From Candidatus Aenigmatarchaeota archaeon (lineage in GTDB: Archaea; Aenigmatarchaeota; Aenigmatarchaeia; QMZS01): a stretch of DNA of 35,560 nt. Location: contig JAGLVB010000024.1 of NCBI GenBank assembly GCA_023134135.1, positions 1 to 35,560 of the forward strand, in the 5' to 3' direction. The notes under the pieces are model-generated. The model made no database searches. It saw nothing but the letters and a program-made list of their open reading frames with translations, and was not told the origin of the DNA. Positions 1 through 35,560 of this stretch are shown piece by piece (position 1 is the first letter of the stretch; the number at the start of each line of letters is the position of its first letter). The translations under genes were made by a program, and so were the position numbers.

Positions 1-37
1 TAAATCATAGGATTTCTATGGAGCCGATATTTAATAT

Positions 38-370
38 ATGGGAGAAATAAAAGAAGATTCTGAGGAATTATATAGACGATTAGTTGAGGCTGGTGTTTAT
101 GATAATAAGGATGAAGCCAGAAAAGGATTTGAGGCTATAATTGAGAGCGGAATTTATAGTTCACCGGAAGAAGCAGTAAAGGAATCTAAGGCTATTATAG
201 AACTTGCTGAAGGGTTTAAAAGAGCAGAGAAATATCTTTTGGAAGAAAGACGCGAGTATGATGCATTAAAGAGTTTGGTTGATAGTGGAGTCTATGGTTC
301 TATGAGAGAAGCTGAAAAGGCAGATAAGTGGTTTGGAGCAGTAAAACATAGTGGGTTGGATCTTTGTTGA
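38..370 (+). CDS. Hypothetical helical repeat protein
   Basis: This is a 110-residue, charged, soluble protein of unknown function. Three copies of one motif are visible, of the form (L/I)(V/I)-x-(A/S)-G-(V/I)-Y-x-(N/S)-x-x-E-A, at about residues 15-27, 34-46 and 79-91. A helix-(S/A)G-x-Y-x-S-x-x-EA turn like this resembles the second helix of ribbon-helix-helix proteins, but no beta strand precedes the copies, so DNA binding is only a possibility. The middle is a predicted long helix rich in Glu, Lys and Arg. The ATG follows an AT-rich leader (ATTTAATAT), typical of leaderless starts here. It stands alone, 85 bp before the next gene. I recognise no family. Confidence 0.6.
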   Translation: MGEIKEDSEELYRRLVEAGVYDNKDEARKGFEAIIESGIYSSPEEAVKESKAIIELAEGFKRAEKYLLEERREYDALKSLVDSGVYGSMREAEKADKWFGAVKHSGLDLC

Positions 371-455
371 AATTGAATTTAATTGTTTCATAAAAAACAT
401 TTCAGGATTTTTTATTTAGAAGTAGAATATTTAAAGTTTTTTGCATCTTTAGTTT

Positions 456-806
456 ATGGTAGCAATACTTCCTTATAAACCCTCTTTTGGGGATGTGGGT
501 TTATTAATAGACGAGTCTGTTACTGGCGCTCTTAAGGCAATTAATGCAGGCGAAATAACAGAATATTCAAACCGACTTTTAGATATGGGTTTAGTAAAGC
601 CATATGGTGATAAACTGCGATTATCTGAACAGGGAAATTATATCTTAAAAAAGGAAGGTTTGCATGGTACGATGTATGTTATTAATACTTTCAATGGAAA
701 TCATTCCTTTGCAAAACCCGATGACTATGAAATAGCCACCGAAGAATACAGGGCGGTATTAGATCAATCAAAATTAATTAAATTAGGCGAAGAAGATGGG
801 AATTAA
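456..806 (+). CDS. Hypothetical protein, possible winged-helix
   Basis: This 116-residue protein is not assigned to a family. Residues about 20-65 read like a small winged-helix unit: a helix (TGALKAINAGEI), a recognition-like helix (EYSNRLLDMGLVKPYG), and a short wing ending in LRLSEQGNYIL, the 'L-T/S-x-x-G' ending common in archaeal wHTH proteins. The rest is acidic. A TATA-like AATATTTAAAG lies about 25-30 bp upstream of the ATG. Its stop overlaps the next gene by 11 bp, so the two are probably co-transcribed. The wHTH assignment is inference from pattern only. Confidence 0.6.
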   Translation: MVAILPYKPSFGDVGLLIDESVTGALKAINAGEITEYSNRLLDMGLVKPYGDKLRLSEQGNYILKKEGLHGTMYVINTFNGNHSFAKPDDYEIATEEYRAVLDQSKLIKLGEEDGN

Positions 807-1170
807 AATTATGAAAGAAAACAATTTAGACCCTTATTCAAAAGTTGGTGATGGATTAGAGTTACTCCAAAATATAGGGAAAGGTCGTTTGATTGGTGTT
901 GCTGGAGATGATGCTGATTTATTATATTATTACCAATGTCAGGATTGCGGTGGGGTGGTTGTAGTTGATCATAGAGAATATTCTTCATCGGAATTCTTAA
1001 AACTAGGCTGTCCTGAATGCAATCCGGAACTGTATGATATTGCTAAATCTCTATCAAAAGATATTTCGGAGATTATTAATAAAGATATGCCTTCATATTC
1101 TCTAGAATACATCCCAAAAGATAAAATAAGCGATTCATTGCAGTTCAGATTAGACCAAGGTTATTATTAA
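796..1170 (+). CDS. Hypothetical protein with split zinc-binding CxxC pairs
   Basis: This 124-residue protein has two CxxC pairs, CQDC and CPEC, about 25 residues apart in its centre (roughly residues 49-76), which together look like a treble-clef or zinc-ribbon site. The N-terminal part is a short hydrophilic segment and the C-terminal third is helical and charged. The 796 start overlaps the upstream gene by 11 bp; an ATG at 811 would remove the overlap and is an equally good start. It is probably the second gene of a two-gene operon with the gene at 456. No specific function can be assigned. Confidence 0.6.
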   Translation: MGIKIMKENNLDPYSKVGDGLELLQNIGKGRLIGVAGDDADLLYYYQCQDCGGVVVVDHREYSSSEFLKLGCPECNPELYDIAKSLSKDISEIINKDMPSYSLEYIPKDKISDSLQFRLDQGYY

Positions 1171-1204
1171 ATAAACCCCTAATTATAAACTTATTCCTTA
1201 ATTT

Positions 1205-1792
1205 ATGGATATAAAATTTGAAGATAATAAAGTTATATTTGATAAAATATTGTCGGATTTGGATAAATTTGTTTTGGAAACTCTTGAGTTTATGGATTTC
1301 AAGTATGTCATAGTTAGCGGTTATATTCCTATTTTGTTTGGAAGGTCAAGAGGGACAGAGGATGTGGATATTATAATTGAAAAAATGTCTTATGAGAATT
1401 TTTTTGGTTTTTATGAGAAATTAACGAAAAGCGGTTATTGGTTTCTTAATAGTGAAAACCCAAAAGAATTGTTTGAAATGCTTGAGGAAGGAGATAGTAT
1501 CAGGCTTGCAAAAAGAGATATAGTGATACCAAATATAGAATTAAAATTTCCAAAAAATAAGTATGATAATTATTCACTGCAAAATTCCCGCATTGTGATT
1601 ATAGATTCAAACCAGTTAAGGATTTCTTCTTTGGAAATACAAATACCTTATAAATTTTATCTCGGAAGTGAAAAGGATATAGAAGATGCTCTTTATTTAT
1701 ATGATTTATTCTCAGATAAATTGGATAAATCCATTTTACTTAATTTCTGCAAGGATTTTGGAATTGAATTAAAAAAATATGGGTTGCAATAA
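1205..1792 (+). CDS. Nucleotidyltransferase-fold protein (AbiEii/MNT-like)
   Basis: This 195-residue protein carries a polymerase-beta-type nucleotidyltransferase signature at about residues 37-56: VSGYIPILFGRSR followed by TEDVDIII. This matches the pattern hG[GY]x(6-9)[GS]R.T.DhDhhh, with the D-x-D pair as the probable metal ligands. The remainder (ELKFPKN..., then an E-rich helical tail with IEDALYLYDLF) resembles AbiEii-type or DUF6036-type nucleotidyltransferases, where a later Lys/Asp-rich segment completes the fold. The substrate is unknown; relatives transfer NMP to proteins or tRNA and include toxins. It overlaps a 69-residue basic partner by 14 bp. Leader sequence TTATTCCTTAATTT precedes the ATG. 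The fold is reasonably supported; the role is inference. Confidence 0.65.
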   Translation: MDIKFEDNKVIFDKILSDLDKFVLETLEFMDFKYVIVSGYIPILFGRSRGTEDVDIIIEKMSYENFFGFYEKLTKSGYWFLNSENPKELFEMLEEGDSIRLAKRDIVIPNIELKFPKNKYDNYSLQNSRIVIIDSNQLRISSLEIQIPYKFYLGSEKDIEDALYLYDLFSDKLDKSILLNFCKDFGIELKKYGLQ

Positions 1793-1988
1793 AATACTGG
1801 AAAAGTCGAGAATGAAAAATATAAAAAATAGGAGAGAATTTATAAGATTCTATGCAAATTATGTAAAATCCCATAAGAATGAAATATGGAGCAGACAACA
1901 GACTAATTTTATAAATTCATTGTTAAAAACAGCAAATCAGGACGTTGAACTTTTTAAAAGAACCCATCCAAAGGATTTCAGGAAATAA
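1779..1988 (+). CDS. Small basic partner of the nucleotidyltransferase
   Basis: This is a 69-residue, Lys/Arg/Asn-rich, helical protein containing NRREFIRFYANYVKSHKNE followed by WSRQQTNFINSLL. I have an impression of similar short proteins beside nucleotidyltransferase-like genes in other archaea, but cannot confirm this here. The start used overlaps the upstream gene by 14 bp; ATG at 1812 would give a 58-residue protein beginning MKNIKNRREF and fits the conserved-looking part better. Close coupling to the nucleotidyltransferase suggests a functional pair, for example a toxin-antitoxin or modification module. Function is not known. Confidence 0.6.
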   Translation: MGCNKILEKSRMKNIKNRREFIRFYANYVKSHKNEIWSRQQTNFINSLLKTANQDVELFKRTHPKDFRK

Positions 1989-2018
1989 GCGGTTAATTAT
2001 AAACTTACTCTTTAATTT

Positions 2019-3218
2019 ATGGAATCTCAATTGGAATTGCTGATAAAATTTTCAAGGGATTTGGACGAGAAACTTTTTTTGGAAATCAGGACTAAATTGA
2101 AAAAAAAGGAATATTTTGTTTCCGCAATCCATTCCGCGAACCGGATGTACATCAGTCTTTTTGGGGATAAGGATTTATCCAAATATGTTTTAATACTTAT
2201 AAAAAAACTAAGCGGATATTTGAAAGAACACAAACTTGGAATCAGAGATTATTATTTGACTTCCTGCGAAATTACTTTTGCGTGCGACTATACTGGAAAA
2301 GTTAAAATACCTGTTGCAAAAGCGGTTGTCTGCAATGGGAAAACCTGTAGGATAGTTTTTAAGGATATTGAGAAGGAATTTTTGAGAGACAATTTCATAG
2401 AAAGAGCAGTGATGCTGGTAGAAGAAAAAGTTTCAGGAGAAAGAGACAGGATTATTTTTGAGAGTGAAACAAAGACCACTGTTGAGAAAAATCCTTCTGA
2501 AGAAGCGGCAAATCAGGGACTTCTGAAAAAAGAAATTATAAAAGACGGAAATATATATCTTCCAAAAGGCGCGAAGAAAATCCGAAAAATAAGGGAAAAT
2601 CTTATTAAAGAGTTGGAAGAAATTTTTGAAGCAGAAGAAATTTATGTTCCTCTGGCAACTCCGTTAAATTTAATAGAAAATAAAGCTCTTGTGAAATATA
2701 TTCCAAAAGAAATTTTTTCAGAATTTTTGTCAAAACCAGTTGATACAGAAGTGTTTTATGAAGCTTATTATTTAACAGGAAAAATTCCAAAAATAGAAAC
2801 AGAAGTTATTGGGTGGGTTTTTAATGAAATACCTTTTGCTTTTTACAAGGCGATCGAGAATACAGTTGGGAATAAACAGTTTTTTTACAGCGTGAATTAT
2901 CTTAAATTAAACCTGTTGTTTCTCACAAACGAAGGTAAATATATGGATTCCAGAAAAGAATTGTTTGATTTTTTCAGGAAGTATTTTGATGATTTTGGGA
3001 TAAGATACTCAATCACTTCAAGGAAACTGGCGGGTATGGATTATTTCAAGTTCCGCGTTTTTTTAAATAAAAAATGGATGACCTGCGTTGAACTTTTATA
3101 TTCTGAAAATCATTATACAAAACCTTTTGGAATAAAAGGAAAAAGCGGTCATGCAATAATAAATATTGAGAATTTATTTTTTCTCCAGTTAGTTTATCCA
3201 TCTAAACAATTTAAGTAA
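2019..3218 (+). CDS. Degenerate class II aminoacyl-tRNA synthetase-like protein
   Basis: This 399-residue protein seems to be built like a class II synthetase of the methanogen-type SerRS kind but without clear catalytic motifs. Residues about 1-150 form an alpha/beta N-terminal region. Residues about 185-215 (YLPKGAKKIRKIRENL, then helix and EEIYVPLATPL) resemble motif 1, where a helix leads to a strand ending in Pro. Residues about 305-345 (helix DSRKELFDFFRKYFDDFG) and 350-380 (FRVFLNKKWMTCVELLYSENH, then KPFGIKG) resemble the motif 2-to-3 region. The end, SGHAIINIENLFFLQL, sits where motif 3 (GxGxGxER) should be, yet lacks the Arg. It is likely not an active synthetase. The assignment is by pattern, moderate at best. 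Confidence 0.4.
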   Translation: MESQLELLIKFSRDLDEKLFLEIRTKLKKKEYFVSAIHSANRMYISLFGDKDLSKYVLILIKKLSGYLKEHKLGIRDYYLTSCEITFACDYTGKVKIPVAKAVVCNGKTCRIVFKDIEKEFLRDNFIERAVMLVEEKVSGERDRIIFESETKTTVEKNPSEEAANQGLLKKEIIKDGNIYLPKGAKKIRKIRENLIKELEEIFEAEEIYVPLATPLNLIENKALVKYIPKEIFSEFLSKPVDTEVFYEAYYLTGKIPKIETEVIGWVFNEIPFAFYKAIENTVGNKQFFYSVNYLKLNLLFLTNEGKYMDSRKELFDFFRKYFDDFGIRYSITSRKLAGMDYFKFRVFLNKKWMTCVELLYSENHYTKPFGIKGKSGHAIINIENLFFLQLVYPSKQFK

Positions 3219-3235
3219 ATATACTCCTGTTAATT

Positions 3236-4138
3236 ATGATAACCTATTATAAGAGAACACTAAATGACCGGAGGCTGAAAAAGATAGATGAGTTCAGCAA
3301 AGGGTGCTGGATAAATGTTGTTAATCCAACAAATGAAGAAATAGATTTTCTCACAAATGAATTCAAATTGGATAAAGAAAACCTGCTTTCGGGGCTGGAT
3401 AAAAATGAGGTGCCAAGGGTAGAATTTGATGACAACGAAATTTATATTATTGCAAAAATAATTTCCGGAACCGAGGATTTTTTAGGCACTTGTCTAATTT
3501 TGATAACTGATAAATTTTTATTAACCTTATCTTCAAAAGACCATTCATTTATTAGATCTGTGATTGAAAATAAAATTAAAATAACAACAACCCAAAAACT
3601 AAAAACTTTAATAAAATTTCTTTCCCTGATAAATGACCGGTCTGAAAGAGAAACCATAAGAATTGTAAAAATAGTAAATGCGAAAAAAAGTCCCACAAAG
3701 GAAATTCGCGAAAAGGATTTAAGAATTTTATTGCAACAGGAAGAAAAATTAAATAATCTTATTTTTTCTTACCAGCATACAAGTTTGATTTATGAAAGAC
3801 TGATTAAGAAAGTCAAATTTTTTGAAGATGACAAAGAAATTATGGAAGACCTTGTTATTGATTCAAACCAAGGTCTGAATCTGTGTAAATCTTCCCTGAA
3901 AACAATATCAAATCTGAGAAATTATCAGACTATTTTATTATCAAATAAAATGAACAAAACAATTACCATACTTACAATATTCACAATATTTCTAGGTATC
4001 TCCACTGCGGTGTCTGGTTTTTATGGGATGAATATTTCGCTCCCTTTCCAAAATAATCCTTATATTGCTTTGTATCTGGTTTCTGTAATGTTTTTTATAG
4101 GAGTTTCTCTTTTGGTGTATTTTAGAATTCGATTATAA
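3236..4138 (+). CDS. corA: CorA-family divalent cation transporter
   Basis: This 300-residue protein has the CorA layout: a soluble alpha/beta N-terminal domain, a long helical stalk (about residues 130-240) and two C-terminal membrane segments (about 244-262 and 275-296). The family signature YGMN is at residues 263-266, at the end of TM1, where it forms the selectivity loop for Mg2+ (Co2+ or Ni2+ in some members). The usual MPEL loop is not seen; QNNPY follows instead. It is slightly shorter than typical CorA (about 315). It starts 17 bp after the synthetase-like gene, and its stop overlaps the convergent orphan at 4133 by 6 bp. Family confident; exact ion not determined. Confidence 0.88.
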   Translation: MITYYKRTLNDRRLKKIDEFSKGCWINVVNPTNEEIDFLTNEFKLDKENLLSGLDKNEVPRVEFDDNEIYIIAKIISGTEDFLGTCLILITDKFLLTLSSKDHSFIRSVIENKIKITTTQKLKTLIKFLSLINDRSERETIRIVKIVNAKKSPTKEIREKDLRILLQQEEKLNNLIFSYQHTSLIYERLIKKVKFFEDDKEIMEDLVIDSNQGLNLCKSSLKTISNLRNYQTILLSNKMNKTITILTIFTIFLGISTAVSGFYGMNISLPFQNNPYIALYLVSVMFFIGVSLLVYFRIRL

Positions 4139-4546
4139 TAAACTATATCTTGCTAATACCGGCATATAATCATAATGTTTGCCAAAAAATACAGGTATGC
4201 AACTGCTAAAAAAACCCAGTTCTCCACGGGAATCTTCTAAATAGGTATTTGTTGTTTCCGCTATCAGAATACCTTCTGATAATTCTTTGCATTCTTTAGG
4301 GAAATCATATATCTCATGAGGGTTCATTTCTTTATTTTCCACATTAATTATAATAAGGTTATATTCTGGATTTATCATTAATTGTTCCAGCATAATTTCC
4401 TCAGCATAATGCGAATTTTCGTCAACAAAGGTTGTTTCTATATTATTCCCGGTTCTGTTAAATATATCTTTTACTATTTTTTTATATTTCAATCCAACAG
4501 GAGGTCCTTTGTAAAGGACATCTATATTTCTTCTTGAAGATTTCAT
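4133..4546 (-). CDS. Hypothetical protein, Rossmann-like
   Basis: This 137-residue protein has alternating strands and helices: IDVLYKG at the start, NIETTFVDE, a helix containing EEIMLEQLMINPEYN, then LIIINVENKE, a later strand GILIAET, and IPVFFGKH. That is compatible with a receiver- or flavodoxin-like alpha/beta fold, but no signature residues identify a family. It is the last gene of a minus-strand run (5594-5890, 4568-5560, 4133-4546) with gaps of 21-33 bp, probably one transcript. Its 3' end overlaps the convergent corA end by 6 bp. Function unknown. Confidence 0.6.
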   Translation of the reverse strand: MKSSRRNIDVLYKGPPVGLKYKKIVKDIFNRTGNNIETTFVDENSHYAEEIMLEQLMINPEYNLIIINVENKEMNPHEIYDFPKECKELSEGILIAETTNTYLEDSRGELGFFSSCIPVFFGKHYDYMPVLARYSLL

Positions 4547-4567
4547 AATAGAAGGGCTATAAAATCC

Positions 4568-5560
4568 TTAATATAAGTCCTTTATTTTTTTAAATAAATT
4601 ATATCCAAAATTAGTAAATACCAGAGAACTATTTTTATAGTAAATAAGATTTTCATCAATCATTTGAGTATGGTTTTGCGGCGTTAAAGCAAGTTTTGGT
4701 ATTATTCCATCAAATTCAATATATTTTAAGATTTCTTTATCTGATATGTTAAGTTTTATCCGCTTTCCATCCGCTTTCTTAGATTCTATCTTCTCTTGAT
4801 AATAGTTAAAGATATCTATTTTGTTGTCATGTGCTTCAATACTTTCTAAGAGGTCACTAAGTTCATCATCTCTAAGGAAGAGAGTGCTGTCTCTGGTTTT
4901 TCCATGGCAATAAATAACATTTTTTTCAATAGGATCAATAAGTTCGCAATCTTCAAGGAAAAAAATACCGCTTCTGGTTTTTTCATTACTTTCGTAATGG
5001 TAATGAACAATATTTTTGATAGTGCCATTTTCATTATATTCTGCTAAGTCCACTTCCAAACCAGCAAAAGGTTCAAATTCTTGGGTTTTTGGATAACTTA
5101 AAGTATTCTTTTGTCGGTCATATATGGATTCAATATTTTTGGATATCTTTTTTACATCTTCAAGAGCGTTGTCACTGATAAGATGGGAGTATTCATCATT
5201 TTTTGAGATTTCTTTGATTGCCCTGAGATAATCATCAATTTCACCTAATAAACTCCCTGATTTAGTGCAAACATCTATCCTTTTCAGCCATTTGGTTTTA
5301 TAGTTTTCATTAGTATTATTAATTTCATCCAGAGGGTTTAAGGTTTTTCTCAACTCAGGATGGATTTTTTTTAAATAATTATTTGTATTACTTGCAGGTT
5401 TCATACTTTCATCAATCTCACCAATTTCATCCAAAAGTTTTAAGGTATATTTTCTCAACTCAGGACGGATTTTTTTTAAATAATCCTCTGTATTATTTAC
5501 AGTTTTCATAAATATATCTATGATTAAATAATAAATATCTTTAAATTGTTCTGAATACAA
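4568..5560 (-). CDS. Hypothetical protein with two internal duplications
   Basis: This 330-residue orphan contains two separate tandem duplications. The first, residues about 23-82, repeats a unit of about 34 residues containing YLKKI(R/H)PELRK and LDEI. The second, in about residues 190-245, repeats a 27-residue unit KTR-x-x-x-FxL-x-D-x-EL-x-D. Both are visible in the DNA as imperfect direct repeats (5321/5423 and 4854/4935). The C-terminal 60 residues (LALTPQNHTQMIDENLIYY, then LVFTNFGYNLFKKI) look like a winged helix. Alternative starts exist at M18 (codon start 5509). It is probably co-transcribed with its neighbours on both sides. No function can be assigned. Confidence 0.6.
   Translation of the reverse strand: MYSEQFKDIYYLIIDIFMKTVNNTEDYLKKIRPELRKYTLKLLDEIGEIDESMKPASNTNNYLKKIHPELRKTLNPLDEINNTNENYKTKWLKRIDVCTKSGSLLGEIDDYLRAIKEISKNDEYSHLISDNALEDVKKISKNIESIYDRQKNTLSYPKTQEFEPFAGLEVDLAEYNENGTIKNIVHYHYESNEKTRSGIFFLEDCELIDPIEKNVIYCHGKTRDSTLFLRDDELSDLLESIEAHDNKIDIFNYYQEKIESKKADGKRIKLNISDKEILKYIEFDGIIPKLALTPQNHTQMIDENLIYYKNSSLVFTNFGYNLFKKIKDLY
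4854..4984. repeat. Direct repeat, 81-bp period, within the orphan at 4568-5560
   Basis: Two imperfect copies start at about 4854 and 4935, each containing AAGTTC, CTTCAAGGA or TCTAAGGAA, and TCTGGTTTTT. They encode the two 27-residue KTR...FxLxDxEL units of the protein on the minus strand. The period is a multiple of three, so the frame is kept. Confidence 0.6.
5319..5510. repeat. Direct repeat, about 102-105-bp period, within the orphan at 4568-5560
   Basis: Two copies begin at about 5321 and 5423 (AATTTCATCC in both) and end with TTTCATA at 5405 and 5510. Shared blocks include TCTCAACTCAGGA and GGATTTTTTTTAAATAAT, with only a single base differing across that stretch. They encode the duplicated YLKKI(R/H)PELRK segment. 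The near-identity of the core suggests a fairly recent duplication. Confidence 0.7.
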
Positions 5561-5593
5561 TAATCTATTATTGGTTATTTTTCAAGGATTCTT

Positions 5594-5890
5594 TTAATTT
5601 AGTTTATCGAGTAGGTCTGATACTTTAGCAGCAACAGAGTATACTTCTTCTTTAGGAGATGAATCATTCATAAGTTTATATATCTGAGTAATATCTAAAT
5701 AATACTGTGCCTGAGCAGGAACATTTCTGGATATTTCTGCATCAGTTATTTTATCCCTCCATTTATTTTCTTCAGTTTTATCAAAACTATCTAAAATTTC
5801 TGTTATATATGGCCTAAAGTTGATTAACTTATCTTTTAAATCTTTTACCATATCTTCTCTTGACCCATAAATTTTAACAGATTCTTCCAT
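5594..5890 (-). CDS. Hypothetical small acidic helical protein
   Basis: This 98-residue protein is predicted to be nearly all helical and is rich in Asp, Glu and Lys. There is no Cys, no membrane segment and no recognisable motif. The ATG (5890) is preceded on the minus strand by an AT-rich leader (TATTTTAATATAATCATATTTT), suiting a leaderless start. It is the first gene of the three-gene minus-strand run ending at 4133. Function unknown. Confidence 0.55.
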   Translation of the reverse strand: MEESVKIYGSREDMVKDLKDKLINFRPYITEILDSFDKTEENKWRDKITDAEISRNVPAQAQYYLDITQIYKLMNDSSPKEEVYSVAAKVSDLLDKLN

Positions 5891-5939
5891 AAAATATGAT
5901 TATATTAAAATAATAAATAACCCCCAAGGATTTTAGAAA

Positions 5940-6731
5940 TTAACTGAAATTTTCCAGACTTTTTGTTTCTTCTTTCAACTCGAAAACCTGTCCATCCCTT
6001 GCTGCAATTGTTTTTACCCCGGTTTCCTGTTCAATCCATTTTGCTTCTTTTTCCGCAACACCGAAGAGCATTTTCATCCCAAAATGCTGCAAAATCGCGA
6101 GTTTTGGCTTTGTCTGGCTTATTAGGATTTTTGCTTTGTCTGCGGTCATATGACCATAAGGTTTTGCATATCTTGGTCTGAGACAATTAATAATCAAACA
6201 ATCGCAGTCTTTAAAATAATTCGCCTGTTCTTCATAATATTCCCCATCCGCAGTATATCCAAGTTTTTTTTCATCTTCCAAAACAAATCCAATGCATTTT
6301 TCTTCGCGGTGAAAACATTTTGTGGTTTTTAAAGTTGTGTTTAGAAAACGTATTTCTTCATCAGGGTCAAGGGAATAATATTTTTCAAGTGTATCTAGAT
6401 GATATTTTGATACTGTTCGGCTTTTATTCACATCCATATTTATTACGCTTTTACTGGTTATCAGGAAACCTTTTTTTATTTTCGCTCCTTTAGTCATTGC
6501 TTCTATGACCACTTCCATATCAGTGTAATGGTCTGTGTGAGGGTGAGAAACAAATATAGAATTCAGTCTTTTCAGGTTTTTATGAAACTGTTTTGCTTTT
6601 ATCAAAGCGCCTGGTCCGGGATCAACATGCATATTTAGGTTTTTACTTTCCACAATAAATCCCCCGGTTGCTCTTAACTGGTCAATCATAACAAACCTTC
6701 CTCCGCCGGTTCCAAGAAAAGTTATTTTCAT
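5940..6731 (-). CDS. Metallo-beta-lactamase-fold hydrolase (RNase Z-like)
   Basis: This protein has 263 residues when started at MKITFLGTGGG, the typical first strand of this fold; a longer frame to 6773 adds 14 residues that do not fit the family. The HxHxDH motif is SHPHTDHYTD at residues 62-71, giving metal ligands H63, H65, D67 and H68. A further Asp (YTADGE) and His (LQHFGMKM, near residue 225) fit the remaining ligands. It resembles the compact RNase Z/PhnP/ULAG side of the superfamily, with nucleic-acid or small phosphoester substrates; which is not decidable. It is divergent to the MazG-like gene, with a perfect inverted repeat between them. Confidence 0.82.
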   Translation of the reverse strand: MKITFLGTGGGRFVMIDQLRATGGFIVESKNLNMHVDPGPGALIKAKQFHKNLKRLNSIFVSHPHTDHYTDMEVVIEAMTKGAKIKKGFLITSKSVINMDVNKSRTVSKYHLDTLEKYYSLDPDEEIRFLNTTLKTTKCFHREEKCIGFVLEDEKKLGYTADGEYYEEQANYFKDCDCLIINCLRPRYAKPYGHMTADKAKILISQTKPKLAILQHFGMKMLFGVAEKEAKWIEQETGVKTIAARDGQVFELKEETKSLENFS

Positions 6732-6780
6732 AATTTTGTTTATAAAATAAAAATAATTGCCCAAAAATGGCAATTATTAA

Positions 6781-6831
6781 ATTTCTTAATAAGTTTAATA
6801 TCCAATACTCCGCATTGACCAATTAAGAAAT
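6781..6831. repeat. 10-bp inverted repeat between divergent genes
   Basis: ATTTCTTAAT at 6781-6790 is the exact reverse complement of ATTAAGAAAT at 6822-6831, with a 31-base spacer. It lies in the 189-bp region between the divergent hydrolase and MazG-like genes, so it could be an operator or promoter element for either. Arms are A/T-rich, so chance is possible. Confidence 0.35.
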
Positions 6832-6920
6832 ATTTGTAAAGAGGAAATTTACTGTTGTTTTTGGGATATAATAAGACCTGATTTTTGAAATTTAATAATT
6901 TTAAATGCAAACTTAATATT

Positions 6921-7244
6921 ATGAAATATGATAAATTAGTCAGGGACAGAATTCCTGAAATAATAAGGAAGAGAGGCGTAGTTCCAATTACGCATATTGC
7001 TGATAAGAATGAATATTGGGAGAAATTAAAAGCAAAACTTCAGGAAGAAGTAGACGAAGTATTGGAAGATGTAAATGTTGAGGAGGAATTGGCTGATGTT
7101 CTTGAAGTAATTTATGCTATTTGCGATTTTAAAGGTATTAGCTTAGAAGAATTGGAACTGATTAGAAAGAAAAAGAAAGATGAGAGAGGAGGATTTAAAG
7201 ATAAAATTATTTTGGATGAAACCAGAGAATTGGCTGGTTTATAA
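6921..7244 (+). CDS. MazG-like nucleotide pyrophosphohydrolase
   Basis: This 107-residue protein starts at MKYDKLVRDRIPEII, the well-known N-terminus of a small all-alpha NTP-PPase family related to MazG and HisE. The frame stays open to 6885, but those 12 extra residues are not family-like. The metal-binding pattern is visible as EEVDEVLED (about residues 45-53) and EELADVLEV (about 57-65), the ExxE and ExxD of the superfamily. A basic segment RKKKKDERGGF follows, as in family members that act on phosphoribosyl-ATP or damaged NTPs. No his genes are nearby, so a house-cleaning role is more likely than histidine synthesis. Confidence 0.8.
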   Translation: MKYDKLVRDRIPEIIRKRGVVPITHIADKNEYWEKLKAKLQEEVDEVLEDVNVEEELADVLEVIYAICDFKGISLEELELIRKKKKDERGGFKDKIILDETRELAGL

Positions 7245-7282
7245 CACAGAATATATATCATTTCGATTTTTATATTGTTATC

Positions 7283-7675
7283 TTACAAACTCACAGTTTT
7301 TCTTGCCCCGCAGGCTTCGCATTTTATAATATAATACCTGTCCTCTTTTTTGATGATTGTGTCCGGTTTCCCGCATTCACTGCAATAAACAAAATTTTTC
7401 ATGTATTTTTTGATTTTATCGTCTGTTAAGGGATTTTTTGTCTGCAGGACTAGTTTTCCATTCTCAACAGCTCCGGAAGTGGCTAATTCTTTGTATAAGA
7501 ACTTTGCGACCTGTTTAACTTCTCTGTTAATTGAATTGCAGAATTGCTCAAAATTGGCTATAATTGTTTTTTTCCCGTGAAAAGTTATTTTTGGATTTAT
7601 AATCTGCATTCTTTCTTTAACTTCGCCTTTTTTCACTTTTTCATATACAGAATCCAGCATTTCTTTGTATTCCAT
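7283..7675 (-). CDS. eif2b: Translation initiation factor aIF2 subunit beta
   Basis: This is the beta subunit of the aIF2 complex that delivers initiator Met-tRNA to the small ribosomal subunit. The 130 residues comprise an N-terminal helix, the core eIF2B/eIF5 alpha-beta domain (NPKITFHGKKTIIANF, then FLYKELATSGAVENGKLVL, about residues 27-77) and a C-terminal zinc ribbon with C98, C101, C119 and C122 (VYCSECGKPDT and KCEACGARKTV). It is close to the usual archaeal size of about 135-140. The gene is alone on the minus strand; a GC-rich hairpin (7729-7753) lies 54 bp upstream of its start codon. Confidence 0.95.
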   Translation of the reverse strand: MEYKEMLDSVYEKVKKGEVKERMQIINPKITFHGKKTIIANFEQFCNSINREVKQVAKFLYKELATSGAVENGKLVLQTKNPLTDDKIKKYMKNFVYCSECGKPDTIIKKEDRYYIIKCEACGARKTVSL

Positions 7676-7728
7676 AATAGATTAATTAAAGTTAAAAACT
7701 GTTTTGCTGCAATTTTTCAATCCTTAAA

Positions 7729-7753
7729 TTCCCCGTGCTCTTGGCGCGGGGAA
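7729..7753. other. GC-rich hairpin upstream of aIF2-beta
   Basis: TTCCCCGTGC (7729-7738) pairs over 10 positions with GCGCGGGGAA (7744-7753), one being G-T, around a 5-base loop. It stands out in a strongly AT-rich region. On the minus strand it lies after the orphan at 7792-8280 and before aIF2-beta, so it could end the first transcript or sit in the leader of the second. The minus-strand text GTTCCCCGCGCCA is also like the start of type I-E CRISPR repeats, but only one copy exists. Confidence 0.6.
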
Positions 7754-7791
7754 CTTTATTAGAGAATTATCAGATAAACCTATAATAAAAG

Positions 7792-8280
7792 TTAAAAAAG
7801 TTCCCCAAATTCTTTTTTATATTCTTCCGGCAGGTTTGAATTGTTAAGGTATTTTGCAAGCCCATTTTCATTTTTAAGGCAAAAATATTCCTGCAGTCTT
7901 TTTTTAACATCTTCGGGTTCATGGAATTCCTGATATCTTGCATCAATACCATATAGAAATTTTCCATCCAGAAAATAAATCTGGAATCTAGCTTCATATC
8001 CATCTATTGCATCATCTATTTCAATTTTAAGGCGACCATCACAGGGAGATTCTTTTAGAGGACCCTTGTATTTAGGGTGACACATTTCTTTCCAATCTTC
8101 TTCTGTAACTGGTTTTATCATGGTTTTATCCTCAGGTGTGTATTTAATTGTAAGTTTATGTTGTTCTATTCTTTTGCGATTTCGTTCTTTAAATATTTCT
8201 AATGTATATTTATCTCCGTCTTTTTCCCATTCATAATATTCTGGTCCTAATCCAAGTTTCTCAAGTAAGTCTTTAAACAT
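7792..8280 (-). CDS. Hypothetical protein
   Basis: This is a 162-residue hydrophilic alpha/beta protein with no recognised domain. It begins with a helix (MFKDLLEKLGL), has several strands (KYTLEIFKERN, LTIKYTPED, RLKIEIDDAIDGYEARFQIY) and ends with helices (a VKKRLQEYF region). Only two or three scattered Cys residues occur. The ATG at 8280 is preceded on the minus strand by AAAATTTTCAGTTATTTATTT, with no ribosome site, suggesting a leaderless transcript. It is divergent to the tRNA-Tyr gene. Function unknown. Confidence 0.6.
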   Translation of the reverse strand: MFKDLLEKLGLGPEYYEWEKDGDKYTLEIFKERNRKRIEQHKLTIKYTPEDKTMIKPVTEEDWKEMCHPKYKGPLKESPCDGRLKIEIDDAIDGYEARFQIYFLDGKFLYGIDARYQEFHEPEDVKKRLQEYFCLKNENGLAKYLNNSNLPEEYKKEFGELF

Positions 8281-8420
8281 AAATAAATAACTGAAAATTT
8301 TAAATAACTACTGTGTTATTATCAAATTTTATAGGGGAATTATTTATTAAACACCAAATAAAAATTAAAAACAAGTAATATTATCCCGCGATAGCTCAAC
8401 GGTAGAGCACTCGGCTGTAG

Positions 8421-8465
8421 TGTCTAACAACTTAGTTTTACACAAACGCAAGTGTTTTTGCAGTA
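8421..8465 (+). other. tRNA-Tyr intron 1 (37/38), 45 nt
   Basis: A bulge-helix-bulge core is visible: CTGT (8415-8418) pairs with GCAG (8460-8463), flanked by the 3-base bulges AG|T (8419-8421) and TA|A (8464-8466), each cut after its second base. The anticodon stem closes the exon side. The intron-side helix is weak, with an internal ACAC/GTGT pairing (8440-8443 with 8452-8455). Confidence 0.88.
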
Positions 8466-8487
8466 ACCGAGGGGTTGCCAGTTCAAA

Positions 8488-8583
8488 GTCAGCCTTTAAA
8501 AAAGGCCAACACTCCAAACAAGGAGATTGGTCAATAAAGTATGAAGCCAAAAGAAACAAATTTGTACCTAATGGCGTTGAGAA
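8488..8583 (+). other. tRNA-Tyr intron 2 in the T-loop (59/60), 96 nt
   Basis: The core helix TTCA (8482-8485) pairs with TGAG (8578-8581), flanked by 3-base bulges AA|G (8486-8488) and AA|T (8582-8584). Joining after 8487 to 8584 gives the consensus T-loop TTCAAAT, and the T-stem pair G53-C61 stacks directly on the core. Inside the intron a hairpin GCCTTT/AAAGGC (8492-8506) is followed by CCAA...CTCC/GGAG...TTGG (8506-8530). No good C/D or H/ACA box set was seen. Confidence 0.8.
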
Positions 8584-8605
8584 TCCGGCTCGCGGGATAT
8601 TTAAT

Positions 8606-9640
8606 TTATTTTCTTGCGCTCACATATTTAACCGCAGAAATTTCTGAGCAGGAAGGTTCTATTTTTTGAGCTAATGAAGGAGAAATTTGTTTTAAAATTC
8701 TATAAGCGCAGTCATGACCTGCTGGCAATACATTTAGCATATTCGGAAAGTTTGATTGGAGCATATTATATTGGGTGGAATTTGAATACCTATAAAATTT
8801 ACCAGCTTCATTAAAAAATAAAAAAGGTTCTTTATCCAGCTTTTGTTGTTGTTCAGTTCTTTTGCCTTTGAAACTTGAGGTCAGGTTTCCGTTTTCAATA
8901 GTTTCAGGGTCAAAATAAGACATTAAAGATTGCCTTAATTTTTTATCAAAATAATCATGGGTTTTTATTTCTTCCGAATATTTTTTCCAGACTTTATTAT
9001 ATTTCCCCCCAAAATCACTTAAATTTGAACAATTACCATTAAGATTTGCGCACATTTTTTCAAACTCTTCCATTTTTTCTTCAGAAATAAAACTGATTGA
9101 TTTTACTTGGCACACACCTTCTGGCTTTTCATATTTTCCTTTTGTTCTTAAAGGAATGCCTTTTTTTTCCAGGTCATTTGCAATAGGACTGCTGCAGGGA
9201 TCTAAGTCAAGCATGTGAAAAAACAATCCATCTTTTTTCAGCACCCTGCTTGCTTCTTTTGTTGCATTTTCCAAATCCATAAAAACATCATAACTTCCAT
9301 ATCCGCAAACAACATCCAGACTTTCATCCGGAAATGGAATTCTATAAGCGGAACCTTGAATATAAGTTCCATTCGACTTTTTTTTGGCTTCTTTCAAAAA
9401 AGCTGGTTGTGAGTCCATCTGAATCCATTCTCCATGAAAATTCTCGGACCAGTTTCTCTTCAAGAAACCAGTCCCGCTCCCAATTTCCAAAACTTTTTCA
9501 TCACCTTGAAAATTTTTATTGTAAAAATCTAAAAATAATTGTTTTGTGGCTCTTAGCGCAAGATTTCTGCTTTCTTCAAAATCATCCAGCAGTTCAATAT
9601 CTTCCGGGTCCCAGGTGCTGTCCTTAGATCTATTGCTCAT
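8606..9640 (-). CDS. SAM-dependent class I methyltransferase
   Basis: This 344-residue protein is a Rossmann-fold methyltransferase. Motif I is VLEIGSGTGFL (residues 50-60); an acidic end of strand 2 follows (WIQMDSQ), then motif III-like GSAYRIPFPDESLDVVCGYG (about residues 96-115) and a post-motif LKKDGLFFHMLDLDP. This is the UbiE/Methyltransf_11 layout. The C-terminal 200 residues, including ISFISEEKMEEFEKMC and an Asn/Ser-rich part, are not recognised and may bind the substrate, which is unknown. Its 3' end converges on tRNA-Tyr with 8 bp between them. Confidence 0.8.
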   Translation of the reverse strand: MSNRSKDSTWDPEDIELLDDFEESRNLALRATKQLFLDFYNKNFQGDEKVLEIGSGTGFLKRNWSENFHGEWIQMDSQPAFLKEAKKKSNGTYIQGSAYRIPFPDESLDVVCGYGSYDVFMDLENATKEASRVLKKDGLFFHMLDLDPCSSPIANDLEKKGIPLRTKGKYEKPEGVCQVKSISFISEEKMEEFEKMCANLNGNCSNLSDFGGKYNKVWKKYSEEIKTHDYFDKKLRQSLMSYFDPETIENGNLTSSFKGKRTEQQQKLDKEPFLFFNEAGKFYRYSNSTQYNMLQSNFPNMLNVLPAGHDCAYRILKQISPSLAQKIEPSCSEISAVKYVSARK

Positions 9641-9768
9641 AATACAATTAAATTATATATTTATGTTATTATTGTTAAGAGATTACAATGTATTAACTGA
9701 ACTAAACTTCAAATTTAACCCTAAAACAGTTGTAACACCCAGTTTTAAGAAAGAAAACAAGATTTATT

Positions 9769-10410
9769 ATGATTGCCGGAAAGATACTGGTTTATACTGG
9801 AGATGGGGAAGGTAAAACAACCGCGGCAATGGGTCATGCAGTAAGATTTGCGGGTTATGATAAAAAAGTGGCAATTTTGCAATTCATGAAAGGTCGAAAA
9901 ACCGGAGAATACAGATTTTTTGATACAAATAAGCTTGTTGATTTGCATCTGTTTGGACCTCCTTTCTTTTTGGCAACAACTCAGGCAACTTTAGGAGGAT
10001 GGACTGAAGGAAAAGGCGTTGAATTTGTTTCTATTGAAATGTTTAAAGAAAAGAAAAAAGGAAATGGTCGGGTTGTTGCGGATAAAATTGCATCTAATCT
10101 GAGAAAAAGTTCTTTTGAAACTCACAAGAAGAAAGCAAAAAAAGGAATTGAGTTTGTGAATAAACTGCTCCTGAAAAAAGAACACAAACTGATAGTTCTT
10201 GATGAAATATTGTATTCAATTAAATTTAAACTTGTGGAAGAAGATGAACTTATTTCAATTCTGGAAAGGAGAAAAAATGTGAATTTTATCTTAACAGGAA
10301 GATTTGCTTCAGAGAGAGTTATTAAAATGGCTGATCTTGTTACTTGTTTAGGGGAAGAAAAGCATTATTTTTACAAAGAGAAAAAGAGTTTTCCTGGGTT
10401 GGATTTTTGA
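9769..10410 (+). CDS. CobO/BtuR-family corrinoid adenosyltransferase-like ATPase
   Basis: This 213-residue P-loop protein matches the CobA/CobO/BtuR family, which adenosylates cob(I)alamin. The P-loop GDGEGKTTAAMG is at residues 11-22, then VAILQFMKG and GEYRFF follow. Near the C-terminus VLDEILYS (Walker B), FILTGRFASE, MADLVTCLGE and KHYFY match the family blocks VLDEI, LTGR, ADLVT and KH. The usual length is about 170-200; a basic insert (about residues 70-130, GPPFFLATTQATLGGW and a Lys-rich part) enlarges it. No cobalamin genes are nearby, so the substrate in this organism is uncertain. It is followed after 15 bp by tatD. Confidence 0.75.
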   Translation: MIAGKILVYTGDGEGKTTAAMGHAVRFAGYDKKVAILQFMKGRKTGEYRFFDTNKLVDLHLFGPPFFLATTQATLGGWTEGKGVEFVSIEMFKEKKKGNGRVVADKIASNLRKSSFETHKKKAKKGIEFVNKLLLKKEHKLIVLDEILYSIKFKLVEEDELISILERRKNVNFILTGRFASERVIKMADLVTCLGEEKHYFYKEKKSFPGLDF

Positions 10411-10425
10411 TTATTTAATTAAATT

Positions 10426-11187
10426 ATGATAGACGCCCATTGCCATCTCGAACAAAAAGATTACAATCCAGATAGGGACGAAGTAATCCTGAACTGCAAA
10501 AAGGAACTAAAAGCTATTGTTACCTGTTGCGCCCATCCAAGAGATTTTAAGAAAAGTCTGGAGATTATTAAAAAATACAAAAACTTTGTTTTTCTAACAG
10601 CAGGCTTCCACCCCGAATATATTTCTGAAATTCCTGAAAACGAAATAGGTAATTATCTCGAAGAATTAAGGGAAAATAAAAAATACCTTGTGGGGATTGG
10701 AGAGTGCGGTCTGGATTATCATTGGGTCAAAGAACTAGAGTGGAGGGAAAAACAGAAGGAACTTTTTGTGAAACACATTAATCTCGCAAAAGAATTAAAC
10801 CTGCCATTGGTGATTCATTCAAGGGATGCGGAAAAAGAGTGCCTTGAAATTCTGAAGGAACAGAAAGCAAAAAGAGTATTGCTCCACTATTTTTCTGATA
10901 AAGACTTAATCCCTGAAGTGATTGAAGCCAATTATTTTGTGTCTGTGAATACCTCGGTTTTCAGGAGCAAGACAACAAAGAAAATAATCAAGAGAATGCC
11001 AATTGAAAAACTAATGACTGAGACAGATGCTCCATGGCTGGGTTTCGGAAAAAGAAACACCCCGCTTTCGGTCAGGATGGTTGCGGAGAAAATCGCTGAA
11101 ATAAAAGATTTAAGTTTTGAAGAAGTGGACAAAATAACCACTGAAAATGCGGTTAAGTTTTTTGATTTGGGCAAATCTATAATTTAA
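10426..11187 (+). CDS. tatD: TatD-family metal-dependent deoxyribonuclease
   Basis: This 253-residue TIM-barrel hydrolase has the full TatD set of metal ligands: H5 and H7 (DAHCHLE), E93 (GIGECGLDY), H131 (LVIHSRDAE), H154 (LLHYFS) and D201 (TETDAPW). TatD proteins are 3'-5' DNases/AP-type nucleases used in DNA repair and breakdown. The length is typical. It starts 15 bp after the CobO-like gene, preceded by an AT-rich leader, and is followed 40 bp later by a one-helix peptide and ABCE1. Confidence 0.92.
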   Translation: MIDAHCHLEQKDYNPDRDEVILNCKKELKAIVTCCAHPRDFKKSLEIIKKYKNFVFLTAGFHPEYISEIPENEIGNYLEELRENKKYLVGIGECGLDYHWVKELEWREKQKELFVKHINLAKELNLPLVIHSRDAEKECLEILKEQKAKRVLLHYFSDKDLIPEVIEANYFVSVNTSVFRSKTTKKIIKRMPIEKLMTETDAPWLGFGKRNTPLSVRMVAEKIAEIKDLSFEEVDKITTENAVKFFDLGKSII

Positions 11188-11227
11188 AAGAGAACCATTG
11201 AATAAAAAGTAAATAACCCTGTAATTT

Positions 11228-11359
11228 ATGGGAGATGAAAACTTAGGCTCTTATCCGGTTTTATTGATAGTAATTATTCTCGTGTGCGTGCTTGCGTTTT
11301 TGGTATTGTTGGTTATTTCAGATGGACTCTTAAGTATACCAAGTCTCGGCTTTGCTTAA
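11228..11359 (+). CDS. Small single-span membrane peptide
   Basis: This 43-residue ORF begins MGDENLGSYP, then has one hydrophobic stretch of about 20 residues (LLIVIILVCVLAFLVLLVI), then a short polar tail ending in GFA. The ATG follows AAATAACCCTGTAATTT, the same kind of leader as other genes in this window, and the stop (11357-11359) is one base before the ABCE1 start at 11361. Spacing and hydrophobicity favour a real small membrane protein, possibly translated with ABCE1. Function unknown. Confidence 0.6.
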   Translation: MGDENLGSYPVLLIVIILVCVLAFLVLLVISDGLLSIPSLGFA

Positions 11360-11360
11360 T

Positions 11361-12977
11361 ATGAGAATTGCGGTTATTGATGAAGGAAGATGCGAGCCTA
11401 AAAAGTGCCAGAATTTATGCGCGAATGTATGCCCAAGAAACAAGCTGGATGAAGAATGCATTAAGATAAATGGTTGCGCAGTCATAGATGAACAGCTCTG
11501 CGTTGGGTGCGGTATCTGCGTGAACAGGTGTCCTTTTGGAGCAATAAAAATTGTCAATACTCCTGAGAAAATTGGAAGTCTGATTCACAGGTATGGCAAG
11601 AACAAATTTGCGTTGTACAATTTCCCGGTCCCGAAGAAAGGAAATATTATTGGTCTGGTGGGGAGAAATGGAATTGGAAAATCAACCGCAGTAAAAGTTC
11701 TTGCCGGAGAATTAAAACCAAATTTGGAGGATTTGCCCACAATTATCAGAGTATTTCTTAAAGGAGAAAGAACGTTATCTTACAAACCTCAGGTTTTGAG
11801 TCCTGTTAATATAGATGAACTTGATAAATCAATTGTTAAGGAATTAAATATAACCAGAAAAGATAATTATTCAGGGGGAGAACTGCAGGTATTGAATATT
11901 GCTTTATGTCTTTCAAAGGAAGCTGATTTATATATACTAGACGAACCATCTTCTTATCTGGATGTTATTTCAAGAATGAAAATAATGAATTTGTTAAAGA
12001 ACAGGCTGAAAGACAAAGAAGTAATTATTGTTGAGCATGATCTTGCATTGCTTGATTATATTGCGGACGAGGTTTATTTATTATATGGTTCCCCAGGTGT
12101 TTACGGGGTGGTCTCAACATTATATCCTTCTTTAAGAGGAATTAATTCTTATCTTAATGGTTACCTCCCTGCGGAGAATGTGAGATTGAGAAGGGAAAAA
12201 ATTACATTTGACCTTAGCATGCAGGAAAACATGAAAATAGATAAATTAATTTCATTTACAAATATTGAGAAAAAACAAGGCAATTTCAGACTAAAAGTTA
12301 AAAGAGGAGATATTTACAAAAAGGAAATTCTTGGGGTGATTGGACCAAATGCAATTGGAAAGACAACTTTCATGGAAATTCTTGCAAATAAAATTGAAGC
12401 TGATAAAGGGAAAATAGGCAAGGTCAACATATCTTATAAACCTCAATATCTGCACCCTGATTATTCAGGTCTTGTTGAAGATATTATTCCAAAGACTGCT
12501 GGGTTCAGAGATCAGATTTCTTATCCCCTCCATTTGGAAACACTTTACAAAAAAAGGGTTGATGAATTGTCCGGAGGAGAACTGCAGACTCTTGCAATTG
12601 CTTTATGTTTGTCAAAGGATGCTGATTTATATCTGTTGGACGAACCTTCTGCTTTTCTTGATATTGAGAACAGATTGCAGTTAGTTAAAATTTTGCAGAG
12701 AATTATAGAAAACAAAGGCGCGACTGCGATAATTGTTGACCATGATTTGCATCTGCTTTCCCAGATTTCAAACAGAATTTTGTTTTTTACAGGAAAGCCA
12801 TCAAAGTCAGGTGAAGCGGAAATAATTCCCACTTATGAAGCATTGAACAATTTCCTTAGAAATTTTAACATAACTTTCAGGAGGGATCCGGAGACCGGAA
12901 GATTTAAGGCAAACAAGTTCGGGAGCCAGCTGGATATTGAGCAGAAAAATAAGAAGGAATTTTTAAGTCTTGATTAA
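11361..12977 (+). CDS. abce1: ABCE1/RLI ribosome-recycling ATPase
   Basis: This cytosolic iron-sulfur ABC ATPase splits ribosomes after termination and is universal in archaea and eukaryotes. The start is MRIAVIDEGR, the conserved N-terminus; an upstream ATG (11352) is out of pattern. Eight Cys of two 4Fe-4S clusters occur within about residues 11-57 (CEPKKCQNLCANVCP and CVGCGICVNRCP). NBD1 has P-loop GRNGIGKST (101-109), signature SGGELQ (171-176) and ILDEP (192-196). NBD2 has GPNAIGKTT (328-336), SGGELQ (404-409) and LLDEP. The conserved end FRRDPETGRFKANK is present. At 538 residues it is shorter than usual (about 590); the loop after NBD1's P-loop is contracted. Confidence 0.96.
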   Translation: MRIAVIDEGRCEPKKCQNLCANVCPRNKLDEECIKINGCAVIDEQLCVGCGICVNRCPFGAIKIVNTPEKIGSLIHRYGKNKFALYNFPVPKKGNIIGLVGRNGIGKSTAVKVLAGELKPNLEDLPTIIRVFLKGERTLSYKPQVLSPVNIDELDKSIVKELNITRKDNYSGGELQVLNIALCLSKEADLYILDEPSSYLDVISRMKIMNLLKNRLKDKEVIIVEHDLALLDYIADEVYLLYGSPGVYGVVSTLYPSLRGINSYLNGYLPAENVRLRREKITFDLSMQENMKIDKLISFTNIEKKQGNFRLKVKRGDIYKKEILGVIGPNAIGKTTFMEILANKIEADKGKIGKVNISYKPQYLHPDYSGLVEDIIPKTAGFRDQISYPLHLETLYKKRVDELSGGELQTLAIALCLSKDADLYLLDEPSAFLDIENRLQLVKILQRIIENKGATAIIVDHDLHLLSQISNRILFFTGKPSKSGEAEIIPTYEALNNFLRNFNITFRRDPETGRFKANKFGSQLDIEQKNKKEFLSLD

Positions 12978-13090
12978 ATAAAATTTTAGATAAAATATAG
13001 CCACTTATTTCTGGTGTTGAGTACGGTGGATTACTTCCTGGCAGTGATTAATTAAGGAGGTATATTTAAAAATATTTTTATTAATTATTT

Positions 13091-13552
13091 ATGTTAAAGG
13101 GAATAAGAGATTATATTAAAGATAGTTTTTACAATAGAGAGAAGAAAAAACTGGATTTTATCATAGGAAATATGGATGAAAAAATGGCCAAATATTATTT
13201 AAAAGATTGTTTTGGTATAGGTTTTAACCCAATTGGCGTAGAGGTTTACAAGTTGATTGGAGAGAATTATAATTTAGATGATTTGGATGGTAAATGGGCT
13301 GTTGATGTTTTGGGTGTGATTAAAAACTCTTACAAATCTTCGCCATTATCAGAATTGGAACAAGGACTTGAAAATCCCAATTATTTTCATTATTTGGCTT
13401 GTTGTGTTCTTATTGATCATGTTGTATTAGAGGAACTTAGTCATACTGCGGGTTATATACACAGTACTGAAGAAGAAGATTCTTTTGGAGCTGAGGTATT
13501 TTCTAAGTTAGCTTTGGAAAGCCATGAACCCTCTGCTAAAGATTATAATTAA
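13091..13552 (+). CDS. Hypothetical protein
   Basis: This 153-residue protein starts with a basic helix (MLKGIRDYIKDSFYNREKKK), then acidic helical segments; a patch of hydrophobics (FHYLACCVLIDHVV, about residues 108-121) looks like a buried helix. No domain is recognised. The 113-bp region before it has a GGAGG at 13057, but 30 bases from the ATG, too far to be its ribosome site; TATTTTTATTAATTATTT directly precedes the ATG. Function unknown. Confidence 0.55.
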   Translation: MLKGIRDYIKDSFYNREKKKLDFIIGNMDEKMAKYYLKDCFGIGFNPIGVEVYKLIGENYNLDDLDGKWAVDVLGVIKNSYKSSPLSELEQGLENPNYFHYLACCVLIDHVVLEELSHTAGYIHSTEEEDSFGAEVFSKLALESHEPSAKDYN

Positions 13553-13606
13553 GACAATTGTTGTAATTACCCCTAAAATAATATAAAGCCTATTTTAAAC
13601 AAATTT

Positions 13607-13669
13607 ATGCAAATGGGAATTACTGCTTGGCATTCACCCGTATATAAAATTATAGTTAAGTTGCAGTAA
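13607..13669 (+). CDS. Possible 20-residue peptide overlapping an inverted repeat
   Basis: An ATG at 13607 follows TTAAACAAATTT, a leader like those of real genes here, and opens a 20-codon frame ending in TAA at 13669. A perfect inverted repeat (13617-13672) spans it, so the RNA could form a hairpin covering the frame. It could be a leader peptide or chance; nothing known matches. Confidence 0.2.
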   Translation: MQMGITAWHSPVYKIIVKLQ

Positions 13670-13672
13670 TTC
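13617..13672. repeat. 10-bp perfect inverted repeat
   Basis: GAATTACTGC (13617-13626) is the exact reverse complement of GCAGTAATTC (13663-13672), with a 36-base spacer. It lies between two orphan genes on the same strand, in a 148-bp gap. It may be a structured RNA element, an operator, or a processing site. Confidence 0.5.
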
Positions 13673-13700
13673 TAACTACTTTTAATTTCTTGGAATCAAA

Positions 13701-13949
13701 ATGGTTAGGGTTTTATTGTGGGGTAAATTATCGAAAATTTCATCTGAGGATAAAATAAATTTAATTTTTGATGTTTTAATGCCAGCTTCTTATTTAAGAG
13801 GTTTAAACAAGGATAAAAAGGAATTAGATAAAATAAATTTTTACAAGAGAGAAGCTAAAAAACTGTTAAAAAGCCCGGATATTGAATTTCACAAAAAACA
13901 GGAGTTTTTACACCTATTAAAAGACTGTGATTTTTCATTATGGGATTGA
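13701..13949 (+). CDS. Hypothetical small basic protein
   Basis: This is an 82-residue, Lys-rich, mostly helical protein with no recognised motif. It includes MPASYLRGLNKDKKEL and a C-terminal helix ending in CDFSLWD. The ATG follows TTCTTGGAATCAAA, and it comes 29 bp after an inverted repeat, which could affect its expression. The 3' end is 31 bp from the convergent eL42 gene. Function unknown. Confidence 0.5.
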   Translation: MVRVLLWGKLSKISSEDKINLIFDVLMPASYLRGLNKDKKELDKINFYKREAKKLLKSPDIEFHKKQEFLHLLKDCDFSLWD

Positions 13950-13979
13950 ACTTAATATTTCATATCTAAAATTGTTAAT

Positions 13980-14258
13980 TCACACAAATTCCATTTTCTT
14001 TACTCTGAATCCTTTCCCGATTATATTCTGTTTTCCGCATTCAGAACAGGTGTATCTTAAATCAAGTTTTGTGCTTGGTTTGCCCCTTCCTTTTGGTTTT
14101 TTTGCGGGGAAAGAACCATATCCGGCGACTTTTCTCAGATGTCTTCTCTGCCCCACAGCCACGCATCTTCTTGGTTTATTCTTAACTTTTTTTATTTTCT
14201 GGGCTGTGTATTTCTTGCAGTATTTGCAGTATTTATTTCGCTCTTTTGGAATTTTCAT
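13980..14258 (-). CDS. rpl44e: 50S ribosomal protein eL42 (L44e)
   Basis: This 92-residue protein matches eL42, near the ribosomal E site. It opens with MKIPKERNKYCKYCKKYT and has GYGSFPAKKPKGRGKP (about residues 47-61, cf. the family GYGG(F/K)P...GKPTKK), then KLDLRYTCSECGK and GKGFRVKKMEF. Zinc ligands are C11, C14, C71 and C74. Length is as expected (about 92-95). In many archaea it is followed by S27e; here it stands alone on the minus strand, followed by the convergent orphan at 13701. It is distinctive enough for high confidence. Confidence 0.95.
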   Translation of the reverse strand: MKIPKERNKYCKYCKKYTAQKIKKVKNKPRRCVAVGQRRHLRKVAGYGSFPAKKPKGRGKPSTKLDLRYTCSECGKQNIIGKGFRVKKMEFV

Positions 14259-14390
14259 AATTTATTATATAAAAATTAAATACTTGTGATTTAGCTCATT
14301 ATTTTTGAATTTATCGGTCTGAGTTAAGAATAGGGCAATAACTGCTGAAGTTTCTGGATTTAATTAATATTTAGAAAATCAATGTAAATA

Positions 14391-15365
14391 ATGAAGAAAG
14401 TGATAGGATTATTGTTAGGTATCTTCTTGTTTTTTGGGGTAATCTTCTTTTTTGGAGGGACTGAAATCCTGACTGTTTTATTAAGCGTAAATCCTTATTA
14501 TTTTGGCGGCGCTGTGCTGGTGCAGATTATTATAATTTTATTATATGCTCTGAGACTAAGACTTATTGTTTCTGAGCAGGGTTATAAGATTGGTTTTGGG
14601 AGAATATTGAAAATATTATCTGCGGGAATGGCTATTAACCAGTTGACTCCGGTTGTTAAGGCAGCAGGAGAACCAGTTAAAATGCATTATCTTTCAAAAT
14701 CAGGGATGCCTGTGACCAAAGCAGGCGCTGCTACGGTGGTGGAAATTTCTTCGGATTTGATTTCTTTTTATGTAATTCTTTTTCTCTCAATTTTATTGTT
14801 ATCTTTTGAGAAATATCTTTCACAAAATTTTTTATATGCGGGGGGGATGGTATTTATATTATTTATTGCGGTGATAATCATTTCATTTAAGTTCATGTTA
14901 AACGAGGACAAACTTGAAAGATTCTTTGGAAGATTCCTTATGAAATATTTCAAGAAAGATGCAAAAGTATCCACAAAAGTTTTTACTTCAAGTTTAAGGC
15001 ATTTGTTTACCTGCAGGAAACTTGGCTTTAAAATTTTTTCCATTTCATTCCTCTGCAGATTTCTTGATATTGCCCGAATTTATCTTCTTTTTGAAGCCCT
15101 GCATTTTTCTTCGCCATTGACATTCGCTCTTGTATTGTGGGTTATAACCTTCATGTTTTCAATGATTCCCTGGCTTCCCGGGGGTCTTGGATTGGTTGAA
15201 GGGGGCGCAATACCAGTTCTTATGCTTTTGGGCATCTCAGCCTCGGTTTCTTCTTCTCTTATTTTACTTGAGCGTTTTCTTACTTTTTGGTTTATAATTC
15301 TGATAGGCGGTGTTTCTTTTCATATACTTAATAAAGAATTCAAGGAGAATTATGGGATTAAGTAA
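14391..15365 (+). CDS. UPF0104/LPG-synthase-TM family membrane protein
   Basis: This 324-residue integral membrane protein has about seven or eight hydrophobic segments. Sequence blocks fit the lysylphosphatidylglycerol synthase TM-region family (UPF0104): RLRLIVSEQGYKIGFGRILK, then GMAINQLTPVVKAAGEPVKM (about residues 81-100) and the C-terminal SMIPWLPGGLGLVEGG (about residues 263-278). Archaeal and bacterial members of this group act in lipid or glycan translocation, and many are unassigned. Its stop overlaps the next gene by 14 bp, suggesting co-translation of the pair. Confidence 0.8.
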   Translation: MKKVIGLLLGIFLFFGVIFFFGGTEILTVLLSVNPYYFGGAVLVQIIIILLYALRLRLIVSEQGYKIGFGRILKILSAGMAINQLTPVVKAAGEPVKMHYLSKSGMPVTKAGAATVVEISSDLISFYVILFLSILLLSFEKYLSQNFLYAGGMVFILFIAVIIISFKFMLNEDKLERFFGRFLMKYFKKDAKVSTKVFTSSLRHLFTCRKLGFKIFSISFLCRFLDIARIYLLFEALHFSSPLTFALVLWVITFMFSMIPWLPGGLGLVEGGAIPVLMLLGISASVSSSLILLERFLTFWFIILIGGVSFHILNKEFKENYGIK

Positions 15366-16866
15366 AAATCTATTTGCGGGTTTATTTATCTTAATTATAT
15401 TTTCAATAATCTATTTTTTCAGACCATGGATACATTCTATGGTGATTTATTTTGTCAAAAATCCTATAATTATTGAGGTTGTTTTAATATGGGGTATTGT
15501 TAACTGGTTTTTATTAAAGAGAAAAGGAAAGCATCCACGGAGAAAAAAACCTCAGGTTGAGGTGATGGATGATGTTGAAATAAATGTTTTCAGACCTTCT
15601 TACATAAATTTCTCAATGATGTTGTTTTTCTTTTTGTTTATGGTGGGTTCTGTATTTTCCGGGATAATAGTGCCTCTTGAATTATCGCACACTCTTGAGT
15701 ATAAAGAAATATCAGCTTTGCCTGATTCCAGCTCTAATGTGAGATTGATGCCTGTGAATATTGCTTACAGGTATGCAAAAGATAGTCTGCAATTGTCGCA
15801 GTATAAATTGGGAACAGAAAATATTGTAAATATAAATGGTTCTTTGGCATGGACTTTCCCGTTGGTTCCTGACGGCGAACTATTGCAGTTGATGATTAAG
15901 AATAAGGGAATGGTAATTGTTGACGCAACAGTGCAGGAAAAAAATGCTGAAATAATAGAAAAGGATATGGAGATTGGGGAGACAATGCAAATCTTTGACA
16001 ACCTTTTCTGGAATCTATATAAAGAAAAGTATTTTGTTGATTTTGAGGACCCTTATTACATTGCCTGGAATAATGATGTTTATACAGTAGTTCCTGTAAT
16101 TTCATATGAGTATAGATTCTATTATGGGTTGATATATGCATTGCCAACTTTTGATGGTGTTTTTGTTGTTTCTTCTGATGGCACTATAGAATTCCTTGAC
16201 CCTAATCAGGCGCAGGAAAGTGAATTGTTAAAAAATAACCGGATATTCCCTGAGGAGCTTGTAAGGTTGTATATAGAATCATATGCTTTTAAGGATGGTT
16301 TGATAAATTATTTTTTCATTCATGAAGATCAGGTGGATATACAGGATTTAGATTTTAACAGGCAGCCATTCCTTCTGGATACAGAAGATGGATTGAAGTG
16401 GTTTATTTCAACAGAACCTTATGGGGAAAGTCATGGAGTTTTTAAAATATTTCTTATAGATGCGAGAACAGGGGAAATAGGGAGGCTGGAGTTGCCAAGT
16501 GAAGATACATTAACAGGACCTGTTAAAGCAGCTGACTTTGTGAGGAAGAGTAATCCAATAGTTGACTGGACAAGATTCGGGATTGTGGAACCTTTGCCTT
16601 TTAGCAGGGAAGGCAAATTATACTGGAAAGTTGTGGTTGTTCCTTATGATTCAGCAGGAATAGCTTACCAGGCATTTATAGACGCTGAAACAAATGATGT
16701 TGTTGAATTGGAAACAAACGAGGAAATTCTGGAATTTATAAAAGGAATTCATGTGCCTGAAAAAGAGGATGTTGTAGAGGAAAAGGAAGAAGATTATATT
16801 GCCCAGATAAAACAGAAAATTAAGGAGATGGAGGAATTAATCAACAAACTTGAGGAGCAGAACTAA
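15352..16866 (+). CDS. Large membrane protein, outward PepSY-like region, coiled-coil tail
   Basis: This 504-residue protein starts at ATG 15352 with AAGGAG 4 bases before it; the open frame reaches 15310, but lies inside the upstream gene. Three hydrophobic segments occur in the first 110 residues (about 8-24, 40-55 and 85-108). The rest is soluble, with repeated aromatic-rich strands ending in short units such as FLIDARTGEIGRLEL and FIDAETNDVVELET, recalling PepSY-type repeats. The final 50 residues are a charged coiled coil (KIKEMEELINKLEEQN). Overlap with the UPF0104 gene suggests one unit. Specific function unknown. Confidence 0.6.
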   Translation: MGLSKNLFAGLFILIIFSIIYFFRPWIHSMVIYFVKNPIIIEVVLIWGIVNWFLLKRKGKHPRRKKPQVEVMDDVEINVFRPSYINFSMMLFFFLFMVGSVFSGIIVPLELSHTLEYKEISALPDSSSNVRLMPVNIAYRYAKDSLQLSQYKLGTENIVNINGSLAWTFPLVPDGELLQLMIKNKGMVIVDATVQEKNAEIIEKDMEIGETMQIFDNLFWNLYKEKYFVDFEDPYYIAWNNDVYTVVPVISYEYRFYYGLIYALPTFDGVFVVSSDGTIEFLDPNQAQESELLKNNRIFPEELVRLYIESYAFKDGLINYFFIHEDQVDIQDLDFNRQPFLLDTEDGLKWFISTEPYGESHGVFKIFLIDARTGEIGRLELPSEDTLTGPVKAADFVRKSNPIVDWTRFGIVEPLPFSREGKLYWKVVVVPYDSAGIAYQAFIDAETNDVVELETNEEILEFIKGIHVPEKEDVVEEKEEDYIAQIKQKIKEMEELINKLEEQN

Positions 16867-16945
16867 GATTATATAATAGTTTGGTTTTAGAGTAGTAATA
16901 TTCAGAAGAATTTTTAACAAATTAAAAATTAATTTAGATGGAAAA

Positions 16946-17263
16946 TTATGGAATATATGACTCCCATAAAGGACATTTAATTTTTAGAGCCGTTTGCTCC
17001 ATGAAATTTTTATCGCAGTCAACATATGCTTCTTCTGTGTCCCAGGGGAGCCAATCATCATCAATATCATCATCAGCACTTTCAATATCACAAAATTCGT
17101 TCGCAGAAGGATGATAGAATTTACATGTGTAACACCCTCTATTTTTTGGGTCCTTTAAATCATTTAATAATTTCTCCCAAATCCGGGATTCTTTAGGATA
17201 AATTTCTCTAATTTTTTCAGTCATTTCATAATAAGGATGGCCCTCTGATTCGTGATTTATCAT
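16946..17263 (-). CDS. Hypothetical Cys-containing acidic protein
   Basis: This 105-residue protein has Cys residues spaced as CYTCKFYHPSANEFC (residues 44-58), then later CDKNF and KCPLWE. This is like the short metal-binding or disulfide proteins with a 'C-x-x-C-x-(F/Y)' start seen in anaerobes. An Asp-rich stretch (ESADDDIDDDWLPWD) separates them. No membrane segment is present. It is alone on the minus strand between the membrane gene at 15352 and the VTT protein. Function unknown; metal binding is inference. Confidence 0.6.
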   Translation of the reverse strand: MINHESEGHPYYEMTEKIREIYPKESRIWEKLLNDLKDPKNRGCYTCKFYHPSANEFCDIESADDDIDDDWLPWDTEEAYVDCDKNFMEQTALKIKCPLWESYIP

Positions 17264-17323
17264 AATCTAATAATTATATTATTTTATTGTTTGCTATTCC
17301 TCATATTTTTGGGTTAGGATTCT

Positions 17324-17923
17324 TTAAAACAATCCAATCCAATTTGCGGCAGAACTTCCTAAATATACAAATAAATAGGAATTAAGCAAATTTGAGCCAA
17401 AATTAATCAGTATGAAATAAGCAATATTATATCTGAATAACCCGCACAATAATGCAAGATAACTGAAAGGCAATACAGGGATTAGGGCAAAGGTAATCAG
17501 AAGAACAGTCCCCCATTTATTCCACCACCCAACAATCTCTTTATAAACTTCTTTCCCTATTTTTTTCTGGACATAATTAATTCCAAGCCAATATGCAAAC
17601 GCATAATTTACCATGGTGCCTACAGTATAACCTGCAGCAGCAACAAGAGCCACTGTTGTTTTATTCATCCCAATCACTCCTGCAGCAGCAACCACTGCGG
17701 GACTTCCTGCGGGAAATAAAGTTCCGCCAAAAAAAGTTATTACAAACAGTCCGATATATCCATAATCCAGAAAACCGGACAAATCAATACCTGATATGAT
17801 ATTTTCAGGAAGATATATTTTAGCTAAAATCAACAGCGTTGCACAAAATAATATAAATAATATTGTGATTATAATTCCAGCTTTAATCATTTTTCTGGTT
17901 TCTTCATGTTTTATTTCACCCAT
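17324..17923 (-). CDS. VTT (SNARE-associated/DedA-like) membrane protein
   Basis: This 199-residue polytopic protein belongs to the VTT/DedA family, whose members include lipid scramblases. Visible blocks are FFGGTLFPAGSPAVVAAAG, then AAAGYTVGTMVNYAFAYWLG, and later ITFALIPVLPFSYLALLCGL, matching the F-x-x-(E)..P..P..(V/L)-AG and (F/I)-P-x-x-P-(F)-x-x-x-x-x-AG patterns. The start at 17923 (MGEIKHEE) is preferred over 17941 because a TATA-like TTTATAAG at 17945-17952 lies about 25 bp upstream of it. It is divergent to the TadC-like pair with a 40-bp gap. Confidence 0.85.
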   Translation of the reverse strand: MGEIKHEETRKMIKAGIIITILFILFCATLLILAKIYLPENIISGIDLSGFLDYGYIGLFVITFFGGTLFPAGSPAVVAAAGVIGMNKTTVALVAAAGYTVGTMVNYAFAYWLGINYVQKKIGKEVYKEIVGWWNKWGTVLLITFALIPVLPFSYLALLCGLFRYNIAYFILINFGSNLLNSYLFVYLGSSAANWIGLF

Positions 17924-17963
17924 ACCCTTGAATAAAACCATAACTTATAAAATATCTTTAATT

Positions 17964-18827
17964 ATGTATCAGGACTTAATCCATATGTTCCAGAGAATTG
18001 GCATAAAATATTTTGGAAAATATCTGAAACCTCTTGAGGAATTGATTAAGAAATCAAATTACCCGATTATCTATGAAAAATATGTTGGCCAGTTATTCTT
18101 TTATTGTTTCTTAAGTCTGAGCATTTTTTCTGTGTATTTTTTATTGTTGTTTCTGGTCTTCTGGAGCTTTGATATTTTGTTTTCAGCTTTAAGTTCGCTT
18201 ATTTTAACTACAACAATTACTTTTTTGATTGCCACGGTTTTTTATATTTATCCTTTCTATAAATATAATTTGCAGTTGGAAAGTCTTGAGAGAAATATGC
18301 CCCTCGGGATTGCATATATGAATATAATTTCAAAGAGCGGGGTGCCAATAACAAGAATGTTCAAATATGTTGCTGAGGCAAAAGAGTTTGGGGAGTTTTC
18401 AAAAGAGTGCGAGAGAATTTATAAAAATATTTATCAGGTGGGGGAAGATGTTGTTTCAAGTATGCGAAGTATTGCTTTAAGAACGCCATCAAAGAATTTT
18501 AAGATTTTTCTCCTTGGTTTTGTGACTACCATCATTTCAGGAGGGAACATAAGTTTGTACCTAAATGAAGAGACCAAGAAGGAATTAGAAATTTATGAAG
18601 GAAAGCAGCAGAAATATACTTCTTTGATGGGTTTTCTGGCTGATATTTTTATAATTGCTCTTTTGATTGCGCCGCTTGTAGTTATAATTGTTCTTACTAC
18701 TTTTTCATTAATTGAGCCAATATTCATGTCTTATGAAATATTGTTTTTGATAAAATTAATTACTTATGCAGTTGTTCCTGTTATGGGAATAGCTTTTATT
18801 CTGTTTTTAAATATTGTTAAAATATGA
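17964..18827 (+). CDS. FlaJ/TadC-type pilus assembly platform, N-terminal half
   Basis: This 287-residue protein starts at MYQDLIHMFQRIGIK, after CTTTAATT; a longer frame to 17796 lies across the divergent promoter. It has two hydrophobic segments near residues 45-90, then a cytoplasmic GspF/T2SSF domain (about residues 105-225; LERNMPLGIAYMNIISKSG, FSKECERIYKNI, LRTPSKNFKIFLLGFVTTI, a Gly-rich turn and an EIYEGKQQ helix), then two more membrane segments. FlaJ/TadC proteins are the membrane platform that the secretion ATPase works on. Only half of the typical FlaJ is present; the other half is the next gene, with ATGA overlap. Confidence 0.82.
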   Translation: MYQDLIHMFQRIGIKYFGKYLKPLEELIKKSNYPIIYEKYVGQLFFYCFLSLSIFSVYFLLLFLVFWSFDILFSALSSLILTTTITFLIATVFYIYPFYKYNLQLESLERNMPLGIAYMNIISKSGVPITRMFKYVAEAKEFGEFSKECERIYKNIYQVGEDVVSSMRSIALRTPSKNFKIFLLGFVTTIISGGNISLYLNEETKKELEIYEGKQQKYTSLMGFLADIFIIALLIAPLVVIIVLTTFSLIEPIFMSYEILFLIKLITYAVVPVMGIAFILFLNIVKI

Positions 18828-19501
18828 TAATTGAACTTGCTATTTTTATTGGGTTTATAATTCCGGTTTATTTTATATATGCAAAATATTCAAAAAACAA
18901 GGAAATCTATAATTATTTTCCAATCTTTATACAGGAAGTTTATAACAATACTTCAACAGGAATGTCTCTTGTTGATGCGGTGAAAAAAAGCAAAGATGTA
19001 AATTATGGGTGTCTTTCCCCAATGATAAAAAATATGTGTTTGCAGATCGAATGGGGTGTTCCATTTGACAAGGCTGTTAAAAATTTTGGAAAAAAAGTGA
19101 ATAATAGTTTTATTGATAGGATGGTAATTTTAATGGATAAAGTGTCGCAGTTTAGTCTGGATATTGGCAAGAATATGGGGGAGATATATGATTATATTGC
19201 CCTGACAAAAAAACTTGAGAGAGAACGGAAAACTGAATTATTCCCCCAGTTGATTTCTCTTTACTTTATATTTTTTGTATTTCTTGGAATTATTTTGATT
19301 ATTTTTAATTTTTTTATACCTTATTTTGAGACTTTTGAAGTTCTTGAATATAGGAATATATTTATTCATCTGGTATTTATAGAATCTGTATTTCTTGGAC
19401 TTACTTTAGGTAAGATGATTGAAAATTCTTTTGTTGCGGGACTTAAACACATGACTATTTTATGCACGATAACCTTTATATTTGTTATGCTTCTGTTCTG
19501 A
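18824..19501 (+). CDS. FlaJ/TadC-type pilus assembly platform, C-terminal half
   Basis: This 225-residue protein carries the second T2SSF-type domain: FPIFIQEVYNNTSTGMSLVD (about residues 29-48), then VPFDKAVKNFGKKV, and MDKVSQFSLDIGKNMGEIYD, a charged helix (KKLERERKTEL), and membrane segments at the N-terminus, near residues 145-165, and at the end. The ATG overlaps the upstream TGA (ATGA), so translation is coupled. Together the two proteins (287 + 225) equal one normal FlaJ of about 500-550 residues. No secretion ATPase (FlaI/TadA) or prepilin is in the window. Confidence 0.82.
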   Translation: MIIELAIFIGFIIPVYFIYAKYSKNKEIYNYFPIFIQEVYNNTSTGMSLVDAVKKSKDVNYGCLSPMIKNMCLQIEWGVPFDKAVKNFGKKVNNSFIDRMVILMDKVSQFSLDIGKNMGEIYDYIALTKKLERERKTELFPQLISLYFIFFVFLGIILIIFNFFIPYFETFEVLEYRNIFIHLVFIESVFLGLTLGKMIENSFVAGLKHMTILCTITFIFVMLLF

Positions 19502-19540
19502 GATATATTATAATTACTTATTGTTAATTTATACTCTTTA

Positions 19541-19828
19541 ATGTATATTATGGTCGTGGTTAAGTATGAAGCAGATTGTCCTTTTTGTAAGACTCTTCAT
19601 AAAGGTGATTTGGAGATGGAGTATAGGAAAGATAAGAAATTTAATGTAAGGAAAAATAATAAAAGTACGCATGTATGTGAAAATAGTGAGTGTGGCAGGG
19701 AATTTATAGTGGAAATTGATTCCTATGGGAAAGTTGCGGCAATGCCTTTGAAAGTGAATTCAGGGGATAAATGGTCGTTTCCGTGGGAGGCATTAACCGA
19801 GGGAAAAGTGATTAAAGTAATAGATTAA
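19541..19828 (+). CDS. Small zinc-ribbon protein
   Basis: This 95-residue protein has a zinc-ribbon site: CPFC (residues 13-16) and CENSEC (residues about 46-51). Strands REFIVEIDSYG and later AAMPLKVNSG follow; the end is short and charged. The first ATG (19541) follows ATACTCTTTA; ATG at 19550 would shorten it by three residues. It is upstream of rps17 by 19 bp and is likely co-transcribed with it. It is not a ribosomal protein I recognise. Function unknown. Confidence 0.6.
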   Translation: MYIMVVVKYEADCPFCKTLHKGDLEMEYRKDKKFNVRKNNKSTHVCENSECGREFIVEIDSYGKVAAMPLKVNSGDKWSFPWEALTEGKVIKVID

Positions 19829-19847
19829 TTATTTTTCTTTTATTGTT

Positions 19848-20165
19848 ATGAGGAGCATAGGTATTGATGTTGAATATCCTGAAGAAAACTGTGAGAGTGT
19901 AGATTGTCCTTTTCACGGGAGTTTAAAGGTAAGAGGCAAAACTATTACAGGAACTGTTGTTTCAACAGCTCCCCAGAATACAGCTGTAATTGAGAGAAAA
20001 TACCTTAGATTTATAAAGAAATATGAGCGATATGAGCGAAGGAAAAAGAGGTACAGCGTTCACAAGCCAAAATGCATTAAATTAAAGAAAGGAGATCAGG
20101 TGCTGGTTGCTGAATGCAGACCTGTTTCAAAGACAAAAAGGCATGTTGTTGTGAAGAAGTTATAG
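19848..20165 (+). CDS. rps17: 30S ribosomal protein uS17
   Basis: This 105-residue protein is the archaeal uS17, an OB-fold 16S rRNA-binding protein of the small subunit. Blocks LKVRGKTITGTVVSTAPQNT, then VIERKYLRFIKKYERYERRK, then YSVHKPKCIKLKKGDQV and ECRPVSKTKRHVVVKKL are characteristic. The N-terminal GIDVEYPEENCESVDCPFHG with two Cys is typical of archaeal members. It is normally in the S10/spc ribosomal gene cluster, but here stands outside it, which fits scattered gene order in small archaeal genomes. Confidence 0.96.
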   Translation: MRSIGIDVEYPEENCESVDCPFHGSLKVRGKTITGTVVSTAPQNTAVIERKYLRFIKKYERYERRKKRYSVHKPKCIKLKKGDQVLVAECRPVSKTKRHVVVKKL

Positions 20166-20236
20166 GTTTAATTTATTCTTTGTTTCCACTCCAATATTTT
20201 ATTTGTTTGTAATTATCAGAAATTGCGGAGTTTTAC

Positions 20237-20250
20237 AAACATTTATAAGC
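20237..20250 (+). promoter_or_regulatory. TATA-like box upstream of the wHTH/zinc protein
   Basis: ATTTATAAGC lies about 30 bp before the ATG at 20278. Transcription starting about 25 bp downstream would begin just ahead of that ATG, giving a near-leaderless message. This supports 20278 rather than the frame's upstream limit at 20203. Confidence 0.4.
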
Positions 20251-20277
20251 TATAATTTGAATTTATCAAAGAGGTTA

Positions 20278-20943
20278 ATGCGTTTGTTGACAAATACAAC
20301 AATAAACCAAAAAGAGTTCTTAAATGAAAAATTCCTATATAGAAATATGATTGTTGAGGATATAGGAAAGTTGAAAATAATAATGGATAATAAATTAAGT
20401 AAACTGGGTGATGAAAAGTTAAAAGAAATGTACAATACCTCTTTTGAATGTCCACTAATCATTAACTTTTTGAAAGGAATGAATCTTTCTAAAAAAGAAC
20501 TGATGGAAAAATTATCCTGTAGAGAAAAAGAATTTATGGGAAAGTTCGCCCATTCTAAATCAACTTTTTATTATTGGTTAAAAAGATTGAGAGAATGGAA
20601 TATGGTAAGAGAAGTAAATAATATGGTTTCTTTAACTAAATTGGGTGAGTGGATCTCGAATGCAAGCGGAGATGAATTTGTAATCCGATTTAATTTTGTA
20701 GAAAAGTTCATATGTAATAGTTGTAGTTCAGAAAGCACTGTTGTAATTTTTAAGCCAATTATAAAGAATTTACATATAAGTAAAGAGAATGGCTTAGATA
20801 TTAAAGTAAAGTGTCCTATATGTAAGAAAGAAACATGGATTTATGCCAACAATTGGAAAACTGATGATAATTGGAAGAATTTCTACAATAATTCAATAGA
20901 TGATTTGAAGAATTTTATGAAAGTAAACGCTGAAAAGATATAA
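20278..20943 (+). CDS. wHTH and zinc-ribbon protein of unknown role
   Basis: This 221-residue protein contains two clear parts. Residues about 60-130 (MNLSKKELMEKLSCREKEF, then TFYYWLKRLREWNMVREV and VSLTKLGEWIS) resemble a winged helix ending in the typical 'LTxLGxxI' wing. Residues about 145-195 hold CNSC and CPIC pairs about 43 residues apart, a zinc site. The start follows a TATA-like box (20237-20250). It ends 13 bp before the duplicated htpX tail, beyond which lies the RelE pair. DNA binding is inference; I recognise no family. Confidence 0.6.
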   Translation: MRLLTNTTINQKEFLNEKFLYRNMIVEDIGKLKIIMDNKLSKLGDEKLKEMYNTSFECPLIINFLKGMNLSKKELMEKLSCREKEFMGKFAHSKSTFYYWLKRLREWNMVREVNNMVSLTKLGEWISNASGDEFVIRFNFVEKFICNSCSSESTVVIFKPIIKNLHISKENGLDIKVKCPICKKETWIYANNWKTDDNWKNFYNNSIDDLKNFMKVNAEKI

Positions 20944-20955
20944 ATTTGGTTTTTA

Positions 20956-21055
20956 TTATTAACAATTTAATTTCTTCTCTAACTCTTCAAATTTCTGAAT
21001 CCTCTCTTTTGTTGATGGGTGGGTTGAGAATAATTTTGACATTGTGTCTGTTTTG
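20956..21055 (-). pseudogene. Duplicated 3' end of htpX
   Basis: These 100 bases match 21643-21742, the 3' end of htpX with its stop codon, at 92 of 100 positions (offset exactly 687). On the minus strand they encode the last 31 or so HtpX residues and the stop. Beyond 21055 the match stops and no HtpX-like frame continues. Four of the eight differences are silent and four give conservative changes (Asp to Glu, Leu to Phe, two Ala to Thr). The copy flanks the RelE pair on its left as the true htpX end flanks it on the right. Confidence 0.85.
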
Positions 21056-21096
21056 GTAAACTAAAGGTAATTTTTAGATTCTACTCAAAATTTGGA

Positions 21097-21126
21097 TATT
21101 AATACCTTATTAATATAGTATTAATA
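21097..21126 (+). promoter_or_regulatory. Operator/promoter of the RelE pair: three TATTAATA palindromes
   Basis: TATTAATA occurs three times exactly, at 21097-21104, 21108-21115 and 21119-21126, with an 11-bp period, one DNA helical turn. The last copy ends one base before the antitoxin ATG (21128). This is the arrangement expected of a ribbon-helix-helix antitoxin binding as adjacent dimers to repress its own operon. Confidence 0.7.
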
Positions 21127-21127
21127 T

Positions 21128-21367
21128 ATGGTACAGGCCATTATAAGCATTGATAATCGCACAAATCAGGTGCTAAATATTGTAAAAGCTAAATATGGAT
21201 TAAAAGATAAAAGTGCTGCTATTAATTTAGTAGTAACGAAATATGAAGAAGACCTTCTTGAACCTGAATTGAGACCAGAGTATATTAAAAAAGCCAAATT
21301 AATCATGAAAAATAAAAAGATTCCTGTAGGTAATGTAGAAAATCTTAGAAAAAGACTAAAATTATAA
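21128..21367 (+). CDS. DUF2683-type ribbon-helix-helix antitoxin
   Basis: This 79-residue protein starts MVQAIISIDNRTNQVLNIVK, then AKYGLKDKSAAINLVV, the DUF2683 pattern: a short strand, helix, turn with GLKDKSAAI, helix. The C-terminal part (PEYIKKAKLIMKNKKIPVGN) is the toxin-neutralising extension seen in RelB/ParD-type antitoxins. It is followed after one base by a RelE-fold toxin. The operator of three palindromes upstream fits DNA binding by a ribbon-helix-helix protein. The gene lies in a 587-bp insertion next to htpX. Confidence 0.85.
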   Translation: MVQAIISIDNRTNQVLNIVKAKYGLKDKSAAINLVVTKYEEDLLEPELRPEYIKKAKLIMKNKKIPVGNVENLRKRLKL

Positions 21368-21368
21368 G

Positions 21369-21635
21369 ATGTATAAATTAGATATTGACGAAGATTTAAT
21401 AAAAAAACTTAATAAACTTACTAAGAAAAATAAAAAACAGGTTGAAATAATTATGAAAAAATCTGATGAAATTTTGAAGAATCCTCATAAATATAAGAAT
21501 TTACACTCACCATTAAATCATTGGAAGAGAGTTCACATTGGACATTTTGTATTAACTTTTTCTGTGAATGATAATACTAAAATTGTAACTTTAGAGGATT
21601 ACGAACATCATGATAAAATCTATAAATGCAGATAA
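21369..21635 (+). CDS. RelE/ParE-superfamily toxin
   Basis: This 88-residue protein has the RelE fold pattern: a helical N-terminal half (LIKKLNKLTKKNKKQVEIIM), then NPHKYKNLHSPLNHWKRVHI, then GHFVLTFSVNDNTKIVTLED and YEHHDKIYK. The strand pairs VHIGHFVLTFSV and TKIVTLEDYEHHDKIY are the typical end of YoeB/RelE-like proteins, which cut mRNA in the ribosome or inhibit gyrase (ParE). The Arg/His residues near the C-terminus are candidates for RNA cleavage. It follows the antitoxin by one base and ends 10 bp from the convergent htpX end. Confidence 0.85.
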   Translation: MYKLDIDEDLIKKLNKLTKKNKKQVEIIMKKSDEILKNPHKYKNLHSPLNHWKRVHIGHFVLTFSVNDNTKIVTLEDYEHHDKIYKCR

Positions 21636-21642
21636 ATTATTT

Positions 21643-21742
21643 TTATTAACAATTCAACTTCTTCTCCAACTCTTCAAGTTTCTGAATCCTATCTTTTGTT
21701 GATGGGTGGGTTGAAAATAATTTTGACATTGCGTCTGCTTTG
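21643..21742. repeat. htpX 3' end, right-hand copy of the direct repeat
   Basis: This segment of htpX (stop codon at 21646-21648) is the partner of the copy at 20956-21055. The two run in the same orientation and enclose 587 bp (21056-21642) with the toxin-antitoxin pair, the form expected of an insertion that carried or duplicated a gene end. Confidence 0.85.
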
Positions 21743-22476
21743 AATGGATTGATTATAAATAAATGAGCTGTTGCTGCATTGCCTTTCACAGGATTTGACT
21801 TTGCAAAGTTTTCCAATTTTCTGAGAGCATTTGCAAGACCTTTTGGGTTTTTTGTGAGAACTCCCGCAGAATAATCAGCCCCGTATTCTCTTGTTCTTGA
21901 GATTGACAACTGCACTATTGTTGCGCTGATTGGAGCTAGAATTAACATTGGAAGAAACATTAAACTGTTGTTGTCTTGGTCCTCTCCAAGGAACATATTC
22001 CACCACGCCATGTTTGCAAGGAAAGAAATAGCCCCTCCCATTGTCGCTGCCATAGATGAAATTAAAATATCATGATTTTTTATGTGGGATAATTCGTGGG
22101 CAAGAACCCCTTCAATTTCTTCTTTTTCAAGATTATTTATAAGTCCTGAGGAAACAACAACTGCGGCGTGTTTGTCATTCCTTCCTGTTGCAAAAGCATT
22201 TGGAACCCCGCTTTTCATTAAGTATAATTTTGGGTTTGCAATCTTAGCTTTTTTTGCAAGTTTATGAACTGTTTCTTCAAGTTCAGCATTTTTGAGAGGT
22301 GTTGCTTTGTGCATTTTTAGGACAATTTTATCGCTGTACCAGTAGGAAAAGAAGTTCATGAATACCGCAAATACCAGAGCAATCATTGCTCCTTCAGCTC
22401 CCGCAATCAGAAATCCTCCTCCAAGAAATATTCCGGTTAATAAACTCAATAACAGAGTGGTTCTTATAAATGCCAT
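21646..22476 (-). CDS. htpX: HtpX-family membrane zinc metalloprotease
   Basis: This 276-residue M48 protease has two N-terminal membrane segments (about residues 7-24 and 28-46), the HExxH motif HELSH at 127-131, and the third zinc ligand E197 in SRTREYGADYSAG. Further membrane segments lie near residues 145-160 and 170-190. The C-terminus (FSTHPSTKDRIQKLEEL) matches the M48 ending. HtpX removes damaged membrane proteins. The 3' end converges on the toxin gene 10 bp away; a truncated copy of that end is at 20956-21055. Confidence 0.95.
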   Translation of the reverse strand: MAFIRTTLLLSLLTGIFLGGGFLIAGAEGAMIALVFAVFMNFFSYWYSDKIVLKMHKATPLKNAELEETVHKLAKKAKIANPKLYLMKSGVPNAFATGRNDKHAAVVVSSGLINNLEKEEIEGVLAHELSHIKNHDILISSMAATMGGAISFLANMAWWNMFLGEDQDNNSLMFLPMLILAPISATIVQLSISRTREYGADYSAGVLTKNPKGLANALRKLENFAKSNPVKGNAATAHLFIINPFKADAMSKLFSTHPSTKDRIQKLEELEKKLNC

Positions 22477-22502
22477 AATTAAGTATTTAAATATTAGGGT
22501 AT

Positions 22503-22889
22503 TTAGATAAGATATTCTGAAAGCTTTATTCCTTCTTCATTGTGGATTGTAATTTCTTTATTATTAATCTCAATGGCATATGGACCTTTTGTTGTAAAAT
22601 TTAGAATCTGCTTTGTGTTTCCACCTTCAAAAGTTTTTTCTATATTAAGTTTGCCTTCATATCCTAACTCTTCTATTGCATCTGAGATGCGTGAACAATA
22701 TTCTGTAAATCTATCCTGATATGTTTCTTCCCAACCATTAGGAATATAAGCAACTGTGGGACCTGAGACTACGCTCCTGTAGAATTCAATTTCACCAAAT
22801 TCAGAAACTATTTTCTTTTCTTCCTCAAAATCAATCTTCCCTGCTTCTTCAAGATATTTTCTTAAAGTCTCTATTTCAGTCTCACCCAT
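22503..22889 (-). CDS. Hypothetical acidic protein
   Basis: This 128-residue protein is acidic (MGETEIETLRKYLEEAGKID at the start), with a mid-region containing VVSGPTVAYIPNGWEETY and a beta-rich C-terminal part (KQILNFTTKGPYAIEIN and KEITIHNEEG). No motif is recognised. It lies 26 bp upstream of htpX on the same strand, so it may be co-transcribed with it. Leader AT-rich. Function unknown. Confidence 0.55.
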   Translation of the reverse strand: MGETEIETLRKYLEEAGKIDFEEEKKIVSEFGEIEFYRSVVSGPTVAYIPNGWEETYQDRFTEYCSRISDAIEELGYEGKLNIEKTFEGGNTKQILNFTTKGPYAIEINNKEITIHNEEGIKLSEYLI

Positions 22890-23008
22890 AAATAATATAA
22901 TTTAATATATATGACTTTGTTGTGGAGATGAACTGTTTAGTTATTGTATAATCCAAAGGATATAGCTTGGATAATGAAAACAAAACTATTATTCAAATTA
23001 TAGTAATG

Positions 23009-23938
23009 ATGCAGCCAGATTACCAATCCATTGAGTGCAAATCTTTCCTGCACAAAATAAGCAATAAATTTCTTCCATTTAATTGGGGAGCAAATCCTTA
23101 CAGGGGATGCGAGCATTCCTGTCCTTACTGTTTCGCAAGGTACACTCATGAGTATTTAGGTTATAACAAAGATGCGGAGTTTGACAATAAAATTCTTGTA
23201 AAGATGAATGCTGCGGAAGTTCTCGAAAAGGAATTATCCAGAAAGACATGGAAAAATGAGTCTGTTAATCTTGGTTCGGTGTGCGACCCTTACCAGCCCG
23301 CGGAAAAGAAGTTTGAAATCACAAAACAGGTTTTGAAGGTTTTTGCAAAACATAGAACACCATTGTTTGTTTGCACAAAATCAAGCCTTATTTTGCGTGA
23401 TATTGACCTGCTTTCAGAGATGGCAAAAACCAGCAACCTGATGGTAAACATTACTTTGACAACTCTTGATGAAAATATTTGCAAAAAAATTGAGCCAAGA
23501 GCCTCTTCAGCAGATGAACGTCTTGATGCAATAAAGCAATTGTCTGATGCAGGTGTAACTATCGGGGTCTTATTCATGCCAATATTTCCTTATCTGACAG
23601 ACAGTGTTGAAAGCATAAACCAAACAACAAAAGCAGTGAGAGACGCGGGAGCAAATGATTTGATTCCCGGGATTCTTGGATTAAAATCCTCTTGCAAAGA
23701 CAGGGTTTTGTCCATGATAAAAAAAGAGTATCCAATATTATATTCCAGATATTTAACCCTTTATAAGAAAGCCTATGCTCCGAAAGATTACACCAAAAGG
23801 ATTTACAAGATAATTGAAATTGCCAGAAGAAAATATAACATGGAAAAGTTTGAACTTCCTGAGAAACCAGTGGAGAAACAGATGAGTTTCAAAATACCCA
23901 AACCAAAGAAACCAAAGAGAGTGGATTTGGGTTTATAA
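23009..23938 (+). CDS. SplB-like radical SAM protein
   Basis: This 309-residue protein starts at ATG 23009 (MQPDYQSIECKSFLHKI); the frame extends upstream to a TTG at 22967, which is less likely. The radical SAM CxxxCxxC is GCEHSCPYC (C34, C38, C41), preceded by LPFNWGANPYRGC, and followed by SVNLGSVCDPYQPAEKKF. This family, related to spore photoproduct lyase, is often called 'SPL family radical SAM protein' or Rv2578c-like. Substrate unknown. The C-terminus is Lys/Pro-rich (IPKPKKPKRVDLGL), like a nucleic-acid-binding tail. Divergent to the orphan at 22503. Confidence 0.85.
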   Translation: MQPDYQSIECKSFLHKISNKFLPFNWGANPYRGCEHSCPYCFARYTHEYLGYNKDAEFDNKILVKMNAAEVLEKELSRKTWKNESVNLGSVCDPYQPAEKKFEITKQVLKVFAKHRTPLFVCTKSSLILRDIDLLSEMAKTSNLMVNITLTTLDENICKKIEPRASSADERLDAIKQLSDAGVTIGVLFMPIFPYLTDSVESINQTTKAVRDAGANDLIPGILGLKSSCKDRVLSMIKKEYPILYSRYLTLYKKAYAPKDYTKRIYKIIEIARRKYNMEKFELPEKPVEKQMSFKIPKPKKPKRVDLGL

Positions 23939-23997
23939 TTATATTCTGTTAGTTCTGGATGAGAATTCTATTTTTATTTTTCAAGCATTATTAGATA

Positions 23998-24627
23998 ATG
24001 GGTAACGAAAATCGGGTATTAAGGAATATAATTAATGAATTAAAACACCACTCAAGATTTACTTTGTTTGGCGCGTTTACCGGAATAATTTTAATGGCAT
24101 TTTTTTATAAGGTTCCATTTGATATGGCATACGAGATTTTTTATGTACTTCATCCTATCCATATTGTTTTAAGCGCGCTTGTTACTGCTTCAATGTATAA
24201 AATTCATTCTAAAAAAGTGAATCCTTTAACCCTGATTTTAATCGGTTATGTTGGGTCAATTGGAATAGCCACATTAAGCGATTCCATAATTCCATATTTG
24301 GGTGAAATTTTGCTGAATCTTCCAAATAGAGGCATTCATTTAGGTTTTATTGAAAAATGGTGGCTGGTGAATCCTCTGGCATTTTTAGGAATTGCAATTG
24401 CTTATTTTAATCCAAATACCAAATTCCCTCATGCAGGACATGTTTTATTAAGTACATGGGCCTCTTTGTTCCATATAATTATGGCTTTGGGAGGCGCAAT
24501 AGATTCAGTTACAATCATCGTAATATTTGGGTTCCTTTTCATTGCAGTTTTAATTCCTTGTTGTCTAAGTGACATTGTGTTTCCGCTTTTGTTTGTTGAG
24601 TTGGATGCGGAAGAAAGAACCAAATGA
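23998..24627 (+). CDS. Polytopic membrane protein with conserved-looking His
   Basis: This 209-residue protein has about five hydrophobic segments (about residues 20-38, 48-66, 77-95, 124-140 and 155-195). Membrane-embedded His residues (HPIHIVLSALVTASMY, FPHAGHVLLSTWASLFHII) could bind metal or haem, but no family is recognised. The ATG at 23998 follows ATTATTAGATA. It converges on the glycosidase gene with a 21-bp gap. Function unknown. Confidence 0.6.
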   Translation: MGNENRVLRNIINELKHHSRFTLFGAFTGIILMAFFYKVPFDMAYEIFYVLHPIHIVLSALVTASMYKIHSKKVNPLTLILIGYVGSIGIATLSDSIIPYLGEILLNLPNRGIHLGFIEKWWLVNPLAFLGIAIAYFNPNTKFPHAGHVLLSTWASLFHIIMALGGAIDSVTIIVIFGFLFIAVLIPCCLSDIVFPLLFVELDAEERTK

Positions 24628-24648
24628 AATCTAAGACTCCGGAAAATT

Positions 24649-25758
24649 TCAATATGAAGGACGAGATGATTCAAAATAGTCCTCTGCTGCGATTGACCAC
24701 AATTGAGGATTGCACCCGCCTTCGTTTGCGTTTCCTTTATCATCAATAGTAAATAATTCGGAATGGATAGGCAGTTTGGGAATAATTCTGGAACTTATTT
24801 TTTTTGGTCGTTCAATGCCCAGCCCTCTTGATCCATCGTCTATCATTGCCTGTTCAAATACCCAGACTGTTTTAGAGTGATAAGGATCATCTGATTTTGA
24901 TGCTAATGCAGGGTCTAAGGTTCTGTATCCTATTGGCGTTTCCAATACTTCTGATGATTTTGTTATACCTTTTAATTGTTCTCTTGTTATGTCTTTGCGA
25001 TCCAAATAATAAAAACTATGCAGTGAATCCGAGCTTATACCTCTGACAGGTCCTTGTTTATCTATGGCTATATAATAAGTGTTTAATTCATCATCATATA
25101 ATTCTGGTAGGGCAGATTCCATCTTTTTAATATCCTCTGATAAATCAACCCCGTCAAGAAGATTTTGAGCTTTTCTTAAACCATCTAAATTTTGGATGTG
25201 AGCTAAAGTATAAACAATAGGATACACAGGCGTTCCGTTAGCTCTGTCAATAAGGCAGGAATCTTTCCAGTAGGTTACTTTTAATGCAAATTTATCATTT
25301 CCGCAAAATCTGGGGTCTTCTATAAAGAACCCATTTTCATCAATATGATTACGAATATATTTTATTGCCTGTTCTATATTTTCTTTTTGCTCTTCTGCCA
25401 AACTTTCATCTTTAGTTTGTTTCTGATAAAAATCGTGTCCTCTCAGATAAAGGGCATCTGTGTCGCAGGCATTGTAGGTTGTGTATAAACCATTTGGCAT
25501 CTTAAAACCAGGAAATTCATGGTGAATTTTTCCAGGTTCTTCGCCGGTCAGAGGATCATTTTTTGTTCCCTGTTTTTCAGCGCAAAAAGAAAGCTGATTT
25601 TTTAACATCTCAGAGTCTTGTTTTAATAACGCAGTGATAATACTGTCTCTGGAAAAATTTCCCGGATAACTTTGCCCTGCCTGATATAAATCAAATCCTT
25701 CATAAGTAGCTCTAAGTTGGTCAATCCCATTTATTGATAACTTATATTCCTTTTTCAT
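24649..25758 (-). CDS. Glycogen debranching/amylo-1,6-glucosidase-like glycoside hydrolase
   Basis: This 369-residue protein has the (alpha/alpha)6-barrel blocks of the GDE C-terminal/GH63-like group: FSRDSIITALL (residues about 35-45), TTYNACDTDALYL, VWVFEQAMIDDG and the C-terminal GCNPQLWSIAAE. Acidic catalytic residues would be the Asp/Glu of ACDTDA and VFEQAM, by family analogy. GGTGAT five bases before ATG 25758 (and complementary to the 3' end of 16S rRNA) decides this start; a GTG four codons further upstream is less likely. Predicted role: debranching or breakdown of alpha-glucans. No signal peptide, so cytoplasmic. Confidence 0.75.
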   Translation of the reverse strand: MKKEYKLSINGIDQLRATYEGFDLYQAGQSYPGNFSRDSIITALLKQDSEMLKNQLSFCAEKQGTKNDPLTGEEPGKIHHEFPGFKMPNGLYTTYNACDTDALYLRGHDFYQKQTKDESLAEEQKENIEQAIKYIRNHIDENGFFIEDPRFCGNDKFALKVTYWKDSCLIDRANGTPVYPIVYTLAHIQNLDGLRKAQNLLDGVDLSEDIKKMESALPELYDDELNTYYIAIDKQGPVRGISSDSLHSFYYLDRKDITREQLKGITKSSEVLETPIGYRTLDPALASKSDDPYHSKTVWVFEQAMIDDGSRGLGIERPKKISSRIIPKLPIHSELFTIDDKGNANEGGCNPQLWSIAAEDYFESSRPSY

Positions 25759-25950
25759 ATTAATCACCACTAATATATAGTAATATTAAGTATTTATAGT
25801 TTTCTGTTGTTGAATATATAGTTTTCATTATATGATAGGATTATATTTAATAAGGTTGTATTTAGAACTTAAAATTGCGAAAAACACTTGAAATTTCCTG
25901 ATTAGGAGAAAAAAGATAAACCAATAAAAATTGAGTAATAGGTATATATT

Positions 25951-26292
25951 ATGAGACAGGTATTAAGGTCGAAAATCCATAAGGCAACTGTGACAGAAGC
26001 CAACTTGGATTATATTGGAAGTATCACCATTGATGAAGACCTGATGGAAAAAGCGGGTTTCTGGGAGGGCGAGAAAGTTCTGGTTGTGAGCAATACAACT
26101 GGTGCAAGACTCGAGACTTATGTAATTGCAGGGGAGAAAAATTCAGGGATTATCTGCATGAATGGAAGTTCAGCTCATTTAATCAAAAAAGGAGAAGAGA
26201 TAATTATAATGGGTTTTGAATTAACAGACAAATTGATTAAATCAAAAAATATTCTTGTTGATGAGAATAACCATTTTGTAAGGAATATATAA
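25951..26292 (+). CDS. panD: Aspartate 1-decarboxylase PanD (pyruvoyl)
   Basis: This 113-residue protein is a bacterial-type PanD, which makes beta-alanine for pantothenate/CoA. MRQVLRSKIHKATVTEANLD then YIGSITIDEDLM carries the self-cleavage Gly23-Ser24 that forms the pyruvoyl group, with K8 and Y21 as the expected active-site residues. GARLETYVI (with the substrate Arg) and MNGSSAHLIKKGEEIIIMGF complete the family. Length is slightly below the usual 117-127. Its 3' end is 2 bp from the Nudix gene. The 180 bp upstream carries no gene and has AATAAAAATT at about 25925, a possible promoter. Confidence 0.93.
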   Translation: MRQVLRSKIHKATVTEANLDYIGSITIDEDLMEKAGFWEGEKVLVVSNTTGARLETYVIAGEKNSGIICMNGSSAHLIKKGEEIIIMGFELTDKLIKSKNILVDENNHFVRNI

Positions 26293-26294
26293 AT

Positions 26295-26708
26295 ATGGAC
26301 GTTAAACCTAAGGTTGGTGTGGGTGTCGGAGTTATTATAATTAAGGATAATAAAATACTTCTTGGTAGAAGAAAGAATGCTCTTGGAGCTGGAACTTGGC
26401 AGTCTCCTGGTGGACATTTGGAATTTAATGAAACCTATGAAGAATGTGCAGAAAGAGAAACAATGGAAGAAGCGGGAATAAAAATCAAAAATATCCGGTT
26501 TTTTACTGCGACCAATGATATTTTTGATAAGGATAACAAACATTATGTTACAATTTTCATGGTTTCTGAATATGATTCCGGGGAAGTAAAAATAATGGAA
26601 CCTGATAGGTGTGAGAATTGGAATTGGTTTGACTGGAATAATCTGCCGCAACCGCTTTTTATCCCTGTTCAGAATCTTATAAAAGGGAATTATAATCCTT
26701 TGGGATAA
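26295..26708 (+). CDS. Nudix hydrolase (MutT/NUDT15-like)
   Basis: This 137-residue Nudix protein has the box GX5EX7REUXEEXGU as GGHLEFNETYEECAERETME then EAGI (about residues 39-62). The start GVGVGVIIIKDNKILLGRRKN and later NWNWFDWNNLPQPLF fit the NUDT15/ADP-ribose or 8-oxo-dGTP type of hydrolases. It follows panD by 2 bp, so the two are probably one operon, perhaps linked to CoA or nucleotide clean-up. Substrate undetermined. Confidence 0.9.
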   Translation: MDVKPKVGVGVGVIIIKDNKILLGRRKNALGAGTWQSPGGHLEFNETYEECAERETMEEAGIKIKNIRFFTATNDIFDKDNKHYVTIFMVSEYDSGEVKIMEPDRCENWNWFDWNNLPQPLFIPVQNLIKGNYNPLG

Positions 26709-26781
26709 CATTATCTTTTTTATCTTAACTGTAAAATAGTAACAAATATTAGTTATAAATAATTTATTTACTTCTGAATAT

Positions 26782-27189
26782 ATGGAAAGACCTGAGATGG
26801 GGTGTGGTTATCTAACTGTAGATATAGAGAAAGTGCTTGAATTAGGAGGTGCAATTAGACCTGATTTCGATTGTTTGTCTTCTGTATATGCACACATATA
26901 TATACCTAACATACGGACTACCTCTGAAATACTTGATGGATCTGTAAAACAATATGCTTTGCTGGCAATAAATCCTCAACACGGAATAATGAATTTAGGA
27001 AATATTAATCCTGAAATGAGGAGATTCGAGCATTACGACGAAAAAATGAGGGACTCTGCATTATATGAAATGGATGATAGGTATGTAGTAAATAGAATAC
27101 ATATACCCTCAAATCAAATAGATAAAATTAAAACCTTGGAGGAAGTTCTTGGAATTCAAGAAATTTATACTATAAGAAAAGTAACCTAA
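26782..27189 (+). CDS. Hypothetical protein
   Basis: This is a 135-residue soluble protein, acidic to neutral, with no recognised motif. It contains VYAHIYIPNIRTTSEIL and YALLAINPQHGIMNLGNINP, and alternates strands and helices. The ATG follows AATATATTTACTTCTGAATAT without a ribosome site. The 73-bp gap from the Nudix gene includes no other feature. Function unknown. Confidence 0.55.
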   Translation: MERPEMGCGYLTVDIEKVLELGGAIRPDFDCLSSVYAHIYIPNIRTTSEILDGSVKQYALLAINPQHGIMNLGNINPEMRRFEHYDEKMRDSALYEMDDRYVVNRIHIPSNQIDKIKTLEEVLGIQEIYTIRKVT

Positions 27190-27306
27190 AAAACACCATA
27201 AAAATGAATTATAATCCATTAAAATAATCTTTTTGTAAGTTATTAAGATAATAATCATTTTGAGAAGAAACAGGATTCTTTTTAATATTTAATAATTCTT
27301 TAATAA

Positions 27307-27729
27307 ATGAGCATTGATGCTTTAGTTGATAAATATTTTGAACAAATTGCAATTGAAGTTACAGCTTATGTTCCTGTTGATGATGCAGTTTCTGATGCAG
27401 CACATATAACTCTAAATCTCCCACTCGCAATGTTGAGGGAATATTCTAAATTGAAAGGTTTGGATGAGGAATTGCCTGATGGAGCAAAATTCTGGAAAGA
27501 AATCAATATTATTAAAAGATTAAGGGATTCTGGCAAATTTATTTATCATGAATATCAACTTTTAAGGGATATCCTGGATTTTTTAGGGGATGATGTAGAG
27601 GTGACTTATCAAAAGTATGATTCAGAAAAAATAAGATTGGATATAACCGAGATTCCTGAATTTTTGCCGGACACACCAGATTATAAACAAAAGGTTTCTA
27701 GGAATTATGATTTATTTGCTGATTATTAA
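27307..27729 (+). CDS. Hypothetical acidic protein
   Basis: This 140-residue protein is acidic and soluble. It contains TAYVPVDDAVSDAAHITLNL then LAMLREYSKLKGL, and a C-terminal Asp/Glu-rich part (EVTYQKYDSEKIRLDITEIP). No family is recognised. It stands in the 118-bp gap-separated plus-strand pair with the gene at 26782, and converges on the minus-strand orphan at 27743. Function unknown. Confidence 0.55.
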   Translation: MSIDALVDKYFEQIAIEVTAYVPVDDAVSDAAHITLNLPLAMLREYSKLKGLDEELPDGAKFWKEINIIKRLRDSGKFIYHEYQLLRDILDFLGDDVEVTYQKYDSEKIRLDITEIPEFLPDTPDYKQKVSRNYDLFADY

Positions 27730-27742
27730 TTTAATAGCTTGC

Positions 27743-28006
27743 TTAATTATCAATATTTTCTATTGTTTTATCAACTAAGTCATTCAATGTGTAATCCTCT
27801 AAAGATTCTCCTTCAGGAACAAGACCATATCCTCTTGGTTCTACAAGCCTTAGTTTTCTCTCAATTTGACTTTCTATAAATTTATCAACTTCTGTTGTTG
27901 TGGAGTAATCCCTAATATCCACACCATATTTTCTTTCAAATATCACTGTTTTATGTTCCTGTTCTTCAGGAATTTTCCCGGAATATTTTTCTGCAATTTG
28001 TATCAT
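27743..28006 (-). CDS. Hypothetical protein
   Basis: This 87-residue protein has no known domain. AGGTGA (minus strand), 5 bases before the ATG at 28006, is a good archaeal ribosome site and confirms the start. The protein is acidic and mixed: MIQIAEKYSGKIPEEQEHKT, then RDYSTTTEVDKFIESQIERK and a C-terminal helix NDLVDKTIENIDN. It follows the small zinc protein at 28035 by 28 bp, so they may be co-transcribed. Function unknown. Confidence 0.6.
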   Translation of the reverse strand: MIQIAEKYSGKIPEEQEHKTVIFERKYGVDIRDYSTTTEVDKFIESQIERKLRLVEPRGYGLVPEGESLEDYTLNDLVDKTIENIDN

Positions 28007-28034
28007 TTAGTTCACCTATAAATTTATTTTGTTG

Positions 28035-28196
28035 TTAGTCGCCTCTTATCATTATAGTTCCGCATTTTGGACATTTTTTATCCATGCACCGGACACTTCT
28101 TATTTTTTGTTCTTTGTATCCGCAATTGGGACACATACAAGAACTAGCAGGTCCTCCAAAACCCACACCTCTTCTTTCAAATTTTTCATCTACCAT
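28035..28196 (-). CDS. Small zinc-binding protein
   Basis: This 53-residue protein has six Cys at C20, C22, C25, C37, C42 and C45: CMCPNCGY, then RC, then KCPKCGTIMIRGD, preceded by a Gly-rich N-terminus (GVGFGGPASS). The spacing CxCxxC...CxxxxCxxC with the MIR ending resembles small archaeal/bacterial zinc ribbons with a Gly-rich leader. It is translated in the same minus-strand run as trxB (26 bp downstream of that gene) and the gene at 27743. Function unknown. Confidence 0.7.
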   Translation of the reverse strand: MVDEKFERRGVGFGGPASSCMCPNCGYKEQKIRSVRCMDKKCPKCGTIMIRGD

Positions 28197-28222
28197 AATC
28201 TAATTAATTTGTATTAAGTAAT

Positions 28223-29128
28223 TCAGGAGTTTTTTTCTGAATTAAGTTCAAGATGAACGGAATTTGCCGCAATTGCTCCCTCCGCGCATGCGGTGATTAT
28301 CTGTTTCAGGGGATTGTTTGTAATATCTCCTGCCGCAAAAATACCCCCCACATTTGTTTTCTGTTTTTTGTCGGTTTTTATGTGATTTCCCTCAAGTTCT
28401 ATTCCCAAATCCTCAGCCAATTTAACACTTGGTATTGAGCCGATTTCTATAAACAATCCATCTAATTTTAATTCTTCTCCATTATCCAATTTAACCCCTT
28501 CAAGAACATTATCGCCTTTTAGTTCAGCAACATTTGAGTTAAAGATTATCTTTATTTTGTCGTTGTTTTCAACTTCTTCAACCCACATTTTTTCCGCCCT
28601 GAAAAACCTGTCTTGCCTGTAAATTATATAGATTTTATCCGCAAATTTAGAAATAAGGAGGGCTGCGGTTAATGCGGAATTGCTTCCCCCAACAACGCCT
28701 ACGGTTTTGTTTCTGAAAAACGGGGCATCGCATGTGGCGCAGTAACTCACACCTTTCCCGAGAAATTTATTTTCATTCTCCAGTTCCAGTTTTCTTTTTT
28801 CCGAGCCCATCGCAAGTATTATTTTCTTTGAGGAATATTCTTTCAGGTTTGTTTTTAGGTTGTATATGGAATCAATTTTTTTAAGGGAAGTAACAGAATC
28901 ATGAACAATTTTAACTTTGAGATTTTCAACCTGTTCTTTCATTTTTTGCGTGAATTCTTCCCCGGTTATTTTTTTGTAAGTCGAGAAATTGCATATTTCG
29001 TGAGCTTCTGAAGACATCCCCCCCAGCTGTTCGCCAATCACAAGAACTTTCATTTTGTATCTTGCTGCGTAAACTGCGGCTGTAAGTCCTGCGGGTCCTG
29101 CCCCAATAATTATTAAGTCATAGGTCAT
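28223..29128 (-). CDS. trxB: Thioredoxin reductase (TrxB-like flavoprotein)
   Basis: This 301-residue FAD protein has GAGPAG at residues 9-14, the redox-active CATC (C130, C133; VSYCATCDAPFF), a second nucleotide-binding site VGVVGGSNSA (about 143-152) and the C-terminal FAD motif IFAAGDITNNPLKQI. It is the expected partner of the thioredoxin at 35189. The second site is followed by YRQDRFFRA where E. coli TrxB has HRRxxxR, so NADPH preference cannot be assumed. Length is a little below the usual 310-320. It is divergent to the LeuA-type gene with a 66-bp gap. Confidence 0.93.
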   Translation of the reverse strand: MTYDLIIIGAGPAGLTAAVYAARYKMKVLVIGEQLGGMSSEAHEICNFSTYKKITGEEFTQKMKEQVENLKVKIVHDSVTSLKKIDSIYNLKTNLKEYSSKKIILAMGSEKRKLELENENKFLGKGVSYCATCDAPFFRNKTVGVVGGSNSALTAALLISKFADKIYIIYRQDRFFRAEKMWVEEVENNDKIKIIFNSNVAELKGDNVLEGVKLDNGEELKLDGLFIEIGSIPSVKLAEDLGIELEGNHIKTDKKQKTNVGGIFAAGDITNNPLKQIITACAEGAIAANSVHLELNSEKNS

Positions 29129-29194
29129 AACTTAATGCTGAAAATAATTATTATCTCTGATAGACCCATTATTTGGAATAAATCATAATAATTG

Positions 29195-30703
29195 ATGGGT
29201 AAAATAGAATTTCTTGATACTACTTTAAGAGATGGGGAACAGATGAGGGGACTTTCTTTCACACCCGAAGAAAAATTAAGTATTTCTAAAATGCTTTTAA
29301 ATAATCTGAAAGTTGACAGGATTGAGGTATGCTCGGCAAGAACTTCTGAAGGCGATTTTAAGGCAGCCGGGAAAATATTTGAGTATGCAAAGAAAAATGA
29401 TTTTCTGGATAAAGTGGAGGTTCTGGGATTTATAGATGGGGATAAATCTGTTGAATGGATTAGCAGGGCTGGAGGAAAAATTATGAATCTGCTTGTGAAA
29501 GGTTCTTTAAATCAACTCACCAACCAGATGAGAAAAACCCCGGAGATTCACATAAAAGATATTTCAGAAGTGTTTTCGGAAGCAGGGAAAAGAAAGATTA
29601 AATTAAATGTTTACCTTGAGGACTGGAGCAGGGGTATGAAAGAATCCAGGGATTATGTGTTTAAAATAACAGAGGCTCTTGATAAATTAGGTGTTGAGAG
29701 AATAATGCTTGCTGATACTTTAGGGATTTTATCTCCGGATGAAACCAGCAATTATATTAAGATAATGGTTGAAAAATTCCCTGAAATTCATTTTGATTTC
29801 CACGCTCACAATGATTATGGGTTTGCGACTGCGAATTCAATAAAAGCCATGGAATCCGGAGCAAGGGGAATTCATGCAACAATAAATGGTCTTGGTGAAA
29901 GAGCTGGGAATACTAATCTCACTGAACTGGTTGTTGCGATAAATGATAAAACCAAATTTGAGACCAATGTTGAGGAGGGGTGTTTGTATGGAATAAGCAA
30001 ACTGGTTGAAAGATTTTCAGGTATAAGAATTCCTGTAAATAAGCCTGTGATTGGAGAAAATGCATTTACCCAGACTGCAGGTGTTCACGCTGATGGAGAT
30101 AAAAAAGGAAATCTCTATATTTCCAAGCTAGTTCCTGAAAGATTTGGGAGGGAGAGGGAATATGCTCTTGGAAAATTGAGCGGAAAAGCAAGTCTCGAAC
30201 AAAATCTTGAAAAATTAGGTTTGGAATTGTCAAAGGAAGAAAAAGGGAAGGTTCTCAGGAAAATAATCCAATTAGGGGATAAAAAACAGTCAATTACCTG
30301 TGCGGATTTGCCTTTTTTAATATCTGATGTTTTAGGCGCTCCTGAAAAGAAAACAATGGATATAGTTGATGTTGTGGTTTCATGCGGATTTAAATTAATC
30401 CCAAATGCGACAGTGACAATAAAATACAAGGGCAAAGAATATTCTGAGAGTTCTGCAGGAGATGGGGGTTATGATGCTTTTATGAATGCTCTTAGGAAAA
30501 TCCTTGTTGACCAGCTGAAATTAGAACTACCTAGATTAGATGATTATGAGGTGAGAATCCCGCCCGGGGGGAGAACAGACGCTTTGGTGGAGACAAAAAT
30601 AACCTGGAGAAATAAGACTTTTTTTTGCACTTCAGGCGTTGATCCAGATCAGGTCATGGCAGCAATAAAAGCTACTGAAAAAATGTTAAATCTTGTTTTT
30701 TAA
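29195..30703 (+). CDS. 2-isopropylmalate synthase-family enzyme
   Basis: This 502-residue protein belongs to the acetyl-CoA-dependent LeuA/citramalate/homocitrate synthase family. The start is MGKIEFLDTTLRDGEQM (ATG 29195); the TTG in the frame 3 bp upstream is not needed. Metal and catalytic residues: D8, R12, E15-Q16, H203-x-H205 in FHAHNDYGFA, and GLGERAGNTNLTE. The C-terminal LeuA dimerisation domain (about residues 385-500, with VTIKYKGKEYSESSAGDGGY and TCSGVD-like FFCTSGVDPDQV) is present. Product unknown: no leuB, leuC or leuD nearby. It ends 12 bp before the protease gene. Confidence 0.88.
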   Translation: MGKIEFLDTTLRDGEQMRGLSFTPEEKLSISKMLLNNLKVDRIEVCSARTSEGDFKAAGKIFEYAKKNDFLDKVEVLGFIDGDKSVEWISRAGGKIMNLLVKGSLNQLTNQMRKTPEIHIKDISEVFSEAGKRKIKLNVYLEDWSRGMKESRDYVFKITEALDKLGVERIMLADTLGILSPDETSNYIKIMVEKFPEIHFDFHAHNDYGFATANSIKAMESGARGIHATINGLGERAGNTNLTELVVAINDKTKFETNVEEGCLYGISKLVERFSGIRIPVNKPVIGENAFTQTAGVHADGDKKGNLYISKLVPERFGREREYALGKLSGKASLEQNLEKLGLELSKEEKGKVLRKIIQLGDKKQSITCADLPFLISDVLGAPEKKTMDIVDVVVSCGFKLIPNATVTIKYKGKEYSESSAGDGGYDAFMNALRKILVDQLKLELPRLDDYEVRIPPGGRTDALVETKITWRNKTFFCTSGVDPDQVMAAIKATEKMLNLVF

Positions 30704-30715
30704 GATAATAGGTTT

Positions 30716-33700
30716 ATGAAATTAAAAGAAAGACAAAAGAATCATTTTTGGTTATATTTGGTCATTATCTGTTTATTGGTTTTCCAGATAAATATTTCTT
30801 TTGCGCTTTCAAATCCCTCCGCAATTTATTGTGAAAAATTGGGTTATGAATATGAAATTATTGATACTCCTAAAGGACAAGAAGGATTATGCGTTATTTC
30901 AACCAATACAAAATTTAAAGCATGGGATTTTTTAAAAGGGAAAATAGGGCAGGAATATTCTTATTGCGCTAAAAATGGTTATGATATTAAAATAATGGCA
31001 GGAAATAGTTCATTTACTTCCGAATATGCTGTTTGCTTAGTTCCGGAAAGTTCTTCTAAATTATTTAGTAACATTTTTTTAAAAAAAGAAAAAAAAGAAA
31101 TTCCAGTTTTAGAATTAATGAAACAGAATAATGAAAATTTATTTAAAGAAACAAAATACTTTTTTGAAAAAAATAAATTAAAAATTAGAAGTAAATTTTA
31201 TAATAAAGAAACTTCCAAAATATCCAACTCATTGAGAGGAGATTATCCTTCTTCACTTGATTGGAGAACTAAAGATGGAAAAGATTGGACAACGCCTATT
31301 AGGGACCAAGGAGATTGTGGTTCTTGTTGGGCTTTTTCAGCAACAGGTGTTGTTGAATCAAGAGTTAATATTGCGCTAAATAATTCAACTTATAATATAG
31401 ATTTATCTGAACAGGATTTGGTTTCTTGTAGTGATGCCGGAGATTGTAGTGGTGGATGGGAAAGTGGTGCTTTAGAATATATTAAAACAAATGGTACAGT
31501 AAAAGAATCCTGCTTTCTTTATTCTGCAACTGATGAATCCTGTTCAAACAAATGTGATAATTGGGATAATGAATTAATAAAAGTTCTTAATTATACTGTT
31601 ATCCAATCTTCAGTTTCGTCAATAAAACAAACAATAAATGATTATGGTCCAGTAACTGTCTATATGGAAGTTTATGATGATTTTTATGTGTATACAAATG
31701 GGATTTATGATACTATTTATTTTGCAAATAGTAGTCATTATGAGGGGCTCCACGCAATTTCAATTGTAGGATATGATGATGATAATTCTTATTGGATTTG
31801 TAAGAATAGTTGGGATATTATTTGGGGCGAATCTGGTTATTTTAAAATTAGTTATAATGCTCAGACTTTTAATTTTAACCCAATCTATTTTACAGATGGT
31901 TATTTTTTCTTAGATGAAAGTTATGTCGTGACTCAAACAGACATAGACAATGATGGAATTCCTGATGATTCTGATAATTGTCCTGAAACATTAAATTCCA
32001 ATCAAAGTGATATGGATTCTGATGGAATTGGAGATGTTTGCGATTCTGATATGGATGGAGATGGAATATTAAACGGAAATGATGAATGCAATATTACTTG
32101 GGGAACTCTTTATAATGGTTGTCCAGATATTTATTCACCAAACTTAACAATAAATTCCCCCAAACCAAACAGTTTTTTAGATTCAAAACTAATTCAGATA
32201 AATTTAAGTGTTTCTGACCCATCTTATAATAAAACAAATATTTCTATTTACAAATGCGATGTTTTAATAAATTCAACTACAAGCACAAAGAATGAAACCT
32301 TTTTAGTAAATTTATCTGTTCAGGAAGAGGGAATTTACAAAATTATCGCAACTGCATATGACAATTTTAATAATGAAAATACAACAACCGTAGATAACCT
32401 TACTATTGATACCACGAATCCTCAGATAACAATAAATTCACCAATTTCAAATTCTTTGATAAATTCAACTTCAATAATAATTGATTTGACAACAACAGAT
32501 ACAAATATGAATTATACAAACATCTCAATAACAAACTCAACAAGTTCAGTGGTAAATTCAACAACAAATCCAACAAATGGAAGTTATTTTACAATATTAT
32601 CTGTTCCTGCAGAAGGTGTTTACAATATAATTGCAACAACTTATGATAAAGCGGATAATTTTAATATAACAACAAACATAAATATTACAATTGATATAAC
32701 AAACCCCCAAATAAATTTCACATACCCAACCACAGAAACAGGAATTTATTCGCAGAATTATATAGAAACAAATGTAACTGTATCAGACACAAATTTAGCC
32801 AATGTAACAATTTATCTTTACAATTCTACAGGATTATTATATAACTTCACAAACTCCACAGGATTTTTTTACAATTTCACAAACCTCGACGATGGAACCT
32901 ATTATCTCAACGCAACAGCAAATGACACAGCAGGAAACACAAACAACACAGAAACAATAACAATAGTTTTGGATACTTCCTCAGCAATAGCCTTAAATGA
33001 AACAATATCAGACAATAATATTTATATAAACAGAAACTGGTCTTATCAGGAGGCTTATTCAGATGAAAACTTAAATGGTTCCAAATTAGAATGGAATGGA
33101 ACAAATGAAACAGCAACTGTTTCTGGAATGAGATGTTATCTTAACAAAACCGGATTGGCGGATGGAAATCATACTTATAAATTTTGGGTAAATGATTCCA
33201 CAGGCAACTGGAATTCAACTTCTGAATATTGGGTTTATGTTGATATAACAAACCCCAAAATAAATTTCATAAACCCAACCACAGAAACAGGAGACCACTC
33301 GCAGAATTACATTGAAGCAAATGTAACTGCCTCAGACAAAAACCTGGAAAATGCAACAATATATTTATATAATTCCATAGGTTTACTTTACAATTTCACG
33401 AACTCAACAGGATTTTTCTACAATTTCACAAATCTCAATGATGGAACCTATTATCTCAACGCAACAGCAAATGACACAGCAGGAAACACAAACAACACAG
33501 AAACAATAACAATAACCTTAGATACAACATCCTCAGCAATAGCCTTAAATGAAACAATATCAGACAATAATATTTATATAAACAGAAACTGGTCTTATCA
33601 GGAAGCCTATTCAACTGAAAGTTTAAATGGTTCTGGAATGGAATGGAATGGAACAAATGAAACCGCAATCGTGTCTGGAACAAGATGCTACTTAAATAAA

Positions 33701-34744
33701 ACCAATCTCACAGATGGAAATTATACTTATAAATTCTGGGTAAATGATTCAGCAGGAAACTGGAATTCAACCAATCTTTATTGGGTTTATGTTGATACTG
33801 CAAACCCGCAAATAACAAATATTTCAACTGCAACCTCAGGAACCAGCACAGTTACAATAACTCTTTCAGTAACCACCGATGAAAATGCTGTTTGCAGATA
33901 TACTATTATTTCAAATGAGACAAACTATTCTTCTATGAATACATTTAATTTATCAGGAACAACAAATCATTCAGAAACCTTCATTTATTATTCAGACAGT
34001 TCAGGAACTTATTATGTGAGATGCAAGGATACTGCGGGAAATGTTATGAATTCTTCAAATAGCGCAACTTATAACGCTGATGTAATTGTGGGTAGTGGGA
34101 GCACTAGTTCAAGAAGCAGTTCCGGCGGTATTTACATTCCTTCCTATTGGATAACAACTTACACTGTAACAGATAAAAATTTTACCGCAGGATATTCAAG
34201 AGAGCTTAAAGAAAAAAGAAGGTTAAAAATCAAGGTTGATGATGAAAACCATTATGTTGGTATTGTTAACTTAACAAATACAACAGTTACAATAAATATT
34301 TCAAGCACTCCGCAACAAGCCACTTTTTTAGTTGGAGATGAGAAAAAGTTTGAGGTTACAAATGATTCTTATTATGATATTTATGTCAAGTTGAATAGCA
34401 TAACCAATGACTTAGCAAATTTAACAATAAAGAAGATTCATGAACTAATTTTAACAGAGCCGGAAGAAGAAATTGAGGTTGAAAATCAGACTGTTGAACA
34501 GGAGGAAACAGTGCCGCAGGTAATTTGCAATCAAGGTGAAAAGAGATGTTTAGGAAAGTTTTTGCAGGAATGCAAAAGCAATGAATGGATGGCAATTCAA
34601 ACCTGCGAGTATGGTTGCAATAGTGGGGATTTGATTTGTAATCCTGTTTCATCGCAGGAATCAGAGGAAAAACCAGATTATTCAGGGATATTAATAGTTG
34701 TGTTGATTATAATTGTTTTTGGGTGGATTGGGTTATTATTTTGA
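30716..34744 (+). CDS. Surface papain-family protease with Ig-like repeats
   Basis: This 1342-residue protein has a signal peptide (hydrophobic about residues 11-31), two short Cys-containing DUF333-like units (about 33-110; YCEKLGYEYEI, then GQEYSYCAKNGY), and a C1A papain-like domain (about 180-395) with Q198, catalytic C204 (GSCWAF), H346 and N364 (KNSW). A thrombospondin type 3-like Ca2+ segment follows (about 408-458; DIDNDGIPDDSDNC and DMDGDGILNG), then several Ig-like modules very rich in N-x-S/T sites, a Cys-rich part (about 1276-1310) and a C-terminal membrane anchor (about 1323-1340). It is expected to be displayed outside the cell, with many possible N-glycans. Predicted role: host or neighbour-cell protein digestion or attachment. 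Confidence 0.88.
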   Translation: MKLKERQKNHFWLYLVIICLLVFQINISFALSNPSAIYCEKLGYEYEIIDTPKGQEGLCVISTNTKFKAWDFLKGKIGQEYSYCAKNGYDIKIMAGNSSFTSEYAVCLVPESSSKLFSNIFLKKEKKEIPVLELMKQNNENLFKETKYFFEKNKLKIRSKFYNKETSKISNSLRGDYPSSLDWRTKDGKDWTTPIRDQGDCGSCWAFSATGVVESRVNIALNNSTYNIDLSEQDLVSCSDAGDCSGGWESGALEYIKTNGTVKESCFLYSATDESCSNKCDNWDNELIKVLNYTVIQSSVSSIKQTINDYGPVTVYMEVYDDFYVYTNGIYDTIYFANSSHYEGLHAISIVGYDDDNSYWICKNSWDIIWGESGYFKISYNAQTFNFNPIYFTDGYFFLDESYVVTQTDIDNDGIPDDSDNCPETLNSNQSDMDSDGIGDVCDSDMDGDGILNGNDECNITWGTLYNGCPDIYSPNLTINSPKPNSFLDSKLIQINLSVSDPSYNKTNISIYKCDVLINSTTSTKNETFLVNLSVQEEGIYKIIATAYDNFNNENTTTVDNLTIDTTNPQITINSPISNSLINSTSIIIDLTTTDTNMNYTNISITNSTSSVVNSTTNPTNGSYFTILSVPAEGVYNIIATTYDKADNFNITTNINITIDITNPQINFTYPTTETGIYSQNYIETNVTVSDTNLANVTIYLYNSTGLLYNFTNSTGFFYNFTNLDDGTYYLNATANDTAGNTNNTETITIVLDTSSAIALNETISDNNIYINRNWSYQEAYSDENLNGSKLEWNGTNETATVSGMRCYLNKTGLADGNHTYKFWVNDSTGNWNSTSEYWVYVDITNPKINFINPTTETGDHSQNYIEANVTASDKNLENATIYLYNSIGLLYNFTNSTGFFYNFTNLNDGTYYLNATANDTAGNTNNTETITITLDTTSSAIALNETISDNNIYINRNWSYQEAYSTESLNGSGMEWNGTNETAIVSGTRCYLNKTNLTDGNYTYKFWVNDSAGNWNSTNLYWVYVDTANPQITNISTATSGTSTVTITLSVTTDENAVCRYTIISNETNYSSMNTFNLSGTTNHSETFIYYSDSSGTYYVRCKDTAGNVMNSSNSATYNADVIVGSGSTSSRSSSGGIYIPSYWITTYTVTDKNFTAGYSRELKEKRRLKIKVDDENHYVGIVNLTNTTVTINISSTPQQATFLVGDEKKFEVTNDSYYDIYVKLNSITNDLANLTIKKIHELILTEPEEEIEVENQTVEQEETVPQVICNQGEKRCLGKFLQECKSNEWMAIQTCEYGCNSGDLICNPVSSQESEEKPDYSGILIVVLIIIVFGWIGLLF
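32693..33793 (+). repeat. Tandem 549/552-bp repeat in the surface protease
   Basis: Copy 1 is 32693-33241 (183 codons), copy 2 33242-33793 (184 codons, one Thr more). They begin GATATAACAAACCCC (one C longer in copy 1) and share long identical runs, for example from the GGAACCTATTATC at 32895 on and through GACAATAATATTTATA. The copies encode about residues 660-842 and 843-1026. High DNA identity suggests recent duplication or gene conversion. The region is rich in A and C on the plus strand compared with its neighbours. Confidence 0.9.
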
Positions 34745-34807
34745 AATTTACAAAAAGAAAAAATTGAAAAAATAAAATTTATTGAAAAGATGTTAAATTT
34801 ATTAATT

Positions 34808-35194
34808 ATGTTAGAGGATTTTGATAAAATTTTGAAGAAGTACAGGACTTCATTGGAGATTGTAATTAATATGGAATCTTTCCGGAAAAAGAAGTTTTTA
34901 AATGGTTTGTATGAATCTTATAGAAATGATTCTTATGTAAATAATTTGGCGGAGAATTGTTTAATAAGAGGAACTGCTGAGGATGTTAAGAGGATTGATG
35001 AGATAACAGGTTTGGAATTTGAGATAATTTATGAGATTGTGTCTGAAAAATGCGAAAGAATAGGGGAATTTGAATCAGGCTCATTGAATGAAGCAGAATA
35101 TTTACTTGAAGGATGCAGAAATGGAATGGCTCACAGCAATTATGCTGAGATTGCAGATAGAGTTATGGATAATTATATTAAACAAGGATTATAA
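34808..35194 (+). CDS. Hypothetical helical protein
   Basis: This 128-residue protein starts at ATG 34808 (MLEDFDKILKKY), after AAATTTATTAATT, a leaderless context; an ATG at 34790 in the same frame adds 6 hydrophobic residues and is less likely. The protein is mostly helical and acidic, with a C-terminal NEAEYLLEGCRNGMAHSNYA and MDNYIKQGL. No domain is recognised. Its 3' end overlaps the convergent thioredoxin by 6 bp. Function unknown. Confidence 0.55.
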   Translation: MLEDFDKILKKYRTSLEIVINMESFRKKKFLNGLYESYRNDSYVNNLAENCLIRGTAEDVKRIDEITGLEFEIIYEIVSEKCERIGEFESGSLNEAEYLLEGCRNGMAHSNYAEIADRVMDNYIKQGL

Positions 35195-35512
35195 ATTTTT
35201 CTCCAAAAATTCCTTTACATCTTCTTCAGGATAAGCCCCAATAAATTCATCAACAACTTCTCCGTTTTTGAACAATTTGACATTTGGAATGCTCATTATC
35301 CCGTATTTCTGGCTTGCTGCCTGAGCTTCATCTGTTTTTGCTTTTACAAGAATAAATCTTCCATTATATTCTCCGGCGAGTTTTTCAAGAATGGGGGTTA
35401 GTCTTTTGCAGGGAGGGCACCATTCAGCCCAGAAGTCCACTAATACAGGGATTTTCTCTGATTGTTTGATTACTATTTCCTCAAAATTAGAATCATTTAC
35501 TTCTATTTCCAT
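35189..35512 (-). CDS. trxA: Thioredoxin
   Basis: This 107-residue thioredoxin has the active site FWAEWCPPCK (C32 and C35), then TPILEKLAGEYNGRFILVKA and the cis-Pro loop MSIPNVKLFKNG, and ends VKEFLEKNL. The active site is WCPPC, not the usual WCGPC; Pro33 will alter the redox potential. Its likely reductase is TrxB at 28223. The ATG at 35512 follows AAATTAAATAAATT (minus strand). The 3' end overlaps the convergent orphan by 6 bp. It is standard length and cytoplasmic. Confidence 0.95.
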   Translation of the reverse strand: MEIEVNDSNFEEIVIKQSEKIPVLVDFWAEWCPPCKRLTPILEKLAGEYNGRFILVKAKTDEAQAASQKYGIMSIPNVKLFKNGEVVDEFIGAYPEEDVKEFLEKNL

Positions 35513-35534
35513 AATTTATTTAATTTTATTTTAA

Positions 35535-35559
35535 TGCAACCCTTTAAAAAAGGTCTGCA
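35535..35559. other. Imperfect inverted repeat at the window end
   Basis: TGCA (35535-35538), CCTTT (35541-35545), AAAGG (35549-35553) and TGCA (35556-35559) form an interrupted stem with loop AAA. It lies about 30 bp upstream of thioredoxin and continues to the window edge, so it could be its promoter (CCTTTAAAAAAGG is TATA-like) or the start of another feature. Confidence 0.3.
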
Positions 35560-35560
35560 C

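Follow-up and report, generated by a model that had tools for sequence, protein, structure and literature searches.

The window analysed here, a stretch of 35,560 nucleotides (positions 1 to 35,560 of contig JAGLVB010000024.1, assembly GCA_023134135.1), carries on its forward strand, at 8385–8597, a tRNA-Tyr(GUA) gene that looks functional and is interrupted by two introns predicted to be spliced, one of 45 nt at the canonical position 37/38 and one of 96 nt in the T-loop at position 59/60. Exon 1 (8385–8420) comprises the 5′ acceptor strand, the D-arm and the 5′ side of the anticodon arm up to base 37, including the anticodon GTA; it is supported by ARAGORN on the spliced sequence and is the same in four species. 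Intron 1 (8421–8465), which can be read directly from the sequence, is identical at 45 of 45 positions to that of a sister species (G007; G000 denotes the host genome) and is framed by a bulge–helix–bulge (BHB) motif in which CTGT (8415–8418) pairs with GCAG (8460–8463), with bulges AG|T and TA|A. Exon 2 (8466–8487) supplies base 38, the 3′ anticodon strand, the variable loop, the 5′ strand of the T-stem (GCCAG) and T-loop bases 54–59, and is followed by intron 2 (8488–8583), the removal of which in silico gives back the T-loop TTCAAAT and a tRNA call. The central helix of its BHB is formed by TTCA on the exon side (8482–8485; tRNA bases 54–57) and TGAG on the intron side (8578–8581; supported by covariation over 57 introns), and the bulges lie at 8486–8488 (AA|G) and 8582–8584 (AA|T). 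Exon 3 (8584–8597) contributes T60, the 3′ strand of the T-stem (CCGGC), the 3′ acceptor strand and the discriminator base A73, such that the joined exons form a 72-mer with a C1–G72 pair and A73. A first-pass annotation of this DNA had proposed two BHB introns with junctions joining 8420 to 8466 and 8487 to 8584; with exactly these junctions the 72-mer is called as tRNA-Tyr(gta), and the exons and junctions are borne out.

The placement of the DNA in a DPANN-like genome was likewise correct, as the nearest named relatives, judged by the neighbouring corrinoid adenosyltransferase, are Candidatus Aenigmatarchaeota (the nearest at 92–93% protein identity), and the named close relatives of the host are largely from the Guaymas Basin (several isolate names contain Guaymas). 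Elsewhere in the window, the protein encoded at 2019–3218 (forward strand) matches only the N-terminal tRNA-binding part (PF18490, PRK00960) of the methanogen-type seryl-tRNA synthetase, a rare type, and a 1,342-residue protein encoded at 30716–34744 (forward strand) combines papain-type protease, thrombospondin type 3 and bacterial Ig-like domains.

As had been anticipated, simple scans miss the tRNA-Tyr gene: ARAGORN makes the call from the joined exons only and gives none on the unspliced gene or with only the 37/38 intron taken out, and the locus scores 15.2 bits with the Rfam model RF00005, under the cut-off of 29. In the host genome as a whole, a 986-kb draft in 31 contigs that is 73% complete, only 7 tRNAs rise above the Rfam cut-off because most tRNA genes are interrupted, as was established by reading weaker Rfam candidates and by a purpose-built multi-intron search. 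At least 10 of the about 15 host tRNA genes that were read (a list drawn from searches and targeted stretches and hence incomplete) contain a T-arm intron, namely those for Tyr, Ile(GAT), Arg(TCG), Thr(TGT), Val(CAC) and Lys(CTT) and, by eye, Gly(GCC), Asp(GTC), Phe and Thr(CGT); D-loop introns interrupt several (Lys(CTT), Val(TAC), Trp and Phe). The tRNA-Tyr gene is thus not an isolated oddity, and its T-loop intron belongs to a repeat family, a pattern that the first-pass annotation missed. Simple scans therefore leave large gaps in the tRNA inventory of this lineage.

Both introns of the window have a 4-bp central helix between exon and intron and splice sites in 3-nt bulges, the arrangement expected of a BHB. 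Intron 2 has no inner pair adjoining the bulge and thereby departs from the strict motif with outer and inner helices; it is a relaxed BHB, also a known form of BHB intron. Among 96 distinct tRNA genes parsed from nine species of the genus (the genomes compared are metagenome assemblies, all incomplete), 57 contain a T-loop intron, a proportion that is inflated rather than fair because some loci had been fetched for carrying the repeat. In 51 of these 57, the exon bases T54–T55–C56–R57 pair at all four positions with the intron tetramer that precedes the final 3-nt bulge, and controls in which the register was slid by 1–11 bases gave at most 6 complete 4-bp helices in 57. Base 57 covaries with its partner (A–T 34, G–C 14, G–U 5, A·C 1; Fisher P = 4.7 × 10−8), and although this value is too small because the sequences are related, the switch recurs across different isoacceptors. 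Given the difference from the controls and this covariation, the BHB helix of the T-loop introns exceeds chance. Strict motifs are the minority: two or more inner pairs lie directly at the bulge in 18 of the 57, an example of a strict motif being that of Arg(TCG) in G004, and most of the introns, including one of 13 nt from G002, are relaxed. In D-loop introns, D-stem bases 10–13 pair with the end of the intron (GCTC with GAGC, GTTC with GAAC; the best of a few registers). When genes with a T-loop intron and no D-loop intron were spliced in silico, ARAGORN called 40 of 40 with the expected anticodon, and it called 1 of the same 40 when the T-loop intron was left in. The T-loop intron of tRNA-Tyr belongs to a class of introns at 58/59–59/60, which interrupt the majority of tRNA isoacceptors in this genus of Aenigmatarchaeota.

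Splicing in silico gives back the consensus T-loop but leaves the T-stem imperfect, in that A52 (8480) stands opposite C62 (8586). This mismatch occurs in five of the nine species, with U62 in the other four, and could be tolerated, modified or edited. Alternative junctions inside the T-stem that would remove it were considered and rejected, given that no better 3′ half was seen by eye in 8540–8584; the alternative is also disfavoured by the relatives with U62, which keep the same exon boundaries.

A DNA search with the tRNA-Tyr gene showed that its T-loop intron matches many other places in members of the genus. The matching sequence, hereafter element A, is a repeat of about 51 nt with two hairpins (consensus GTC.GCCTTT...AAAGGC.GAC, then CCAA...TTGG), and its copy in the window (GTCAGCCTTTAAAAAAGGCCAACACTCCAAACAAGGAGATTGGTCAATAAA; 8488–8538, forward strand) starts exactly where intron 2 does. 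A covariance model (R1) was built from short-loop copies only, because MAFFT misaligned the hairpins of long-loop copies; it matches the window copy with E = 1.5 × 10−14, a value obtained with that copy included in the training set. A profile gave 52 distinct full or partial copies in the stretches fetched, of which, by inspection, roughly half lie in D-, anticodon- or T-loop introns of tRNA genes; the others, again roughly half, lie outside such introns and mainly in intergenic DNA. The first loop of the repeat often has another two-hairpin unit nested in it, and related units share the second hairpin (GCAACCC...GGTCTGCACCCC, and GAGCCTTT...AAAGGCTC); such related units also lie directly 3′ of a tRNA-Leu gene (host contig C6) and a tRNA-Ile gene (G008:C17). 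With the covariance model, the repeat was found in nine genus members and in G010, a genome of the same family, with 23 matches in G006, 17 in G005, 13 in G008 and 6 in the host (E up to 0.1, such that the weakest may be chance); in the phylum at large (156 genomes searched), weak matches appeared in just two others. Neither an exact pattern nor blastn found the repeat in viral contigs, phages or plasmids. The rest of intron 2 (8539–8583) contains AAGCCAAAAGAAACAAATTTG, which in local alignments matches the 27-nt Tyr intron of G005 and G008 and the T-loop intron of host tRNA-Val(CAC). This part is likely to be an older layer that received element A, the simplest history being insertion of element A at the 5′ edge of a T-loop intron that was already there.

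Comparison of close relatives points to rapid exchange of this material. The tRNA-Tyr exons are identical at 72 of 72 positions in the host, G001, G004 and G007 (1–4 mismatches in the remaining species), and the T-loop introns of these four differ in sequence and length (96, 63, 112 and 76 nt, respectively), the host and G007 sharing the same intron 1; between species with identical exons, the T-loop intron has thus evidently been replaced. All nine genus members have a tRNA-Tyr T-loop intron at the orthologous place, with lengths of 13–113 nt overall and of 13, 19, 27, 27 and 113 nt in the other five, and in four of the nine species a D-loop intron brings the total to three. Sites with and without an intron are found at the same place in tRNA-Ile(GAT), the T-loop of which is empty in G004 and G003 and filled in the host, G007 and G008; within the syntenic Arg(CCT)–Ile(GAT) gene pair, it is uninterrupted in G004 and holds unrelated introns in the host and G007. 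The tRNA-Cys gene is intronless in the host and has an insert resembling element A at 37/38 in G008. Whole T-loop introns are, moreover, near-identical between different tRNAs of one genome, as for Thr(TGT) and Lys(CTT) in the host and Ala(GGC) and Ala(TGC) in G005, and the Tyr intron of the window and the Asn(GTT) intron of G006 are an example across genomes, a pattern of the type known in Thermoproteales that common descent of the tRNAs would not explain. T-arm introns are not limited to this genus, because genomes from other families of the class have them: the tRNA-Tyr gene of G011 has what looks like a T-arm intron close to 53/54, and that of G024 has an intron in the T-loop.

Nor is the repeat confined to tRNA introns, as copies also lie between genes, nested in one another and within a protein gene. 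In G005 and G008, its first hairpin is inserted in frame in a gene that, from its sequence, we take to encode the archaeal glycerol-1-phosphate dehydrogenase, adding 10 codons (in the region QPLEKADTPK) that are missing from eight relatives. Two nested copies also lie inside a 490-residue open frame with intein-like sequence in G010 (contig C23).

We consider it highly probable that the locus is a tRNA-Tyr gene with two BHB introns, the second of which was formed or re-formed by a mobile, dispersed repeat family. The support comes from the sequences themselves, in the form of the gene and both of its junctions, the covariation, the repeat family and the filled and empty orthologous sites. We suggest that the 5′ half of intron 2 (8488–8538) is a lineage-restricted repeat that moves as DNA and that lands in, or replaces, a tRNA loop, where the exon TTCR would pair with a YGRR tetramer close to the 3′ end of the insert, and the insertion would therefore be tolerated as a spliceable intron. 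Both introns would then be excised by the host EndA and the exons joined by RtcB, the genes for which are both present. That the copies spread by transposition rather than by recombination is what we infer from their distribution; part of the spread between tRNA genes could nevertheless be recombination through shared T-arm sequence.

A 51-nt repeat inside the gene and the A52–C62 mismatch might instead indicate a tRNA-Tyr pseudogene broken by insertion. This we regard as barely credible, given exons with no mismatches in four species and 1–4 in the others, an intron 1 unchanged in G007 and a BHB helix preserved despite complete change of the intron; no second tRNA-Tyr gene was found in the 73% complete draft of the host genome. 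Some archaeal tRNA introns host guide RNAs, and the two stable-looking hairpins would suit a conserved functional RNA of this or another kind; however, Rfam found no known RNA family inside intron 2 (no match except tRNA and chance-level ones), and length (13–113 nt) and content differ wholly between close species, which makes a functional RNA very improbable. Neither a transposase nor a reverse transcriptase could be linked to the repeat. A search for reverse transcriptase (PF00078) gave no match in 11 genomes (incomplete assemblies), contrary to what a retro-mobilised intron would lead one to expect, and it was set aside as mobiliser. Y1 transposases of the IS200/IS605 type are present, with six matches in the host and some in G001, G003, G005 and G008, and the two hairpins and the lack of an evident target duplication resemble such elements, but the ends of seven tnpA copies (TACCCCGGGGCTCTGCCCCGATTGGG and variants) are by eye unlike the repeat, and no Y1 transposase was found in the repeat-rich G006 (65% complete); we therefore rejected IS200/IS605 as carrier and consider a non-autonomous derivative of the resident elements improbable. 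Most of the host Y1-transposase genes lie between hairpins of the type TACCCC...GGGG, which have no relation to the repeat.

Two further explanations, each of which we hold to be possible though rather unlikely, concern how the introns spread. If homologous recombination or gene conversion through common T-arm sequence were the main route, near-identical T-loop introns such as the Thr/Lys and Ala/Ala pairs above would follow naturally, but the copies located between genes, in D-loops, in anticodon loops and in a protein gene have no T-arm homology. The insert may, alternatively, be only a non-canonical archaeal tRNA intron of known type, its likeness to other copies reflecting ordinary transposition between tRNAs in the style of Thermoproteales: 59/60 is a catalogued site, similar introns recur across Thermoproteales tRNAs (PMC4090602, PMC4033280), and the T-loop introns of different tRNAs are alike here as well. 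Such a reading does not account for repeats that also occur between genes, nested in other copies and within a protein gene.

The splicing machinery presents a point against our proposal, namely that the inner helix of intron 2 is weak while the sole EndA found looks α4-like. Of the nine genus genomes, the host and seven others each yielded one EndA gene (PF01974), and G008 yielded none; the host protein, a 301-aa frame on contig C23, carries about 115 extra residues, rich in lysine, at its N terminus, its nearest solved relatives are the Methanocaldococcus jannaschii α4 enzyme and then the Nanoarchaeum equitans α subunit, and its alignment shows no insertion like that of 2cv8 where the crenarchaeal loop would be expected (a weak test). 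A second subunit was not found in these incomplete genomes, in which a diverged one could escape. Homotetrameric (α4) EndA is reported to cut canonical motifs only (PMC4033280), and relaxed T-loop motifs together with an α-type EndA would run against the rule tying such motifs to two-subunit or three-unit enzymes; whether a single-subunit α-type EndA can process relaxed T-loop motifs is thus a biochemical question. The first-pass annotation supposed that such tRNAs would need a splicing endonuclease of broad specificity, and they may do so, given that the T-loop motifs are mostly relaxed and that one α-type gene is all that was found. RtcB is present in 11 of 11 genomes tested, and in G002 it appears as two matches in one 965-residue open frame (G002:C2:39426–42179), as for an intein or a large insertion.

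In Rickettsia, palindromic repeats are inserted in frame in genes. These elements resemble the present repeat in being short, dispersed hairpin repeats that occur both between genes and in frame in protein genes (here one gene in two species), a likeness of description only and no claim of membership; unlike them, the present repeat is archaeal and forms spliceable introns in tRNA genes.

Work on archaea, chiefly on Thermoproteales, has already revealed tRNAs with several introns, T-loop introns at 59/60 and introns that transpose between tRNAs, and the tRNA introns described there in 2010 (cited in PMC4090602 and PMC4033280) share with ours BHB splicing and up to three introns per gene. The differences, as far as these accounts go, are that the host here belongs to Aenigmatarchaeota and that the intron is a discrete two-hairpin repeat that is also found in intergenic DNA, within other copies and, in frame, within a protein gene. 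The first-pass annotation had regarded multi-intron tRNAs as unusual for a DPANN genome, which is only partly right, as such tRNAs had been catalogued before in Nanoarchaeum equitans and ARMAN-1/2 (PMC4033280, PMC6379350), likewise DPANN-type small archaea with non-canonical tRNA introns. The ARMAN-2 EndA, however, is a three-unit ε2 enzyme and that of N. equitans is of the αβ type, where a single α-type gene was found here, and a dispersed repeat is not among the features described for them in the available text. Introns in most tRNA genes, often several and at non-canonical sites, are also reported for Atabeyarchaeia and Freyarchaeia (PMC11291895), which are Asgard archaea and for which the available text of that report does not describe a repeat family. 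The open-access literature yielded no paper that deals with tRNA introns in Aenigmatarchaeota.

A conceptual parallel that we would draw, tentatively and at somewhat less than even confidence, is to introners, mobile spliceosomal introns of eukaryotes (named in PMC11782384): the repeats may be archaeal counterparts of these, that is, short non-autonomous DNA transposons, with two terminal hairpins that together with conserved bases of the tRNA loop would make a BHB site and hence a working intron at once, and they would nest, turn over within the genus and also land at other sites, in-frame positions in protein genes among them. Introners are likewise dispersed DNA elements whose insertion delivers a spliceable intron, but they use the spliceosome, in contrast to the EndA/BHB splicing predicted here. 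Three features appear to be new: the phylum, the rate at which the introns are replaced and, most importantly, the nature of the intron material, a discrete repeat that is dispersed and also occurs outside tRNA genes. The finding bears on how archaeal tRNA introns move, the mechanism of which a 2014 review stated to be unknown (PMC4090602): given that the moving sequence is recognizable outside tRNA genes and that filled and empty sites exist in close relatives, its boundaries, targets and carrier become tractable.
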